Positions 1-51,178 of a stretch of DNA of 51,178 bases are shown here, piece after piece (the first letter of the stretch is position 1; every line of letters begins with the position of its first letter). This DNA comes from a virus. Location: IMG/VR virus record IMGVR_UViG_3300010430_000066, positions 1-51,178 of that record; one strand, written 5' to 3'. The position numbers were made by a program, and so were the translations under genes. The notes beneath the pieces are model-generated. The model was not told the origin of the DNA. It saw nothing but the letters and a program-made list of their open reading frames with translations, and did no database searches.

Positions 1-123
1 ACGAGAACAGGGAACAGCTTGCCAATCGGAACAAAGCGAATCTAGAGGAAGAAATAGCAGGATATTGCGGGGATGCGATTGGGAATTTGAACCCGCAGTG
101 GGTAGAGTGGTTAATGGGGTTCC
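1..123. repeat. Terminal direct repeat, left copy (contig closure)
   Basis: These 123 bases are identical to 51056-51178, and the reading frame of the cytosine methyltransferase passes through both copies unchanged. This is what an assembler leaves at the ends of a circular or circularly permuted molecule. It could also be a real short terminal redundancy, but a gene running through it in frame favours circular closure. Confidence 0.93.
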
Positions 124-238
124 CGATGGGATGGACAGACTTAAATCATTAGGTAATGCGGTTGTCCCACAAATACCAGAAATAATCGGCCGTGCAATTT
201 TAAACATAGAGTATGAATATGAAAACAGTAATTGGTAG
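1..238 (+). CDS. DNA (cytosine-5) methyltransferase, C-terminal part (gene spans contig junction)
   Basis: This is the 3' end of the gene that starts at 50550; codons begin at base 2 and the stop is TAG at 236-238. Joined across the junction the protein is about 247 residues. This part holds the end of a very short target-recognition region and the motif X block (LGNAVVPQ), which packs against the AdoMet site in C5-methyltransferases. The following adenine/cytosine-N4 methyltransferase starts inside it at 213, so the two are translationally linked. Likely role: modifying phage DNA against host restriction. The catalytic motifs are in the other part, at the right end of the window. Confidence 0.85.
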   Translation, partial: REQGTACQSEQSESRGRNSRILRGCDWEFEPAVGRVVNGVPDGMDRLKSLGNAVVPQIPEIIGRAILNIEYEYENSNW

Positions 239-947
239 CTGCACGCTTTATCTTGGCGATACAATGGAGATTTTGCCGCGTTTTATATCAGAGGGTGAGA
301 GATATGATTTGTTGGTATGTGACCCGCCATATGAGCTTACATCAGGTGGATGCACGGTCGGAGGATTGCATGAGCGTTTTGGTAATGGCAGACATAAATA
401 TGGGAATACAGGAAATTTATTTGATGGTGATATTCCTGACTGGTCAGAGTTTATGCCGTTATTTTATCAATGCTTGAAAGACAGAGCCAATGCGTATGTC
501 ATGGCCGATAGCAAAAATCAATTTCATATGCAGAGAGAGGCAATAGCAGCAGGATTTAAGTTTCATAATCTGCTGCGTTGGAATAAGAGAACCGCAACAC
601 CGAATAGATATTATATGAAAAATGATGAGTTTATTGGTTTTTTTTATAAGGGCGCGGCACGCATGATTAATAATTGCTCATCTATGGCCGGTGTTGATTT
701 TTCACATAGAGACGTAACGGGACACCCAACGGAAAAGCCAGTATCTTTAATGCAGATGTATATAGAAAATTCATCATCAGAGGGTGATGTTGTTGTGGAT
801 CCGTTTATGGGCGTTGGTAGTACAGCGGTTGCGGCTGTGCAGAGCGGTAGAGCCTTTGTTGGGATAGAGCGTGATAAGATGTGGTATGATGCTGCGTGTG
901 AGCGTGTGGAGCATGCCTATAGTAATTTTCAGCAGACACTATTTTAA
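213..947 (+). CDS. DNA N6-adenine/N4-cytosine methyltransferase (beta-class motif order)
   Basis: A 244-residue protein with the catalytic motif DPPY at residues 37-40 (motif IV) and the AdoMet-binding motif DPFMGVGS near residue 200 (motif I). Motif IV preceding motif I is the beta-class arrangement. HPTEKP just before motif I is typical of the N4/N6 methylase family (Pfam N6_N4_Mtase). It transfers a methyl group to an exocyclic amino group in DNA; the target site cannot be read from the sequence. It overlaps the upstream C5-methyltransferase by 26 nt. A second ATG at 219 is an alternative start. No restriction endonuclease partner is adjacent, so it is probably an orphan anti-restriction enzyme. 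Confidence 0.93.
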   Translation: MNMKTVIGSCTLYLGDTMEILPRFISEGERYDLLVCDPPYELTSGGCTVGGLHERFGNGRHKYGNTGNLFDGDIPDWSEFMPLFYQCLKDRANAYVMADSKNQFHMQREAIAAGFKFHNLLRWNKRTATPNRYYMKNDEFIGFFYKGAARMINNCSSMAGVDFSHRDVTGHPTEKPVSLMQMYIENSSSEGDVVVDPFMGVGSTAVAAVQSGRAFVGIERDKMWYDAACERVEHAYSNFQQTLF

Positions 948-950
948 TAG

Positions 951-996
951 TTGACATGTTTTGTCAATAAAGATATTCTTTCAATGCAACGAAAGG
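951..996 (+). promoter_or_regulatory. Promoter A with palindromic operator and conserved transcript start
   Basis: TTGACATGTTTTGTCAA (951-967) is a 17-bp palindrome of the form TTGAC-N7-GTCAA. Its first six bases form a perfect -35 box; 17 bp later is TATTCT (974-979), a fair -10. Five bases further is TGCAACGAAAGG (985-996), shared with the sites before 44512 and 48437 on the minus strand. The AAAGGA within it serves as ribosome site for the ATG at 1005. It probably drives a second rightward transcript starting after the methyltransferases. Confidence 0.72.
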
Positions 997-1004
997 AAAA
1001 CACC

Positions 1005-1262
1005 ATGACACATTACGAAAATTTTTTATCAGAAACAGCGCAGTTAAAAACTTCCTCATGGGAAAATTGGTTAAATGAAGCTCAAAAATTATGCGGTCAT
1101 AGTCTTGATGGGGACATGCAACTGGATGGGTATTCGCTAGACGATGCTTACGAATGGTTTAAGGCAAAATTTACGCCAGAGGATTATGCAAAGGGCTACA
1201 TGGAAAGCCCCATAGTGGAAATGCGTGATTGTCCTCATTTTGATATGGGGGAGTCATGCTAA
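1005..1262 (+). CDS. Hypothetical early protein, first gene of small-gene operon
   Basis: An 85-residue, acidic, Trp/Tyr-rich soluble protein that I do not recognise. The ATG at 1005 is chosen because GAAAGGAAAACACC precedes it closely; the longer frame from 951 would read through the promoter palindrome. The central segment (LDGYSLDDAYEWFKAKFTPEDYAKGY) looks helical. It is the first gene after promoter A, and the next gene starts inside its stop codon region, so it leads a chain of overlapping small genes. Confidence 0.7.
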   Translation: MTHYENFLSETAQLKTSSWENWLNEAQKLCGHSLDGDMQLDGYSLDDAYEWFKAKFTPEDYAKGYMESPIVEMRDCPHFDMGESC

Positions 1263-1402
1263 AAGAAATACTTTCATTTATCGCGTTGATTGGAATGGCC
1301 TGCTTTGTGCTGTTTTACATTCTTCCTCTTTCACTGGAAAAGGAGTCTGATCGTCAGCAAGCCGTGCAGCATAATCTTTACGTGCAGGGGTATATTAATT
1401 GA
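1256..1402 (+). CDS. Small membrane protein (48 aa)
   Basis: The ATG at 1256 overlaps the upstream stop (ATGCTAA), preceded by GGGGGAG. The product is 48 residues with one hydrophobic segment at about 5-25 (ILSFIALIGMACFVLFYILPL) and a charged tail. The stop TGA at 1400-1402 overlaps the TTG start of the next gene. Function unknown. Support comes from start/stop coupling on both sides, good spacing of the ribosome site and the clear membrane segment. Confidence 0.6.
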   Translation: MLKEILSFIALIGMACFVLFYILPLSLEKESDRQQAVQHNLYVQGYIN

Positions 1403-1851
1403 GCAATAAAAAGCGCACATGTACAGCAGAGGGATGCAAAACCAAAGTTTTAATAAAACACCCGTTTTGCCGTGAATGCTTTGCCAAGCTTCCCAAAGAG
1501 ATTAAATCAGGATTGGTTTACACAAGGCAGAGCTTTGATGGCGCAGAAGTAATGCAGGCAAAGAACCGGGCGCGCGAATTTTTAAAAGATTTACATGAAA
1601 GACAAGAGGAAAAAACAATGGTTAGCGGAAAGTCAGAATTGGTAGACGTAATGCTTGAGGATCGTGGTCAACATGAAAACGGCAAAGCGCATGCTTTTTT
1701 TCAGGGTGATTATTTAGAGGATAGGCACGGCAATGAAAGAGAACAGTGGATATGGCTTCCTTTATCACAAATAGAAATACAGCATGAAAATAATTCTGTT
1801 TGCACCGTCACAATGCCGGAGTGGTTAGCATTGGATAAGGGTTTGATATGA
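1399..1851 (+). CDS. Hypothetical protein with N-terminal four-Cys zinc site
   Basis: 150 residues starting with TTG at 1399, overlapping the upstream stop. Cysteines in CTAEGC and CRECF (about residues 8-26) form a likely Cys4 zinc site, followed by a charged helical region. The C-terminal half (from MLEDRG) contains EREQWIWLPLSQIEI, a pattern seen in small phage proteins that judge a substrate as ready for use, but no family can be named. An internal ATG at 1618, 75 codons in, could make the C-terminal half alone. The next gene overlaps by ATGA. Confidence 0.65.
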   Translation: MSNKKRTCTAEGCKTKVLIKHPFCRECFAKLPKEIKSGLVYTRQSFDGAEVMQAKNRAREFLKDLHERQEEKTMVSGKSELVDVMLEDRGQHENGKAHAFFQGDYLEDRHGNEREQWIWLPLSQIEIQHENNSVCTVTMPEWLALDKGLI

Positions 1852-1961
1852 TCTCCCCTATCTTCAACACAGCCGCTGGTATTATAGGCATTACTGCAAC
1901 GGCTATAGGGCTGGGGGTAGAGACAACAAGGTTAATTATGGAGGGATTTGAGAATGAATGA
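1848..1961 (+). CDS. Small membrane protein (37 aa)
   Basis: The ATG at 1848 overlaps the upstream TGA (ATGA). The 37-residue product is almost entirely one hydrophobic segment rich in Ala, Ile, Gly and Thr (FNTAAGIIGITATAIGLGV) with a short charged tail. The stop overlaps the start of the next gene (AATGAATGA). Function unknown. Coupled translation with both neighbours is the main support. Confidence 0.5.
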   Translation: MISPIFNTAAGIIGITATAIGLGVETTRLIMEGFENE

Positions 1962-2196
1962 AGATGTGCAGGACATGAGAGAGATAATTAAGGCAAACGA
2001 CTTTGTAGAAAAAGGAAAAGTATTCGAGTGTGTGATTAATAAATCAGCAACCATACTGGTTGTGGCGAAAGATAAGAATGACGCATATAGAGAGGCTTGC
2101 GCGGTTCTGGATGGAGAAACTGGCTGGTCTGAGTATGCAAACGATGGCTGGGAGGTCGTACCTGAATTGATAGAGGAACAAAACAATGACCAATAA
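1954..2196 (+). CDS. Hypothetical small protein
   Basis: 80 residues from the ATG at 1954, which has GGAGGGA seven bases upstream; the in-frame TTG at 1948 has poorer spacing. The sequence alternates charged and beta-like stretches (VFECVINKSATILVVAKDKNDAYREACAVL) and ends in a Glu/Asn-rich tail. The motif ATILVVAKDKNDAYREA suggests a compact alpha/beta domain, but no family is recognised. It overlaps the next gene by 11 nt. Confidence 0.65.
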   Translation: MNEDVQDMREIIKANDFVEKGKVFECVINKSATILVVAKDKNDAYREACAVLDGETGWSEYANDGWEVVPELIEEQNNDQ

Positions 2197-2632
2197 GATC
2201 GAAGAAATACGCCACATCCTTAAAATGCTTGAGGGCTTGGAATGGGTAGGTAATCAAGCCATTGCGGATGAGATTAATGCGAGGGTTTGGTGTGCTGATA
2301 ACGATCTACATATTGTTGAGATGGGGTCAACTCTTGGCAATACGGATTATTATTGCGCGACAAACAATCACGATCATGTTGAGAGCGTTCCTAAAACAAA
2401 CTACCTCACCAGCCTTGACGCAATCAAGGGGTTAGAGCGTGATGGGTGGTTACCCTTCCAAGGTAACAGGCATTATACGGACGGGGAAAAGTTATATTAT
2501 TTCGGGTATGTGTCAGAAGAAAAAATAGGAAAACAAGTAATTTCAGAAGACCTGCCAACCGAACACGCTGCTCGTCTATACGCAGTACTACTGACTTGGA
2601 TTTATGAAGAGGAACAAAACAATGAAACTTGA
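2186..2632 (+). CDS. Hypothetical phage protein
   Basis: 148 residues preceded by GAGGAACAAAACA, the same leader as the next gene. The segment YLTSLDAIKGLERDGW and the ending LPTEHAARLYAVLLTWIYEE resemble small phage proteins of the 'phage ABA sandwich' type, where a substrate-like loop precedes a helix; that match is from memory and weak. Function unknown. It overlaps the following gene by 11 nt. Confidence 0.65.
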   Translation: MTNKIEEIRHILKMLEGLEWVGNQAIADEINARVWCADNDLHIVEMGSTLGNTDYYCATNNHDHVESVPKTNYLTSLDAIKGLERDGWLPFQGNRHYTDGEKLYYFGYVSEEKIGKQVISEDLPTEHAARLYAVLLTWIYEEEQNNET

Positions 2633-2972
2633 TGTATTAAAAGGAGCAATTAAGCACGTTGAGGAAAACGAAAATCCATCACGCGCGCCTATTGAAGTCC
2701 TAATACAAGCCGCGAAAGACCTTCAAACACTGATAGAAGCGCGGGAAAAGGCTACGGCTGGGAAGTGGGAAATACGAGGTGATTTGAGTGGTGATTTCTT
2801 TATTGATGCGCCACAAGATATACCTAACGCACCGTACGGAATTGAGGTTATGTGTGATGATTTCTACGAAGACGATCAAGATGTCCCAGCGTATAAGCGA
2901 TCACAGAGAATTGCTCATGCAGAACTCATTGTTCTTTGCGCCAACACCCTAGAGAAACACACGGAGAGATAA
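2622..2972 (+). CDS. Hypothetical protein
   Basis: 116 residues from the ATG at 2622; the in-frame ATG at 2604 lies within the preceding gene and lacks a ribosome site, while AGAGGAACAAAAC precedes 2622. The N-terminal half is helical (MKLDVLKGAIKHVEENENPSRAP...); the C-terminal half has acidic loops (DDFYEDDQDVPAYKRSQRIAHAELIVLCANTLEKH). The ending, with a helix of the type 'aelIvlcaNtle', is common in phage early proteins of unknown function. Confidence 0.62.
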   Translation: MKLDVLKGAIKHVEENENPSRAPIEVLIQAAKDLQTLIEAREKATAGKWEIRGDLSGDFFIDAPQDIPNAPYGIEVMCDDFYEDDQDVPAYKRSQRIAHAELIVLCANTLEKHTER

Positions 2973-3431
2973 ATGACGAATGAAGTAAGAGAACACTACC
3001 AAGGATGGGGAATTATCAATCAAATTCGGTTGATGTTGGACGATGACGAAGATGGTGCGGGGTATCTATTCCATGAAATGCCGCATTTTGTTGATGAATT
3101 AGAAAGATTGCTGAGACGCCAAGCCCTAGCACCAAAGGCTGTGGATGTGGAAATTTTGAAGCATGAAGCCTGTCAATATCTGTGCGAAAGAGCTGGCGAA
3201 AATGAAGGGCGGTGTAATGAATGCGATGATTGCGATAAATCCGATCTTTTGATTAATGGGCTGATAAGAGAAGGACACCTAGTCGAACAAGGCCACATAA
3301 TCCAAGAGGGTTATGTAGCAGTGCCGATTGAGCCAACGGAAGAAATGGAGCAAGCGGCGTATAGATCAAACGCTGATGTTGTGGACATTTACAAAGCCAT
3401 GATTAAAGCCGCCAAAGAAAGCGAGGGGTAG
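2973..3431 (+). CDS. Hypothetical protein with Cys cluster
   Basis: 152 residues; the start follows the upstream stop with no gap and has GGAGAG before it. Five cysteines lie in CQYLCERAGENEGRCNECDDC (about residues 65-87), a possible zinc-binding knuckle. The C-terminal part (VPIEPTEEMEQAAYRSNADVVDIYKAMIKAAKE) matches a segment often seen at the ends of phage early proteins. No biochemical role can be given. Confidence 0.65.
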   Translation: MTNEVREHYQGWGIINQIRLMLDDDEDGAGYLFHEMPHFVDELERLLRRQALAPKAVDVEILKHEACQYLCERAGENEGRCNECDDCDKSDLLINGLIREGHLVEQGHIIQEGYVAVPIEPTEEMEQAAYRSNADVVDIYKAMIKAAKESEG

Positions 3432-3432
3432 T

Positions 3433-3603
3433 ATGGATTTAGGACACGGGGTTTTATTAGCTTTATTAACTTTGGCTGTGATTGGTTGGCTACCAAACGC
3501 TTTGAAAATTGACGCTTGCGAAAAAGATTTACCTCGTAGTCAACAATGTAAATTAATTGCAGTACCGGCAGAACCCCAACCAAAGGAAAAGAACGATGAG
3601 TGA
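3433..3603 (+). CDS. Small secreted or membrane-anchored protein (56 aa), cassette 1
   Basis: The ATG at 3433 follows GAGGGG. The N-terminal hydrophobic stretch (VLLALLTLAVIGWLPNAL) could be a signal anchor, followed by two Cys residues and a Pro-rich tail ending in KNDE. Its last bases form the junction ACGATGAGTGA, which is also the start of the next gene. Unknown function; see the finding on repeated junctions. Confidence 0.55.
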   Translation: MDLGHGVLLALLTLAVIGWLPNALKIDACEKDLPRSQQCKLIAVPAEPQPKEKNDE

Positions 3604-3751
3604 TAGGTTCAGAATTGGTCAATGGCATTGGGTCAACAATGAGAAGAACTTTACTCGAAACATAAAAAATCTTATGCAGATTGTTGAGATTACAGAAAAT
3701 GAGATAGTTTTTAGGAACAAACACCATGAAGTTAGGAAAAACGATGAGTGA
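3596..3751 (+). CDS. Small hypothetical protein (51 aa), cassette 2
   Basis: The ATG at 3596 lies inside the upstream terminal GATGAGTGA and is preceded by AAGGAAAAGA. The product is MSDRF... rich in Asn and Lys, ending KNDE. TENEIVFRNKHHEV suggests a small beta domain. It has the same start (MSD) and end (NDE) as its neighbours because they share the junction sequence. Function unknown. Confidence 0.58.
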   Translation: MSDRFRIGQWHWVNNEKNFTRNIKNLMQIVEITENEIVFRNKHHEVRKNDE

Positions 3752-3995
3752 TTACATTGTAGGTTATAAATTAGTACCCGTAATGCGTAGTGAATTTTCA
3801 GGAATGCAGGTTGCCAGTACATCAACATGCCCCGTAACTGGAATATGTATAAGCGGTTCTGGCGGTCGTAAAGATTATCTTTCTGAACAGGCAAAAAACT
3901 TAATCCTAACAGACAAGTTTTCACAAACAATATTGAGGCTAAGGGCTAACGAGATCGGGCTTGGCAATTTAAAAGACGGAGAAAACGATGAGTGA
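3744..3995 (+). CDS. Small hypothetical protein (83 aa), cassette 3
   Basis: The ATG at 3744 is within the repeated AACGATGAGTGAT junction; the frame from 3726 would start inside the upstream gene. The product begins MSDYIVGYKLVPV and ends GENDE. It has a Gly/Ser-rich centre (CISGSGGRKDYL) and a helical C-terminus. It overlaps neighbours by 8 nt on each side. Function unknown. Confidence 0.6.
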   Translation: MSDYIVGYKLVPVMRSEFSGMQVASTSTCPVTGICISGSGGRKDYLSEQAKNLILTDKFSQTILRLRANEIGLGNLKDGENDE

Positions 3996-4377
3996 TGAAA
4001 TTCCGAACGAGATAACAGAACGAGACAGTTCATTTTGGGAAAGGCAGAGAAGAGAAGCCCCAACAAATAACGGGGATGTTCACGACATGAATGTCGTCGA
4101 CATACTGCAAACCATTGATAATGCTTTAAATGTTACTATTGGAGCAAGATCAACAATTCATCCAACAAGATTGAAGAAAATCCGCGCCCACATAGCCAAC
4201 CAAGCCGCAGAGCTATCCCTAAAGGATAAGAGGATAGAAGAGTTGGAAAACGCCTGTGAAATTGCCATAGGATACACATCAATGGTTGCCCATGGTCTAA
4301 AGAAAATACCAATTTTAAAAGACCGTGCAAAGTCTGATACGGAAATTATTACAAAAGCCCTGAAAGGGGGTGAGTGA
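3988..4377 (+). CDS. Hypothetical coiled protein, cassette 4
   Basis: 129 residues starting at the third ACGATGAGTGA junction, preceded by GGAGAAA. The C-terminal 70 residues are strongly helical and charged (HIANQAAELSLKDKRIEELENACEIAI...), likely a coiled coil. The stop lies in GGTGAGTGATATG, a related but changed junction leading to the next gene. Function unknown. Confidence 0.62.
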   Translation: MSDEIPNEITERDSSFWERQRREAPTNNGDVHDMNVVDILQTIDNALNVTIGARSTIHPTRLKKIRAHIANQAAELSLKDKRIEELENACEIAIGYTSMVAHGLKKIPILKDRAKSDTEIITKALKGGE

Positions 4378-4378
4378 T

Positions 4379-4852
4379 ATGGATTTATTTCAAGATGCTG
4401 TGATTACAGAAATGCGCAAAGCAACGATGATTGCTGCGCGCGATGAAGGTGGTAAGCATTGTCCGTGCTGTGATCAATTTGTTAAGGTATATAAGAGGTC
4501 GATTAACAAGACCATGGCGCGTCAGCTTATACATTCATGGCATAATTTTGGCCATGAGTGGTTTCATGCAAAGGATGTTGTGCTGGGGTCTGCCAGTGCC
4601 GGGGATTACTCAAAGCTTAAATTTTGGGGATTAATAGAGAAAAAACCGCATGAGGAAGGATATAACGGAAAAAAATCATCAGGATATTGGCGCGTAACAC
4701 CTAAAGGCGCGGCGTTTGTAAAGTTTCAAATTACAGTACAAAAATATGCACTGGTGTATAATAACCGCTTGCTAGATTTTGAGGGCGATGCTGTCAATAT
4801 CGTTGAGTGCTTAGAGGATCGGTTTGAATATAATGAATTAATGGAAAGGTAG
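4379..4852 (+). CDS. Hypothetical protein with CPCC zinc motif
   Basis: 157 residues from the ATG at 4379, which has AGGGGG about ten bases upstream; the GTG at 4370 is too close to that site. The N-terminal region has HCPCCDQFVKVYKR, a compact zinc-binding motif. The middle and C-terminal parts (SGYWRVTPKGAAFVKFQITVQKYALVYNNRLLDF) look like a winged-helix fold. This arrangement is familiar from phage proteins of unknown role; DNA binding is an inference. Confidence 0.68.
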   Translation: MDLFQDAVITEMRKATMIAARDEGGKHCPCCDQFVKVYKRSINKTMARQLIHSWHNFGHEWFHAKDVVLGSASAGDYSKLKFWGLIEKKPHEEGYNGKKSSGYWRVTPKGAAFVKFQITVQKYALVYNNRLLDFEGDAVNIVECLEDRFEYNELMER

Positions 4853-4856
4853 AGTT

Positions 4857-5006
4857 ATGTCTAAAAAATATACATATGAGATAGATGGCAAAAAGTATGA
4901 AGCCAGATGGTTTACGGATGAGGAAATAAATAAGAAATATGCTCCGTTTATTTACGGGTTTCTCATCATTTGCATACTGATAACAGTAGCTTTGGAGTTG
5001 ATGTAA
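4857..5006 (+). CDS. Small membrane protein (49 aa)
   Basis: The ATG at 4857 follows GGAAAGGTAGAGTT. The N-terminal half is charged and soluble (MSKKYTYEIDGKKYEARWFTDEEINKKY is cytoplasmic by composition), and residues about 30-47 form one membrane helix (FIYGFLIICILITVALEL). Its TAA overlaps the next ATG (TAATG). Function unknown; the coupled start supports translation. Confidence 0.55.
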   Translation: MSKKYTYEIDGKKYEARWFTDEEINKKYAPFIYGFLIICILITVALELM

Positions 5007-5386
5007 TGACACAGTACGGATTAACACCACAACAGGAAAAATTATACAATTTTTTGCTTAATTGCATTGAAATTGAAAAGCGTGTGCCTTGCTACGAAGA
5101 AATGAGCAGGCATATGGGACTTAAATCAAAGTCAGGGATAAGCAGATTGATTGTAGCGCTTGAGCAGAGAGGGCGCATTGCGCGTATTCCTCATCATGCG
5201 CGTGCAATTAAAATTATGAAGCCAGATGATTTTTTATCATATGCAGATAAGCAATTTCTTTTATACGCGGCCGGTGAATTGAAATCATGGGCAAGTGGCT
5301 CAGTTATTTGTGATGATGACGAGGTGTTTTTGGAAAAAGTATCTGATTATTTGTATAAAGTTTTGGGTTATAAAAAAGAAGATTAA
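5006..5386 (+). CDS. LexA-type winged-helix DNA-binding protein
   Basis: 126 residues from the ATG at 5006 (TAATG overlap, GGAG upstream). Residues about 3-65 (YGLTPQQEKLYNFLLNCI...VPCYEEMSRHMGLKSKSGISRLIVALEQRGRIARIPHHARAI) match the LexA DNA-binding domain: three helices, then a wing. There is no Ser/Lys protease domain, so it is not self-cleaving. Such stand-alone LexA-like proteins are common in alphaproteobacterial phages. It probably regulates phage or host genes. It lies directly before the GapR homologue. Confidence 0.85.
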   Translation: MTQYGLTPQQEKLYNFLLNCIEIEKRVPCYEEMSRHMGLKSKSGISRLIVALEQRGRIARIPHHARAIKIMKPDDFLSYADKQFLLYAAGELKSWASGSVICDDDEVFLEKVSDYLYKVLGYKKED

Positions 5387-5411
5387 CATTAGAAATACAG
5401 AGGAGAGTAAT

Positions 5412-5726
5412 ATGTCAGAAAAAGCAGCAGGCATTGGCCATAACAGCGATACAGAGGAAGATAAGGCACAGGATGTTGGTGGTGTTGCCGGGCAGCGTCT
5501 ATCATCTTTTATTGAGCGCATTGAGCGTTTAGAAGAAGAAAAGGCCGCGCTAATGGAGGATATCAAAGAGGTTTACGCAGAGGCCAAAGGTGTTGGCTTT
5601 GATGTTAAGACAATGCGTAAGATTATCTCTCTGCGTAAGTTGGATCCTGAAAAGCGCAGGGAACAGGAGGAGCTGCTTTTACTTTATCAACAGGCTATAG
5701 GTATGCAGGGTGTTTTGCCTTTGTAA
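5412..5726 (+). CDS. gapR: GapR-like nucleoid-associated protein (DUF2312)
   Basis: 104 residues from the ATG at 5412 (AGGAGAG upstream). It opens with AGIGHNS, then LSSFIERIERLEEEKAALMEDIKEVYAEAKGVGFDVKTMRKIISLRK and ends LLLYQQAIGM, the complete DUF2312 pattern. In Caulobacter GapR binds overtwisted AT-rich DNA ahead of replication and transcription and stimulates topoisomerases. The family is essentially alphaproteobacterial, so this is strong host evidence. A phage copy could help replicate or transcribe phage DNA or disturb the host nucleoid; that is inference. Confidence 0.93.
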   Translation: MSEKAAGIGHNSDTEEDKAQDVGGVAGQRLSSFIERIERLEEEKAALMEDIKEVYAEAKGVGFDVKTMRKIISLRKLDPEKRREQEELLLLYQQAIGMQGVLPL

Positions 5727-5790
5727 AACACGGTGAATCTGTTACACAGGATTTAAAGTAGTTGTTAATTTATATGAAAGTGACGTGAAT

Positions 5791-6000
5791 ATGAGTAAAG
5801 AAACAGGCATATTAAAATGGTTTAACACTGAAAAGGGCTATGGTTTTATCAAGCCTGATGATGGTGGCCGTGATGTATTTGTACATGTATCCGCGTTTCA
5901 GCAGTCTTCCATTGAACAGGTCGAGGACGGCATGAAAATTGCGTACAATGAAGGCGAGAGCCGCGGCAAATCATGTGCCGTTGATCTTGAGGCATTATAA
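5791..6000 (+). CDS. Cold-shock domain protein (CspA family)
   Basis: 69 residues from the ATG at 5791; a GTG at 5785 is a possible alternative. The RNP1-like motif KGYGFIKP and RNP2-like motif DVFVHVSAF are both present in a single five-strand OB fold, followed by a shortened C-terminal part (GESRGKSCAVDLEAL). It should bind single-stranded RNA or DNA. The PDDGGRDVFVH wording is that of alphaproteobacterial Csp proteins. It may act as an RNA chaperone for the structured phage leaders. It overlaps the next gene by one base (TAATG). Confidence 0.92.
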   Translation: MSKETGILKWFNTEKGYGFIKPDDGGRDVFVHVSAFQQSSIEQVEDGMKIAYNEGESRGKSCAVDLEAL

Positions 6001-6302
6001 TGAGTGACATGGTTCAGGAATTAGAACGCTTAGAGGATAGCGATGGTATTGTTTTTGCCGTTGGTAAAACACCGCAGCCTAAAAGCAAGCTTACAGCATC
6101 ACTTGGTAAGGTTTCTGTGATCGGTTATAAGGAGTCGCGCGGTCACGGTGATGATTCATATTATCTTGTCCAGTTTGATGATGGTGCGTTAATCCGTGTT
6201 TATAATGCAAAAAATGCTCTGTTTGGTAAGCCTAAACCCGCCAAACCCGTTATTGAATTGCCAACTCCCGGAGACGTATTGGCGGTTCAAAATACTGCGT
6301 AA
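6000..6302 (+). CDS. Hypothetical protein downstream of cold-shock gene
   Basis: 100 residues, coupled to the cold-shock gene by TAATG. The middle part (KVSVIGYKESRGHGDDSYYLVQFDDGALIRVYNAKNALFGK) reads as a small beta-barrel, similar to a hypothetical Tudor- or SH3-like fold, and the C-terminus is Pro-rich. No family was recognised. Co-expression with an RNA-binding protein hints at a nucleic-acid role, but this is only context. Confidence 0.62.
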   Translation: MSDMVQELERLEDSDGIVFAVGKTPQPKSKLTASLGKVSVIGYKESRGHGDDSYYLVQFDDGALIRVYNAKNALFGKPKPAKPVIELPTPGDVLAVQNTA

Positions 6303-6318
6303 CACTGCGTACATATTA

Positions 6319-6397
6319 ACATGCAGGCAACAGGCTCTAAAAACTTAAAGCCCCAAAACTGTTGTTATGCATGTAAAGCACCGTAGCCTGCACGGTG
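6319..6397 (+). ncRNA. Possible structured RNA or leader between 6302 and 6447
   Basis: Nested perfect complements are visible: ACATGCA (6319-6325) with TGCATGT (6368-6374), GCAACAG (6327-6333) with CTGTTGT (6359-6365, one G-U), and GCT/AGC inside. A second hairpin CACCGT (6379-6384)/ACGGTG (6392-6397) follows. The loop of the second hairpin, GCCTGC, could instead pair with GCAGGC in the first stem, which would allow two exclusive folds. No T-run follows directly. It may be a leader of the KTSC gene or a separate RNA. Confidence 0.4.
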
Positions 6398-6446
6398 GTT
6401 AAACAAAAGCAGGACATTTTTTTAACATACAATTTGGAGATTACAT

Positions 6447-7145
6447 ATGAATGATAAAACTGACATGATTGCCGTGGAGAGCAGCAATATTGATGCCGTT
6501 GGCTATACGGAAGATGATCAGCATCTGTTTGTTACATTTAAGAATGGGGATACATGGCGTTATGATGGCGTGCCGCAGGAAACCTTTGAGGATTTTATTA
6601 ATAGTGACAGCGCAGGAAAAGCATTCCATTCAATGATTAAGGGTAAGTTTGAATCGGAACAAATTACAGGCACAGCACCAAATGAAGCGGATGAGCATGA
6701 GGCTGGTGTTGATGTTTCTACGCCAGACACAGAAACAACCATTGAGCAAAAAGAAAGTGAGGCAGTCGATCAATCTGACGCTGTAGCGAGTGAGGGTTCT
6801 CCTGATACCGCTAGCCAAGAGAATGCCGATATCACTGACAGCAATGATCAGCAAGACGATGATCAATCTGATGATCAGGAAGATCATCAGGCCTCACATG
6901 CTCAGGTTGATGATCAGGAGGAAAAGTTTGATGATGGTGCATCATCATGCGTTGTGTCTTCATGGTCACATGGTGATGAGGCAGGCACATTGTTCATCAC
7001 TATGGAGAACGGTGATCAGTGGAAGTATCCGCAAGCGCCTATTACTCTGATTAAGAGCCTTGATCAGGCAGAGGATCCTACTAAGTTTTATCTGCAAAAC
7101 ATTGTGGCTCGTTATGAAGGTGAGAAGGTTAAGCGTGCTGCATAA
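6447..7145 (+). CDS. Two-KTSC-domain protein with acidic linker
   Basis: 232 residues. Residues about 10-70 (SSNIDAVGY...LFVTFKNGDTWRYDGVPQETFEDFINSDSAGKAFHSMIKGKF) are a canonical KTSC domain, a small fold often next to RNase or nucleic-acid enzymes. Residues about 165-228 repeat the fold in diverged form (SCVVSSWS...LFITMENGDQWKYPQAPITLIKSL...). Between them lies an Asp/Glu/Gln/Ser-rich disordered linker of about 90 residues with repeated DDQ units. The start has GGAGATTACAT upstream. Role unknown; the dimer-like layout suggests a binding protein. An intrinsic terminator follows. Confidence 0.85.
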   Translation: MNDKTDMIAVESSNIDAVGYTEDDQHLFVTFKNGDTWRYDGVPQETFEDFINSDSAGKAFHSMIKGKFESEQITGTAPNEADEHEAGVDVSTPDTETTIEQKESEAVDQSDAVASEGSPDTASQENADITDSNDQQDDDQSDDQEDHQASHAQVDDQEEKFDDGASSCVVSSWSHGDEAGTLFITMENGDQWKYPQAPITLIKSLDQAEDPTKFYLQNIVARYEGEKVKRAA

Positions 7146-7170
7146 AGGGTTTACCCTTGCATAAACGCTG

Positions 7171-7210
7171 GAAAGCCTGATCATCATTGCCATGGTCGGG
7201 CTTTCTTTTT
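7171..7210 (+). terminator. Intrinsic terminator after the KTSC gene
   Basis: GAAAGCCTGATCA and TGGTCGGGCTTTC form a 13-bp stem (two G-U pairs) around the loop TCATTGCCA, followed directly by TTTTT. It ends the GapR/Csp/KTSC transcript, so the genes from 7222 need read-through or a separate promoter. Confidence 0.85.
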
Positions 7211-7221
7211 AAGAGGTTTTT

Positions 7222-7500
7222 ATGATTGATGGAAGTGGAGCGCAGTTTCTAACAGATTTTGGTTTTGTATCAATGATGCGCATGCAGGAAAAGATTGAGA
7301 GACATGGTTTTTATGTAACGCGCGTAAGACAGGATGATGGTGTGCCTGTAATGTGTGTCACTGGTATGTGGTATGGTGGTGAGATTAGAGTTGTTGTTCC
7401 TGAAAATCCTTTGGAAAATCACGCATCACCATTGCAGGATGTTTATCTGGTAATAGGGCTTACGCTTTCAGAGATTTGTGGATGGTCTGGAAATTGTTGA
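7222..7500 (+). CDS. Hypothetical protein
   Basis: 92 residues, with AAGAGGTTTTT upstream of the ATG. It starts with a Gly-rich turn, then alternating beta-like strands (FYVTRVRQDDGVPVMCVTGMWYGGEIRVVVPENPLENHASPLQDVYLVIGLTLSEICGW). No family is recognised. The stop and next ATG are separated by one base, so the two are cotranslated. Confidence 0.62.
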   Translation: MIDGSGAQFLTDFGFVSMMRMQEKIERHGFYVTRVRQDDGVPVMCVTGMWYGGEIRVVVPENPLENHASPLQDVYLVIGLTLSEICGWSGNC

Positions 7501-7501
7501 T

Positions 7502-7708
7502 ATGTCTTGTTGTGATAAAAAGGGATTTGGAACAGAGGCAGAAGCTATAAAGTTTGCCAAGCGCACAGCGCGGAATAACAGAAGAGGCCGCAGGCAGCGT
7601 GCATATTTATGTGATGATTGCGGCCAGTGGCATTTAACCACGCAGAAAGATGTTAAAAACAAAATGAATAGGCAGAAATGGAAGAGAAAAAACAAGGGAA
7701 CATGGTAG
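7502..7708 (+). CDS. Small zinc-ribbon-like basic protein
   Basis: 68 residues from the ATG at 7502. It has CC near the N-terminus, then a basic helix (AIKFAKRTARNNRRGRRQRAYLC), then CDDCGQWHLTTQK; the cysteines and His fit a zinc-stabilised fold. A small phage family with the ending C-x2-C-G-x-W-H-L is known to me by pattern, function unknown. The strong positive charge suggests nucleic-acid binding. It overlaps the next start (ATGGTAG). Confidence 0.72.
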   Translation: MSCCDKKGFGTEAEAIKFAKRTARNNRRGRRQRAYLCDDCGQWHLTTQKDVKNKMNRQKWKRKNKGTW

Positions 7709-7935
7709 ATTTTACGCAGGCAAAGCAGGTTGCAGAGCTTGGCAGTGAGCAAGTATGTATATCTCCTGATGGTGAGAGGCTTTATCCGTTTTCTATTGAG
7801 TATGAGGCCATACCCGGCCGCAGAACGCATTTACCGTTTTATGCGCGTGACAGGCAGCATGCGGAAGAGATTTTTGAGTTAATTAAACAGCAAGGCAAAG
7901 TAGCAGAAGAAAGGACAGTTACATGGGTAAAATAG
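7702..7935 (+). CDS. Hypothetical protein
   Basis: 77 residues from the ATG at 7702, with AAGGGAA upstream; the ATG at 7678 is inside the previous gene and lacks a good site. The centre (RLYPFSIEYEAIPGRRTHLPFYARDRQHAEEIFELIKQQG) looks like beta strands followed by a helix, as in small DUF-type phage proteins. It overlaps the DUF1508 gene by 13 nt. Function unknown. Confidence 0.6.
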   Translation: MVDFTQAKQVAELGSEQVCISPDGERLYPFSIEYEAIPGRRTHLPFYARDRQHAEEIFELIKQQGKVAEERTVTWVK

Positions 7936-8447
7936 GATATTATGAAATTAAGCAGGCCAAGGACGGTCAGTATCATTTCAATTTAAAAGCTTCAAATCAT
8001 CAGATTATCTTGAGCAGTGAGCTATATACAACGAAAGCAGGCTGTGAAAATGGTATTGAATCCGTGCAAAAAAATTGCACAGACAAAGAGCTTTTTGAGG
8101 AACGCCAATCGAGTAACGGCAAGCCGTATTTTGTATTGAAGGCGAAAAATCACCAAGAAATTGGCCGTAGTGAAATGTATGAATCAGAGGCAGCGTGTCA
8201 CAACGGCATGGCCTCTGTCATGTTAAACGGGGTGACAACGGATATCAGGGATAAGTGTGATGATGAGCCAGTGCAGGAAGAGGATGAGTTTTTCCGCACG
8301 GTCAAGGGTAGTGATGGCCTGTATCGCATAGGATTTGATGCGCCTGATGGACGTTGGATGCAGCATTCAGCATATACAGACAGCCTGTATGCCTCTGAGA
8401 AGTGCCGCGAGTTAAATGCCAAGGCCAAAGCAAAACGCTATAAATAG
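7923..8447 (+). CDS. Tandem DUF1508 (YegP-like) protein
   Basis: 174 residues. Two clear DUF1508 units: about 4-52 (YYEIKQAKDGQYHFNLKASN...SSELYTTKAGCENGIESVQKN) and about 57-106 (FEERQSSNGKPYFVLKAKN...RSEMYESEAACHNGMASVM), then a degenerate third-like unit (FFRTVKGSDGLYRIGFDAPDGRWMQHSAYTDSLYASEKC). The family (UPF0339) is widespread in bacteria with unknown biochemical role. Cysteines replace conserved small residues in each repeat. It lies in the middle of the rightward early cluster. Confidence 0.88.
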   Translation: MGKIGYYEIKQAKDGQYHFNLKASNHQIILSSELYTTKAGCENGIESVQKNCTDKELFEERQSSNGKPYFVLKAKNHQEIGRSEMYESEAACHNGMASVMLNGVTTDIRDKCDDEPVQEEDEFFRTVKGSDGLYRIGFDAPDGRWMQHSAYTDSLYASEKCRELNAKAKAKRYK

Positions 8448-8456
8448 GAGGTGGTC

Positions 8457-8654
8457 ATGGAAATTTTTGCGCGTTTTTATATTATTGGTGGTCTGTGGAC
8501 ATTTTTTGTAACGTGTCTTTCCTTTAGGCATGCTCCTGATCATGAAAAGAGATATATGGATAATCCTATTGGCTATGTGGTTTTTATAGTTAGTTGCATG
8601 TTATGGCCTGCAATATGGGTGTATTGTTATAAAAAGAAAAGGAAAAGCAAATGA
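8457..8654 (+). CDS. Small membrane protein, two segments
   Basis: 65 residues from the ATG at 8457, with AGGAGG at 8446-8451. Hydrophobic segments lie at about 3-22 (FARFYIIGGLWTFFVTCLSF) and 38-56 (GYVVFIVSCMLWPAIWVYC), with a basic tail KKKRKSK. The topology would place both ends in the cytoplasm. It could be a holin-like or superinfection protein, but nothing specific supports this. It overlaps the next ATG by 4 nt. Confidence 0.62.
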   Translation: MEIFARFYIIGGLWTFFVTCLSFRHAPDHEKRYMDNPIGYVVFIVSCMLWPAIWVYCYKKKRKSK

Positions 8655-9415
8655 CACAGGAAACAAAAAAAATAAATCAGGTGGCTATTAATATGATGAG
8701 TCAATTGGTCGCAGTGCTTGATAAATCAAGCGGCCATGTATCAAGGTCAGAGCATCAAAAATATGGAACAATATCAGCCAACACAAAGGCTGTGCCAGTG
8801 ATAAAGCATATACTTGATACGCTTCGTCAGGAAGAGACGCAAATGACACAGGAAGACGATGAAAAGGCAAAAAGAGTAAAGCAGTGGATGCCACCAAATT
8901 TTGCAAATGATGCATATGAAAAACCAATCATTGTGGATGAGAAAGATATGCATCATCCAGATAAAATTGATATTAAGCCCGGTGGTTTGAATTATGTGAA
9001 TGATACATCGCACGCAACCATGGCCGCAGAGATTGCCGATTTGCGTGCAATGCTGGTGCGTGAGGAGGAGAAGAGACAAAGGATATCTGATCTTCTTACG
9101 GAAACCAAAATAGCATTGAAAAATAAGGCCGAGGAGAATGCAAGGCTACGTCAGCAAGTGCCAAAAGATGATGATATTGATTACCATGCCGAGTGCCGCA
9201 GGCTTATGGGATTGATATCTACAGTGCTTGCAGAGGCCACGGAAAATCCACAGCGTCTTGTGGCGTTTAATTCACCTCTGCTTGGTATGCTTCTTATTGA
9301 GTATCATGCATATACTCATGGAAATATGAGTGCAGAGGATCAGCGTGCTTATGATCAATACAAGACTGTGTATAAAAATATGAGCAGCGGAAGTGCTGTG
9401 GATAAAGTTGCATAA
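8651..9415 (+). CDS. Hypothetical coiled-coil protein
   Basis: 254 residues; the ATG overlaps the preceding stop and has AAGGA upstream. The N-terminal 60 residues are helical; the middle (about 110-175) has a clear heptad pattern (AEIADLRAMLVREEEKRQRISDLLTETKIALKNKAEENARLRQQV). The C-terminal part is a helical domain with CRRLMGLISTVLAEATENPQRLVAF. No known family. It ends just before the structured region at 9425. Confidence 0.68.
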   Translation: MTQETKKINQVAINMMSQLVAVLDKSSGHVSRSEHQKYGTISANTKAVPVIKHILDTLRQEETQMTQEDDEKAKRVKQWMPPNFANDAYEKPIIVDEKDMHHPDKIDIKPGGLNYVNDTSHATMAAEIADLRAMLVREEEKRQRISDLLTETKIALKNKAEENARLRQQVPKDDDIDYHAECRRLMGLISTVLAEATENPQRLVAFNSPLLGMLLIEYHAYTHGNMSAEDQRAYDQYKTVYKNMSSGSAVDKVA

Positions 9416-9424
9416 TCCCTTACC

Positions 9425-9538
9425 TTGAGGGGCTATGAGGGGATGCCCGGCAAACCAAGATTTATGATATCAGCGCCTTTAGGGATATGAGTAGAGTGCA
9501 TAATTGTGAGGCCAGAATAAATCAACCCCTCAATTTTT
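9425..9538 (+). ncRNA. Structured region or long-loop terminator before 9557
   Basis: TTGAGGGG (9425-9432) is the perfect complement of CCCCTCAA (9526-9533), which is followed by TTTTT (9534-9538). A second TGAGGGG at 9436-9442 could pair with the same CCCCTCA, so two alternative folds are possible. The roughly 90 bases between contain GGC/GCC and other short complements and no gene. It could be a small RNA with its own terminator, or an attenuator for the genes from 9557. Confidence 0.38.
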
Positions 9539-9556
9539 AAATTAGGAGGACAGAGC

Positions 9557-9865
9557 ATGATTAAAGTAATTATAGAAAGCCCTTATGCGGGAGATATAAA
9601 GGCCAACACGGAATATTTACACAGATGTATTATTGATTGTTTGGTGCGCGGAGAATCTCCTTATGCATCACATGGATTTTTCACGCAGTTTTTGGATGAC
9701 GACAAACCAGATGAAAGGGCTTTAGGTATAAAGGCTGGTTTGGCATGGGCAGAGGCAGCAGACAAAGTTGTGGTATATGTGGATAATGGTATTTCAAAAG
9801 GCATGCGTTACGGTATAGAGGCGCACGAAAAAGCAGGCCGCACGATTGAATACAGGACATTGTAA
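9557..9865 (+). CDS. Nucleoside deoxyribosyltransferase-like protein (DUF4406/DUF7768 type)
   Basis: 102 residues with GGAGGA upstream. ESPYAGDIKANTEYLHRCIIDCLVRGESPYASHGFFTQFLDDDKPDERALGIKAGLAWAEAADKVVVYVDNGISKGMRYGIEAHEKAG follows the compact Rossmann-like fold of nucleoside 2-deoxyribosyltransferase relatives found in phages. Acidic residues in DDDKPDERALG and the loop DNGISKGM are expected near the ligand site. It could act in nucleotide salvage or clear a nucleotide-derived signal; the substrate cannot be told from sequence. It is coupled to the next gene by TAATG. Confidence 0.83.
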   Translation: MIKVIIESPYAGDIKANTEYLHRCIIDCLVRGESPYASHGFFTQFLDDDKPDERALGIKAGLAWAEAADKVVVYVDNGISKGMRYGIEAHEKAGRTIEYRTL

Positions 9866-10131
9866 TGGCAGTTGCAGGAACACGTAAGAGAGACATTATC
9901 CACAGGCGCGCACGCATTGAGAGCAAGGCACAAATGGATGCTTTGCATCAAGAGCGACTGCAGTCATTAAAGCAATGCTCTTTTCTGCCCGGTAGTAATG
10001 ATAAGAGATTTATTATGCGTGCCACCAGAGCATCACTCTTTACAGATAAGCAGAAACAGTATTTAACCGCTCTTGCATGGAAGTATAGAAGACAAATGCC
10101 TGCACATCTTGTGCCTGATGCAAAACCTTAA
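9865..10131 (+). CDS. Basic hypothetical protein upstream of terS
   Basis: 88 residues, very basic, starting with TAATG coupling. It has a helical N-terminus rich in Arg/Lys (TRKRDIIHRRARIESKAQMDAL) and the segment FLPGSNDKRFIMRATRASLFTDKQKQYLTALAWKYRRQMP, which recurs in phage proteins located before terminases. Possibly nucleic-acid binding. No function known. Confidence 0.68.
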   Translation: MAVAGTRKRDIIHRRARIESKAQMDALHQERLQSLKQCSFLPGSNDKRFIMRATRASLFTDKQKQYLTALAWKYRRQMPAHLVPDAKP

Positions 10132-10152
10132 AAAACCTGATAATATGTAGCC

Positions 10153-10845
10153 ATGGCAGTTAAGAACAAAACACCACAGAAAAAGAAACCTGACCCGATT
10201 AATCCTGATACGGGGTTATCATCACGTCAGGAAGAGTTCTATCGTCAGTATCTTGCGCCTACTGTGACACAGCATGTAAAAAAACTCACTGATTTGGATG
10301 TGCCTTTTAATGGTACACGTGCCGCAATTCGTGCAGGCTATGCCAAAAGTGGTGCGCATGTACAATCCACAAGATTGTTAAAAAATGCTAAAGGAATAGC
10401 GTATATGGCGCAGTTGCAGAAACCAGCGCTGGATCAGTTTCACATTACGCAGGAGAGGATCCTGCAAGAAATGGCGTGTCTGGCATTTAGTAACATCATG
10501 GACTTTGTGCAAATTGATGAGGAGAGTGGCCAAGCGTGGATAGATATCACCAAGTGTTCAAGAGAGCAGGCAGCAGCATTAACGCAGTTTGAGGTTGTTG
10601 AGTTACCTCCGTTTAAAATGGTTGAGAATGGTGAGGAAGTATTTCGTGAAGTTTTACGCACAAAGATTAAGATTGCAGATAAAAGGCCTGTGCTTGAGTT
10701 TTTGGCAAAGCGTGAAGGCATGACACAGCCTGAGAAGGTCGATGTTAATTTAACCACCAAGGTCAATGATGATGATAAGATGGACATTGCAAAGCGTGTG
10801 GCTTTTATGTTACGCGATGCACCAAAGGCAAAGGGTAAGAAATGA
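10153..10845 (+). CDS. terS: Terminase small subunit
   Basis: 230 residues. The N-terminal third (LSSRQEEFYRQYLA...NGTRAAIRAGYAKSGAHVQSTRLLKN) is the helix-turn-helix of the Terminase_2 family; the middle (ITQERILQEMACLAFSNIMDFVQIDEESGQAWIDITKCSREQAAALTQFEVVE) is the usual oligomerisation part; the C-terminus is charged. It recognises phage DNA for packaging and loads the motor. It is unusually far from terL, which begins 4.6 kb downstream. It overlaps the next gene by 4 nt. Confidence 0.9.
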   Translation: MAVKNKTPQKKKPDPINPDTGLSSRQEEFYRQYLAPTVTQHVKKLTDLDVPFNGTRAAIRAGYAKSGAHVQSTRLLKNAKGIAYMAQLQKPALDQFHITQERILQEMACLAFSNIMDFVQIDEESGQAWIDITKCSREQAAALTQFEVVELPPFKMVENGEEVFREVLRTKIKIADKRPVLEFLAKREGMTQPEKVDVNLTTKVNDDDKMDIAKRVAFMLRDAPKAKGKK

Positions 10846-11030
10846 CAGAATTAACGGTTGTGGAAAACTTACACAGTGAAAGTAAGAAACCAATTGAAAG
10901 CCTTCATGATGCGTTGATGAATGTTATCAATGATTACTGTGAAAATAAATTAGTTACGCAGGCTGAAATTGTTGGTACGTTAGATTTTGTAAAAGCAGAT
11001 GTAATGGGAGTTTATGAAGATGGCAATTAG
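10842..11030 (+). CDS. Small hypothetical protein
   Basis: 62 residues, coupled to terS by ATGA. Mostly helical and acidic (PIESLHDALMNVINDYCENKLVTQAEIVGTLDFVKADVMGVYED). The pattern 'dalm.vindY.e..lvt.aEivG.LdfvK.d' is frequent in phage and prophage genomes as a protein of unknown function. Its position suggests a late or packaging-related transcript. Confidence 0.65.
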   Translation: MTELTVVENLHSESKKPIESLHDALMNVINDYCENKLVTQAEIVGTLDFVKADVMGVYEDGN

Positions 11031-11316
11031 CGAACAAAAAAACAAAAGATATCTTGAGCTTGCACATGCAATACAGTGTGCGGCAGGGTTTATGATCGAG
11101 GGCAATTATTCCAATGAAGGAACGCCAAAGCATCTACGCACAGGTGTTAATATGGCAATGTGTGAGCATGGCGCATTGGTTTCTTTGCTTGTTGAAAAAG
11201 GGATCATCACAGAGGATGAGTATGCTGATAAGATGATTGAAGTGCTTGAGAAGGAGTTGCAATCCTATAAAGACAAAGCAAAAGAGCTTACGGGAGCTGA
11301 TATAGAATTTCACTAG
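11020..11316 (+). CDS. Hypothetical helical protein
   Basis: 98 residues from the ATG at 11020, nine bases after GGGAG; the ATG at 11014 is too close to that site. Contains AHAIQCAAGFMIEGNYSNEGTPKHLRTGVNMAMCEHGALVSLLVEKGIITEDEYADKMIEVLEKEL. Resembles a common phage protein that accompanies the one before it. Function unknown. Confidence 0.66.
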   Translation: MAISEQKNKRYLELAHAIQCAAGFMIEGNYSNEGTPKHLRTGVNMAMCEHGALVSLLVEKGIITEDEYADKMIEVLEKELQSYKDKAKELTGADIEFH

Positions 11317-11367
11317 ATTGATAAATTTTTGCTCTGATGTTATCCTTGTGCCATACGTGCCTACCCA

Positions 11368-11405
11368 AAGTGCCTATTTTTTCCAGAAATGAATATAAAA
11401 GGACA
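11368..11405 (+). promoter_or_regulatory. GTGCC-repeat motif before the structural gene at 11411
   Basis: AAGTGCCTATTT (11368-11379) is repeated exactly at 17095-17106, and AAGTGCCT occurs again at 22005. Here two more GTGCC units precede it within 25 bases (11348-11361). GAATATAAAA at 11391-11400 also resembles GAATATGAAG at 17111. It may mark late promoters or an operator. AAGGA at 11399-11403 is the ribosome site for the ATG at 11411. Confidence 0.3.
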
Positions 11406-11410
11406 CTGCC

Positions 11411-11752
11411 ATGGCTGCAAAACCCTATGCAATTGATGCTGATAAGAACCATAAAAACAGACAAGCTGTTTATTGGGAGAATTTGACAGAAGGCGATACA
11501 GGCGATGCCGTATATCTTGGTGGTGGTATTTATAACGTGACCGCAGTGGGTACGTTTGGACAGAGTGCAGAGCTTCAATACTCACCTGATGGAACAAATT
11601 ATGTTTCTATTGATTCAACAAACCTGACATTTTCCGCGGCCGGTACATATAACTTTGAAATGCCACGCGGGTACTACAAGCCAGTCCTTTCAGGATCAGG
11701 CACTACAGACATTGATTTTTACCTTGCTCCTCTTCCTTCTGATGCTGCATAG
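11411..11752 (+). CDS. Putative virion or tail-associated protein
   Basis: 113 residues. The sequence is beta-rich: YWENLTEGDTGDAVYLGGGIYNVTAVGTFGQSAELQYSPDGTNYVSIDSTNLTFSAAGTYNFEMPRGYYKPVLSGSGTTDIDFYLAPL, typical of a small Ig-like or jelly-roll domain that binds to or decorates a tail or capsid. It lies immediately before the receptor-binding candidates, so a tail or fibre role is likely. Confidence 0.7.
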   Translation: MAAKPYAIDADKNHKNRQAVYWENLTEGDTGDAVYLGGGIYNVTAVGTFGQSAELQYSPDGTNYVSIDSTNLTFSAAGTYNFEMPRGYYKPVLSGSGTTDIDFYLAPLPSDAA

Positions 11753-11760
11753 GAGAGATT

Positions 11761-12522
11761 ATGACTGCGCGCAGTTTTATACCGTCTTTTGCTCCTGCTT
11801 ATAGTCCTGCTTATAGTCCCACGCAGGGCAGACGTGGTGAGGGATCCTCACTTCCTTTCTCATTTACTGCGCAAGATACATATTGGTTTGACGGCACTTG
11901 GTCAGGAAATACAGTTAATGAGGTAGGCGATGATACTATTGCTGCTGCTCCTGATCGTGTTTCTGGTAAAGGAACGCTTGTCAATATTACTAAGGATTAT
12001 CAGTTGCTTGAAAATGCCAATGGCTTTGAGGGGCAAGCTGGTGATAGCAGGGGTTTAGGTTGGGAAGATGGTGACGTATCAGGCTTTGCAAACGGTCATA
12101 ACGGGTGTTACATAGCAGCAAATATTTATCCGATATCTACAGATTACTACATATTTGGCAACGGTCGATTTAGTCTGTATGTGCCTTCTAATCGTGAAGT
12201 AGGATTTAAACATACTTTTGATGGCGGCGGCTTTAATTGGGCTTTACGTGCCCCAGCTATATCATTAAGTGCGTGGCGTACTATTGAAATTTTGATGGAT
12301 TACGATAATGACACTGCAACTTTTTGGTATAATGGTGTTGAACAATCACTCGCCTATGACGCGGGAGAAGCCTATAGCCCTTCCAGCACAGACCAAAACG
12401 CATCCTTAGTATGCGGTGAGGGTATAACCCAACAAGTTATTTATCATGATGAATTAATCGCAACGGATAGTGATATTCGCACTTCTATTTCTAGTTACCT
12501 AAATAGTGTGAGGCCGACATAA
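11761..12522 (+). CDS. Putative tail spike/fibre protein with concanavalin-like domain
   Basis: 253 residues. After a Pro/Ser-rich N-terminus with a tandem PAYS unit, there is a beta-sandwich-like region: CYIAANIYPISTDYYIFGNGRFSLYV, FKHTFDGGGFNWALRAP, WRTIEILMDYDNDTATFWYNGVEQ, ending with SDIRTSISSYLNSV. These are the features of LamG/concanavalin-type carbohydrate-binding domains. It overlaps the SGNH gene by one base (TAATG), and the C-terminal LamG domain of that protein looks related. Likely a receptor-binding component. Confidence 0.65.
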   Translation: MTARSFIPSFAPAYSPAYSPTQGRRGEGSSLPFSFTAQDTYWFDGTWSGNTVNEVGDDTIAAAPDRVSGKGTLVNITKDYQLLENANGFEGQAGDSRGLGWEDGDVSGFANGHNGCYIAANIYPISTDYYIFGNGRFSLYVPSNREVGFKHTFDGGGFNWALRAPAISLSAWRTIEILMDYDNDTATFWYNGVEQSLAYDAGEAYSPSSTDQNASLVCGEGITQQVIYHDELIATDSDIRTSISSYLNSVRPT

Positions 12523-14510
12523 TGACTACGCAAACACACAAATATATTCCAACAGCAGACACAACATTACGTGCTGAGTATGGCGGCGATGCAATACAGA
12601 ATAACGGTGACAGCCGCGAAGTTTATGCAACCGATCTTTTGATAAGGCACATCTTCCGCGAATTAGGTTGGCCTGCCGATGGCGTTGAACAGCTTTGTGA
12701 GATTGGTAATGCCACTGCTGGTAAACATTTAAAAGTATCAGATGATCTTTACCCTGCTATTTCACCATATTTAACTGCAACACAGTTGTCAGGAGTGGTT
12801 TCATCTGCACCGGCGGGATATTCTGCAACATCTGAAACAGCAAGTTTCCTGCCATCTTTGGGTAAATACAATATTTATGTTGATGGTGATAGTATTGAGG
12901 CCGGAACACCCGGAACAACGGCCAATAACTTCACCGACACTTATTTTTATCAGGGTATGGAGCTTACATCTGGGTGGGAAAACACACACAAATATATATC
13001 ACTTGCTCTTGGGTCGTCCTCATTTGATAACACAAACGGGATATACACGGGGTATCCGTTACAAAGATCAACCGCATTTAATCAGCGCAACAGGACACTA
13101 CCTTTAAACGGCGATGCAAAAGTAATGTGGGTTATTGGTTTTGGTACAAATGACCTTGCGTATGATGGTAATGTGGATGGTGAGGTGTTGATTGAACGCT
13201 TTGCTGAATACTGTGCGAAGCTGCGCGAAGAATTTCCGAATATCGTTATTATTGCCACAACAGTGTTCAAGCGTAGTGGAAATAACAATAACGATAAGGG
13301 ATATAATGATTTACTCCGCGCACATCACCAATCATGCGGGGCTGATTTATTACTTGATCTTGATAATGTATTGGGTGATTTAGCCAGTGAGTATTATGTT
13401 GGCGATAACATTCATATAACCACAGCAGGTCATGCCCTTGCTGCCCCCGCGTCACGCGATACAAGACAAGAGGCAGAGGCTTTATTGGACGCAGGGCATA
13501 CGTTCGCTGACGTAGCACCTGCCTTTATGGTCAATCCAGAAGTATCGGGAACATTGACAGAAGGTGAAAATTTATCCGTAACAGATGGCGTTTACTCAGG
13601 CATTCCGCGCTCAAGTATTACAGTCACATATCAATGGAAAGATAGCAGCGGCGCAAATATCAGCGGCGCAACATCTTCAACATATACATTACAAGATACT
13701 GATGTTGATACAAGTTCGCCAACATGTGTTGTTACAGTAACAAACAGCGCAGGTTCGGTATCTTATGAAACGAGTGATCTTGGTGCGGTAACAGAAGCGA
13801 GTTCTTTTGATCCATTAACTTTATCGCCTGATTTATATTTAGATGCTTATGATGGGGATACGTTGTGGGCTGATGCCGCAGGAACAACACCAGCTACAAC
13901 AACGGCGCGTAGAATTGATGATAAATCAACTAACGGTTATGTGTTTACTACATCTGGCGATATGACTGTTAATAATGGTCTTGAGCAAGATGGAAGCGCG
14001 GGGAATGATCTGGTTGGTGATGGCGTTGTATTTGATGAAACGGATAATAATACTACAGCAACATACACAATATTTTATTGCACAGATGCAGCAGATACAG
14101 AAGCTGGTTATTTTTGCGGGTGTAATGACAGCGTAAACGGCCACGGGATTTACTTTACAGACACGCCTACTATGGCCATTGCTGATAAAACTTCAATATC
14201 AAGTGTGGATGCAATAACAAGACCAGATGGCCTACATATCGGTATGGCTGAATATAATGCAGACAGCCTTGCACTTGCCATTGATGGGGTTCTTGGCGGC
14301 ACTAATGCGCATGATTACACATGGGCACCGCCTAATGACAATCTTATTATAGGTAACAGACCCGCAGGTAGTTCATCTGGTACGCGATTAATTCAAACCT
14401 TTAAGGGCTTAATTATATTTAATCGCGCAGACTTAACGACAACCGAGAAAAATAATATCGGTAACTTTATGGCCAGCAGATATGGCGGCACTTGGACAGG
14501 ATTAAGTTAA
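12522..14510 (+). CDS. SGNH-hydrolase tail spike/fibre protein (esterase + Ig-like + LamG)
   Basis: 662 residues. Residues about 115-310 form an SGNH hydrolase: block I VDGDS with nucleophile Ser124, block III GTND with Asn210, and block V D295-x-x-H298 (DNIHITTAGHAL). Next is an Ig-like domain (about 335-425; SITVTYQWKDSSGANISGATSSTYTLQDTD) and a C-terminal LamG-like domain (about 430-662) ending KGLIIFNRADLTTTEKNNIGNFMASRYGG. Such enzymes remove acetyl or other ester groups from surface glycans. Probable role: host binding and deacylation of capsule or LPS at the tail tip. The catalytic set appears complete. Confidence 0.85.
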   Translation: MTTQTHKYIPTADTTLRAEYGGDAIQNNGDSREVYATDLLIRHIFRELGWPADGVEQLCEIGNATAGKHLKVSDDLYPAISPYLTATQLSGVVSSAPAGYSATSETASFLPSLGKYNIYVDGDSIEAGTPGTTANNFTDTYFYQGMELTSGWENTHKYISLALGSSSFDNTNGIYTGYPLQRSTAFNQRNRTLPLNGDAKVMWVIGFGTNDLAYDGNVDGEVLIERFAEYCAKLREEFPNIVIIATTVFKRSGNNNNDKGYNDLLRAHHQSCGADLLLDLDNVLGDLASEYYVGDNIHITTAGHALAAPASRDTRQEAEALLDAGHTFADVAPAFMVNPEVSGTLTEGENLSVTDGVYSGIPRSSITVTYQWKDSSGANISGATSSTYTLQDTDVDTSSPTCVVTVTNSAGSVSYETSDLGAVTEASSFDPLTLSPDLYLDAYDGDTLWADAAGTTPATTTARRIDDKSTNGYVFTTSGDMTVNNGLEQDGSAGNDLVGDGVVFDETDNNTTATYTIFYCTDAADTEAGYFCGCNDSVNGHGIYFTDTPTMAIADKTSISSVDAITRPDGLHIGMAEYNADSLALAIDGVLGGTNAHDYTWAPPNDNLIIGNRPAGSSSGTRLIQTFKGLIIFNRADLTTTEKNNIGNFMASRYGGTWTGLS

Positions 14511-14568
14511 TGATACAAAGAGCTACTTATGGATGGACTTAACGATGAGGAAAGGGCTTTAGTGATAA

Positions 14569-14931
14569 ATGTTTGAGAACGAATTAATAGCCGGATTTAC
14601 TTTTTATCAGCTTATGGGGTTCTTTACGATCTTCTTTGCGGTGATTAACATTGCCCTCTATTTATACGCAGCGCATATTTTATGGCGTTCACGGCACGTT
14701 ATAACTCAGGCTTTGAGGGACAAGATAATCATTGAGGCTCTATTAACCTTTACTACCGTAATGATGGGTATAGGCGCGTTTATGGATATGCCGCAAATAT
14801 GGTGGCAGGTATCGTATGTTTGCAGGGTTGGATTACTCGCAATATCCCCATTCGTTATCTATCGCCTCGTTAAAGCATGTTACACCGTAGCAAACACACA
14901 ACAGGAGACACATGGAAAAGATAGCCGCTAG
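14569..14931 (+). CDS. Membrane protein with three transmembrane segments, holin candidate
   Basis: 120 residues. Hydrophobic segments at about 8-38 (FTFYQLMGFFTIFFAVINIALYLYAAHILW), 55-72 (ALLTFTTVMMGIGAFM) and 78-100 (WWQVSYVCRVGLLAISPFVIYRLV), then a charged tail. GAGGAAAGGG lies upstream. Followed by a one-segment coiled-coil protein and a lipoprotein, this could be a holin in a lysis-like group, although the main lysis cassette is at 40.4 kb. It overlaps the next gene by 20 nt. Confidence 0.66.
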   Translation: MFENELIAGFTFYQLMGFFTIFFAVINIALYLYAAHILWRSRHVITQALRDKIIIEALLTFTTVMMGIGAFMDMPQIWWQVSYVCRVGLLAISPFVIYRLVKACYTVANTQQETHGKDSR

Positions 14932-15166
14932 TGCAGCCCTTGGGTTACAGGAAAGCGTGCTAGGAGCGGCTGTAATCCTCTTAGTGGTAATGCTCTTTAT
15001 TGTTCTAAAATTAGTTTTTCAACATATAAAGGAATCAGACAAAAGATGGTCTGAAACAGTTGATAAAAACACATCTGCGTTAAACGAAATGACCAAAGTG
15101 CATAGGGAGGGGAATGATAAGATCGCTGAAAAAATTACTCAAGCTCTCCTGCATTCTCGCGATTAG
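14912..15166 (+). CDS. One-segment membrane protein with coiled coil (i-spanin-like)
   Basis: 84 residues: a hydrophobic segment at about 15-37 (ESVLGAAVILLVVMLFIVLKLVF) followed by a charged helical region (QHIKESDKRWSETVDKNTSALNEMTKVHREGNDKIAEKITQALL) with heptad character. This is the shape of inner-membrane spanins (Rz). A small lipoprotein is encoded in another frame starting at 15114 inside it, the usual Rz/Rz1 overlap. Assignment is by architecture only. Confidence 0.58.
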   Translation: MEKIAASAALGLQESVLGAAVILLVVMLFIVLKLVFQHIKESDKRWSETVDKNTSALNEMTKVHREGNDKIAEKITQALLHSRD

Positions 15167-15275
15167 TAGCTGCACACCTTATTACTCTACCGCAATCTCT
15201 TTGCCTTGCCACATAAGCCCTGATAAATCCATTGAATGTTTAGTAAAGATTGAGCCAAAGGTAATTTTGGATTAG
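15114..15275 (+). CDS. Small lipoprotein (o-spanin-like)
   Basis: 53 residues from the ATG at 15114, with AGGGAGG just upstream, overlapping the previous gene in a different frame. The signal sequence MIRSLKKLLKLSCILAISSC has a basic start, hydrophobic core and lipobox I-S-S-C with Cys20 as the lipidated residue. The mature part is short and has two more cysteines. Overlap with a membrane coiled-coil gene suggests an outer-membrane spanin partner. Confidence 0.62.
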   Translation: MIRSLKKLLKLSCILAISSCTPYYSTAISLPCHISPDKSIECLVKIEPKVILD

Positions 15276-15373
15276 GTTCAATAAGAACCAAGGGCACAAG
15301 GATTATAGATATGAGATTCAAAGAAATCCATGCGCTCACTAATGCTTAATATCGGTTATTTCATTTTAATTTG

Positions 15374-15403
15374 AAAAGGTGGTACGATGTTATCACCTTT
15401 TTT
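15374..15403 (+). terminator. Intrinsic terminator just before terL
   Basis: AAAAGGTG (15374-15381) and CACCTTTT (15394-15401) form an 8-bp stem with a 12-base loop, followed by T residues. It lies 23 bases before the terL start, so terL is either transcribed by partial read-through or from a promoter hidden in or after the hairpin. The 98 bases between 15275 and here contain a GGTTC/GAACC hairpin and no gene. Confidence 0.72.
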
Positions 15404-15425
15404 CTTTGCATAGGCATGGAATCAC

Positions 15426-17087
15426 ATGAGTCAGTCACTCTTAGACGAGATTATAGAGAGATTTGAAAGTCTTCCACAGGAAGAGAAAGACACGGTATTA
15501 AGGGCAGTTGATCAAACAACAGGCTCTATGCCGTGGGTTCCTCTGCCCGGTAAGCAAATGGATGCGTATTTCTGTGAGGCTGATGAGCTTTTCTATGGTG
15601 GTTCAGCAGGTGGTGGTAAAACTGATCTTGGTATTGGCCTTGCACTGACAGCACACAGAAACAGCCTGTTTTTAAGGCGTGAGCGGGATACTGCAAAAGA
15701 TGCGTTTGATCGTGTCGAAGGTGTGCTTGATACAACAGAGGGTAGGAATGCTGCTGATTTGGTTTGGAAGTATCAGACAGGGGATACAGAGCGCCGTGTT
15801 AAATTTGCAGGGTGTAAGGATGAGAAAGATAAGCAGAAATACAAAGGCCGACCGCATGACCTTTATGTGTTTGATGAAATCAGTGACTTTTTAAAGTCTC
15901 AGTTTATGTTTATCAAGACATGGAACAGGTCAGCCGTTGAGGGTCAGCGTTGCCGCGTTTTATGCACAGGAAATCCACCAACAACAGCAGAGGGCTTGTG
16001 GGTTATTGAGTATTGGGCAGCATGGCTGGATCCAAAGCATCCTAACCCTGCCAAAGAGGGTGAATTACGCTGGTACACAACAGATAAATACGGCATTGAA
16101 CATGAAGTGCCGGGGCGTGAGCATACTTTTCATCATGAGGATGGCACAACAGAAACAATAAAAGCGCGTAGCAGAACATTTATTCGCGCATCACTGGCTG
16201 ACAATCCCTATTTAATGAACACAGAATATGGCGCAAATCTTGATGCTCTGCCTGCTGATTTGCGTTTGGCCTATCGTGATGGTCGATTTGATATCTCACT
16301 GGAAGACAATCCAAAGCAGGTTATTCCTACGCAATGGATACTTGAAGCGCAGCAGCGTTGGAGAGAGGTTTATTTCGGTAAGCCGCCAAAGAACGTACCG
16401 ATGTGTGCCATGGGTGTAGATATCGCGCAGGGCGGTGAGGATGAGACAATAATTGCTCCACGATATGACGGATGGTATGCGCCTATGATCAGTGCCAAGG
16501 GTAAGGATACGCCCGATGGTAAATCCGTTGTTTCTCTTGTTGTTGCACACAGGCGTGATGGAGCATTGCCTATTCTTGATATGGGTGGTGGTTTTGGTGG
16601 TGCAACATCAGAGAGAATGAGTGATAACAAGATTAAGCATGCAAAATATAAGGGCGGGGCAGGCTCAAAGGCACGTTCTAAGTGCGGTACATTTTCGTTT
16701 TACAACAAAAGAGCAGAGGCTTATTGGCGTTTCAGAGAGGCGTTAGACCCTGAGCAACCCGGCGGTAGTGACATTGCACTGCCTGATGATCCAAAGCTGG
16801 TTGCTGATTTATCTGCACCGTTATTTGATTATAAAAGATCAAGTGGCGGGTTTCTTGAGTTGAAAATTACGTCAAAAGAGGATTTAATAAAAAATCTTGG
16901 TCGCTCACCTGACCGTGGTGATGCTGTTATTATGGCATGGACGGATGGCCAAAAGGCCGATAGTTATGCTACTATGTGGAACAGTGATCAAAACCCACAG
17001 GTTAAGATGGGTCATCAAAAAGCCAGACGATCAACACCATCGGGTAAAACATCCGTAAATGTTGGTTATTCAAATCGCCGCAGATAG
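15426..17087 (+). CDS. terL: Terminase large subunit
   Basis: 553 residues. Walker A GGSAGGGKTD at about 58-67, Walker B-type LYVFDEIS at about 146-153, and coupling motif LCTGNPP near 180 make the N-terminal ATPase. The C-terminal RNase H-like nuclease starts with MGVDIAQGGEDET (Asp near 331) and includes DRGDAVIMAW near the end. It cuts concatemeric DNA and drives it into the prohead through the portal. The sequence belongs to the Terminase_6 group common in BPP-1-type podoviruses. The start ATG at 15426 has no strong ribosome site. Confidence 0.95.
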   Translation: MSQSLLDEIIERFESLPQEEKDTVLRAVDQTTGSMPWVPLPGKQMDAYFCEADELFYGGSAGGGKTDLGIGLALTAHRNSLFLRRERDTAKDAFDRVEGVLDTTEGRNAADLVWKYQTGDTERRVKFAGCKDEKDKQKYKGRPHDLYVFDEISDFLKSQFMFIKTWNRSAVEGQRCRVLCTGNPPTTAEGLWVIEYWAAWLDPKHPNPAKEGELRWYTTDKYGIEHEVPGREHTFHHEDGTTETIKARSRTFIRASLADNPYLMNTEYGANLDALPADLRLAYRDGRFDISLEDNPKQVIPTQWILEAQQRWREVYFGKPPKNVPMCAMGVDIAQGGEDETIIAPRYDGWYAPMISAKGKDTPDGKSVVSLVVAHRRDGALPILDMGGGFGGATSERMSDNKIKHAKYKGGAGSKARSKCGTFSFYNKRAEAYWRFREALDPEQPGGSDIALPDDPKLVADLSAPLFDYKRSSGGFLELKITSKEDLIKNLGRSPDRGDAVIMAWTDGQKADSYATMWNSDQNPQVKMGHQKARRSTPSGKTSVNVGYSNRRR

Positions 17088-17094
17088 CGGTATC

Positions 17095-17128
17095 AAGTGC
17101 CTATTTAAGTGAATATGAAGTGCCTTCT
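17095..17128 (+). promoter_or_regulatory. GTGCC-repeat motif before the portal operon
   Basis: AAGTGCCTATTT (17095-17106) matches 11368-11379 exactly, and a second AAGTGCCTTCTT lies at 17118-17129. Both are in the 69-base gap between terL and the gene at 17157. Candidate late promoter or regulator site; no clear -35/-10 pair is evident. Confidence 0.3.
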
Positions 17129-17156
17129 TGTTTGATTTATCATACGGAGTGTTTCA

Positions 17157-17342
17157 ATGGGCAATCCATTTAAAAAACCAAAGGCCGCACCTGCGCCACC
17201 ACCACCACCAAAACCAATACCTATGCCAGATGAGGAGCAGATACAGCGCTCTGAAAGACGTAAGGCCGCACAAAGGCAGCGTACTTCTGGCCGTGCCTCA
17301 ACAGTTTTAACTCAAGGCGATAAGCTTGGTGGTGGGTACTAA
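17157..17342 (+). CDS. Small Pro-rich virion-operon protein
   Basis: 61 residues with GGAG upstream. The N-terminus is Pro/Lys-rich (FKKPKAAPAPPPPPKPIP), then a basic segment RSERRKAAQRQRTSGRASTVLT and a Gly-rich end (GDKLGGGY). This short protein between terL and portal recurs in T7/BPP-1-like podoviruses. No function is known. It overlaps the portal start by one base (TAATG). Confidence 0.78.
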   Translation: MGNPFKKPKAAPAPPPPPKPIPMPDEEQIQRSERRKAAQRQRTSGRASTVLTQGDKLGGGY

Positions 17343-18991
17343 TGGAAGATACGCGCGCAAAGGAATTAATTAAGCAGGGTGATTATCTTTTTAGAAAGAA
17401 GTCTCCCCTCCTGTCTCTACATCAAGAGCAGGCTGATCATTTTTATCCTGAGCGTGCTGATTTTACGGTTGGACGTTCTATTGGTGAGGAGTTTGCAAAT
17501 CACCTTACAACATCCTTTCCGATATTAACGCGCAGAGAGCTTGGCTCAACTGTCTCATCCATGCTGCGCCCTAAAAATAAGGAGTGGTACAACATATCAA
17601 CAAATCGTGATGAGAATGTTGATAATTATGGCCGCGCATGGCTTGAGGACAAAGAAAAGGTAATGCGCCGCGCTATGTATGACCCTGATGCAATGTTTGT
17701 CAGGGCAACCAAAGAGGCTGACAATGACTTTGTGACGTTTGGTAATGCCGTTATATCCACAGAGTTAAACCGCACACGCACAGCGCTGATTTATAGATGT
17801 TGGCATTTGCGTGATGTGGTGTGGAAAGAAAACATGTTGGGTAAGGTGGATACTATCCACAGGCGATGGAAGCCAACAGCACGTGAGCTTGTGCAGATGT
17901 TTGGTACGGATAAACTTGATAGCAAGATTGTTGAATGCACCACCAATTCAAATAAGAATGCTTATACACAGTTTGATGTGCGGCACATTATCCTGCCTGT
18001 GGATCAATATCAGGTTGCGGCCGGTGATGGTAAGAAATTTATAACACCCTATGTTTCAGTTTATGTTGATGTTCAGCATTGCAGGGTTATTGAGGAAACA
18101 GGCTCATGGACATGCGTTTATTCAATACCGCGTTGGCAGACCGTTGCGGGTAGCCAGTATGGTTATTCTCCTGCTACCGTTGCAGCGCTTCCAGATGCAC
18201 GTCTTATTCAGGCCATGACGCTTACACTTCTTGAGGCAGGTGAAAAGGCTGTTAATCCACCAATGATAGCGCAGGGCGATGTTGTGCGCAGTGATATTTC
18301 AATCTATGCAGGCGGTGTGACGTGGGTCGATAAGGAATATGATGAGCGCCTTGGTGATTCTCTTCGCCCGATTAATCAGGATTATGGCGCTTTGCCTTTT
18401 GGTATGGATATGCGTGAGGATATCAAGGCCACAATCATGGAGGCTTTCTATCTTAATAAGCTTTCTCTTCCTCCTGCTGATAACGGAGACATGACCGCGT
18501 TTGAAGTTGGTCAGCGTATTGAGGAATATATCCGCAATGCTTTGCCTTTATTTGAACCCATGGAAATGGAATATAACGGCTCTGTGTGTGAGCATACTTT
18601 TGAAATCCTTATGCGTGAGGGCGCTTTCGGTGCGCCTGCTGACATTCCTGATTCTCTGCGCGGTAAAGAGATTAAGTTTAAATTCTCATCCCCTCTACAT
18701 GATGCTGTGGACAGGCAGGATGCTCAGAAATTTATGGAGACAAGAAACATCTTGGCACAGGCCGCGGAAATGGATCCATCAGCGCCGTTTATGGTTGATG
18801 GTGCTACAGCGTTGCGTGAAACGTTGAAAGCCCTTGGTACGCCTGCATCATGGATGCGCGAAGATGCAGAAGTGAAACGTTTAATGCAGCAAAGGCAGGA
18901 AGAAATACAGCAAGCGCAGCAAATGGAAATGCTTGAGAAAGGCTCTAAAGGCGCTGCAAACATGGCAAAAGCAGCAAGTGAAATGCAGTAA
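17342..18991 (+). CDS. Portal protein (T7-type head-tail connector)
   Basis: 549 residues, close to the length of T7 gp8-like connectors (Head-tail_con family). Markers: FYPERADFTVGRSIGEEFANHLTTSFPILTRRELGSTVSSMLRPKNKEWYNI at the N-terminus, a Trp-rich central wing region, the stem around GAGEKAVNPPMIAQGDVVRSDISIYAGGVTWV, and a Gln/Met-rich C-terminal coil (MQQRQEEIQQAQQMEMLEKG). Twelve copies form the vertex through which DNA is packaged and ejected. Confidence 0.94.
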   Translation: MEDTRAKELIKQGDYLFRKKSPLLSLHQEQADHFYPERADFTVGRSIGEEFANHLTTSFPILTRRELGSTVSSMLRPKNKEWYNISTNRDENVDNYGRAWLEDKEKVMRRAMYDPDAMFVRATKEADNDFVTFGNAVISTELNRTRTALIYRCWHLRDVVWKENMLGKVDTIHRRWKPTARELVQMFGTDKLDSKIVECTTNSNKNAYTQFDVRHIILPVDQYQVAAGDGKKFITPYVSVYVDVQHCRVIEETGSWTCVYSIPRWQTVAGSQYGYSPATVAALPDARLIQAMTLTLLEAGEKAVNPPMIAQGDVVRSDISIYAGGVTWVDKEYDERLGDSLRPINQDYGALPFGMDMREDIKATIMEAFYLNKLSLPPADNGDMTAFEVGQRIEEYIRNALPLFEPMEMEYNGSVCEHTFEILMREGAFGAPADIPDSLRGKEIKFKFSSPLHDAVDRQDAQKFMETRNILAQAAEMDPSAPFMVDGATALRETLKALGTPASWMREDAEVKRLMQQRQEEIQQAQQMEMLEKGSKGAANMAKAASEMQ

Positions 18992-19005
18992 CAGGAAATT
19001 AAATT

Positions 19006-19317
19006 ATGAGTACAGGAAATAAAAGGCAGATTAAGCCTAAAGACATTGAAGCGCCACATAAACCAGCAGAGCCGCCAAAGCACGTTATTAAGGCGTTACA
19101 GGCAATTTCCGCTGGTGAGGCAACAGAGCATCAACAGAAAAAGGCATTGCAGTGGATTATTAACGATGCATCGCGCGCGTATGAACCTGCATTTTATCCC
19201 GGTGAAGACGGGAGAAGAAACACTGACTTTGCGTTAGGCCGCGCATTTGTTGGGCAGCAAATTATAGGCCTATTGAAAATTAACTTACTGGCTTTAACAG
19301 GAGAAGAAAATGATTAG
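19006..19317 (+). CDS. Bbp19-like structural-operon protein
   Basis: 103 residues. After a basic N-terminus, the segment ALQWIINDASRAYEPAFYPGEDGRRNTDFALGRAFVGQQIIGLLKIN matches the Bbp19 family, named after the Bordetella phage BPP-1 protein found between portal and scaffold. Function unknown, probably virion assembly. It overlaps the scaffold gene by 8 nt. Confidence 0.83.
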   Translation: MSTGNKRQIKPKDIEAPHKPAEPPKHVIKALQAISAGEATEHQQKKALQWIINDASRAYEPAFYPGEDGRRNTDFALGRAFVGQQIIGLLKINLLALTGEEND

Positions 19318-20362
19318 AGATTTATTACATTACGGCGCATTGCCGTTTCTATTTAACCAAGATGAAGGTGATGGAGCCGCAGGTGGTGGTGCTGATGCAG
19401 GTGATCAAGGCGCTGACAATCAGGATTCAGGTGCGGATGACCAAGGTGATGCTGACACTGGTGCAGGTGATCAAGGCGCAGGTGGTGACGATGCTGATGC
19501 TGACACTGGTGCAGGTGATCAAGGCGCTGACAATCAGGATTCAGACGATGCAGGTGCGGGTGATGAGGAGAGCGGTGTTTGGTCTGATAAATGGCGCGAG
19601 TCTTATGCAGGCGATGATCAAAAGAAACTTGCATATTTGAATAGGTTTAATTCGCCAAAGGATTTGATTGATAAGGTTCTTGAACAAGATAAGCTTATTC
19701 GCAGCGGTGGCCACAAGAAAGAGGGTTTGAGTGAAAATCCTACGGATGAGGAAGTGGCAAAATATCGTGAGGAGAATGGCATTCCTGAAACCGCTGATGG
19801 ATATCTTGATAAACTTCCAGAGGGCTTGGTTCTTGGTGAAGATATCGCAGAAGAAACAAAACCTTTCCTTGAAAAGATGCATGAGATAAACGCATCACCA
19901 GAGTTTGTTGGATCCGCATTACAGCAATATGTGGACATGCAGGCAGCGCAGGCAGAGCAAATTGCGGCAAATGATGAAAAGCTATCCACAGACGCAATTG
20001 TTGAGCTTAAAACTGAGTGGGGTGCTGATTATCAGGCAAACATGCAGGCAATGCATAATTTTCTTGATGGCTATGTGCCGTCCGATGCCAGAGAGGATTT
20101 TGAAGGCGCAAGACTTGCTGATGGTACGCCTCTTTTTTGTTCCCCAACTTTTATATCAATGTTTTCTAAAATACAGAGAGATATTAATCCCCTTGGTGCG
20201 CAGACATCAGGTACAGGGATTGATAACATTGATGCTATTGAGGAAGAAATTAAGAACCTTGAGTCACAGATGGATACTAAGTCTTGGTATAAAGACGAAG
20301 CCAAACAGGAAAGATACCGCAAGCTTATTGGTGCGCGTGATCGTTATAAGAAACAGGCTTAA
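19310..20362 (+). CDS. Capsid scaffolding protein (T7 gp9/BPP-1 type)
   Basis: 350 residues. Residues about 20-85 are an extremely acidic Asp/Gly/Gln-rich tract built from DNA repeats. The rest is helical with ENPTDEEVAKYREENGIPETADGYLDKLPEGL, typical of podovirus scaffold and capsid-assembly proteins, and ends KDEAKQERYRKLIGARDRYKKQA, a charged helix suited to bind capsid subunits. Located directly before the major capsid protein. Scaffolds leave the prohead before or during packaging. Confidence 0.86.
   Translation: MIRDLLHYGALPFLFNQDEGDGAAGGGADAGDQGADNQDSGADDQGDADTGAGDQGAGGDDADADTGAGDQGADNQDSDDAGAGDEESGVWSDKWRESYAGDDQKKLAYLNRFNSPKDLIDKVLEQDKLIRSGGHKKEGLSENPTDEEVAKYREENGIPETADGYLDKLPEGLVLGEDIAEETKPFLEKMHEINASPEFVGSALQQYVDMQAAQAEQIAANDEKLSTDAIVELKTEWGADYQANMQAMHNFLDGYVPSDAREDFEGARLADGTPLFCSPTFISMFSKIQRDINPLGAQTSGTGIDNIDAIEEEIKNLESQMDTKSWYKDEAKQERYRKLIGARDRYKKQA
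19397..19544 (+). repeat. Direct repeats encoding acidic Gly/Asp linker of the scaffold
   Basis: A 34-bp unit at 19397-19430 recurs exactly at 19511-19544, and a 31-bp unit at 19448-19478 recurs exactly at 19496-19526. The repeats keep the reading frame and code for AGDQGADNQDS-type and DADTGAGDQGA-type units. Slippage or recombination here would change linker length in whole units without disrupting the gene. Confidence 0.95.
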
Positions 20363-20372
20363 TCTGTTAATT

Positions 20373-20413
20373 GGCCAAAAAGGGCTGATGCTTGTTGCAT
20401 TGGCCTTTTTTTT
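20373..20413 (+). terminator. Intrinsic terminator after the scaffold gene
   Basis: GGCCAA (20373-20378) pairs with TTGGCC (20400-20405), with an inner ATGC/GCA stem, followed by eight T residues. It separates the portal-scaffold transcript from the capsid gene, allowing separate capsid expression. Confidence 0.72.
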
Positions 20414-20430
20414 ATGAGATACTTTTTTCA

Positions 20431-20587
20431 GTACAGCCACCCTGTGTTCCACAGCCCTGTACACAGAATACATATGTCAGCCCTGTAACTTTCAGTGAAG
20501 CCCCGCAAGGCCACCCTTCACACAAAGCACACAGCCACCCTGACGCAAAAAATCATTACATCATTATTAACCCTTTATAGGAGGAGT
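20431..20587 (+). promoter_or_regulatory. Structured, repeat-containing leader of the major capsid gene
   Basis: A gene-free C-rich leader. GTACAG (20431-20436) pairs with CTGTAC (20457-20462) and inside it CTGTG pairs with CACAG around TTC. GTGAAG (20495-20500) pairs with CTTCAC (20516-20521). ACAGCCACCCTG occurs at 20433-20444 and 20531-20542; CAGCCCTGTA occurs at 20452-20461 and 20478-20487. It ends in GGAGGAG (20580-20586), a very strong ribosome site before the ATG at 20593. Probable mRNA stability or translation control element. Confidence 0.55.
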
Positions 20588-20592
20588 CTATT

Positions 20593-21441
20593 ATGGCAGA
20601 TACAGCCTTTCAGACCCAATTCCGTCAGGAGTTCATCCGCGGATTTGAACAAACAAAAAGTCTATTGCACGATTCTGTAACAAATGAGGTTATGGTCAAA
20701 GGTAATCAGGCCACATTCTTAGTTGCTGACAGTGGTGGTGTTCGCGCAGCAACACGCGGTACTAATGGCCGCATTCCGGGTCGCCCTGACAATTTGACAC
20801 AGACCACCGTTCCTTTGCGTGAAGTACATGATAAGCCTCAACGTACAGGCTTTAATATCTTTGCATCGCAAGGTGATGGTCGCCGTATCATGCAAGATAC
20901 TGCAATGAGTGTTATTAACCGTGAGATTGATCTTGATCTAATTGAGACAATGGAAAGTGGTGCTTCTGTGACTACAGGTACAGCGGCTACAGCGTCTCAA
21001 AACATGGTTATTAAAGCTTTAACAAAGCTTGGTAACGCATCAGTGCCTCTTGATGGTCGTGTATGGGCAGCGATTACGCCTGCATTCCTTGGTTATCTAC
21101 ACACAATTACAGAGTTTGCCTCTGCTGATTATGTGTCCAGAAAGCCTGCGGATAACAACGATGCGGCATGGAAAGACCAAACTGGTTATTACATGTGGAT
21201 GGGTGTTAAGTGGATTGTGCATCCTAACTTGCCGGGCGCTGGTACGTCTGCTGAGAAATGTTTTATGTATCATGAAACAGCAATCGGTTCTGCCGCGCCA
21301 AGTGAGTTGATTATGACTGCAGCCAACTACAACGAAGAGGATGATTACTCTTTTGCGCGTTGCTCTGCTTTCATCGGCTCTGGTGTATTGCAATCTACTG
21401 GCCTTGTTCAGATGAACCATAATGGTTCAGCAATCTCATAA
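20593..21441 (+). CDS. Major capsid protein
   Basis: 282 residues with GGAGGAG upstream. The pattern TAFQTQFRQEFIRGFEQTKSLLHDSVTNEVMVKGNQATFLVADSGG, then GRIPGRPDNLTQTTVPLREVHDKPQRTGFNIFASQGDGRRIMQDTAMSVINREIDLDLIETMESG, is that of HK97-fold capsid proteins of BPP-1-like podoviruses (phage capsid protein family of this size). The P-loop- and A-domain-like beta segments follow, ending VLQSTGLVQMNHN. Position, strong ribosome site and terminators on both sides fit the most abundant virion protein. Confidence 0.92.
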   Translation: MADTAFQTQFRQEFIRGFEQTKSLLHDSVTNEVMVKGNQATFLVADSGGVRAATRGTNGRIPGRPDNLTQTTVPLREVHDKPQRTGFNIFASQGDGRRIMQDTAMSVINREIDLDLIETMESGASVTTGTAATASQNMVIKALTKLGNASVPLDGRVWAAITPAFLGYLHTITEFASADYVSRKPADNNDAAWKDQTGYYMWMGVKWIVHPNLPGAGTSAEKCFMYHETAIGSAAPSELIMTAANYNEEDDYSFARCSAFIGSGVLQSTGLVQMNHNGSAIS

Positions 21442-21453
21442 TTGAATATGCAG

Positions 21454-21473
21454 AGGCGGGGCAACCCGCCTTT
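21454..21473 (+). terminator. Hairpin after the capsid gene (weak terminator or attenuator)
   Basis: AGGCGGG-GCAA-CCCGCCT is a perfect 7-bp GC-rich stem with a tetraloop, followed by only TTT. It may protect the capsid mRNA 3' end or reduce expression of the following gene. Confidence 0.6.
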
Positions 21474-21529
21474 GCACAGACTTAATGAGTATGAATATTT
21501 AAGTTAAATTTTAGAAATAGGAGAAGCTT

Positions 21530-21817
21530 ATGGCTTATTCAACATCCAATCCACCTATCCTAGTCAGCACTGGCCTTGCCGGTACTGGTCAGCGATGGGA
21601 ATACAAATCTGAGGATGCTGCATCCGCTGTTCGTGCCGCAGGCTACATCACAAACGGTCAATTACTTGGCATGAAGGTTGGTGATTTGGTCGATGTTCAC
21701 GATACGAATGCAACACCTTATACAGTGTCAACGCATATTGTTACCTCTGTTTCATCTTCTGATGATTCAGTTGATCTTGCAGATGCAGGTGCAACACACA
21801 GCACTGACACCGACTAA
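21530..21817 (+). CDS. Putative capsid decoration or minor head protein
   Basis: 95 residues, with AGGAGAAG upstream. Beta-rich: ILVSTGLAGTGQRWEYKSEDAASAVRAAGYITNGQLLGMKVGDLVDVHDTNATPYTVSTHIVTSVSSSDDSVDLADAG. Similar short proteins follow the capsid gene in BPP-1-like phages. A decoration or head-stabilising role is inferred from position and composition. Confidence 0.65.
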   Translation: MAYSTSNPPILVSTGLAGTGQRWEYKSEDAASAVRAAGYITNGQLLGMKVGDLVDVHDTNATPYTVSTHIVTSVSSSDDSVDLADAGATHSTDTD

Positions 21818-21842
21818 CAGAAAACAGCATTTTGCTGCTATG

Positions 21843-21884
21843 GAAACCCGCGTCTTCCTGTTCGCGGGTTTCTTTACTTTTTAT
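21843..21884 (+). terminator. Strong intrinsic terminator (first of two)
   Basis: GAAACCCGCG (21843-21852) and CGCGGGTTTC (21863-21872) form a perfect 10-bp stem with a 10-base loop, followed by TTTACTTTTT. It ends the capsid transcript. Confidence 0.88.
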
Positions 21885-21920
21885 TAAGATTTGCCTGATA
21901 TCTTATTTATACCCACACAC

Positions 21921-21960
21921 AAAGGCCTGATGTTCACCCCACGTCCATCAGGCCTTTTTT
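21921..21960 (+). terminator. Strong intrinsic terminator (second of two)
   Basis: AAAGGCCTGATG (21921-21932) and CATCAGGCCTTT (21946-21957) form a perfect 12-bp stem, followed by a T-run. On the other strand it is preceded by an A-run, so it may work both ways. Tandem terminators after the capsid unit imply very heavy transcription. Confidence 0.9.
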
Positions 21961-22056
21961 GTGACATTGCGCTTTTTTCTCTTTTGCCTCATAATGAAGC
22001 CTCAAAGTGCCTCCCCTACAATTTATATATTATCTAAAAAAACAGGAGTTTTATCT

Positions 22057-22629
22057 ATGAGTAAAGCAGCACAACAGAAACAAAAAGATTTGAAACAACT
22101 TCCCTTGCACGGCTTTAAATACGGTGAGTATGAGCAGGCAAATATTATTGTTACAATTGATGATTTGCTAACAACGCCAGAGGATGTGTGTCGCCCAGAG
22201 TTTTGGTCTAACCATGGCAATACACTTAAAAGCTGCATGCAGGGGCGTGCCTTCCCTAAAATTAGTGTTATTTGGTCTGACGGATCCAAGTATATGGAGC
22301 TATTGTGTGTTAAGGCTGACAATCTATATGCGCATGTTCTTATCCTGAGCCTGACATATCCTAAAAGACCAAGTGAGTTTTTTAATGGATTTGATACGTC
22401 TGAAATGGAATCAATCAATGTTGTTTCTCATAAACCAGAGAAAATCGAAGACAAAAAGAATGAGCCTTTGCGCGATGCCAATGACCCGGAAAATTATTCT
22501 CCTCTGTATATTGGTAAGAAGCGTAAATTTGGTGTGCAACGCAAATCAGACAAAGAGTATCTTGTTGATAGTCTTGAATCAAAAGCCGCTGCTGAGGCTT
22601 GGTTGAAAGACTATTTATCGGCACTGTAA
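22057..22629 (+). CDS. Hypothetical protein between capsid and tail genes
   Basis: 190 residues from the ATG at 22057, with CAGGAG upstream. Charged and mixed alpha/beta, with GFKYGEYEQANIIVTIDDLLTTPEDVCRPEFWSNHGNTLKSCMQGRAFPKISVIWSDGSKYMELLCVKADNLYAHVLILSLTY near the start and DANDPENYSPLYIGKKRKFGVQRKSDKEYLVDSLESKAAAEAWLKDYL at the end. The family is unknown to me. A GTGCC motif (22005-22016) and AT-rich stretch precede it, so it may begin the tail transcript. Confidence 0.66.
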   Translation: MSKAAQQKQKDLKQLPLHGFKYGEYEQANIIVTIDDLLTTPEDVCRPEFWSNHGNTLKSCMQGRAFPKISVIWSDGSKYMELLCVKADNLYAHVLILSLTYPKRPSEFFNGFDTSEMESINVVSHKPEKIEDKKNEPLRDANDPENYSPLYIGKKRKFGVQRKSDKEYLVDSLESKAAAEAWLKDYLSAL

Positions 22630-22646
22630 CCTTTATGGAGTAGCAA

Positions 22647-23279
22647 ATGGCCATTACTAAGCAACAACTATACACAGGCGCACTGCGTTTATGTGGAGAG
22701 GGTAAGGTTCTCTTAAATGAAAACAGAGAGCCGCGCCGTTTGCTTGACGATGTTTGGGATGAGGATGCTGTAAAGTATTGTCTTGAACAGGGTCAGTGGC
22801 AGTTTGCTACCCGTACAATTAAATGGGAGGCTTCCGCAACGGTTTCTCCTACATTTGGATATCGGTATGCATTTGAGAAGCCGTCCGATTATGTGCGCAC
22901 AGTTGCTTTATCCACAGATGAATATTTCAACTCTGATTTTACTGAATATAGGGATGAGGCAAATTATGTGTTTTCTGACATTGATGAGCTTTATTTCGGG
23001 TATGTGTCAGATGACGATTCATATGGTCGTGATTTATCGTTATGGCCTATGACTTTCTCTAAGTATGTACAATCCTATATGGCATTTGAAGTTGCTCCGC
23101 GCCTGACTGGTGTGAAAACGGATATGGCAAAGCTTGAGCGCATCATGGATAAGCGTTTGCAAGATGCGCAAAACAAAGACGGTGTTAATCGTCCCGTACA
23201 ATTTAAGCCACAAGGCTCATGGAACGGTGCGCGTGCTGGTAAGAACAATAGACCAAGATCAGGAAGGTGGACAACATAA
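22647..23279 (+). CDS. Tail tubular protein A (T7 gp11-like)
   Basis: 210 residues with GGAG upstream. LYTGALRLCGEGKVLLNENREPRRLLDDVWDEDAVKYCLEQGQWQFATRTIKWEAS is the hallmark start of podovirus tail tubular A/head completion proteins. The remainder is helical (YVQSYMAFEVAPRLTGVKTDMAKLERIMDKRLQDAQNKDG). It forms the ring joining portal and nozzle. The next gene begins in its stop (TAATG). Confidence 0.88.
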   Translation: MAITKQQLYTGALRLCGEGKVLLNENREPRRLLDDVWDEDAVKYCLEQGQWQFATRTIKWEASATVSPTFGYRYAFEKPSDYVRTVALSTDEYFNSDFTEYRDEANYVFSDIDELYFGYVSDDDSYGRDLSLWPMTFSKYVQSYMAFEVAPRLTGVKTDMAKLERIMDKRLQDAQNKDGVNRPVQFKPQGSWNGARAGKNNRPRSGRWTT

Positions 23280-25969
23280 TGGCGCGTCAGGCTGTTCCTT
23301 TATTAGCATTTAATCGTGGCATGATCAGTAGGCTTGCTCTTGCACGCACGGATATTGGCCGTACAGCGCTTTCCGCAGAGGAGCAAACAAATTTTATGCC
23401 AAGGGTTCTTGGTTCTATGTCTCTTCGACCCGGTGGTGAATATCTTTATGCTACAAAAGATAATGCGCAGGCATATTACATTCCTTTTATATTCGCAAAG
23501 TCTGATACAGCAGGGATTGAGGTCACTGATGAGGCTATGCGTGTAAAGGTTGATGATGAGATTGTTACACGTCCATCTGTGTCTACAGCCATTCAGAGCG
23601 ATGATTTTTCTGCTGCTACGGGATGGACAGACATTGATGAGGGCGCTGCTGCTTCCACCATTAATACTACAGATGATCAGCTTGAGCTTGTTGGTACAGG
23701 TTTTGATGCTGCTGGCAGAAGGCAGGAGGTCACTGTTTCTGGTGCTGATCAGGGTGTGGAACATGCCGTGCGTATTGTTGTTGCACGCGGTAAGGTAACA
23801 TTCAGGCTGGGTGAAACATCGGGCGCGGATGATTTAATACCTGAAACAACGCTTGGTGAGGGAACACATAGCCTTGTTTTCACTCCTACAGGATCCTCTT
23901 TCTTTCTTCAATTTACGTCTCTGCAAAAAGCAAAGCAAATTGTCTCTTCATGCTCTATTGAGGTTTCTGGTGATATGGAGATTCCTGCTCCATGGGCAGA
24001 GGAAGACCTTTCAAAAATCAGATATACGCAATCAGCGGATGTTGTTTATGTTGCATGTGATGGATATCAAACACGCAAGATTGAAAGACGCGCCACACGC
24101 TCATGGTCTATTGTGCTTTATCAGCCGGAAGATGGCGCTTTTGAGATTGTAAACACAACACCGACTACCATTACCGCCAGTGATTTATCGGGTGATATTA
24201 CGCTTGCCGCAAGTAAAAACCTGTTTAAAAGTTCTGATGTTGGCTCTTTAATTCGCATTGGTGGTTTGGGTCAGACTGTGGAGCTTACCGCCACAGGTGA
24301 AAATCAATTCTCTGATGCCATTCGTGTTGTTGGCGTTGGTAATGCGCGTGCTATATATGCCACCATTACAGGAACATGGAACGCGACTATTACCCTGCAA
24401 ATATCATATGGAGCAGAGGGGTCATGGGTTGATTATAAGACATATACCTCAAATGCATCAAATGACGCTGTGAATGATGGTTTGGCCAATCAGGAGAATT
24501 ATTTCCGCATAGGTATTAAAGCGGGTGATTATACATCGGGTACGGCTGAGATTGTTCTTACATCATCCAGCGGTACAATTCTTGGGATTGTGCGCGTGAC
24601 TGGTTTTACAGATGAGCAGAATGTTGATGCTGCGGTATTGACGGATTTAGGTTCAACAGGGGCAACGGATGAGTTCTACTTTCAGACTTTTAGTGATAGG
24701 CGTGGCCACCCGACAACAGTTAAGCTGCATGATGGCCGTCTCTGGCTTGCTGGTCGTCAGCGTATTGTAGGCTCTGTCTCTGATGCCTTTGAATCGTTTG
24801 ATGATGAGGTTGAGGGCGATAGCGCTCCAATCAACAGGTCAATTGGTGAGGGCGCAGTTGATGATGTTGCGTTTCTTCTTTCTCTTAACAGGCTTATTCT
24901 TGGGACTGCAGGCGCGGAAATCTCTGCGCGCTCCTCTTCATTGGATGAGCCTTTGACTGTGGAAAACTTTTCATTGAAATCACCATCTACGCAGGGCGCT
25001 GCACTTATTGATGCCATTAAGGTTGATGATATGGGCATATTTGTGCAAAGCGGTGGATCCAAGATTTACCAGATTGATAATACTGGTGACACTGTATATG
25101 GCGATTATACAGCAAAAGATTTAACAGAGCTTGTGCCTGAAATCGGACAGCCCTCCTTTGTGCGTATCGCGGCACAGAGACAGCCAGACACGCGCATTCA
25201 TTGCGTGAGAAGTGATGGAAAGGTTGCCATATTGGTTAATGAGCCTGCGGAAGATGTGAAAGCATGGATACTTTATGAGACAGATGGTGAGGTTGAGGAT
25301 GTTTTTGTACTGCCGGGCAGCATCGAGGATAATGTTTATTACGTTGTAAAGCGCACAATTAACGGTGCTACAAAGCGTTATGTGGAAAAGTGGGCAATGG
25401 AGAGTGAGTGTGTTGGCGGTGCATTAAATAAGCAGGCAGATTCATTTGTTGTTTATGACGATACTGCTGCAACGGTTATATCAGGATTTTCTCATTTAGA
25501 AGGTGAGACAGTTGAAGTGTGGGCAGATGGTGCATATGTTGGTGAGAAAACAGTATCATCAGGTCAGATAACACTTGATGAGGCAGCATCACAAGTGTGT
25601 GCAGGTTTATATTATGAGGCAAGGTTTAAGAGCGCAAAGCTGGCTTTTGCTGCTTCCATGGGTACGGCACTGACCAAGAAAAAGAAAGTTGATCATCTTG
25701 GCCTTATTCTTGATCAGACACATAAAGACGGCATTTTATATGGTAAAAACTTTGATCAATCAGGTGGTGAATACATTAATCTGGATTCTTTGCCTGCGGT
25801 TGTTGAGGGCGCAGAGGTTGCGGTTGATACAATACATGACACATATGACACAGAGCCGTTTGAGTTTCCGGGGAGTTGGAATACAGATTCAAGGCTTTGC
25901 CTTCTTGCGCGTGCGCAAAGACCGTGTACAGTATTGGCAGCAATTGTAGAAGTGAATACCAATGGATAA
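23279..25969 (+). CDS. Tail tubular protein B (T7 gp12-like nozzle)
   Basis: 896 residues from the ATG at 23279, coupled to the previous stop; AGGAAGG lies upstream. The N-terminus QAVPLLAFNRGMISRLALARTDIGRTALSAEEQTNFMPRVLGSMSLRPGGEYLYATKDNAQAYYIPFIFAKSDTAGIEVTDEAMRV is diagnostic of the family. DRRGHPTTVKLHDGRLWLAGRQRIVGS lies in the conserved middle. It is expected as a hexameric beta-propeller nozzle below protein A. About 15% longer than T7 gp12, with extra beta-sandwich inserts near 110-220 and 340-430. Confidence 0.9.
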   Translation: MARQAVPLLAFNRGMISRLALARTDIGRTALSAEEQTNFMPRVLGSMSLRPGGEYLYATKDNAQAYYIPFIFAKSDTAGIEVTDEAMRVKVDDEIVTRPSVSTAIQSDDFSAATGWTDIDEGAAASTINTTDDQLELVGTGFDAAGRRQEVTVSGADQGVEHAVRIVVARGKVTFRLGETSGADDLIPETTLGEGTHSLVFTPTGSSFFLQFTSLQKAKQIVSSCSIEVSGDMEIPAPWAEEDLSKIRYTQSADVVYVACDGYQTRKIERRATRSWSIVLYQPEDGAFEIVNTTPTTITASDLSGDITLAASKNLFKSSDVGSLIRIGGLGQTVELTATGENQFSDAIRVVGVGNARAIYATITGTWNATITLQISYGAEGSWVDYKTYTSNASNDAVNDGLANQENYFRIGIKAGDYTSGTAEIVLTSSSGTILGIVRVTGFTDEQNVDAAVLTDLGSTGATDEFYFQTFSDRRGHPTTVKLHDGRLWLAGRQRIVGSVSDAFESFDDEVEGDSAPINRSIGEGAVDDVAFLLSLNRLILGTAGAEISARSSSLDEPLTVENFSLKSPSTQGAALIDAIKVDDMGIFVQSGGSKIYQIDNTGDTVYGDYTAKDLTELVPEIGQPSFVRIAAQRQPDTRIHCVRSDGKVAILVNEPAEDVKAWILYETDGEVEDVFVLPGSIEDNVYYVVKRTINGATKRYVEKWAMESECVGGALNKQADSFVVYDDTAATVISGFSHLEGETVEVWADGAYVGEKTVSSGQITLDEAASQVCAGLYYEARFKSAKLAFAASMGTALTKKKKVDHLGLILDQTHKDGILYGKNFDQSGGEYINLDSLPAVVEGAEVAVDTIHDTYDTEPFEFPGSWNTDSRLCLLARAQRPCTVLAAIVEVNTNG

Positions 25970-26345
25970 TAAAACGCTTGTTATAAAACCAGCGACACGA
26001 AAAGATATAAAGCAATTTTACGGCGACAAGATGAGAGATTCATGCCGTGCGTGGAGCGCTTTTTATCAGGGTGAGCTTGTTTGTATAGCGGGTGTAGTAA
26101 TAACCAGTAATATTATGTTAGTATTCATGGAAGTGCGTTCAAATAAAGAAGTGCCTAAAATGACCATTTGGAGAGGTACACGTGATATTTGGTCTAAGAT
26201 ACAAGGTCTTGGATATAATGTGCTTTACGCTGTAGCCGATCCCAAACATACTACCGCTCCTGCCTATTTATCAAGGCTGGGTTTTAGCAATATCAAAGGG
26301 AATATTTACAGATGGCAGATCCAATCACAGCAACCATTGCAGTAG
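25962..26345 (+). CDS. GNAT-fold internal virion protein (T7 gp13-like position)
   Basis: 127 residues. The order beta-strand, AWSAFYQGELVCIAGVVITSNIMLVFMEVRS, then IWRGTRDIWSKIQGLGYNVLYAVADPKHTTAPAYLSRLGFSNIKGNIYRW is a small GNAT acetyltransferase fold, as seen in proteins between tail tubular B and internal virion protein B in many podoviruses. The acetyl-CoA loop is not well formed, so it may be structural only. It overlaps both neighbours. Confidence 0.78.
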   Translation: MDNKTLVIKPATRKDIKQFYGDKMRDSCRAWSAFYQGELVCIAGVVITSNIMLVFMEVRSNKEVPKMTIWRGTRDIWSKIQGLGYNVLYAVADPKHTTAPAYLSRLGFSNIKGNIYRWQIQSQQPLQ

Positions 26346-26896
26346 CTTCAACAGCACTATCAGCAATGTCATCAATTCAGCAGGGTTATGCAGCGGATGC
26401 AAATGCAAAGTCACAGCAAAATATGCTTAATGCGCGTGCGCAACAATCAGAAATGAAGGCCGTGGAAGAGGGAGCGCTTGCACAGCAACGTGCCAAGGAA
26501 TCTCGTAGGCAGGCAATGCTTAAATCTTCACGTGCGCAGGCAATTAGTGCTGCGTCTGGCGGTGGCTCTTTTGATCCTTCAATCGTAAATCTGATGGGCG
26601 ATATTGCCGCAGAGGGCGAGTATAACGCAGGCATTGATATGTATGAGGGTGATGTTGCCGCTGATGATTTAAGATACAGCGCAGAGCTTAATAGGTATGA
26701 AGGCAGAGAGGCGCGCCGTGCAGGTAAAGCCGCAAAGCGTGCAGGCTTTATGAAAGCCGCATCCACAGTGTTAAAAAGCGGCTCTTCTCTACAATCAAAA
26801 TACGGCTCTGGTGGTTCTGAAAAGATATATTGGAATGATGGTACATCAGGCATGTATAAAACCACGTCAAACACTCTACCAAGAGGATATGCATAA
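26312..26896 (+). CDS. Internal virion protein B (T7 gp14-like)
   Basis: 194 residues. A small hydrophobic/Ala-rich start (ATIAVASTALSAMSSIQQG) is followed by Ala/Gln/Glu-rich helices (NMLNARAQQSEMKAVEEGALAQQRAKESRRQAMLKSSRAQAISAASGGGSFDPSIVNLMGDIAAEGEYNAGIDMYEGDVAADDLRYSAELNRYEGREARRAGKAAKRAGFM). These features are typical of the ejected gp14 group that forms a pore in the outer membrane. It overlaps the next start by one base (TAATG). Confidence 0.85.
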   Translation: MADPITATIAVASTALSAMSSIQQGYAADANAKSQQNMLNARAQQSEMKAVEEGALAQQRAKESRRQAMLKSSRAQAISAASGGGSFDPSIVNLMGDIAAEGEYNAGIDMYEGDVAADDLRYSAELNRYEGREARRAGKAAKRAGFMKAASTVLKSGSSLQSKYGSGGSEKIYWNDGTSGMYKTTSNTLPRGYA

Positions 26897-29043
26897 TGCC
26901 GCCAAGACTCCCTGATACTGATGGCCAAAGAAAACAGGTTACAGCACGCCGCAACGTGCGCAGCTATAACACGGCTTATGGAGAGCGCGCCAATAACATT
27001 ACAGCACAGGCACTTGGTGGTGTTGCCAGTGATTTAGGCGACATTGCAAATCAGCGTATGGATGATCAAGAGGCTGAGGGTCGCCGCCGTGCGCAGGAGG
27101 CAAGAACACGCAAAGAGGCTATTGATAAAGGTGCGGTACTGAATGCGCAGGAACGTGAGAATATGGCGCAAAAAAGATTGCTCGATATGATGTACGGCAC
27201 AGATGATCAGCCCGGATTGTATCAGTCAACAGGAAGTCAGGCGCTTAATCTTGAATCTGATTTTGAGGGCAAGTGGAAGTCTTTGAGAGAGGAAATGATG
27301 AATGGGGTGGATAATCCCATTGCAAAGCAGGCTTTGGATACTTCTCTGGATTCTATGTATCAAACAACACTTGGTAATGTGAAGCGCCATAGAAACGCAG
27401 AGCAACGCTCTTATTTTGCAAATCTTAATCAGGATAAGATTGAAATTGAAAACAGTCGTGTTGGTTTTGACTGGCAGAGCAATGAATCTTTTGAAGCTGC
27501 ACTTGATAATGTGCGCGGCACAGCAAATACTCTGGCTGTTTCACAGGGTGTTCCTGCTGCTCCTGTGGTTAAAAAGCAGGTTGCGCAGCTTTATATGAGC
27601 AGAATAATGGGCATGGTAAATAGTGATGATGCAGGCACTATACTTGATGCCTATGATTTATATAACAAGGCACGCAAATCTGGTGATATATCTGATTTTG
27701 CCACGGCCATGAAAATTGAAAAATTACTTGATGGTGTTGTACCGGCCGCAGCAGCAAAGCATGCCTATGACAGCGGTATTTATAAATCCATGCAGACCGA
27801 CAAAGAGGATATCATGCGCTTTGTTGTGACTGATATTGAGGGTGGGGATGAAGTTGTACAGGAACCAAATGGCGGTATTGCAAAATTTGGGATTAATAGT
27901 GTGGCTAATCCTGATGTTGATGTGGAAAATTTAGATGAGACAGGCGCTCTTAATGTTCTTGATAAAAAATATTGGGAATATTACGGCATGGATGAAGTGC
28001 CAGAGGATATGAAGCTTATTGCTTTTGACACTGTGGTTAATCATCGTTCTGATTTTGCGCTGTATATGTCACAAAAAATTAAAGACGGCGCATCACCACA
28101 AGAGGTTTTAAATGAGCGCTTAAAGGAATATCAGCGCTTGGTTAAGGCTGATCCAGAAAAATATGCATCATCTTATAATGGATGGAAAAACAGGCTGGAA
28201 AAGCTTTCCAATCAAATGGTTGGTATTACTGAATTTGATGAGAAAAAGCTGTACGCTTCTGCATCACAGCTTGATAAACGCTATCCCGGTGCAGGTGCGG
28301 AATTGATTAAGCTTCATGAGGAGCAGCAAAAGCGTATTGCTGCTGCGGAGAAGGCTGAAAAAGATGCTGTTCAAGATGAAGTGCTTAAAATTGTTTCCGA
28401 GAATAACGGTGATTATACAAAAATTCCTGCCTCTGTGCGTGCGCGTGCCGCAGAGCTTGAGATTGATATCACTCAATATAAGGGTATATCAGATACCGAT
28501 ACGTTAAATGACCTTGAGGCTATGTCTACTGACCAGCTTTTCAATGTTGATTTGAGCGATCCTTTATATACTAAAAACCTTACATATGAGGATTTGCAAA
28601 CATATAAGCAAAAGCAGCAAGATTTGCAGAAGCCTGAGAGCAAGCAGTTGCAGGACAAGATTGATTCTACGGTGCGTTATTATTATCAGGCTGATCTTAA
28701 TAAGGATCCAGACGACAAAAAAGTTAAGGCCAATGTTGCTGCAATGAAACGCTATGTAGAGTTTGAGGCGCAAAAGCTATATGAGAAAACGCAGAGCGTT
28801 ACGGATGCCGATATTGCAAAAATGTCTGCTGACTTCTTTAAGAACAGAAAATATGATGCTGGTATCTTTTCACTGGAAGAGAAAAACATTTATGCAATGC
28901 CTGTCAGTGATATTCCAAATGACATGAGAAAAGCTATAGAGCAATCATTGCTCAATGAAGGTAAGTTGGTTACGGATGAAAGCGTAAAGCAGAGATACAT
29001 CATGCACCTGCGCAGACAGGGACAAGTGAAAAGGACTGATTAA
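26896..29043 (+). CDS. Internal virion protein with GH108 peptidoglycan hydrolase domain (gp15 position)
   Basis: 715 residues. The N-terminal 290 residues are helical. About 307-405 is a GH108 lysozyme-like domain: VVTDIEGGDE with catalytic Glu near 315, NGGIAKFGIN, and later KKYWEYYGMDEVPEDMKLIAFDTVVNHR. The rest (about 440-715) is helical and charged. Ejected internal proteins of podoviruses often carry such a domain to open the cell wall locally during DNA entry. The start overlaps the previous stop. Confidence 0.88.
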   Translation: MPPRLPDTDGQRKQVTARRNVRSYNTAYGERANNITAQALGGVASDLGDIANQRMDDQEAEGRRRAQEARTRKEAIDKGAVLNAQERENMAQKRLLDMMYGTDDQPGLYQSTGSQALNLESDFEGKWKSLREEMMNGVDNPIAKQALDTSLDSMYQTTLGNVKRHRNAEQRSYFANLNQDKIEIENSRVGFDWQSNESFEAALDNVRGTANTLAVSQGVPAAPVVKKQVAQLYMSRIMGMVNSDDAGTILDAYDLYNKARKSGDISDFATAMKIEKLLDGVVPAAAAKHAYDSGIYKSMQTDKEDIMRFVVTDIEGGDEVVQEPNGGIAKFGINSVANPDVDVENLDETGALNVLDKKYWEYYGMDEVPEDMKLIAFDTVVNHRSDFALYMSQKIKDGASPQEVLNERLKEYQRLVKADPEKYASSYNGWKNRLEKLSNQMVGITEFDEKKLYASASQLDKRYPGAGAELIKLHEEQQKRIAAAEKAEKDAVQDEVLKIVSENNGDYTKIPASVRARAAELEIDITQYKGISDTDTLNDLEAMSTDQLFNVDLSDPLYTKNLTYEDLQTYKQKQQDLQKPESKQLQDKIDSTVRYYYQADLNKDPDDKKVKANVAAMKRYVEFEAQKLYEKTQSVTDADIAKMSADFFKNRKYDAGIFSLEEKNIYAMPVSDIPNDMRKAIEQSLLNEGKLVTDESVKQRYIMHLRRQGQVKRTD

Positions 29044-32000
29044 TGAGTGATAGCTATAATGCACAATATTTCTCTGACATAGCAATAGATGAAAATCAAA
29101 GCAAAGCGCAGCAGGCAAGGCGCGTTGTTCTGTCTTCGTCTGGTGAGGATGCGGAAAAAGCAGCCAAGGCCACAAATCTTGCACAGGATTTGGGTGTGCC
29201 AAAACAAGCTGTTCAATATGATCTTGAGCATTATGAGCGTGAAAAAAACTTTAGTGCGGATTATTTTACAAAGCTTGGCAGTGATTACCCGACAATGATT
29301 GATTTTGTGTCTGATCCTGACAATGCCTCTATTGTGCATGATGACATGACCTATCTTGAGAAGACGGCCAAAACACTTGTGCAGGTTCCGGGTCAGGTCA
29401 AAGAGGGATATTATGATGTTTATCTTGGTAATTTAAGAAATAAGCAGTTATACGGGGCAGCATCAGAGCAAGAGATTGCGTATGCAAATGAGCTTTCACA
29501 GCGTGAGCGCGTTGCTGCTGAACCCACAGGCTTTATTAGTGATACGGCGCTGAAAGTCGCACAGCAAGTTCCTATACTTGGTGAGGTTGGTCTTGAAGCT
29601 GGTGCGTATTCCGTTGCAGGTGGTGCAACGGCTCTTGGTGTGGGTATGATTACCGCTCCTGTTATTCCAGAGGAGATTGTTACTGTTCCCATGGCCATGC
29701 GCGCAGGTGGTGCTTATGGTGCGTTTAATGCGTCACGCAGATTAGAAGGCGGTCTGGCCTTTGATGAGTTTCTATCCTTTAAAGATGCCGATGGTCAGCC
29801 CCTTGATGAAAATGTGGCGCGTGGTGCGGCCATGATTGTTGGTATTACCAATGGTGCGGTGGAGCTTATTCCGTTAAAGAAGCTTGCAGAAACAGTGCCG
29901 GGCATTGAGAAGCTGTCACAATATTTCACAAAGGACGGACTAAAAGAGGCGCTTAAATATCCATCAGTGCGTGAAGCATTGTCCGATATTGGCCAAAGGT
30001 ACGCAAAAGCTATTGTTGCGGAAGGCTCAACGGAAATCGCGCAGGAAGCCATGACAATGTACACGGGTGAGTTAATCAAAGCGATTGATGATGGTGATTT
30101 TGAGGCTTTATCTGTAGAGGAGCAGGTTGAAAGGCTTGCAGAGGCAGGAAAGTCAGGTATGCAGGTTGCTGCTGGTCTTGGTTTACCCGGTAGTGCTGTG
30201 CGTGCTGGTAAGGTTATTGCGGAGCAGACAGGGCAACCAAACCCGATGAACGTGGCCGAATATGTCCGAAACGCACGGGACACTTTGGCCAATTCTGACG
30301 GAAAACTTATGACTCGTTCCAAGCCTAAAATGCGTGAATACATTGACGGCTTAACAGAGGGGCAAACCTTTTATCTTGATGCTGGGGCAACATCTGCGCT
30401 CTATCAAAAAATGTCAGAGGAGCAAAAGCAGCAAATCATAAATGCCATTCCTGATTTTGAGGCTTCTCTTGATGGTGCTGTGCGCACAAAGGATTCTTTT
30501 GAAATCCCTGCCGCGGATTTTTTCACATACATACAGCCTTTTGATGAGGAAGGCGTGCTTGATGAGTATGTGACGCTATCGCCTGAGCATTATTCCGCTG
30601 CTGATTTAAATGAGATTGATGAAATGATCAGTGACCTTATGGATGAGGCACAGGCACTTGAGGAGCAGCAGACAGATGGTGATGTTGTTGAAAACAATAT
30701 TTATCAGCAGCTCCTGCAAAATTTTAACGGTCGTAAAGCGCCAAGTGGCCGCGTAGATGTTGCGCGCCTTATGTCACAAAACCCGCGTGCATTCTATGAA
30801 ACAATGCTTGAGCGCTCCAATCAGGATCCGCGTGTAAAGGAAATCCTTGATCGTTTGGTGCGTGATATTGTTATACGAAGGCAAGTGCCAAACCTTGAGC
30901 GCGTATTGAAAATTGATGAGCTTGATTTAACACTTGATCGTGTGCGTGATCGCGCTGCAAGGCGTGCCGCTGCGCAGGAATCAGGGCAATCACCTGATAT
31001 GTTCGGACGTGTAAAAACCAAAAAGAAAAAGGGTAAGGCAAAGCCGACTCCTGTTATTTCATGGCTTGGTAAGCGTGTTGGTCTTCGTCCCGGTGGCGCA
31101 GCAGCACGTGAGCTTGCGGCCATGGATATTACACCAAAGTCACATCCGAGATTATTTAAAACAAAGGGTATTGGCTCTGTGGATAATATTCCTGCCGCAG
31201 AGTTTAATGAGGAAATAGGAAATCAGGTTGGCTTAATCGCGCAGGAAGATGAAAACGGCTATGTTGATCAGGGTTGGTTGCTTGAACAAATGCGCAATGA
31301 GTCTTTTGGTGAGGGTGCGCTGACGCAAGAGCAAAGAGACGCAGAGGCAGAGCAGGCGTATCTTGATGATATTGAGCAGGTCATGCAAATGGTCGGTGTT
31401 GATTTGGATATGCCAAATGCAGATATTAAGGAGCAGCTTCAAAGATATCAGGATGATTTGGGGCAGGTTGTAGAGCAAGAGTCTCAACAGGAAATTGTTA
31501 ATAAGGCAACAGATACGCCACAGCAGGCTGAACAGCTTACGGAAAAAGTGGAAAAAGTTAAGCAAGAAGAGGCCACACAGGAGCAGTTTGAGCCTGAGAA
31601 AAAGCCAGAGCCTATCCAGCCTGATAAACCTATTGAGGATTTTGGTGAGGAAATATCTGGCGCACGCAAACATGAATATACTGAAAAGTTATCAAAAGCA
31701 TTACCAGAAGATGTAAAAGATTTTACTTTATCAAAAATCTTTCCTGAGCCTGATTATGATAAAATGATTGCTGATGGTGTTGATGTACGCATACTTGCTG
31801 CTGTTAAGGCTATGCGTGATAGAATACCATCAAAGCCGCGTAAAAAATGGAAGCTTGAGCGTTGGGCTGATGAGTTAAAAATTATGCGTGCTTTTTCTAT
31901 AGACTTGATTGATGGGTCGGTATCAATTGATGATTTATTAAAAAAAATGGATTCACCAGAGTTTAAAACTCTTTCCGATATCAAGGAAGACATAGAGCTA

Positions 32001-35000
32001 TATATTGAGCTTGGGTATCCAACATTTAAAAATGCCAAAGGCTATGCCGTTGCTGTAGCCAAGAGTTTTATTGATGAGCAAGGCAATAAACGTGATGAGC
32101 CAGTTGATCAGTGGATGATTGTGAAGGATAGAAGGCTTATTGGCGGCTATAGTGATCGTAATCGTGCCATTGATGTTTTGCGTGAAAAGCTTTCTCTGCA
32201 ACCAGAAACAGGTGGAAAACGCAAAACAAAGCTTGATATATGGCAGGTCAGGACTACTGGTGAGATTGTTATTGGTAAAAAGGTTGGTAGTGGTAAGTAT
32301 ATTGATTTGAAAACAGGGTTTTCAGACGTTAAAGAGGCTAGAAAATATCTCAATGATAATGAGGATGCTTTGCTTGTTATGCTTGAGAGTAAGAAAAAAA
32401 TTGCTCCTGTGCGTAAAGCAGAGAATGCGCCGCGTGAGGGGGTGGATAGGCGTATGGGTGAAAACATTACACCAGAAAAGTTCGCACGTGAATTTGGTTT
32501 CAGGGGTGTGCAGTTTGGTAATTATGTTGAGCAATACAAAAGAGCGCAGGATTTGAACGAGTCCTATGATGCTTTGCTTGATATGGCTGATATCATTGGT
32601 GTAGAGGGTCGCGCGCTATCTCTTAACGGTACGCTTGGTCTTGCATTTGGTGCGCGCGGTAAAGGCGCAGCAGGCAGTGGTGGTATTGTTGCTGCTGCAC
32701 ATTATGAGCGCGGCCATGTGGTAATAAATCTTACTAAAAAATCAGGGGCAGGATCGCTTGGCCATGAATGGTGGCATGCTCTTGATAATTACTTTGGTAA
32801 AAAGAATGATAACGGTGATTATCTATCTGAAAAACCAAAGCAGCGTAAGATTGGTAAGAATTACAAGAAAATTGAGGATGCGGATCAGCCTGTGCGTAAA
32901 GAGGTTGTTGATGCATTTAAAGGCGTGATTGATGCCATTAATAAAACTGACATGCGTAAGCGTGCCACAGAGCTAGATAAGAAGCGCACAAAGACATACT
33001 GGACTACTGACCGTGAAATGACAGCGCGCGCATTTGAGTCATATTTAATATACAAGGCTGATCAAAAGGGTGAGCGTAATGATTATCTTGCAAATATTGT
33101 AAAAGAGGACACGTGGAAAGCCTTGATGGAGGGTGAGGACGCATTTCCTTATCTACAGCCGGAAGAGATATCAAACATCGTTGCTCCTGCATTTGATAAC
33201 CTTTTTGATACATTACAAACGCGCGAGACTGATCAAGGTGTGGAGTTTTATCAGCGTGAGGGCGCACAGCCTGCTGACTTTTTGCAATCCGCACTCTTGC
33301 GCGCTGCTCAAAACATCAATCAGCCTAAAGGCACTGGCGATCAAATGCTCTCGATGCTGCGCAAAATGCCCGGCATAAAAGAGGAGGAAATTGCATGGAC
33401 AGGACTTGATGAATTTTTGAAGGGCAAGAAGACAGTCACGAAAGATCAGGTTATATCCTATCTGGATGATAATCAGGTGCAGATTGAAGAGGTTGAGTTA
33501 AACAGTAGCACGGTTTCTGACGAAGATAGCATTCAGTTTGCTTATGAAGATATTAGTGAAAAAATAGATGAGGCAGAAGTTGACGACAAGAAATTGCAGG
33601 CGCTTTTAAAAACTTGGTATTACGATCCAACAAGGGAAAATTGGTCAGCACTAAAAGACAGGCTTGATGGTTTTGGCATTGGTGTTGATTACGATAACTC
33701 TTCATTTTTCTCTGATATAGATGAAACAAAATTCTCACAATATACCCTGCCCGGTGGCGAGAACTACCGTGAGGTATTGCTGACGTTGCCAAACGATGCA
33801 GAAATAGAAGTTCGTCAGGCAGAGGGTAAATACAGGTTGTGGGATAAATCTAAAAAAGATTGGGTTCGCACAAGTGGTGGTAAGCTTATATCTGGATTTG
33901 ATACAAAAGATGAGGCTAATGAGCAAGCGAGAATGCTTGGTGATAATGGCTATAACAGAGACGTGAGAAAGCAGGACTTTACATCGTCACATTATTCACA
34001 TGCTAATATCCTTGCCCACATGCGCCTTAATGACCGCACCGATGCTGATGGTAAGCGTGTTCTGTTCATTGAGGAAATACAATCCGATTGGCATCAGGCT
34101 GGGCGTAAGAAAGGGTATAAGGGCGGGCTAGCAGCTCTGAAAGAAAAAGCTGATATAGCCAAACAGAATTTTGAAAAGTGGCTCAAGGAAAATCCAGACA
34201 AAACGGCTGATGAGTGGAGAGAGAAAAACCCAGAAATGAGTGCAGATTTTGCCGCATATTCGAGCGCAGAGTATAATGAGGCTGGGCGAGTTCCTGATGC
34301 GCCGTTCAAGAAAAACTGGCATGAGATGGCATTCAGGCGCGTTGCACAGATGGCCGCGCAGCAGGGATATGATGCTGTATCATGGACACCGGGCGAGGTG
34401 CAGAATGATCGTTATGATCTGAGAAAGCAAGTCAAGGCTATCGCTTATTGGAAAAATGATATTTACCCAGATAAATACGATATTCGTGTTGATATTATTG
34501 ACTCTATGGATAGTAAACATTTTAGAGAAAAAACAATAGACGATATTGAGGATATTGTTGGAAAAGAAATTGCCCAAAAAATATTAAAAGAAGAAGGTGA
34601 AAAAGTTGATGATAGAATTACAGAAATTTCAGGGGATGGCCTAAAAATAGGCGGCGAAGGCATGAAAGGGTTTTACGATAAAATCCTCAAGAAATATGTT
34701 GAAAAGTTTGGGAAGAAATATGGCGCAAAGGTTGGTGTTACAAGCGTTAATCTTGGAACACAGCAAAAAGAAACACCTTCATGGACAATAGCAGAAACCG
34801 AAACTGTTAATAAACTGGAAGGCAGTCAAGATGTATGGCAAATGCCTATCACCGACAAAATGCGTGAGAGTGCTGTAAAGGGTTTTGAGCTTTTCCAAAA
34901 CGAAGGCGATGCGCGTGGTTCTATTGAGTTTACTCCATCCGGGCAATCCATCATCCGTTTATTTGAGAAAGAAGATTTATCTACATTCATGCATGAGGCA

Positions 35001-38000
35001 GGGCATTTATACTGGCGCGCCATGTCTGAGATTGCAGCGCTTGATAATGCGCCTGAACAGGTTGCACAGGATGTGGCCACAGTGCGTAAATGGGTTGGCG
35101 CAAAAGACGGCGCAACACTGACCGTTGAGCAAGAGGAAAAGATTGCTGATGCGTTTCTGGAATATATCCGTAAGGGTGATGCGCCGAGTGTTGATCTTCA
35201 ATCTGCATTCCAGCGCATGAAGGGCTGGCTTATGCGTATTTATCGCGGTGTGCGTGATACATTACCAAAGATTAATAAAGATATATCTGATGTATTTGAT
35301 CGTATGCTGGCCACGGATGATGCCATTGAGCGTGTACGCACGGAGCCTGCATTTAAAGTGGATGAGGCTATATTGGCGTTATTGCCAAAAGCACAGGCTG
35401 ATCGTATGCGTAAGAAGTATGAAAAGACGCTGGAGCATGCCAAAGAGCGGATCCTGAAAAAAGCAATCAGGCAGGCAGAGGCAAAGGCTACAAAGACATA
35501 TAAGAAAGAGCGCGGTGCTTTGCAGGAGCGCATTACCAAAGAGGTGGAGCAGGAGCGCACCTATGCGGCCATGGATAGAATACTGGAAGAAGGTGGCCTA
35601 TCACGCAAAGGTGTTACGCAGGTGCATGGTAAAGAGGCTGTGCCGTATTTATCGGGGCATGGTGGCCTTGTTAAGAAGGGTGGTCAGCATCCAGATGTGT
35701 ATGCAGACATTTTAGGCTATAGAAATGGCTATGAAATGCTCATGGATTTTATGAATGCTGAGAAAAAGAAAGACCGCATAACGCGCCTGACTGATCAAGC
35801 CATGCTTGAGCGCTATGGAGATATGCTTAATGATGGCTCAATTGACGATGAAGCTATGCGTTTATATCATAACAGGCTACGCAAAGAGGTTATTGCATTG
35901 GAAATGAAGGCTCTTGCAGAGCTTGGCAGTATCCCTGCTCCTGATCCTGATGGCATTGAGGCCGCGGCAATTAAGCTTGTTGGTGATTTAAGTGTTTCCA
36001 AGTTGCAGCCCGGCCGGTATTTACGTGCGGAAAATCGTGCATATTTCGATTACGGCAAAGCGCTGGGGCAGGGTAATTATGCGCGCGCGGCACGCGCAAA
36101 GGCGCAACAGTTGCTTAATCATCACATGTATAAAATGACTGCAGATGCACGTGAAACGGTTGAGAAAAGTGTTAAGGGGTGGAGGCGCTTTGGTCGTCCA
36201 GATAAAAAGATTGCCAAGGCAAAGTCAATTAACATTGATTATGTATATGCAATCAGGGCAATTCTTGCCAGACATGATATTGGGCGTAGTGATTTTGCTT
36301 TTCAGGATTGGTTTGAGCAGTTGCGCGCGGAATCTCCTGACAGTGCGCAGGCGCTTGCGCAATTAATCAACATGAATACAGAGGGTGCAAAGCCTTACAA
36401 AGATTTGAGCGTTGATGAGTTTATGGGCTTAAAGGATTCAATTGAGGGCTTAATTGAGCTTGGCCGCGACACGTTAAAGATTGAGCTTGATGGAAAGCGC
36501 CTTACAGCACGTGAGGCAGCGCAGGCCGCAGCCGATACAATTTACGACAACAACAAAGAACGTGACATGTCAAAACATTATGAGGGCATGATCGACAAAG
36601 CACGTGAGCTTGTTGCCGGGTTTGATTCTTCCGTTACAAGAATGGAGTTTATCCTAAAGGCGATGGAAGGCAATGAGTTAAACGGAACGCTTGCGCAAAT
36701 GTTTATGAATCCGTTGGCCAAGGCTGATGCGCGTGAGCAAGAAATGCACAAAGAGATTGCAGAAAAATTCCGTGAAATCATTGAGAAAAATGGTGGTGTT
36801 GGCAATCGTTGGAAACAGAAAGTCTATGACCAGCGTCTTGATGGCGCGTTTACTGTCAGAAATATTGTGACCATTGCTCTTAATATGGGTAATGAGGGCA
36901 ATCTTGAAAAGCTTCTTGATGGTTATAGCTGGGAATATGCTGATGTTAAGGATTTAGTTGAGCGTTACCTGACAAAAGAAGACATGGACACTGTACAAGA
37001 GATATGGGATTTGATGGAAACCCTGCGTCCTGATTTGCAGCGTGTGCATAAAGAGGTTACAGGATTCCCGATGGAAATTGTGAAGGCGCAGCCTCTTGAG
37101 ACAAAATGGGGAACATACAAGGGCGGTTATTTTCCTGTGGTTTATGATATTAAGCGCTCTGATATCGGCGCGCGCAATGCGGAGGATGTTTCCGTATTTG
37201 AAAGCAATTTCACTATACCGAGTGTTGGTAAGGGCATGACAAAGAGCAGGTCAACTTTTTCTGCACCTGTAGACCTTGATTTTGAATCAATCGTTTCCGG
37301 GCATTTTGCAAAAACCATTCACCTCATCACACATGGGACTGCAGTCAAAGATTTAAACCGCGTTATTATGAATCCTATATTTAAAGATGCGATTATTAAA
37401 ACGGCTGGTGTGCAGGTATATAATCAGTTTAAGCCATGGTTACAGGCCGTTGCTGCTAATCGCGTGTATGATAATCCTGTAAAAGCGCAGGACAAGGTTG
37501 TGCGGCATTTGCGCGTGGCCACAACAAATCTGTTCCTTGGTTTTTCCGTCACCACAGGTATTAAACAGACACTTGGTATGACGGCAACATATGCCGCGGT
37601 TCTGCGTGGTGAGGTATCGCAAAAGAATTTCTTTAAATCATTGCGCCAGTATTATACTGCGCCTGCATCTATGTCTAAGTTTGTGATGGAAAATTCTGCG
37701 GAAATGCAGGGGCGCATCAGAAAAATGGATGCAAATGTGGCCATGGTTATGTCCAGTGTTTCAAAATTGAACACGACCTATGACAAGGTGATGTATGCAG
37801 GTATGGCCTTTAACAGTTATTCACAGATGTACACTGTGGACATGCCTACGTGGATTGCCGGGTATAATCAAGCTATGGATAAGTATAACGGCAATCATGA
37901 ACAGGCCGTGAATTATGCGGATGCTCTTGTGCGTCAAACACAGGGTAGTGGTGCGGTTAAAGACTTGTCAGTTTTCCAGCGCGGTACAGAGACAGAAAAA

Positions 38001-38504
38001 GCAGCGTGGGCAATGTTTGGTACTTATATCATTGGTGTGCTTTATCCAAAACTGAGAGAGCTTGGTATTGATACATCACGCGGTAATGTGGCACGTAGTG
38101 CAATGTCTCTTACGTCTCTGCTCTTTGTTCCTGCAATTCTTGAGGGGCTGATGAGTGACCCACCGGAAGACGATGAGGGATTGCTTGAGTGGACATTGCT
38201 TAAATCCATGCTGTATGGCGCGTCTTCATTACCGATTATCGGCGGTATTGTGCAGGGGTATGCAGGTGATTTTGGTTATTCCATGTCAGCTATTGAATCT
38301 CCTATTAACATGATGATTAACAATGTTAAGAGCGATGATCCTGAAAAGTTTACAAAGGGGCTGGTTGTTGGCCTTGGTATTGCTACAAAGCTTCCTGTGT
38401 ATAAGCCGTATCAGGCGCTTGATGAGTTGATTGATCAGGCTTCTGGTCAGGAGGATGTAAATATTCCAGAGCTTTTACAGGTGGTGAAGGATAGTGATAG
38501 ATAG
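29043..38504 (+). CDS. Giant polyvalent internal virion protein (LPD5/LPD1 metallopeptidase-type, 3153 aa)
   Basis: 3153 residues; occupies the place of T7 gp16 at the end of the ejection-protein series. A Gly/Ala-rich hydrophobic stretch lies at about 180-235. An LPD5-like region begins near 870 (ISGARKHEYTEKL); an LPD1-like region near 1148-1300 contains FRGVQFGNY, SLNGTLGLAFGARG and GSLGHEWWHALDNYF with zinc motif H1241-E-x-x-H1245. A third block around 1676 has IEEIQSDWHQAGR. A second zinc motif H1984-EAG-H1988 follows in TFMHEAGHLYWRA. Long coiled regions and a C-terminal hydrophobic part ending LPVYKPYQAL resemble PLxRFG-type phage proteins. Likely ejected into the host with the DNA; anti-defence effector functions are inferred from the polyvalent-protein family. 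Confidence 0.9.
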   Translation: MSDSYNAQYFSDIAIDENQSKAQQARRVVLSSSGEDAEKAAKATNLAQDLGVPKQAVQYDLEHYEREKNFSADYFTKLGSDYPTMIDFVSDPDNASIVHDDMTYLEKTAKTLVQVPGQVKEGYYDVYLGNLRNKQLYGAASEQEIAYANELSQRERVAAEPTGFISDTALKVAQQVPILGEVGLEAGAYSVAGGATALGVGMITAPVIPEEIVTVPMAMRAGGAYGAFNASRRLEGGLAFDEFLSFKDADGQPLDENVARGAAMIVGITNGAVELIPLKKLAETVPGIEKLSQYFTKDGLKEALKYPSVREALSDIGQRYAKAIVAEGSTEIAQEAMTMYTGELIKAIDDGDFEALSVEEQVERLAEAGKSGMQVAAGLGLPGSAVRAGKVIAEQTGQPNPMNVAEYVRNARDTLANSDGKLMTRSKPKMREYIDGLTEGQTFYLDAGATSALYQKMSEEQKQQIINAIPDFEASLDGAVRTKDSFEIPAADFFTYIQPFDEEGVLDEYVTLSPEHYSAADLNEIDEMISDLMDEAQALEEQQTDGDVVENNIYQQLLQNFNGRKAPSGRVDVARLMSQNPRAFYETMLERSNQDPRVKEILDRLVRDIVIRRQVPNLERVLKIDELDLTLDRVRDRAARRAAAQESGQSPDMFGRVKTKKKKGKAKPTPVISWLGKRVGLRPGGAAARELAAMDITPKSHPRLFKTKGIGSVDNIPAAEFNEEIGNQVGLIAQEDENGYVDQGWLLEQMRNESFGEGALTQEQRDAEAEQAYLDDIEQVMQMVGVDLDMPNADIKEQLQRYQDDLGQVVEQESQQEIVNKATDTPQQAEQLTEKVEKVKQEEATQEQFEPEKKPEPIQPDKPIEDFGEEISGARKHEYTEKLSKALPEDVKDFTLSKIFPEPDYDKMIADGVDVRILAAVKAMRDRIPSKPRKKWKLERWADELKIMRAFSIDLIDGSVSIDDLLKKMDSPEFKTLSDIKEDIELYIELGYPTFKNAKGYAVAVAKSFIDEQGNKRDEPVDQWMIVKDRRLIGGYSDRNRAIDVLREKLSLQPETGGKRKTKLDIWQVRTTGEIVIGKKVGSGKYIDLKTGFSDVKEARKYLNDNEDALLVMLESKKKIAPVRKAENAPREGVDRRMGENITPEKFAREFGFRGVQFGNYVEQYKRAQDLNESYDALLDMADIIGVEGRALSLNGTLGLAFGARGKGAAGSGGIVAAAHYERGHVVINLTKKSGAGSLGHEWWHALDNYFGKKNDNGDYLSEKPKQRKIGKNYKKIEDADQPVRKEVVDAFKGVIDAINKTDMRKRATELDKKRTKTYWTTDREMTARAFESYLIYKADQKGERNDYLANIVKEDTWKALMEGEDAFPYLQPEEISNIVAPAFDNLFDTLQTRETDQGVEFYQREGAQPADFLQSALLRAAQNINQPKGTGDQMLSMLRKMPGIKEEEIAWTGLDEFLKGKKTVTKDQVISYLDDNQVQIEEVELNSSTVSDEDSIQFAYEDISEKIDEAEVDDKKLQALLKTWYYDPTRENWSALKDRLDGFGIGVDYDNSSFFSDIDETKFSQYTLPGGENYREVLLTLPNDAEIEVRQAEGKYRLWDKSKKDWVRTSGGKLISGFDTKDEANEQARMLGDNGYNRDVRKQDFTSSHYSHANILAHMRLNDRTDADGKRVLFIEEIQSDWHQAGRKKGYKGGLAALKEKADIAKQNFEKWLKENPDKTADEWREKNPEMSADFAAYSSAEYNEAGRVPDAPFKKNWHEMAFRRVAQMAAQQGYDAVSWTPGEVQNDRYDLRKQVKAIAYWKNDIYPDKYDIRVDIIDSMDSKHFREKTIDDIEDIVGKEIAQKILKEEGEKVDDRITEISGDGLKIGGEGMKGFYDKILKKYVEKFGKKYGAKVGVTSVNLGTQQKETPSWTIAETETVNKLEGSQDVWQMPITDKMRESAVKGFELFQNEGDARGSIEFTPSGQSIIRLFEKEDLSTFMHEAGHLYWRAMSEIAALDNAPEQVAQDVATVRKWVGAKDGATLTVEQEEKIADAFLEYIRKGDAPSVDLQSAFQRMKGWLMRIYRGVRDTLPKINKDISDVFDRMLATDDAIERVRTEPAFKVDEAILALLPKAQADRMRKKYEKTLEHAKERILKKAIRQAEAKATKTYKKERGALQERITKEVEQERTYAAMDRILEEGGLSRKGVTQVHGKEAVPYLSGHGGLVKKGGQHPDVYADILGYRNGYEMLMDFMNAEKKKDRITRLTDQAMLERYGDMLNDGSIDDEAMRLYHNRLRKEVIALEMKALAELGSIPAPDPDGIEAAAIKLVGDLSVSKLQPGRYLRAENRAYFDYGKALGQGNYARAARAKAQQLLNHHMYKMTADARETVEKSVKGWRRFGRPDKKIAKAKSINIDYVYAIRAILARHDIGRSDFAFQDWFEQLRAESPDSAQALAQLINMNTEGAKPYKDLSVDEFMGLKDSIEGLIELGRDTLKIELDGKRLTAREAAQAAADTIYDNNKERDMSKHYEGMIDKARELVAGFDSSVTRMEFILKAMEGNELNGTLAQMFMNPLAKADAREQEMHKEIAEKFREIIEKNGGVGNRWKQKVYDQRLDGAFTVRNIVTIALNMGNEGNLEKLLDGYSWEYADVKDLVERYLTKEDMDTVQEIWDLMETLRPDLQRVHKEVTGFPMEIVKAQPLETKWGTYKGGYFPVVYDIKRSDIGARNAEDVSVFESNFTIPSVGKGMTKSRSTFSAPVDLDFESIVSGHFAKTIHLITHGTAVKDLNRVIMNPIFKDAIIKTAGVQVYNQFKPWLQAVAANRVYDNPVKAQDKVVRHLRVATTNLFLGFSVTTGIKQTLGMTATYAAVLRGEVSQKNFFKSLRQYYTAPASMSKFVMENSAEMQGRIRKMDANVAMVMSSVSKLNTTYDKVMYAGMAFNSYSQMYTVDMPTWIAGYNQAMDKYNGNHEQAVNYADALVRQTQGSGAVKDLSVFQRGTETEKAAWAMFGTYIIGVLYPKLRELGIDTSRGNVARSAMSLTSLLFVPAILEGLMSDPPEDDEGLLEWTLLKSMLYGASSLPIIGGIVQGYAGDFGYSMSAIESPINMMINNVKSDDPEKFTKGLVVGLGIATKLPVYKPYQALDELIDQASGQEDVNIPELLQVVKDSDR

Positions 38505-38552
38505 GGATAATTCTGATATAGTGTATAACTCTAATGGTGAGGAAATCATAAA

Positions 38553-39776
38553 ATGACAGTAACGGACAGAATAAACGGACTTAATCAAGGCGTGGCGTAT
38601 AAAGCGCCTGTGCGTGTGGCCACCACAGCAAACATTACTCTGTCAGGTGAGCAAACAATTGATGGTGTGGCCGTAGTTGCCAATGATCGTGTGCTGGTTA
38701 AAAATCAGGATGATGCAAAAGAGAATGGTATTTATATTGCCTCTGCCTCTGCATGGTCGCGGTCTGCTGATTTTGATGGTTCGCGTGATGTTACGGAAGG
38801 CACATTGTTTATGGTGCTGTATGGTTCAACATCAGCGGGTTATTTATATAAGCTGACCACCACCACGGATCCTGTGGATTTTGGTGTTGATGATATTACT
38901 TTTAGTATTGCGCTTGATCTGTCTGCAATATCAGGCATTACCGCTTATGGATTGTCTGTTATTGCGCTTGCAAATGTTGCGGCAAACAGAGATTTGCTTG
39001 GCATTAAGCTTCATAAATTTGATGCTACTGCTGCTCCTACAGTGAATGATGATAGTGGTGATGGATATGATATTGGTTCACAGTGGTATGATGCCACAAA
39101 TGACGATATGTATTACTGTCTTGATCCTTCATTGGGCGCAGCGGTTTGGCAGCAGGGCGATGTTGTGGCGGCTGATTTGGGTAGTGCCGCTTTAGCTACA
39201 TTGATTGATGATGATACTTTTGCAACTGCAACGTCTTCAAATCTTGCGAGTGCAGAAAGTACAAAAGCACTTGTTGACAATTCTATTGCCGCAATATTAA
39301 CAGAAGAAACGGAACAGATTGCGGTAGGCACAGAAACAGAATTTGATTTTACAGGCATTCCATCTGGAACAAAACGCATCACAATCAGCTTTTATGATGT
39401 TCAGCTTGGAACAGATGATTTGCTTGTCCAAATTGGTGATAGCGGCGGGATTGAAGCAGCAGGATATGTAAGCATGTCCGGGCAAACTAGAAATTCTGTA
39501 AGCGGTATTGTATCAGATGTTACAGATGGGTTTCATATTGAATGTGAAAACACAGGCGATGAAATAACAGGGCATATGGTATTAACCCGCATGAATGGCG
39601 ATGGTGATAAATGGGTTGCCAGTCATGTTGTTGGGATAGCTACAACAGGAACAGAGCGTACAGTAATGGGTGGAGGTTATAAAACTCTAAGTGCAGAATT
39701 AGATCGAGTGCGCGTAACAAGAAGCAATTCAGATACTTTTGGTGCTGGTTCCGCTGTAAACATAATGTATGAATAG
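38553..39776 (+). CDS. Tail fibre protein with conserved N-terminal attachment domain
   Basis: 407 residues. The N-terminal 115 residues (YKAPVRVATTANITLSGEQTIDGVAVVANDRVLVKNQDDAKENGIYIASASAWSRSADFDGSRDVTEGTLFMVLYGST) are the common phage fibre/collar attachment module. A short helix-rich neck (DDDTFATATSSNLASAESTKALVDNSIAAIL) precedes a beta-rich C-terminal head (TKRITISFYDVQLGTDDLLVQIGDSGGIEAAGYVSMSGQ) that is probably receptor-specific. It is a second host-range candidate besides the 11.4-14.5 kb block. Confidence 0.85.
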   Translation: MTVTDRINGLNQGVAYKAPVRVATTANITLSGEQTIDGVAVVANDRVLVKNQDDAKENGIYIASASAWSRSADFDGSRDVTEGTLFMVLYGSTSAGYLYKLTTTTDPVDFGVDDITFSIALDLSAISGITAYGLSVIALANVAANRDLLGIKLHKFDATAAPTVNDDSGDGYDIGSQWYDATNDDMYYCLDPSLGAAVWQQGDVVAADLGSAALATLIDDDTFATATSSNLASAESTKALVDNSIAAILTEETEQIAVGTETEFDFTGIPSGTKRITISFYDVQLGTDDLLVQIGDSGGIEAAGYVSMSGQTRNSVSGIVSDVTDGFHIECENTGDEITGHMVLTRMNGDGDKWVASHVVGIATTGTERTVMGGGYKTLSAELDRVRVTRSNSDTFGAGSAVNIMYE

Positions 39777-39787
39777 GGTGGCATAAT

Positions 39788-40363
39788 TTGGAATATTTAT
39801 TACTTTTTGTTTTTAGTATTGCAGGCGCAGCGATATCACGTCTGCATGGTGGAGGGTTTATAAAAGGCGTGCCAAAGGTGGTGCGCAATCTTTTGTGGTG
39901 CATCCCTCTGGCGTGTGCTGCTGCTTATATATTTTATGATAATGGCCATGACTGGTTAGGAATTGTATCTGCTGCTATGGCTACGGCAGGATTTTGCTTT
40001 CTTGGTAAAACAACGGGTCATGGTGGTGGCATGGATTTGGGTTCTTATCCTGATGTTCCGGGTGATTCTCGCGAGATTGAAAAACTTGAGTATTTAATTT
40101 ATCCGCTATATGGAAAAATTAATGTGTACTGGTATGATGCTCTATTGCTTGCAATAACAGGGCTTGCGGGGGTTTCTGGTGTGGTGTTGGCTTTATGTTT
40201 TACACAGCCTCTTGCTGCACTAATAGTGGGTATATCTGGTATTATGAAATCACTTGCATATATAATCGGATGGAAAGTGTCTGATCGTTATGCCACAGAG
40301 ATTGGTGAAACACTGACAGGATTATTTGCATATGCAGCTGTTGCATGTGTTTTATGGCTATAA
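39788..40363 (+). CDS. Polytopic membrane protein preceding the lysis genes
   Basis: 191 residues from a TTG at 39788, with AGGGTGG upstream. Hydrophobic segments near 1-17, 33-50, 57-72, 113-140, 142-160 and 176-191. A His/Gly-rich loop HGGGFIKGVPKVVRN and TTGHGGGMDLGSYPD are conserved-looking features of a small phage membrane protein family often found near lysis genes. A holin or antiholin role is possible but unproven. Confidence 0.72.
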   Translation: MEYLLLFVFSIAGAAISRLHGGGFIKGVPKVVRNLLWCIPLACAAAYIFYDNGHDWLGIVSAAMATAGFCFLGKTTGHGGGMDLGSYPDVPGDSREIEKLEYLIYPLYGKINVYWYDALLLAITGLAGVSGVVLALCFTQPLAALIVGISGIMKSLAYIIGWKVSDRYATEIGETLTGLFAYAAVACVLWL

Positions 40364-40378
40364 ACAGGAAAGAGCAGT

Positions 40379-41155
40379 ATGTTAAAAATCTTGGAAGTTA
40401 TTAAGAAACATGAATCAGGAAATGATTACAACGTGGTTTATGGTGGTGGTAAAATACCGCTTACTAAAATGACCATTGGCGATGTTCTGGATATGCAGGA
40501 CGGTCTTGAGAAGGCGGGTGTTAAATCAACTGCGGCCGGAGCATATCAGATTATTAATGATACGCTTATGGGTCTTTTAAAGTTTGATCAATTTGACAGA
40601 GACATGTTGTTTGATGAAAAAACACAGGATGACCTTGCGCTTGCTCTTTTGCAGGGGCGTGGTTTTCTTGATTTTTTGCAGGGTAATAAGAATATTTCTG
40701 AAACAGTTAACAATTTGAGTATGGAATGGGCTTCACTGCCGAAAGATGCAGGCGGCAAGAGCTATTATGATGGTGATGGATTAAACAAGGCACACGCCAC
40801 ATATGATGAGGTTGTGCAGGCCTTAATTCACGATAAAGAAACCCTAATGGAGGATGCTGATATGGCAAACGAAGAAATAGAAAAAGTAAAGGCGCAGGCT
40901 TCTGAGCCTGTGAAATCTGGAAACACAACGTCTGAATATGTGTTGAATGTTGTGGTTACTATTTTGGCGGCAATCGGAATGGGTCTTATGGCCGTTGCGG
41001 AGCATTTTGGTTTAAGCATATCACCTGAAACCATTATTGGTGGCATTGTTATGCTTGGCGGTATGGCCATGAAATATACGCATGATCGTACAGGCCTTAA
41101 AATCGAAGATGCAAAGCTAAAAGCAGAGCTTGTGCGCATTATTAATAAAGAATAA
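40379..41155 (+). CDS. Lambda R-type lytic transglycosylase fused to a two-segment holin-like domain
   Basis: 258 residues. About 1-155 match lambda endolysin R: EVIKKHESGNDY with likely catalytic Glu12, KSTAAGAYQI (R has STGAGRYQL), DLALALLQGRG and MEWASLP (R has IWASLP). It cleaves glycan strands of peptidoglycan. There is no signal peptide at the N-terminus. The C-terminal 80 residues hold two membrane helices (about 185-208 and 213-231) joined by a short turn and a charged tail, like a class II holin. A strong internal ribosome site before Met162 suggests that this part is also made separately. Confidence 0.88.
   Translation: MLKILEVIKKHESGNDYNVVYGGGKIPLTKMTIGDVLDMQDGLEKAGVKSTAAGAYQIINDTLMGLLKFDQFDRDMLFDEKTQDDLALALLQGRGFLDFLQGNKNISETVNNLSMEWASLPKDAGGKSYYDGDGLNKAHATYDEVVQALIHDKETLMEDADMANEEIEKVKAQASEPVKSGNTTSEYVLNVVVTILAAIGMGLMAVAEHFGLSISPETIIGGIVMLGGMAMKYTHDRTGLKIEDAKLKAELVRIINKE
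40862..41155 (+). CDS. Putative internally initiated holin (97 aa, nested in frame)
   Basis: The ATG at 40862 is codon 162 of the transglycosylase gene and in its frame. GGAGG at 40849-40853 lies eight bases upstream, an ideal spacing. The product starts MANEEIEKVKA, then two membrane helices (YVLNVVVTILAAIGMGLMAVA and TIIGGIVMLGGMAM) and ends with a charged tail, the pattern of a two-segment holin. The same coding region would yield a fused membrane-tethered enzyme and a free holin. In-frame nested translation is an inference from the ribosome site. Confidence 0.62.
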   Translation: MANEEIEKVKAQASEPVKSGNTTSEYVLNVVVTILAAIGMGLMAVAEHFGLSISPETIIGGIVMLGGMAMKYTHDRTGLKIEDAKLKAELVRIINKE

Positions 41156-41159
41156 TGCC

Positions 41160-41369
41160 ATGATAACAGGATCCACACTTACATTTATTGGTGGCCTTAT
41201 CGGGGTTGCGCTTGCAATCCTCAAGGCCATTAATTGGATACAGGGGAAGAAAAATGCAGAATTACGTCAAGCCGTTGAGAAAGCGCGCAGGCTTTCTAAC
41301 CGTTCTCGCACTAAGCGTGGTGCTATTATCAAGCTGCGCAAATGGCGTGAAAAGCAATCTGATCGTTAG
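41160..41369 (+). CDS. Inner-membrane spanin-like protein (Rz-like)
   Basis: 69 residues from the ATG at 41160, just after the transglycosylase stop. One N-terminal hydrophobic segment (LTFIGGLIGVALAILKAINWI), then a basic helical region (KKNAELRQAVEKARRLSNRSRTKRGAIIKLRKWREK). A lipoprotein gene overlaps it in another frame, as in the lambda Rz/Rz1 arrangement. The periplasmic part is short for an i-spanin, so partner contact may depend on the longer lipoprotein. Confidence 0.75.
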   Translation: MITGSTLTFIGGLIGVALAILKAINWIQGKKNAELRQAVEKARRLSNRSRTKRGAIIKLRKWREKQSDR

Positions 41370-41535
41370 TAATGAATTTCTTGAGGAAGTAGAGCAGGAA
41401 ATCAGCGCGCCAGTGCCGTGCATTGTTGATGAGCAAAACCTGCCTATTGCAGAGTTTGAGCAGGTATATCCAGCAATGATGCAGGTTTTGTTTGATTGGA
41501 TTGCTCAGAATGAGCCGGAAGATAATCAGCAATAA
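41254..41535 (+). CDS. Outer-membrane lipoprotein spanin (Rz1-like)
   Basis: 93 residues from the ATG at 41254, preceded by GGGGAAGAAAA and overlapping the Rz-like gene by 116 nt in another frame. The signal sequence MQNYVKPLRKRAGFLTVLALSVVLLSSC has lipobox L-S-S-C (Cys28). The mature part is acidic with PVPCIVDEQNLPIAEFEQVYPAMMQVLFDWIAQ, longer than lambda Rz1. It would join the outer membrane to the inner-membrane spanin for the last step of lysis. Confidence 0.8.
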   Translation: MQNYVKPLRKRAGFLTVLALSVVLLSSCANGVKSNLIVSNEFLEEVEQEISAPVPCIVDEQNLPIAEFEQVYPAMMQVLFDWIAQNEPEDNQQ

Positions 41536-41538
41536 AAA

Positions 41539-41566
41539 GCAGGTGATCCATGGAGAAATCACCTGC
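41539..41566 (-). terminator. Terminator at the convergence of early leftward and late rightward units
   Basis: GCAGGTGAT (41539-41547) and ATCACCTGC (41558-41566) form a perfect 9-bp stem. On the minus strand it is followed directly by TTTTTATT, so it efficiently ends the leftward operon. It may also slow plus-strand transcripts coming out of the lysis genes, but there is no T-run in that direction. Confidence 0.88.
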
Positions 41567-41567
41567 C

Positions 41568-41620
41568 TAAAATGACGCGTTGCAACGAAAGAAGGCGAAG
41601 TCTTTCCGCGACATTTTTTA
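41568..41620 (+). promoter_or_regulatory. Orphan copy of the conserved transcript-start element, possible small RNA
   Basis: TAAAAT (41568-41573) is a good -10; seven bases later is TGCAACGAAAGAAGG (41581-41595), identical to the first 15 transcribed bases at the minus-strand promoter before 44512. No -35 is visible. GAAAG/CTTTC then form a hairpin and TTTTTT follows at 41614-41619, giving a potential transcript of about 40 nt with no gene. It would be complementary to nothing obvious nearby. Confidence 0.4.
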
Positions 41621-41650
41621 ATCATATATGTACATTAGAATATTTGCAAG

Positions 41651-42040
41651 TTATGCAGCCTCTTGTTTTCTATTAAACTGTGTAAGCTTCTCCATAACAT
41701 CTTTTAGTATTGCCTCGCAATCCATTGGCTTTGCTTCTCTGATGTGTTTTTTAACACTTGATGGTGTAATCTGACCAAGCTGAACCGCGCGCATGACAGC
41801 AATTAGATGCACGATGTTTTCACCACACACATCTTTATACAATATCCAAATATGACTGCCGTATATTTCCATGGTATCAAAACCAAGTATAACGCCAAGA
41901 CCGCCAAGAGCGCTTTGCGGGTCAATGTCTTTGGCGTTATTTAGAGCAAGTCCGCATACGGTTGCCGCACCGGGGTTTCCCTCGCACATTTCCATGCACA
42001 CGTCTGTGGTTGTTATGTTTAAATTGTTTATTCTAGGCAT
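41651..42040 (-). CDS. Conserved phage protein of unknown function (leftward operon end)
   Basis: 129 residues. The block NPGAATVCGLALNNAKDIDPQSALGGLGVILGFDTMEIYGSHIWILYKDVCGENIVHLIAVMRAVQLGQI recurs in many phages of unrelated hosts with no known role. It is mostly helical with two conserved Cys positions. Its start overlaps the upstream gene's stop by one base. It is the last leftward gene before the terminator. Confidence 0.8.
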   Translation of the reverse strand: MPRINNLNITTTDVCMEMCEGNPGAATVCGLALNNAKDIDPQSALGGLGVILGFDTMEIYGSHIWILYKDVCGENIVHLIAVMRAVQLGQITPSSVKKHIREAKPMDCEAILKDVMEKLTQFNRKQEAA

Positions 42041-42375
42041 TATCTTTCTCCTTTGTTTTGTTCCTCATATGCAGCAGCCATATCCCATGAATCTTCATAA
42101 ACAAGGGTGCTTGGTTTAAATCCATCTTCATCATAATATGTTTTACCGTTGCAGTTATGTTGTAGGCTCAGAAATCCAGCACATACTTTTGATTCTGTTC
42201 CTGCGTAAGTATCACCTTCTTCATCGTCATATTCTAACGTCTTGTGACAATGAAAAGTATTGTACGGGTTCTCTGCCGCGTAAGCCAATTCTTCCCCTCT
42301 TTCTGCTGACAGGAATGGTTCAACATCTTTTCTATAAGGGCAGTGTGCGCAAGGCTTTTTAACGTATTCACTCAT
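42040..42375 (-). CDS. DUF6283-like Cys-rich protein
   Basis: 111 residues. KKPCAHCPYRKDVEPF at the N-terminus, FHCHKTLEYDDEEGD and ESKVCAGFLSLQHNCNG give five to six metal-ligand candidates arranged as in the DUF6283 family (C-x2-C-P-[FY]-R, then C-H-K, then C-x-G). Likely binds zinc or iron; role unknown. It starts with AAAAGAAAAGATT upstream, after the structured intergenic segment. Confidence 0.8.
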   Translation of the reverse strand: MSEYVKKPCAHCPYRKDVEPFLSAERGEELAYAAENPYNTFHCHKTLEYDDEEGDTYAGTESKVCAGFLSLQHNCNGKTYYDEDGFKPSTLVYEDSWDMAAAYEEQNKGER

Positions 42376-42397
42376 AATCTTTTCTTTTTAAAATGGC

Positions 42398-42474
42398 GGG
42401 GCTGCTTTCGATGCGGTATTGATTATTTCCGCATCATCACTCCTTAGAGCGATGCATAACTAAAAAGCAGCCCC
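42398..42474 (-). ncRNA. Structured intergenic element with alternative stems
   Basis: On the minus strand GGGGCTGCTTT (42474-42464) pairs with AAAGCAGCCCC (42408-42398), an 11-bp outer stem. Inside, GATGCGG pairs with CCGCATC; an earlier GCATC could pair with the same GATGC, giving two exclusive folds. The second would enclose AAGGAG and an ATG. The region lies between the genes at 42481 and 42375, and the 3' side is followed by CCATTTT. Could be a terminator with branched loop or a regulatory RNA. Confidence 0.45.
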
Positions 42475-42480
42475 ATAACT

Positions 42481-43155
42481 TTAACAATCAGGACACGTAA
42501 CAGTATCCAGTGGATCCTCTGATTCATTATCTGGCACAGTGCCGTCACCACCACATGTTTCGCATGGTGGGCGTTCAAGGTGCTTTTTTTCTGCCTCTGC
42601 CAGTACAGCATCAACGTCTACATCAGGGATATCTTTATCCAGCAATAGCGGCTGTTCCGCGTCAGCATCGTCCTGTGTGGCCTTTTCCTTATCTGTCACC
42701 TCATCATCAGAAAAATCTTTTACATCATCATCAGCAGTGATCTGTGCCGATTTTTTGAGGTCTTCTTTTTTCTGCAATACAATATTATCGCTGACTGTAT
42801 CAAATTTTGGTGGCAAAAGATCGTTATGATCAAGAACAGCCTCTACTCTTTTGGCAATGTCTGCCTCTTCGAATTTATCGAGCTGTCTGTTTGCCTCTGC
42901 AACATCTTCAAGCGATAGCTTTTGTTTGCGGCCACGCGCAACAACATCAGAGGCGGTCATTGATTGCGGCTCAGGCGTATCCTCAACATAATCCTTTTTT
43001 ACCCATTGATATTGCGAAAAGAATGCACATGATTTTTCTTTTTCTTTTGAGAAATCAACAATCTCACAGCCGTTTTGTGATGTGAAAAAGGCCATATCTC
43101 TTCCTTGGAAAGAGTGAAACCTATTCATGTTGTCTAGCACGGTAATTTTAATCAT
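42481..43155 (-). CDS. Acidic protein with C-terminal zinc knuckle
   Basis: 224 residues. The N-terminal 60 residues look like a small beta domain (ITVLDNMNRFHSFQGRDMAFFTSQNGCEIVDFSKEK). The middle is acidic, partly disordered and helical. The C-terminus is CETCGGDGTV...DTVTCPDC, a DnaJ-type CxxCxGxG knuckle. It lies directly downstream of the RecE-like nuclease (3-nt gap), so it may belong to the same recombination module. No RecT-type annealing protein was recognised, and this gene sits where one might be expected. Confidence 0.68.
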   Translation of the reverse strand: MIKITVLDNMNRFHSFQGRDMAFFTSQNGCEIVDFSKEKEKSCAFFSQYQWVKKDYVEDTPEPQSMTASDVVARGRKQKLSLEDVAEANRQLDKFEEADIAKRVEAVLDHNDLLPPKFDTVSDNIVLQKKEDLKKSAQITADDDVKDFSDDEVTDKEKATQDDADAEQPLLLDKDIPDVDVDAVLAEAEKKHLERPPCETCGGDGTVPDNESEDPLDTVTCPDC

Positions 43156-43158
43156 GGT

Positions 43159-44229
43159 CTATAATCCCCATAGTTCGGTGTTGCTGATATATTCATCTGG
43201 CTCATCATCAATCCAGAATCCTTCGCCAAAAGCGGCATAATTCTTTTTAAATACTTCCGCGGCCGGTACGATATACTCAAGGAAAGCATCATCCACAGAT
43301 TTGTCACGTAGTGTTTGCTTTCTTCCGCGCGTTACAGGCGCAAGGCCTTTTTGTACAAAGCAAAACCAAAACTCATCACAGGGCGTTTCACTAAACGCTT
43401 TCAGCCATTCAGGATTAACATTTTCTGCGCCATGCACTTTGCCTTGCTTCACATATTGTTTGGCAATATTTACACCGTGCATGTAAATCCGTGATTGTAT
43501 CTGGTATAGAAACCTATTCATTGTTTTGATGATGGCACTATTCACAGGCTCATCAAATGTGTTGGCAAATGATTTAAGGTCGCATACAGGTGAAACCTTT
43601 AAATAATCAGGCCTTATCTTGCAGCGTATGCCGGTAATTGGGCAATCAAATATGATTGTTACCTCTGGATATCCACCAGCAAAATAGCTTTTAAGATGCT
43701 TTGAGCATTCAATCTGCTTTGCGCTAAACTCAATATATCTGTGTGTGGCCGCATCAATAAACTCAATATCTTTGGAATATTTTGCTTTGTGTTTTTTCTT
43801 TTCAATGTCAAGAATGCGTGCATATGGTTTTTCCTTGAGCAGCCTGTCAATACCTTGACGCTTTGTTTGGAATGACATGGGCAGTTTTGCATGTCTCAGC
43901 GCTGTGCGTAAATCATCACCTGTTCTTATGATCGTATCATCGCTGGGGTCATCCTCATAGTCAGGCGCATAGTGCGCATCATATATTGCTTTACCCTCAA
44001 GAATGCGCATGTGATATGCCCTGCCTTCCTCATATGCCTTGATATCTTTTTTAAAATCATCACGCAGAGGATTCATCCATGACTTAGACCAGAACATTGT
44101 AGGGCTTTTCAGTAAGTCCTTAATGGTTGATGACTGCAGGCAGGGTATTGATAGGTATTCCTCAAAGGACATATTAAAATATATGCCGCACTCAGGTGTT
44201 TCCCATGGCCATTGTTTTAAGCTACTCAT
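43159..44229 (-). CDS. RecE-like PD-(D/E)XK exonuclease (DUF3799 type)
   Basis: 356 residues from the ATG at 44229, which has GGAG upstream and overlaps the previous stop. MSFEEYLSIPCLQSSTIKDLLKSPTMFWSKSWMNPLR opens as in RecE-type nucleases. GRAYHMRIL supplies the His, and GIRCKIRPDYLKVSPVCDLKSFA gives the D...D-x-K catalytic set. QIQSRIYMHGV is the later QxxxY motif. It should digest double-stranded DNA 5' to 3' for phage recombination or concatemer formation. A longer frame from 44274 is possible. Confidence 0.86.
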   Translation of the reverse strand: MSSLKQWPWETPECGIYFNMSFEEYLSIPCLQSSTIKDLLKSPTMFWSKSWMNPLRDDFKKDIKAYEEGRAYHMRILEGKAIYDAHYAPDYEDDPSDDTIIRTGDDLRTALRHAKLPMSFQTKRQGIDRLLKEKPYARILDIEKKKHKAKYSKDIEFIDAATHRYIEFSAKQIECSKHLKSYFAGGYPEVTIIFDCPITGIRCKIRPDYLKVSPVCDLKSFANTFDEPVNSAIIKTMNRFLYQIQSRIYMHGVNIAKQYVKQGKVHGAENVNPEWLKAFSETPCDEFWFCFVQKGLAPVTRGRKQTLRDKSVDDAFLEYIVPAAEVFKKNYAAFGEGFWIDDEPDEYISNTELWGL

Positions 44230-44512
44230 TGTCTGATTCTCCATACACACGATCAACACAGGCTCTTGCCTCAATGGTGAAAGCTTCTGGTAATAGCTTT
44301 ATACATTCCTCAAGGTGGTGTAATAATGCAGGAGAATTAACAATAAGCCTTTCATTCGCATCATTTTCTTTTTTTGAACGCGGATCGCCAAGAACAATAG
44401 CCAGTGGCATAGCGTTATTTGATGAAAATATTGCACGTTGATAAACAGGATTGCCAACACCAATACCTTTGTATTCTCTTGTTTCCCATGGGGATTTTGA
44501 ATGTTCAGACAT
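44222..44512 (-). CDS. Hypothetical protein, first gene after promoter B
   Basis: 96 residues, with AAGAAGGAAAAGAC upstream. The region RSKKENDANERLIVNSPALLHHLEECIKLLPEA resembles the common phage motif NARLIAAAPELLEALE. The N-terminal part has PWETREYKGIGVGNPVYQRAIFSSNNAMPLAIVLG. Function unknown. Promoter B with the TTGAC-N7-GTCAA palindrome lies upstream, inside the end of the PcfJ-like gene. Confidence 0.68.
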   Translation of the reverse strand: MSEHSKSPWETREYKGIGVGNPVYQRAIFSSNNAMPLAIVLGDPRSKKENDANERLIVNSPALLHHLEECIKLLPEAFTIEARACVDRVYGESDNE

Positions 44513-44524
44513 GTCTTTTCCTTC

Positions 44525-44570
44525 TTTCGTTGCATAAAATCAGGCTATTTGTTTTGACGTTTTTTGTCAA
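44525..44570 (-). promoter_or_regulatory. Promoter B with palindromic operator and conserved transcript start
   Basis: On the minus strand TTGACAAAAAACGTCAA (44570-44554) is TTGAC-N7-GTCAA with a perfect -35 at its start. 17 bp later is TAGCCT, a weak -10, and then TGCAACGAAAGAAGG (44535-44521). It overlaps the last codons of the upstream PcfJ-like gene, so the palindrome is kept within coding sequence. It drives 44512 and the RecE-like group. Confidence 0.65.
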
Positions 44571-46074
44571 GGGTGTTGTTGCATAATTCTGTAATGTATG
44601 CAATGAAATCGCCAAGACCCTCATCGTATGATGCGGTTGAGTTTTTATAGCCGCGCGTTTGATCGTGTTGCCACATAATACCTTCTGGTGCTATTCTTCC
44701 GTCTGATTGAGTGTGAAATACAAGGCCTGAAATATCGTGAGGAGAAAAAGGTTTACGCTTTTCAATTCCACATGTCATGCCTTTTTCCGGCAATTCATTA
44801 CCAGTGATATGGTACGCCATGTAATGCCCTGCTTTTATTCTTCTGCGATATGATGAAAAGATGCAGTGAGACATGGATTCACCCTCATGTTTAAGGTGAT
44901 AATCATTGTTTATAAGAACAGCCTTGTATCCATCCCTTTCAATTTCTTTCGGGTATTCAGATGTATATGGTTCTTTTGTAAGAGGTTCTTTTTTGTGCGC
45001 AAAATCAACGCCTAACCAAGCAGGATTAAGTAGCTCTATGTGTCGCTGCCTCTCATAATCATGCACATTGCTCCTTATTTGGTCTAAACAGTTTCCCGAT
45101 AGAATTTCTTCTAGCTGCCTTCTTGATATTGCATGCTGCATAATATCGCTAATATCACTTATCAGGTTACAAAAAATCTCATAATTAATAGCAAAGATGT
45201 TGGGGTTATCTTGATGCTCATTGTATAGATTATCAAAAAACTGTTTCATCCATAAGCGCACATAGCTTCTTTGAATTTCTGGCCGCTGTAATAAATCAAA
45301 TAGCCTGTGGTTTCGTTCCTGCATTAAGCAATCAGGAAATTTAATATTCATATATCCGCTTGGTAAATTGCTGATGTGATATAAATAAATGTGAGGCTTT
45401 GAACATAAAAACTTCCAATGTCTTTTAGAGATATTATAATGCTGGCGAAACAGCGATATACATTCTTTTGCAGTCTCTTTTGAATAGCTGTAAGTCATAT
45501 CTTGATTCATAATAGCATGCCAAAACATAGGCCATACGGAATCATCAGCCATGTCATTTAGGTTTACGTCTCTACCAATGCCATGTGAAATATTGCGTAT
45601 AAATATTCTATTAGCGGTTCTTTGATCTGATTGAATATCATAATTGATAAAGTATTCAGCGCAGGTTGAGATTGCTTCATCTACCTTGCTGTTATGTGGT
45701 GTTTTTATACGGCACAGATTTTGGTTATGGTAAAAACTATGCTCAATTTCTATGGATATTAATCCTTGTGAAATTGTTTCTGAGTCAATTTCTGCGGTGC
45801 TAATTTGAGATATGTCTGTCTGCACAACAGGAATATTCATCCCGCCACGTCTTATAATCATTTTAGGCTCTATATCTCCTCTTATGGCTCTTTCTCTGAC
45901 GTACTGCCGTCTTGCATCCATTCTTGCGGCCTGATGTATAAAGGTATTGTTATGCTCACGGTCGTGAAATATCGAGCCTATATCTGGTATGATTGGCATG
46001 CGCTGTCTCTCCTCTTCAAGTTGTCTTATTTGGCCTATGTATAGCGGGTTTATGGATTGAAATGGTGGAGCCAT
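44545..46074 (-). CDS. PcfJ-like protein
   Basis: 509 residues, AT-rich and rich in Ile, Asn and His. The C-terminal third contains KHEGESMSHCIFSSYRRRIKAGHYMAYHI, which matches the PcfJ signature (small residue, HC, aromatic-Y, G, strand), a family first noted in conjugative elements and now seen in phages as part of polyvalent proteins. The N-terminal 330 residues are unrecognised, helical, with FWHAIMNQDMTYSYSKETAKECISLFRQHY. It starts eight bases after the repressor gene stop, so the two are a cotranslated pair. Molecular role unknown. Confidence 0.72.
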   Translation of the reverse strand: MAPPFQSINPLYIGQIRQLEEERQRMPIIPDIGSIFHDREHNNTFIHQAARMDARRQYVRERAIRGDIEPKMIIRRGGMNIPVVQTDISQISTAEIDSETISQGLISIEIEHSFYHNQNLCRIKTPHNSKVDEAISTCAEYFINYDIQSDQRTANRIFIRNISHGIGRDVNLNDMADDSVWPMFWHAIMNQDMTYSYSKETAKECISLFRQHYNISKRHWKFLCSKPHIYLYHISNLPSGYMNIKFPDCLMQERNHRLFDLLQRPEIQRSYVRLWMKQFFDNLYNEHQDNPNIFAINYEIFCNLISDISDIMQHAISRRQLEEILSGNCLDQIRSNVHDYERQRHIELLNPAWLGVDFAHKKEPLTKEPYTSEYPKEIERDGYKAVLINNDYHLKHEGESMSHCIFSSYRRRIKAGHYMAYHITGNELPEKGMTCGIEKRKPFSPHDISGLVFHTQSDGRIAPEGIMWQHDQTRGYKNSTASYDEGLGDFIAYITELCNNTLDKKRQNK

Positions 46075-46082
46075 GCCTTGCT

Positions 46083-46445
46083 TTATCCTTTAATTATTTT
46101 GACAGCGGCTTTAAGTTTTTTGCAATCCTCAAGCTCTATCTCTTTGCATATTTTAAGAATAGTAACGGTGCGCTCATCAAGAGAAAGGTATTGAGTATCA
46201 CCCTCCTGCGGTGGAAATAAATCCTCAAACCGGCATTTAAAAATTTTGGTCACAGAGTAAAGTTTGGAAGAAGAAACCCTATTTATGCCTTTCTCGTATT
46301 TCTGCACCTGCTGAAAAGTAACACCGATAAGCTCACCTAAAACCTCCTGTGACATGTCATTTGCAAGCCGTAACTTTTTTATTCTGTCCCCAACATATTT
46401 ATCAATATAATCTGCTGTGCCTTTTTTATTTGTTGCTGTTTTCAT
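46083..46445 (-). CDS. XRE-family repressor
   Basis: 120 residues with CAGGAAAAATACT upstream. The helix-turn-helix is YVGDRIKKLRLANDMSQEVLGELIGVTFQQVQKYEKGINRVSSSKLYSVTKIF; the FQQVQKYEKG-NR wording is characteristic of alphaproteobacterial regulators. The C-terminal 45 residues are helical. No protease domain, so it is not LexA/CI-type. It is the best candidate for binding the TTGAC-N7-GTCAA palindromes, or it may only control its own pair with the PcfJ-like gene. Confidence 0.88.
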   Translation of the reverse strand: MKTATNKKGTADYIDKYVGDRIKKLRLANDMSQEVLGELIGVTFQQVQKYEKGINRVSSSKLYSVTKIFKCRFEDLFPPQEGDTQYLSLDERTVTILKICKEIELEDCKKLKAAVKIIKG

Positions 46446-46473
46446 AGTATTTTTCCTGTCTTTTGTTGTTGTT

Positions 46474-46527
46474 AAAAACCCACAGCCATGATGATAAGTC
46501 TATCGCTGACGTTTTCATGGCTGTGGG
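46474..46527 (-). terminator. Terminator upstream of the repressor gene
   Basis: CCCACAGCCATG (46479-46490) and CATGGCTGTGGG (46516-46527) form a perfect 12-bp stem with a 25-base loop. On the minus strand TTTTT follows. It separates the gene at 46541 from the repressor gene, so the repressor/PcfJ-like pair needs read-through or its own promoter. Confidence 0.85.
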
Positions 46528-46540
46528 GTACGCAGTAAAC

Positions 46541-46831
46541 TTATTCCCCTGCAATGGGTATTGGATAGGCCGTAACAACGCTCATGCTGGGTATGCATCC
46601 AAAACCGCGGATACACACAATATCATGTTGCTCTCTTTCAGAGAAAAACACATCAATACGCGCCTGTGCTTTTTCTTGCGTGTTATGTATCTCATCAGGG
46701 TCATTGCCTGACCTTCCATCATTCAGATGAAAGAAAATACTCCATTGTCCTTGATATTGCTCAAGATCATCCTCCTGATGCTCATCCTCTACCGGGGGCT
46801 TTGTACGCTCTTTAATATCTGATTGTGACAT
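46541..46831 (-). CDS. Hypothetical acidic protein
   Basis: 96 residues from the ATG at 46831, with GGAGAG upstream and overlap with the previous gene end. N-terminal acidic tail (PPVEDEHQEDDLEQYQGQW), then a small alpha/beta region (IFFHLNDGRSGNDPDEIHNTQEKAQARIDVFFSEREQHDIVCIRGFGCIPSMSVVTAYPI). No family known. Confidence 0.66.
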   Translation of the reverse strand: MSQSDIKERTKPPVEDEHQEDDLEQYQGQWSIFFHLNDGRSGNDPDEIHNTQEKAQARIDVFFSEREQHDIVCIRGFGCIPSMSVVTAYPIPIAGE

Positions 46832-47792
46832 GATCAATCTCTCCGTTTGCAATAGCAGTTAAAACTTTGACTGCAGTCTGATTATCAATACCGCATTTTT
46901 CCACAAGAGCATCACGCGCAGCGCAGTTAATTGATGCACGGTGTTTCTTGTCGGCTTCACGCTCTTTGGCTTGCTTCTCCTCAAGAAGTTTTTCACGTTC
47001 AATTCTGTCACGTTCTTCCTGACGCGCATTTTCAGCATCTTTTTCCGCACGCACTCTGGCGGCATTGGCCTCATCAATAGCAGCCTGCGCATCGGCTTTT
47101 GCTTTGTCTTCCGCTGCTTTTTCTGCTAGGCGCTCCTGCTCTTTGCGTTGTAGCTCCTCATTTTCCTTGCGGATCCTGTCAAGCTCTGCCTGCTGTTCCT
47201 CTGCTGCCAGTGCCATAGAAAGACGGTCAGACATTGCAGCAAGAATATCAGCCTTAACCTTTTCTGCACGCTCCTGATGCTCCTGCCACGTTTCATCAAT
47301 ATCAATTTCCTCTATATTATTTATACGAGCCTTAATGTTTTCAGAGCCAATGATGTTTGGATCGTTCATGCGCTCAAGGTCATAAAGCCTTTTGTTAAGC
47401 GCATCTTTTCTTTCTTCTTCTGCTTCTTCCCAATCGGTTAGAGGCTTGCGTGCTTTTTTTCGCAAATCATCGCAGCCTTTTTTAAATGCGGATCGCTCCG
47501 CATCAATAACAGCAATCTTATCGAGTGTTGGCTGTATCTCAGCCTCAAGCTGTTTTTTGAGTTCTTTTCCTTTTTCCTCAAGGAATGTTTTTGTTTTTGA
47601 AACCTTTGATGAAAGCCCTGTTATTTCTGACCGTTTAGCTTTTGTTGATAAATCATAATCAAAATTATCAATGACCTTTTCCATTTCTTTAAGAAGAGGT
47701 TTTGTTCCACCCTCTTTCTCAAAAAAATCTGTGATTGGTGTTGGTTTGTAATCAACAATACCTGTTTCAATTTTAATTAGCTCCTGTGACAT
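46812..47792 (-). CDS. Long coiled-coil phage protein (DUF1351-like)
   Basis: 326 residues with AAAGGAATAGC upstream. Residues about 30-260 form charged helices, with KEMEKVIDNFDYDLSTKAKRSEITGLSSKVSKTKTFLEEKGKELKKQLEAEI near the start and a long Ala/Glu/Lys/Arg coiled coil (ELQRKEQERLAEKAAEDKAKADAQAAIDEANAARVRAEKDAENARQEERDRIEREKLL). The C-terminus (RASINCAARDALVEKCGIDNQTAVKVLTAIANGEIDHVTIRY) is a small domain found at the end of such proteins near phage recombination genes. Role unknown. Confidence 0.78.
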   Translation of the reverse strand: MSQELIKIETGIVDYKPTPITDFFEKEGGTKPLLKEMEKVIDNFDYDLSTKAKRSEITGLSSKVSKTKTFLEEKGKELKKQLEAEIQPTLDKIAVIDAERSAFKKGCDDLRKKARKPLTDWEEAEEERKDALNKRLYDLERMNDPNIIGSENIKARINNIEEIDIDETWQEHQERAEKVKADILAAMSDRLSMALAAEEQQAELDRIRKENEELQRKEQERLAEKAAEDKAKADAQAAIDEANAARVRAEKDAENARQEERDRIEREKLLEEKQAKEREADKKHRASINCAARDALVEKCGIDNQTAVKVLTAIANGEIDHVTIRY

Positions 47793-47795
47793 GTG

Positions 47796-48116
47796 CTATT
47801 CCTTTCCTGTCAGTGCTTTTTTTACATTAACCTTGGTTCTAAAGTGTTTGATCGTTTCGGCTTGTTGCTCCGTGATCATTTCAAGAAACCTCATTACCTG
47901 ATCATCCCTCAAATATTTAAGATCAGCAAAGAGAGTTTTTATATCTGTTTCTATGCATTCAGACATTGCGTTTTGTAGCAGCTCCAATTGCTTTTCTTCA
48001 TATTGATCATCGTTTAAATTATCATTCACATGATCAAGAAAAGAGGGGTTGCTCGGTGCGTATTTATTAATAATACGCCTGATTGTTACATCAACAAAGT
48101 CTTGCCCTGTTATCAT
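47796..48116 (-). CDS. Hypothetical helical protein
   Basis: 106 residues. Helical throughout, with DDQYEEKQLELLQNAMSECIETDIKTLFADLKYLRDDQVMRFLEMITEQQAETIKHF. The ATG at 48116 overlaps the stop of the next upstream gene (ATGA). Four bases separate it from the coiled-coil gene, so they are cotranslated. Not recognised. Confidence 0.65.
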   Translation of the reverse strand: MITGQDFVDVTIRRIINKYAPSNPSFLDHVNDNLNDDQYEEKQLELLQNAMSECIETDIKTLFADLKYLRDDQVMRFLEMITEQQAETIKHFRTKVNVKKALTGKE

Positions 48117-48259
48117 GAATAAAACTCCCGTCTACATGATGATGAGCATACTTTTCCATGCCCGGTAAACTCAAGTCCGCATGCGTAACACGCCTTTACT
48201 TTCTTGGTTTCATCTGGTTTCTGTTCCTGCTGGTTTTCCTGCTCTGGCTTTTTATCCAT
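48113..48259 (-). CDS. Small zinc-finger protein (48 aa)
   Basis: The ATG at 48259 overlaps the end of the gene at 48252-48437, with GGAGG upstream (TGGAGGTAAAA). N-terminal half charged and Gln-rich (DKKPEQENQQEQKPDETKK), then ACYACGLEFTGHGKVCSSSC, a C-x2-C...C-x3-C zinc finger, ending RREFYS. Similar tiny Cys4 proteins sit near control regions of phages. Function unknown; RNA or protein binding is plausible. Confidence 0.66.
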   Translation of the reverse strand: MDKKPEQENQQEQKPDETKKVKACYACGLEFTGHGKVCSSSCRREFYS

Positions 48260-48437
48260 TTTTACCTCCACGATATGCAGGCACAGCAGTGCTGTACATC
48301 ATTTGTGTGTGCAAATCTTCAAGCATTGTTTCCACACGATCAAGCGCATCCTCAACATCGCGCATGGTTTCCTCGCGGTCGCAATCAAATGTTTGCGTAA
48401 CACTTCCTCTATAAATGTATGATTGTTCATTATGCAT
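48252..48437 (-). CDS. Small hypothetical protein, first gene of leftward operon
   Basis: 61 residues starting at 48437, with AAAGGAATACACC upstream, the same leader as the gene at 1005. Acidic helix at the centre (REETMRDVEDALDRVETMLEDLHTQMM). It is the first gene read from the leftward promoter, a place where antiterminators or regulators are often found; nothing in the sequence proves that. Confidence 0.62.
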   Translation of the reverse strand: MHNEQSYIYRGSVTQTFDCDREETMRDVEDALDRVETMLEDLHTQMMYSTAVPAYRGGKNG

Positions 48438-48446
48438 TGGTGTATT

Positions 48447-48518
48447 CCTTTCGTTGCAACTTCAAGTTATGAGAATTTGAAAATGATGTCAACAATTATT
48501 ATTGACAATTTTAGTCAA
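48447..48518 (-). promoter_or_regulatory. Leftward early promoter with two operator palindromes
   Basis: On the minus strand TTGACTAAAATTGTCAA (48518-48502) is a full TTGAC-N7-GTCAA palindrome. TTGACATCATTTTCAA (48492-48477) is an imperfect second copy; its TTGACA is the -35, with TAACTT 17 bp downstream as -10. Five bases on, TGCAACGAAAGGA begins the transcript. Two operators within 42 bp suggest cooperative repressor binding, as at phage early promoters. Confidence 0.7.
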
Positions 48519-48528
48519 ATGGTATTAG
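48502..48528 (+). promoter_or_regulatory. Candidate rightward early promoter
   Basis: On the plus strand the same palindrome gives TTGACA (48502-48507), and TGGTATTAG (48520-48528) is an extended -10 with a short 15-bp spacing. It would start the transcript through the structured leader to 48662. A repressor on this palindrome would block both directions. Confidence 0.45.
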
Positions 48529-48537
48529 TGTTGTTTT

Positions 48538-48641
48538 AAGGGTGTTGCGGGATGATTGAATCCACAGGAACACAAAGCGCAGTAATAAGTTTTCTACGGA
48601 TAAACAGCAAGCGGTTGTCAGGTTGCGATGGCCAACACCTT
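48538..48641 (+). other. Rightward leader with a closing stem
   Basis: AAGGGTGTTG (48538-48547) can pair with CAACACCTT (48633-48641) with one bulged G, enclosing about 85 bases. The enclosed part has no gene. AGGAGAAG follows as ribosome site for the ATG at 48662. It may be a leader structure controlling the first rightward gene; weak evidence. Confidence 0.33.
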
Positions 48642-48661
48642 ATATTTAACAGGAGAAGAAT

Positions 48662-48928
48662 ATGACTAAAGACGTAAATGCGCTTGATTTAATTAATGAT
48701 CGTGTCTATCGCGGAAATTATGCCGTTGATGTTTGGCCGGATAAATTTGCAATTATTATTGATGCAGGTCACGTAAAAACAGTCTCAGAGTTTTGTAAGA
48801 AACATAAAATTGACATTACGATAATGTCCAGAGTGCTGTCTTGCAAAAGGCTTCCTTCAAAAAAATATTTTGAAAAAGTTAATGCGGCCATTGCCAGTTA
48901 TATTGGTGATGATGAATACTGTGGATAA
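48662..48928 (+). CDS. Small Cro-like helix-turn-helix candidate
   Basis: 88 residues with AGGAGAAG upstream. VKTVSEFCKKHKIDITIMSRVLSCKRLPSKKYFEKVNAAI can be read as a helix-turn-helix (helix, turn KID, recognition helix ITIMSRVL) followed by a helix. It is the first gene on the rightward side of the divergent control region, where Cro-type regulators are found. The motif is not strong enough to name a family. Confidence 0.6.
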   Translation: MTKDVNALDLINDRVYRGNYAVDVWPDKFAIIIDAGHVKTVSEFCKKHKIDITIMSRVLSCKRLPSKKYFEKVNAAIASYIGDDEYCG

Positions 48929-49058
48929 GAGTGTTGATATTTTTAGTATAAGCCTGTTTATCGTTTTGTTGGTAATTGTCCTGTGTGTAAGTCAGGTTTT
49001 TATCCATTGGTTGTACAGAGTTATACAGAGTTATACACATGGCCTTATCAGGCTGTGA
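48912..49058 (+). CDS. Small membrane protein (48 aa)
   Basis: The ATG at 48912 (or 48909) lies inside the end of the previous gene. One hydrophobic segment at about 10-32 (FSISLFIVLLVIVLCVSQVFIHWLY) with a short basic tail (RVIQSYTHGLIRL). The tail is coded by a direct repeat, ACAGAGTTAT twice (49015-49034). Function unknown. Confidence 0.5.
   Translation: MNTVDKSVDIFSISLFIVLLVIVLCVSQVFIHWLYRVIQSYTHGLIRL
48920..49039. other. Cluster of DnaA-box-like sites (possible origin)
   Basis: TGTGGATAA (48920-48928) is the exact complement of TTATCCACA. TTATCCATT (49000-49008), TTATACAGA (49021-49029) and TTATACACA (49031-49039, fits TTATNCACA) follow. An AT-rich stretch (49083-49145) with CTTATTAAAT twice lies next to them. 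A host-dependent origin here is plausible but the boxes also fall in coding sequence. Confidence 0.3.
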
Positions 49059-49145
49059 GTAATGCGTCAGCATTGTTTTTGGCAGACTTATTAAATGCAC
49101 AACATACAAATATCAACCTTATTAAATAAAAGGATTTATATATAG

Positions 49146-49352
49146 ATGACACAAGTAACACAAGAGCAAGCATTAGAGGCGGTACAGCAAGTTGATTTTT
49201 GTCTTAAAGAGTTCATGAAAGACAATGTCAACATTTCTTATGTAGAAGATGCCATTGGCTGGTTTAAAACCCTCAGCCAATACATAGAGGGGCGTGAGTT
49301 GTTTATCCCATGCCCTGAGGGTACAGCCCCAGCTATATCAAGGGCAACATAA
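49146..49352 (+). CDS. Short paralogue of the following DUF551-type gene
   Basis: 68 residues. The first 11 shared codons (VTQEQALEA) and the later QYIEG match the next gene at the DNA level: 28 identical bases (49153-49180 and 49373-49400) and 18 identical bases (49276-49293 and 49466-49483). It then leaves the pattern and ends SRAT. It lacks the C-terminal DUF551 domain. A partial duplicate; function unknown. Confidence 0.6.
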   Translation: MTQVTQEQALEAVQQVDFCLKEFMKDNVNISYVEDAIGWFKTLSQYIEGRELFIPCPEGTAPAISRAT

Positions 49353-49368
49353 CATCGGAGGACATCAC

Positions 49369-49704
49369 ATGAAAGTAACACAAGAGCAAGCATTAGAGGC
49401 TTTGGATAAAATCGAGGACGTTTGCCAAAACTTAAAGCGCACATTGCAAAATGTTCAAACAATACGCCAATACATAGAGGGGCAGGGATGGCAGGACATC
49501 GAGAGTGCGCCAAAAGATGAAACGGTAATAATTTGTTTTGATGAGCCGTTTTTTGGAGAAATGACCAAAGAGACTTTTTACGGCTACTATGACAGTGAAG
49601 ACAATGATTGGTTTTTTAAAGCTCCTTGGTCAGTAAATCCAATAAAAGCGCATCGTGTAACCCACTGGCAACCCCTTCCAGAACCACCAAAGGAGAGTGA
49701 ATAG
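49369..49704 (+). CDS. DUF551-domain protein
   Basis: 111 residues from the ATG at 49369, with GGAGGA upstream. An N-terminal helix (VTQEQALEALDKIEDVCQNLKRTLQNVQTIRQYIEG) precedes the DUF551 domain WQDIESAPKDETVIICFDEPFFGE...THWQPLPEPP (about 43-107). DUF551 is common in phage and prophage early regions; role unknown. It is followed by the next gene without a gap. Confidence 0.82.
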   Translation: MKVTQEQALEALDKIEDVCQNLKRTLQNVQTIRQYIEGQGWQDIESAPKDETVIICFDEPFFGEMTKETFYGYYDSEDNDWFFKAPWSVNPIKAHRVTHWQPLPEPPKESE

Positions 49705-49989
49705 ATGGCAATAGATAAAGCGATAGAAGCGTTAGAAGGATCAATCAAGCTGATAGGCCGTAAGGTGATATCAAACGTCATGCCGAAAGAGCAGGAAGCC
49801 AATTACGAAGCACTCCAAGCCCTACGCGATATGCAAGAGGTGGATGTTGCCAAAGCGAAAGAAGAATACGAAGCGCGCATAAATGGAGCGTTATTCTCAG
49901 GCAATAAGAGGCAGTACGAAGAGGCCAAAACAAAACTTGAGTCTATTGAGCTAATCGCAAAAGACTACCACCTAATCAGAAAGGAATAA
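49705..49989 (+). CDS. Hypothetical helical protein
   Basis: 94 residues, with GGAGAGTGAATAG upstream. Helical and charged (KAIEALEGSIKLIGRKVISNVMPKEQEANYEALQALRDMQEVDVAKAKEEYEARINGALFSGNKRQYEEAKTKLESIELIAKDYH). Not recognised. It shares one base with the next start (TAATG). Confidence 0.66.
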   Translation: MAIDKAIEALEGSIKLIGRKVISNVMPKEQEANYEALQALRDMQEVDVAKAKEEYEARINGALFSGNKRQYEEAKTKLESIELIAKDYHLIRKE

Positions 49990-50138
49990 TGATGTGTGCC
50001 TCTGTACGTGAAGACGACCTAGACTATGACCAAGATACGCAAATATCTTTAAGGGACATAAACTACGACCACAACCACACGGAATCAATCTACACACCAA
50101 AGGGGCAAGGTAATGAGCAAGCCAAAGAGTCAATATAA
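49989..50138 (+). CDS. Small acidic hypothetical protein (49 aa)
   Basis: The ATG at 49989 overlaps the previous stop (TAATG), with GAAAGGAA upstream. Asp/Asn/Tyr-rich (REDDLDYDQDTQISLRDINYDHNHTESIY) and likely disordered. It overlaps the VRR-NUC gene by 26 nt, which links their translation. Function unknown. Confidence 0.5.
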   Translation: MMCASVREDDLDYDQDTQISLRDINYDHNHTESIYTPKGQGNEQAKESI

Positions 50139-50553
50139 TCATCCAAAAGCAAAAAAGCGTATGAAGCGGCCGGAGCAAAGACTGCAGATTGGTATTATGA
50201 ATTTTGCACGCAGGCTTATGAATATTCAGAAATATGAGACGTTTCTTATATATCATACGCCTAATGGGGGAGGCCGCTCAAAGGCAGAGGCGGGAATATT
50301 TAAGGCCATGGGTGTTATGGCTGGTGTTGCTGATCTGACAATGCTCCTGCCTCCAAATACTGTGTGCGATGTGCCGCAAACAATTTTTATTGAGGTTAAG
50401 GCAAAAAACGAAGATTTAAGCGATGCACAGATATGGTTTGAGGATAGGGTCACAGCATATGGCTTTCCATACTACATCATTGAGGCGGTTGATGAAGGGG
50501 ATGCGCTTGATCAGTGGATTAAAATAGCAGCAAAGCATGGAGTAAGGTTTTGA
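50113..50553 (+). CDS. VRR-NUC domain nuclease
   Basis: 146 residues. After a basic N-terminus, RPEQRLQIGIMNFARRLM carries the first acidic residue, HTPNGGGRSKAEAGIFKAMGVMAGVADLTMLLP is the signature segment with its catalytic Asp, and FIEVKAKNEDLSDAQIWFEDRVTAYGFPYYII carries the E-x-K motif and Gln. VRR-NUC is a PD-(D/E)XK family; stand-alone phage versions are thought to act as structure-specific nucleases such as Holliday-junction resolvases. It overlaps the TTG start of the C5-methyltransferase. Confidence 0.92.
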   Translation: MSKPKSQYNHPKAKKRMKRPEQRLQIGIMNFARRLMNIQKYETFLIYHTPNGGGRSKAEAGIFKAMGVMAGVADLTMLLPPNTVCDVPQTIFIEVKAKNEDLSDAQIWFEDRVTAYGFPYYIIEAVDEGDALDQWIKIAAKHGVRF

Positions 50554-51178
50554 GAAAATTAAGGGTTCTTGATCTTTTTAGTGGAATAGGAGGTTTTAGC
50601 CTTGGGCTTGAAAGGGCAGGGATGGAAACAGTTGCTTTCTGTGAAATAGATGAATTTTGTCAAAAAGTTTTAAAAAAAAATTGGCCTGATGTTCCGATTT
50701 TCAACGATGTGAGGAGTTTAGATTATGACGGATCAATTGACGTTATTTGCGGTGGATACCCTTGTCAGCCATTCAGTCTTGCCGGGAACAGAAAAGGCGC
50801 GGAAGATGACCGCCACCTCTGGTCAGCTATGTTTGGCCTCATCCAAAAGCACAGGCCGCGTTGGGTTATTGGAGAAAATGTTGCTGGACACATTAGCATG
50901 GGGATCGACAGTGTGCTTACTGACTTGGAGAGTGAGTTTTACACCACAAGGGCATTTATTATTCCGGCTTGTGCCGTCAACGCCCCGCACAGAAGAGATA
51001 GAGTATGGATTGTGGCCAACGCCAAGAGCAAACAAGGTACATCCACCAATAACAAACGAGAACAGGGAACAGCTTGCCAATCGGAACAAAGCGAATCTAG
51101 AGGAAGAAATAGCAGGATATTGCGGGGATGCGATTGGGAATTTGAACCCGCAGTGGGTAGAGTGGTTAATGGGGTTCC
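50550..51178 (+). CDS. DNA (cytosine-5) methyltransferase, N-terminal part (continues at base 1)
   Basis: The TTG at 50550 overlaps the previous TGA, with GGAG about eight bases upstream. Motif I RVLDLFSGIGGFSLGLERAG binds AdoMet; GGYPCQPFS is the catalytic motif IV with its Cys near residue 75; GENVAGH is motif VI; HRRDRVWIVANA is motif VIII. The window ends within the target-recognition region, and the gene finishes at 238. The full protein of about 247 residues is short for the family because the recognition region is only about 50 residues. It should make 5-methylcytosine in phage DNA. Confidence 0.92.
   Translation, partial: MRKLRVLDLFSGIGGFSLGLERAGMETVAFCEIDEFCQKVLKKNWPDVPIFNDVRSLDYDGSIDVICGGYPCQPFSLAGNRKGAEDDRHLWSAMFGLIQKHRPRWVIGENVAGHISMGIDSVLTDLESEFYTTRAFIIPACAVNAPHRRDRVWIVANAKSKQGTSTNNKREQGTACQSEQSESRGRNSRILRGCDWEFEPAVGRVVNGV
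51056..51178. repeat. Terminal direct repeat, right copy (contig closure)
   Basis: Identical to bases 1-123; see the left copy. When counting genome length, one copy should be removed. Confidence 0.93.

Follow-up and report, generated by a model that had tools for sequence, protein, structure and literature searches.

The window, that is the whole stretch of viral DNA analysed here (51,178 nucleotides; IMG/VR record IMGVR_UViG_3300010430_000066), carries an exact direct terminal repeat of 124 bp (positions 1–124 and 51055–51178) and probably represents the whole genome, about 51.05 kb in length. A reading frame on its plus strand (40379–41155), open over 258 codons, encodes a predicted endolysin of the lambda R type with a C-terminal membrane hairpin, in the order enzyme, linker and two membrane helices. 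The catalytic domain (residues 1–151, 40379–40831) contains the conserved Glu12 and the motifs SxAAGxYQ, EWASLP and YYxGDGLN. In the family alignment E12 is kept in at least 90 % of the 37 sequences, and S50, A52 and Q57 are invariant. Pfam returned no match for the protein, but the PHROG 90 endolysin profile matches its catalytic part (E 2.7e-22) and the family profile retrieves the lambda lysozyme structures 1AM7 and 3D3D from the PDB (hmmsearch, E 1e-5). Furthermore, 1AM7 is the top Foldseek match of the AF2 model of the catalytic domain (pLDDT 95; probability 1.00, E 5.6e-4), whereas the full-length model gave helix-driven matches only. The catalytic part is thus a lambda-lysozyme-like fold, in agreement with a sequence-only reading of the locus, which had placed a lambda R-type transglycosylase at the N-terminus, and the enzyme is predicted to act as an R-type lytic transglycosylase.

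The same reading had noticed two membrane helices after the enzyme, and the full-length AF2 model (pLDDT 87) contains them as helices of membrane length at residues 184–209 (40928–41005) and 216–238 (41024–41092), followed by a terminal helix (244–257). Since the loop between them holds no lysine or arginine and the C-terminal side holds six, a topology with both ends in the cytoplasm (N-in/C-in) is favoured. The last 97 residues, beginning with Met162, had been likened to a class II holin. The likeness holds for the small size with two helices, for the predicted N-in/C-in topology and for the charged C-terminus; it does not extend to homology, as the 97 residues have no Pfam match and no PHROG match better than E 0.36, and thus show no sequence relation to a known holin family. 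A search of phages with the C-terminal part up to E 10 gave chance matches, the best with E 3, and IMG/VR and plasmids yielded no relative. The function of the hairpin is therefore argued from architecture, not from homology.

Directly 3′ of the endolysin gene lies an overlapping spanin-like pair (41160–41535, plus strand), for which family matches are weak. Judged by the shape of the sequences it is a probable spanin pair, composed of an i-spanin of 69 aa with an N-terminal membrane helix (41160–41369) and, in another frame, an o-spanin of 93 aa with the lipobox LLSSC (41254–41535). On the 5′ side a multi-helix membrane protein of 191 aa (39788–40363, plus strand) is an alternative holin candidate; a weakly similar protein is found at the same place in the nearest phage relative with a usable contig (G001, TerL 72 % identical). 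Two further candidates are located 5′ of TerL, a small membrane protein with three helices (14569–14931) and, just before TerL, a protein of 84 aa with one strong membrane helix, a coiled coil and the Shine-Dalgarno (SD) sequence AGGAG (14912–15166). In other parts of the genome there are a polyvalent protein of 3153 aa with LPD22, LPD5 and LPD1 domains (29043–38504), a virion-region protein of 715 aa with a second endolysin-like stretch at residues 293–497 (26896–29043; PHROG 315), and a protein of 508 aa on the minus strand (44545–46074) with a sub-threshold PcfJ-like match, adjoining a Cro/C1-type HTH gene (46083–46445).

Initiation signals at Met162

A GGAGG exactly eight bases before the in-frame Met162, leaving 97 residues, had led the sequence-only reading to propose a gene for two products. 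The signal is present as claimed (40849–40853, plus strand, 8 nt before the ATG at 40862) and would open a putative internal frame (40862–41155, plus strand) predicted to encode the two-helix hairpin. Met162 is the only one among 257 internal in-frame ATGs of the phage's genes with GGAGG at a spacing of 4–10 nt, about 0.9 such cases being expected genome-wide from base composition, and its SD duplex ranks second of the 257. The surrounding mRNA is unusually open, at −4.8 kcal/mol compared with −14.8 on average (standard deviation 4.0) for internal ATGs, and equal openness is reached by just 0.6 % of these; the mRNA around the gene's own start is structured (−13.0 kcal/mol). By a simplified initiation energy Met162 takes first place among 504 internal in-frame start codons and beats 94 % of the 32 gene starts, which makes some short protein likely, provided that the prediction is correct. 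The own start is weak on the same measure, 12.8 kcal/mol worse than Met162, and may gain from coupling to the preceding gene, which ends 15 nt before it.

When codons were resampled with the protein fixed, an equally strong site appeared in 14 % of the variants, and synonymous shuffles within the gene gave an equal or better SD in 33 %. The strength of the site therefore stems largely from the encoded M-E-D and the E/K-rich linker, and the figures do not demonstrate selection at the nucleotide level. Met162 is a predicted initiation site that is strong in absolute terms and plausibly capable of use, and the putative internal product of 97 residues is plausible but unproven.

These signals bear most directly on the proposal of a dual-product lysis gene, in which Met162 yields a free class-II-like holin of 97 residues that would join the hairpins of the tethered enzyme in forming lesions. 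We regard this as possible but doubtful. In its favour speak the GGAGG at 8-nt spacing, the open mRNA and the first rank of the site among the internal starts in the genome. Against it stand the share of shuffles (14–33 %) in which the encoded peptide by itself accounts for the site, the AF2 model, where Met162 sits within one continuous helix (142–174), and the missing homology of the 97 residues to any holin. The claim of one gene for an enzyme and a free holin thus holds as far as the architecture and the strong predicted internal start are concerned; the ribosome binding site is the evidence for a short product that acts as a holin. A fixed ratio of enzyme to holin, which had also been proposed, would be speculation. 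As a whole, the sequence-only reading is partly supported and the observation from which it started is confirmed.

An explanation of another kind would be that two separate genes appear as one owing to an indel from sequencing or assembly, or to a lost stop. A TGA in another frame (40858–40860) just 5′ of the ATG resembles a typical gene junction. However, that frame also has a stop at 40834–40836, which confines an indel to about 22 nt; moreover, the fused architecture is common among relatives and the 124-bp terminal repeats are as expected of a complete genome. An artefact is thus very improbable.

Relatives of the gene and origin of the hairpin

Homologous enzymes with C-terminal membrane helices exist in Autographiviridae of Rhizobium and Stappia, those of the phages Palo and Paso being labelled by their depositors as transmembrane-domain-containing SAR endolysin transglycosylases. 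The same architecture is found in many alphaproteobacterial prophages as well as in IMG/VR contigs. A C-terminal membrane tail is present in 71 of the 163 genes analysed, the window gene included; as simple hydropathy served to call the membrane segments, the count may be off for borderline helices. A search of IMG/VR (query P0001) for close relatives of the gene found none.

Strong in-frame starts in the linker are not enriched among the 71 tailed genes (25 versus 21.6 expected from synonymous shuffles at −8 kcal/mol). In 12 of them the linker holds the best internal start, against 18.8 expected by length. In none of the six phage homologues, each inspected individually, is there an SD-preceded ATG in the linker. 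Isolated strong GTG sites occur in the L036 and L030 groups and are missing from the sisters L114 and L039. By computed initiation, neither M4Lys (phage BSPM4) nor LysAP (Acidovorax phage AP1) has an internal start comparable to Met162. A start at the same place is thus not conserved among the related endolysins on hand, which are diverged. Homologues with the membrane part and without a conserved internal start had been named as an outcome that would speak against two products, and at the family level this is what is seen, in membrane parts too diverged to align.

Many unfused relatives offer a clue to the origin of the hairpin, as they often have a separate two-helix gene of about 60–110 codons between endolysin and spanins, representatives of which match Phage_holin_10 or PHROG holin families. 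Counted over spanin-bearing cassettes in clusters at 70 % identity, with o-spanin ORFs excluded, such a gene accompanies 1 of 10 hairpin-tailed versus 10 of 16 other cassettes (Fisher p 0.014 at the cluster level). The tailed architecture is thus tied to the loss of the separate gene, which suggests that the tails are captured holins, and this mutual exclusion also favours the free holin from Met162. The hairpin probably arose by fusion of the endolysin gene with the small two-helix gene usually found next downstream, as judged from gene order.

The endolysin genes of L010, L011, L013 and L014 end in TTGGAGG(G/C)TTAA, and a separate one-helix coiled-coil protein starts directly after this, in frame, with ATG or GTG; its ribosome binding site thus lies in the last codons of the endolysin, and readthrough of the stop would yield a fusion. 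Relative to the GDGLN motif the position of this GGAGG agrees with that of the window within about 2 codons, and the site at Met162 lies 6–7 codons beyond the point where the catalytic domain ends in unfused relatives. Because GGAGG is found at the same place in these four, a fusion by stop loss in which the ribosome binding site was retained would be a reasonable origin. Both the location of the site and the use of the corresponding GGAGG in L010, L013 and L014 for a separate membrane protein just after the endolysin stop count for a dual product. The membrane protein of L010, however, is not homologous to the window hairpin and has a single helix.

The tested member of the L079 group pairs its fused endolysin with a separate LydA-type holin (PF16083, E 1.3e-17), which counts against the hairpin being the holin. 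It counts for a Met162 product that acts as a modulator, either antiholin-like or as a spacer diluting the tethered enzymes, the holin then being the product of 14912–15166, 14569–14931 or 39788–40363. Such a role, for which the presence of these three other small membrane proteins also speaks, appears improbable to us. A one-helix coiled-coil protein that precedes the endolysin of G001 is weakly similar to the product of 14912–15166, but this pairwise similarity (E 1e-4) could come from shared composition. The endolysin of G001 at this place is of the unrelated M15 type (PHROG 465, E 1e-37). In the nearest relative phage, the region L094:2045-3945 keeps the tail-fibre N-terminus, a membrane protein and spanin-like genes together with an unrelated M15-type endolysin, a modular exchange of the lysis enzyme.

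Proposed lysis mechanism and known systems

The explanation that we favour, with modest confidence, is a membrane-tethered (tail-anchored) R-type endolysin that works through its full-length protein, as M4Lys and LysAP do; the need for a short holin is not established. In this model the lambda-R-type transglycosylase would pass through a helical linker into the two-helix hairpin, predicted N-in/C-in, which would insert the full-length protein and keep the enzyme attached to the inner membrane, facing the cytoplasm. Once the hairpin or another holin has breached the membrane, the enzyme could reach the peptidoglycan, and the spanins would complete lysis; the Met162 site may give some short protein alongside. 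Anchoring, timing, membrane damage by the hairpin and the role in lysis are what we infer for a protein whose fold, architecture and position next to the spanins are observed. The presence of other holin candidates in the phage supports the tethered endolysin, and the Met162 start, on paper far stronger than the gene's own, weakens it.

Endolysins anchored at the C-terminus are poorly understood, in particular the passage of their N-terminal enzyme across the membrane; the gene described here adds a clear lambda-R-type case. With slightly more reserve than for the dual product as such, we consider that, in a phage with a Gram-negative host, a tethered transglycosylase and a free Met162 hairpin holin could come from one frame and co-oligomerise via their shared hairpin. 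Should the internal product exist, a single mRNA frame would couple the doses of endolysin and holin, and two-polypeptide endolysins, surveyed so far for Gram-positive hosts only, would be known from Gram-negative phages as well.

For phages of Gram-positive hosts it is proven that one endolysin gene can give two polypeptides (PMC9430671), a precedent for the dual product; the survey left out Gram-negative phages as unlikely (PMC9430671). CTP1L, LysP7951 and others have an in-frame internal start between the endolysin domains (PMC9430671, PMC4777826), and residue 162 likewise offers an in-frame start beyond the catalytic domain, at which initiation is predicted to be strong. Their short product differs from that proposed for the window in carrying a domain for wall binding or a second catalytic domain in place of a membrane hairpin. 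A TpeE-type fusion of Clostridium sporogenes combines holin and endolysin in one polypeptide; its holin is N-terminal with one helix, the host is Gram-positive and no internal start is described (PMC9527704).

The Rhizobium phages Palo, Paso and RHEph02 (Autographiviridae) have a homologous catalytic domain and a C-terminal two-helix region, and in Palo overlapping i- and o-spanin genes directly 3′ of the endolysin as in the window. The enzymes are 31–33 % identical overall to that of the window, their membrane part is not alignable and an internal start with SD is absent. Since these homologues share the architecture without the internal start, they support the tethered endolysin. Their annotators also propose an N-terminal SAR, whereas the window protein has none by inspection.

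An N-terminal enzyme with C-terminal membrane helices is already known from the endolysins of Chi-like phages (Siskin, Enc34 ORF39 and M4Lys), with two helices in Siskin (PMC6498227) and Enc34 ORF39 (PMC8943055), as in the window protein. For the Siskin endolysin, with its predicted N-in/C-in topology, a new class was proposed (PMC6498227), and the Enc34 cassette ends in overlapping spanins (PMC8943055). The contrast with separate genes usually seen, drawn in the sequence-only reading, therefore overstated the novelty, all the more as C-terminal-hairpin endolysins are common in Rhizobiales prophages. What is shared is the architecture and not the family, as the catalytic domain of Siskin, Enc34 and M4Lys is PHA02564 and that of the window lambda-lysozyme-like; moreover, these phages have a separate holin gene directly upstream of the endolysin.

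Enc34 ORF39 is toxic at full length, but its catalytic domain by itself is not (PMC8943055). The endolysin LysAP comes from the phage AP1, whose TerL is the closest phage TerL to that of the window; LysAP differs from the window protein in its GH24 enzyme, its one helix and a separate holin, but it also carries its membrane helix at the C-terminus, where it is needed for lysis and localisation (PMC8879335). M4Lys causes lysis as a full-length protein and loses this activity without its membrane part, which alone is only bacteriostatic (PMC7143992). Because both M4Lys and LysAP lyse as full-length proteins and need their membrane part, they support the tethered endolysin also for the window.

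Follow-up and report, generated by a model that had tools for sequence, protein, structure and literature searches.

The 51,178-nucleotide stretch of viral DNA analysed here (IMG/VR record IMGVR_UViG_3300010430_000066, hereafter the window) carries early promoters of both directions that share a palindrome and a short element at the predicted transcript start, which raises the question of what this element does and whether it ties the leftward and rightward early genes together. An earlier note on the same DNA proposed that one regulator coordinates both directions and that the conserved 5' end is an antitermination, RNA-stability or translation tag. We think it likely that an antisense RNA of approximately 85 nt is encoded at the 3' end of the leftward operon and represses all three early leaders in trans.

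The window ends are identical over 123 bp (1-123 = 51056-51178), and the phage genome that the window contains is therefore circular and complete, at about 51,055 bp. The terminase is approximately 40% like those of Acidovorax phage AP1, Caulobacter phages and Bordetella BPP-1, head-tail, tail and endolysin protein families are recognised, and no integrase was found among the proteins searched. A cytosine-C5-methyltransferase-like gene crosses the window ends (1-123 / 51056-51178). The leftward early region runs from 48437 to 41651, with genes for an XRE regulator and for a RecE/exonuclease VIII-like protein, and the rightward early region runs from 48662 on through two DNA methyltransferases (one at 213-947, the other spanning the contig ends). 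Site 1 lies within the rightward region, site 2 within the leftward region before the RecE-like gene, and site 3 at the switch. Given the circular genome, site 1 is approximately 3.6 kb downstream of the switch, so that sites 1-3 form a single early region around a lambda-like divergent switch.

Early promoters and their shared transcript start

Exact copies of TGCAACGAAAG are found at four places in the window, 985-995 (+), 44524-44534 (-), 48448-48458 (-) and 41581-41591 (+), compared with a mean of 0.06 under a first-order Markov model of the window. At each early promoter the element starts 5-7 bases past the -10 box. The promoters read TTGACA-N17-TATTCT-N5-TGCAACG at site 1 (-10 TATTCT at 974-979), TTGACA-N17-TAGCCT-N7-TGCAACG at site 2 (-10 TAGCCT at 44547-44542) and TTGACA-N17-TAACTT-N5-TGCAACG at site 3, the leftward promoter of the switch (-10 TAACTT at 48469-48464). 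The geometry described in the earlier note, with a -10-like hexamer 17 bases after TTGACA and the element 5-7 bases further on, is thus borne out at sites 1-3; the note had the three leader copies right and did not mention the fourth exact copy at 41581-41591. The leaders are:

985..997, + strand: leader 1, TGCAACGAAAGGA, a predicted antisense target and, for gene 1005-1262, the predicted transcript start and Shine-Dalgarno
44520..44534, - strand: leader 2, TGCAACGAAAGAAGG, preceding gene 44222-44512 and the RecE-like gene 43159-44274
48446..48458, - strand: leader 3, TGCAACGAAAGGA, preceding gene 48252-48437

Scanning IMG/VR for TTGACA-N(26-31)-TGCAACRAAAGGA gave 17 stretches, three of which are accounted for by two contigs related to the window. 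L214 and other single pattern matches lie at unrelated genes. The two relatives are:

G003, IMGVR_UViG_3300032212_000510: pieces L014 and L218, small-RNA locus L263
G002, IMGVR_UViG_3300035698_002599: piece L213, small-RNA locus L264

Both are divergent from the window (30-76% protein identity). In each, the three promoters recur at orthologous places, one past the methyltransferase region, one before RecE and one on the leftward side of the switch. Between the phages the element is 91-100% identical, and the leader flanks are mostly 12-50% identical in ungapped comparison, with higher values confined to the promoter boxes and the sequence upstream of site 1; TGCAACGAAAGGA is retained in both relatives although the flanks have otherwise diverged. 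Written as TGCAAYRAAAG, the element has four copies in each of the three genomes, alike in order and strand (three leaders and one antisense copy). The VRR-NUC-like, RecE, 46812-type and 1399-type proteins were used to look for further relatives and led only to these two phages or to distant, element-free ones, and an alignment search with VRR-NUC found no prophages. In G002, the homologue of gene 1399-1851 (L213:4715-5068) has an in-frame stop at codon 118, and the similarity runs past it.

Across 84,980 prokaryote species genomes the pattern turned up as 30 scattered single matches, approximately the estimated chance number, and hence the element is not a general host leader. The sole proteobacterial match with both a promoter and a gene (L248) comes from a genome that holds one copy.

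Operator-like sites and candidate regulators

The three 17-bp palindromes reported in the earlier note are exact, and TTGAC-N7-GTCAA occurs nowhere else in the window; the three copies compare with a mean of 0.06 under the first-order Markov model and a maximum of one in 300 simulations. Neither the palindrome nor TGCAACGAAAG is enriched in a window scan that allows up to two mismatches, and the weight therefore lies on the exact copies alone. One point of the note needs correcting: sites 1 and 2 have the -35 box within the perfect palindrome, whereas site 3 has it in the imperfect copy. The operator-like sites are:

951..967, + strand: operator-like palindrome TTGACATGTTTTGTCAA, the first six bases of which are the -35 of promoter 1 (homologous promoters at L014:4603+ and L213:4522+)
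44554..44570, - strand: operator-like palindrome TTGACAAAAAACGTCAA, containing the -35 of promoter 2 (homologous promoters at L218:2487- and L213:385-)
48477..48492, - strand: imperfect operator copy TTGACATCATTTTCAA, containing the -35 of promoter 3
48502..48518, no strand assigned: perfect operator-like palindrome between the divergent promoters, upstream of promoter 3

On the + strand, the TTGACA of 48502-48518 is itself a candidate -35 for the rightward promoter of gene 48662, and the palindrome probably overlaps that box. At this place the relatives have clear rightward promoters (TTGACA-N17-TATAAA in L014, TTGACATCTAACGCACAACTATTATAAGG in L213), and the whole switch layout, with divergent early promoters and repeated operator-like sites over the -35 boxes, is likewise seen in L014 and L213.

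The sequence at the operator position differs by phage. Where the window has TTGAC-N7-GTCAA, most G003 sites read TTGACA-N6-GTACAA and most G002 sites TTGACA-N6-GCACAA, and these phage-specific forms recur at the rightward switch promoters of the two relatives. On this comparison the exact palindrome is specific to the window phage, as would be expected if every phage has its own repressor specificity. Of the two elements that the earlier note looked to find in related phages, the start element is therefore kept and the palindrome sequence is not. Its proposed regulon survives in that an operator-like site and a start mark are shared by both early directions, also in the two relatives, and changes in the role given to the start mark. 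The position and repetition of the operator-like sites point to a regulator that binds them, for which there are two candidate genes near the switch:

48662..48928, + strand: small helix-turn-helix protein encoded by the gene next to the switch on its right (PHROG 3642, E 8e-4)
46083..46445, - strand: XRE/Cro-CI-type regulator (PF01381, E 2e-11)

The 48662 product is a candidate Cro-like regulator. By alignment it has a counterpart in all three phages, and its AlphaFold model (pLDDT 85) is all helical, with no significant match in a PDB fold search. In G003 the XRE homologue takes the first position right of the switch; none was found in the G002 pieces searched. In the window no repressor gene lies between the divergent promoters; 48438-48661 is gene-free, and the XRE gene is 2 kb away on the left side. 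A near-perfect intrinsic terminator (CCCACAGCCATGA..TCATGGCTGTGGG, then a T tract) at 46470-46535 (-) directly precedes that gene and so places it behind a terminator inside the leftward operon.

Two further early proteins deserve mention. The product of 5006-5386, present in all three phages at 34-38% identity, has a LexA DNA-binding domain and no evident peptidase domain; we rejected it as the operator binder, given its place deep in the rightward operon and the lack of anything that links it to the operator. The short protein of 5409-5726 (PHROG 4212, unknown function) shows 73-76% identity to its counterparts in the relatives, more than any other early protein seen, and we take it to resemble the alphaproteobacterial DUF2312/GapR type, which points to an alphaproteobacterial host.

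A fourth copy before the leftward terminator

The fourth copy of the element sits where the rightward late operon and the leftward operon end, in the stretch between them. Read on the leftward transcript it is the reverse complement of the leaders, and in all three phages it lies 7-14 nt before an intrinsic terminator. The features of this locus are:

41581..41591, - strand: antisense seed CTTTCGTTGCA, exact reverse complement of TGCAACGAAAG
41537..41568, - strand: intrinsic terminator of the leftward operon, a 13-pair stem followed by a T tract
41531..41614, - strand: candidate antisense small RNA of approximately 84-85 nt, a 5' stem-loop bearing the seed and then the intrinsic terminator
41621..41649, - strand: candidate own promoter of the small RNA, TTGCAA-N17-TATGAT (weak evidence)

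The layout of the candidate RNA is the same at L263 (G003) and L264 (G002), with terminators GCAGGTGAT..ATCACCTGC-TTTTTATT in the window, AACAGCTCC..GGAGCTGTT and a T tract in G003, and GCCCCG..CGGGGC and a T tract in G002. Around the antisense copy the flanks are 15-40% identical among the three phages in ungapped comparison, which is the level of unrelated sequence, and the element is retained. The chance of finding the element on one strand of such a 95-nt 3' UTR is 4.4e-4 per genome. Evidence for an own promoter is weak, given that promoter-like matches around the locus occur in chance number; the candidate is good in the window, moderate in G003 and not seen in G002. Just past the SSB stop codon of G002 and upstream of its candidate RNA, L264:1542-1558 (minus strand AGACGTTCTGAACGTCT) forms a perfect 8-bp inverted repeat, possibly a processing hairpin or a protein site.

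The predicted fold of all three RNAs consists of a 5' stem-loop that leaves most of the GUUGCA end of the seed single-stranded, and then the terminator. It is mostly the terminator that makes the folding z-scores of the complete RNAs low, and the 5' domain alone is mildly more stable than shuffled sequences (z -1.1, -1.2 and -1.9), so that we count the fold as supporting and not decisive. A cmscan of the whole window against Rfam gave 0 matches at the gathering threshold, and relaxed searches of the three loci gave sub-threshold matches only.

The candidate RNA and the leaders would form duplexes of 10-14 bp that run from leader nucleotide 1 across the Shine-Dalgarno GAAAGGA at three leaders per phage, with energies of -18 to -27 kcal/mol; at leader 2 of the window the perfect match to the seed region extends to 15 nt. 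When all ORF start regions were ranked by their longest contiguous complementarity to the RNA of the same phage, counting wobble pairs where needed, the leaders were among the longest matches (15/13/11 bp in the window, 15/13/13 in G003 and 13/13/13 in G002). Contiguous complementarity was used because ranking by unrestricted duplex energy is noisy against all start regions, and some leaders are then outranked by other starts. Where a leader deviates from the consensus, it pairs best with the RNA of its own phage in three of four cases: window site 2 (-27.4 vs -14.3 and -16.4 kcal/mol with the RNAs of the other two), G003 site 1 (-19.1 vs -15.1 and -16.0) and G002 site 3 (-20.6 vs -16.4 and -16.3). 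The exception is G002 site 1, for which the own RNA is not the best partner.

The same arrangement emerges from a motif-blind scan for any 11-mer that occurs in at least three leaders and has its reverse complement at most 45 nt from a terminator. With exact matching the window is positive and none of 272 other loci (3.09 Mb) is; with one wobble-compatible change allowed, all three phages are positive, as are 4 of the 272 controls.

Promoter anatomy, conservation in three phages, complementarity and terminator can all be read from the sequence. From the complementarity and its conservation we infer that the RNA is produced, pairs in the cell and represses. In the mechanism that we propose, every early promoter would bear two regulatory tags, an operator-like site and a transcript-start tag. 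The operator-like site, over the -35 box and spacer, would be bound by a phage helix-turn-helix repressor or Cro that differs between phages, and early transcripts would start at (U)GCAACGAAAGGA, which contains the Shine-Dalgarno. The small RNA might come from its own promoter or be cut from the 3' UTR of the leftward operon, and would accumulate once that operon is transcribed to its end or when its own promoter is used; ending in the operon's intrinsic terminator, it would expose the complement of the transcript start. GUUGCA would make the first contact with the 5' end of an early mRNA and then zip over the Shine-Dalgarno, so that 10-14 nt at the extreme 5' end of the three early mRNAs would be paired and the Shine-Dalgarno hidden. 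Translation of the leftward and rightward early operons would then drop together, as negative feedback or as lysogeny-type silencing, and a repressor could act at the same promoters through the operator-like sites. Among the roles that the earlier note offered for the 5' element, a translation tag comes closest to this best explanation, an antisense-RNA target whose partner is encoded by the fourth copy.

Alternative explanations and known phage RNAs

The seed lies on the strand of the leftward operon directly before its terminator and shares this strand with leaders 2 and 3, which would also fit pairing in cis, with the 3' complement of the leftward mRNA meeting its own 5' leader in decay or translation control and no free small RNA involved. 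We regard this as unlikely, given that leader 1 belongs to a separate transcript of the opposite strand and yet, in all three phages, bears this element as well, which cis pairing cannot explain.

Slightly less probable still is that the element is a tag for a protein or host factor, at the DNA or RNA level, that serves antitermination, RNA stability or promoter escape, with the fourth copy as a further + strand site. A near-fixed spacing from the -10 box at three leaders and four copies in each genome would suit such a tag. However, in + orientation the fourth copy of G002 has no promoter and none of the three fourth copies precedes a gene, and the strand of all four is kept exactly, as sense leaders and an antisense 3' end. 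The antitermination role raised in the earlier note found no support; boxA-like matches are weak and away from the leaders, none lies within 300 bases of a leader start, and one at 1308-1319 (2 mismatches) is about 320 bases past promoter 1. GAAAGGA is a normal Shine-Dalgarno sequence and TTGACA the consensus -35, but it is very improbable that these are simply strong sigma-70 promoters with good Shine-Dalgarno sequences, copied from one another, and that the fourth copy arose by chance, given that the UGCAAC part is unnecessary for a Shine-Dalgarno and yet kept where the flanks no longer align, and that matches among the 84,980 species genomes stay at about chance level (30).

The antisense RNA acting in trans thus remains the preferred reading. 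A wider version, in which one antisense RNA shuts every 5'-tagged early operon in trans and in step with the repressor as a phage RNA regulon, is plausible, and we would put it somewhat below an even chance. Given that operator and repressor diverge and the RNA tag is fixed, the RNA could, if the regulon is true, be a second layer of immunity or timing that is able to act across heteroimmune relatives.

Among known phage RNAs, c4 of P1/P7 binds around an mRNA ribosome-binding site and blocks translation, with its complementary stretches in loops (PMC12197685). The candidate RNA would likewise cover the ribosome-binding region of phage mRNA, but c4 addresses one antirepressor message, whereas the candidate matches the 5' ends of three early messages and falls into no Rfam family. 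P4 CI RNA, a phage antisense RNA released by processing, is complementary to two target sites and silences the early genes of its own phage (PMC4825925). The candidate RNA appears aimed at its own phage's early genes too; P4 CI RNA works through premature termination of transcription at seqA and seqC, around the gene that encodes it, whereas the predicted targets here are transcript starts with a Shine-Dalgarno, one of them in another operon. The sar RNA of P22 and OOP of lambda are encoded opposite their target with a long overlap. Both are phage-coded antisense RNAs against phage regulatory genes (PMC12197685). They act on a single target, unlike the candidate RNA with its short seed, trans-encoded position and multiple predicted targets. 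VpdS of phage VP882 and PreS of phage lambda are phage-encoded small RNAs, of which VpdS alters phage and host mRNA levels (PMC12197685). What has been described of them concerns mainly the host RNA network or host genes (dnaN for PreS) and Hfq, whereas the best matches of the candidate RNA are its phage's own three early leaders.

In the open-access literature we found no phage RNA described as addressing several of its own early operons through an identical transcript-start tag; the phage antisense RNAs described there mainly have single phage targets or act on the host. From sequence alone, the model predicts one RNA, three targets in its own phage, exact pairing positions and conservation despite diverged repressor sites. 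It would amount to post-transcriptional coordination of two opposite early operons and is directly testable, and its search recipe, a shared 5' tag with its complement beside a terminator, is usable on other phage genomes.

The early region itself resembles a lambda-type switch in its divergent early promoters, operator-like sites over the -35 boxes, Cro-like helix-turn-helix gene to the right and RecE/exonuclease VIII to the left. It differs in lacking a repressor gene between the promoters and in having more operator-promoter pairs inside both early operons.
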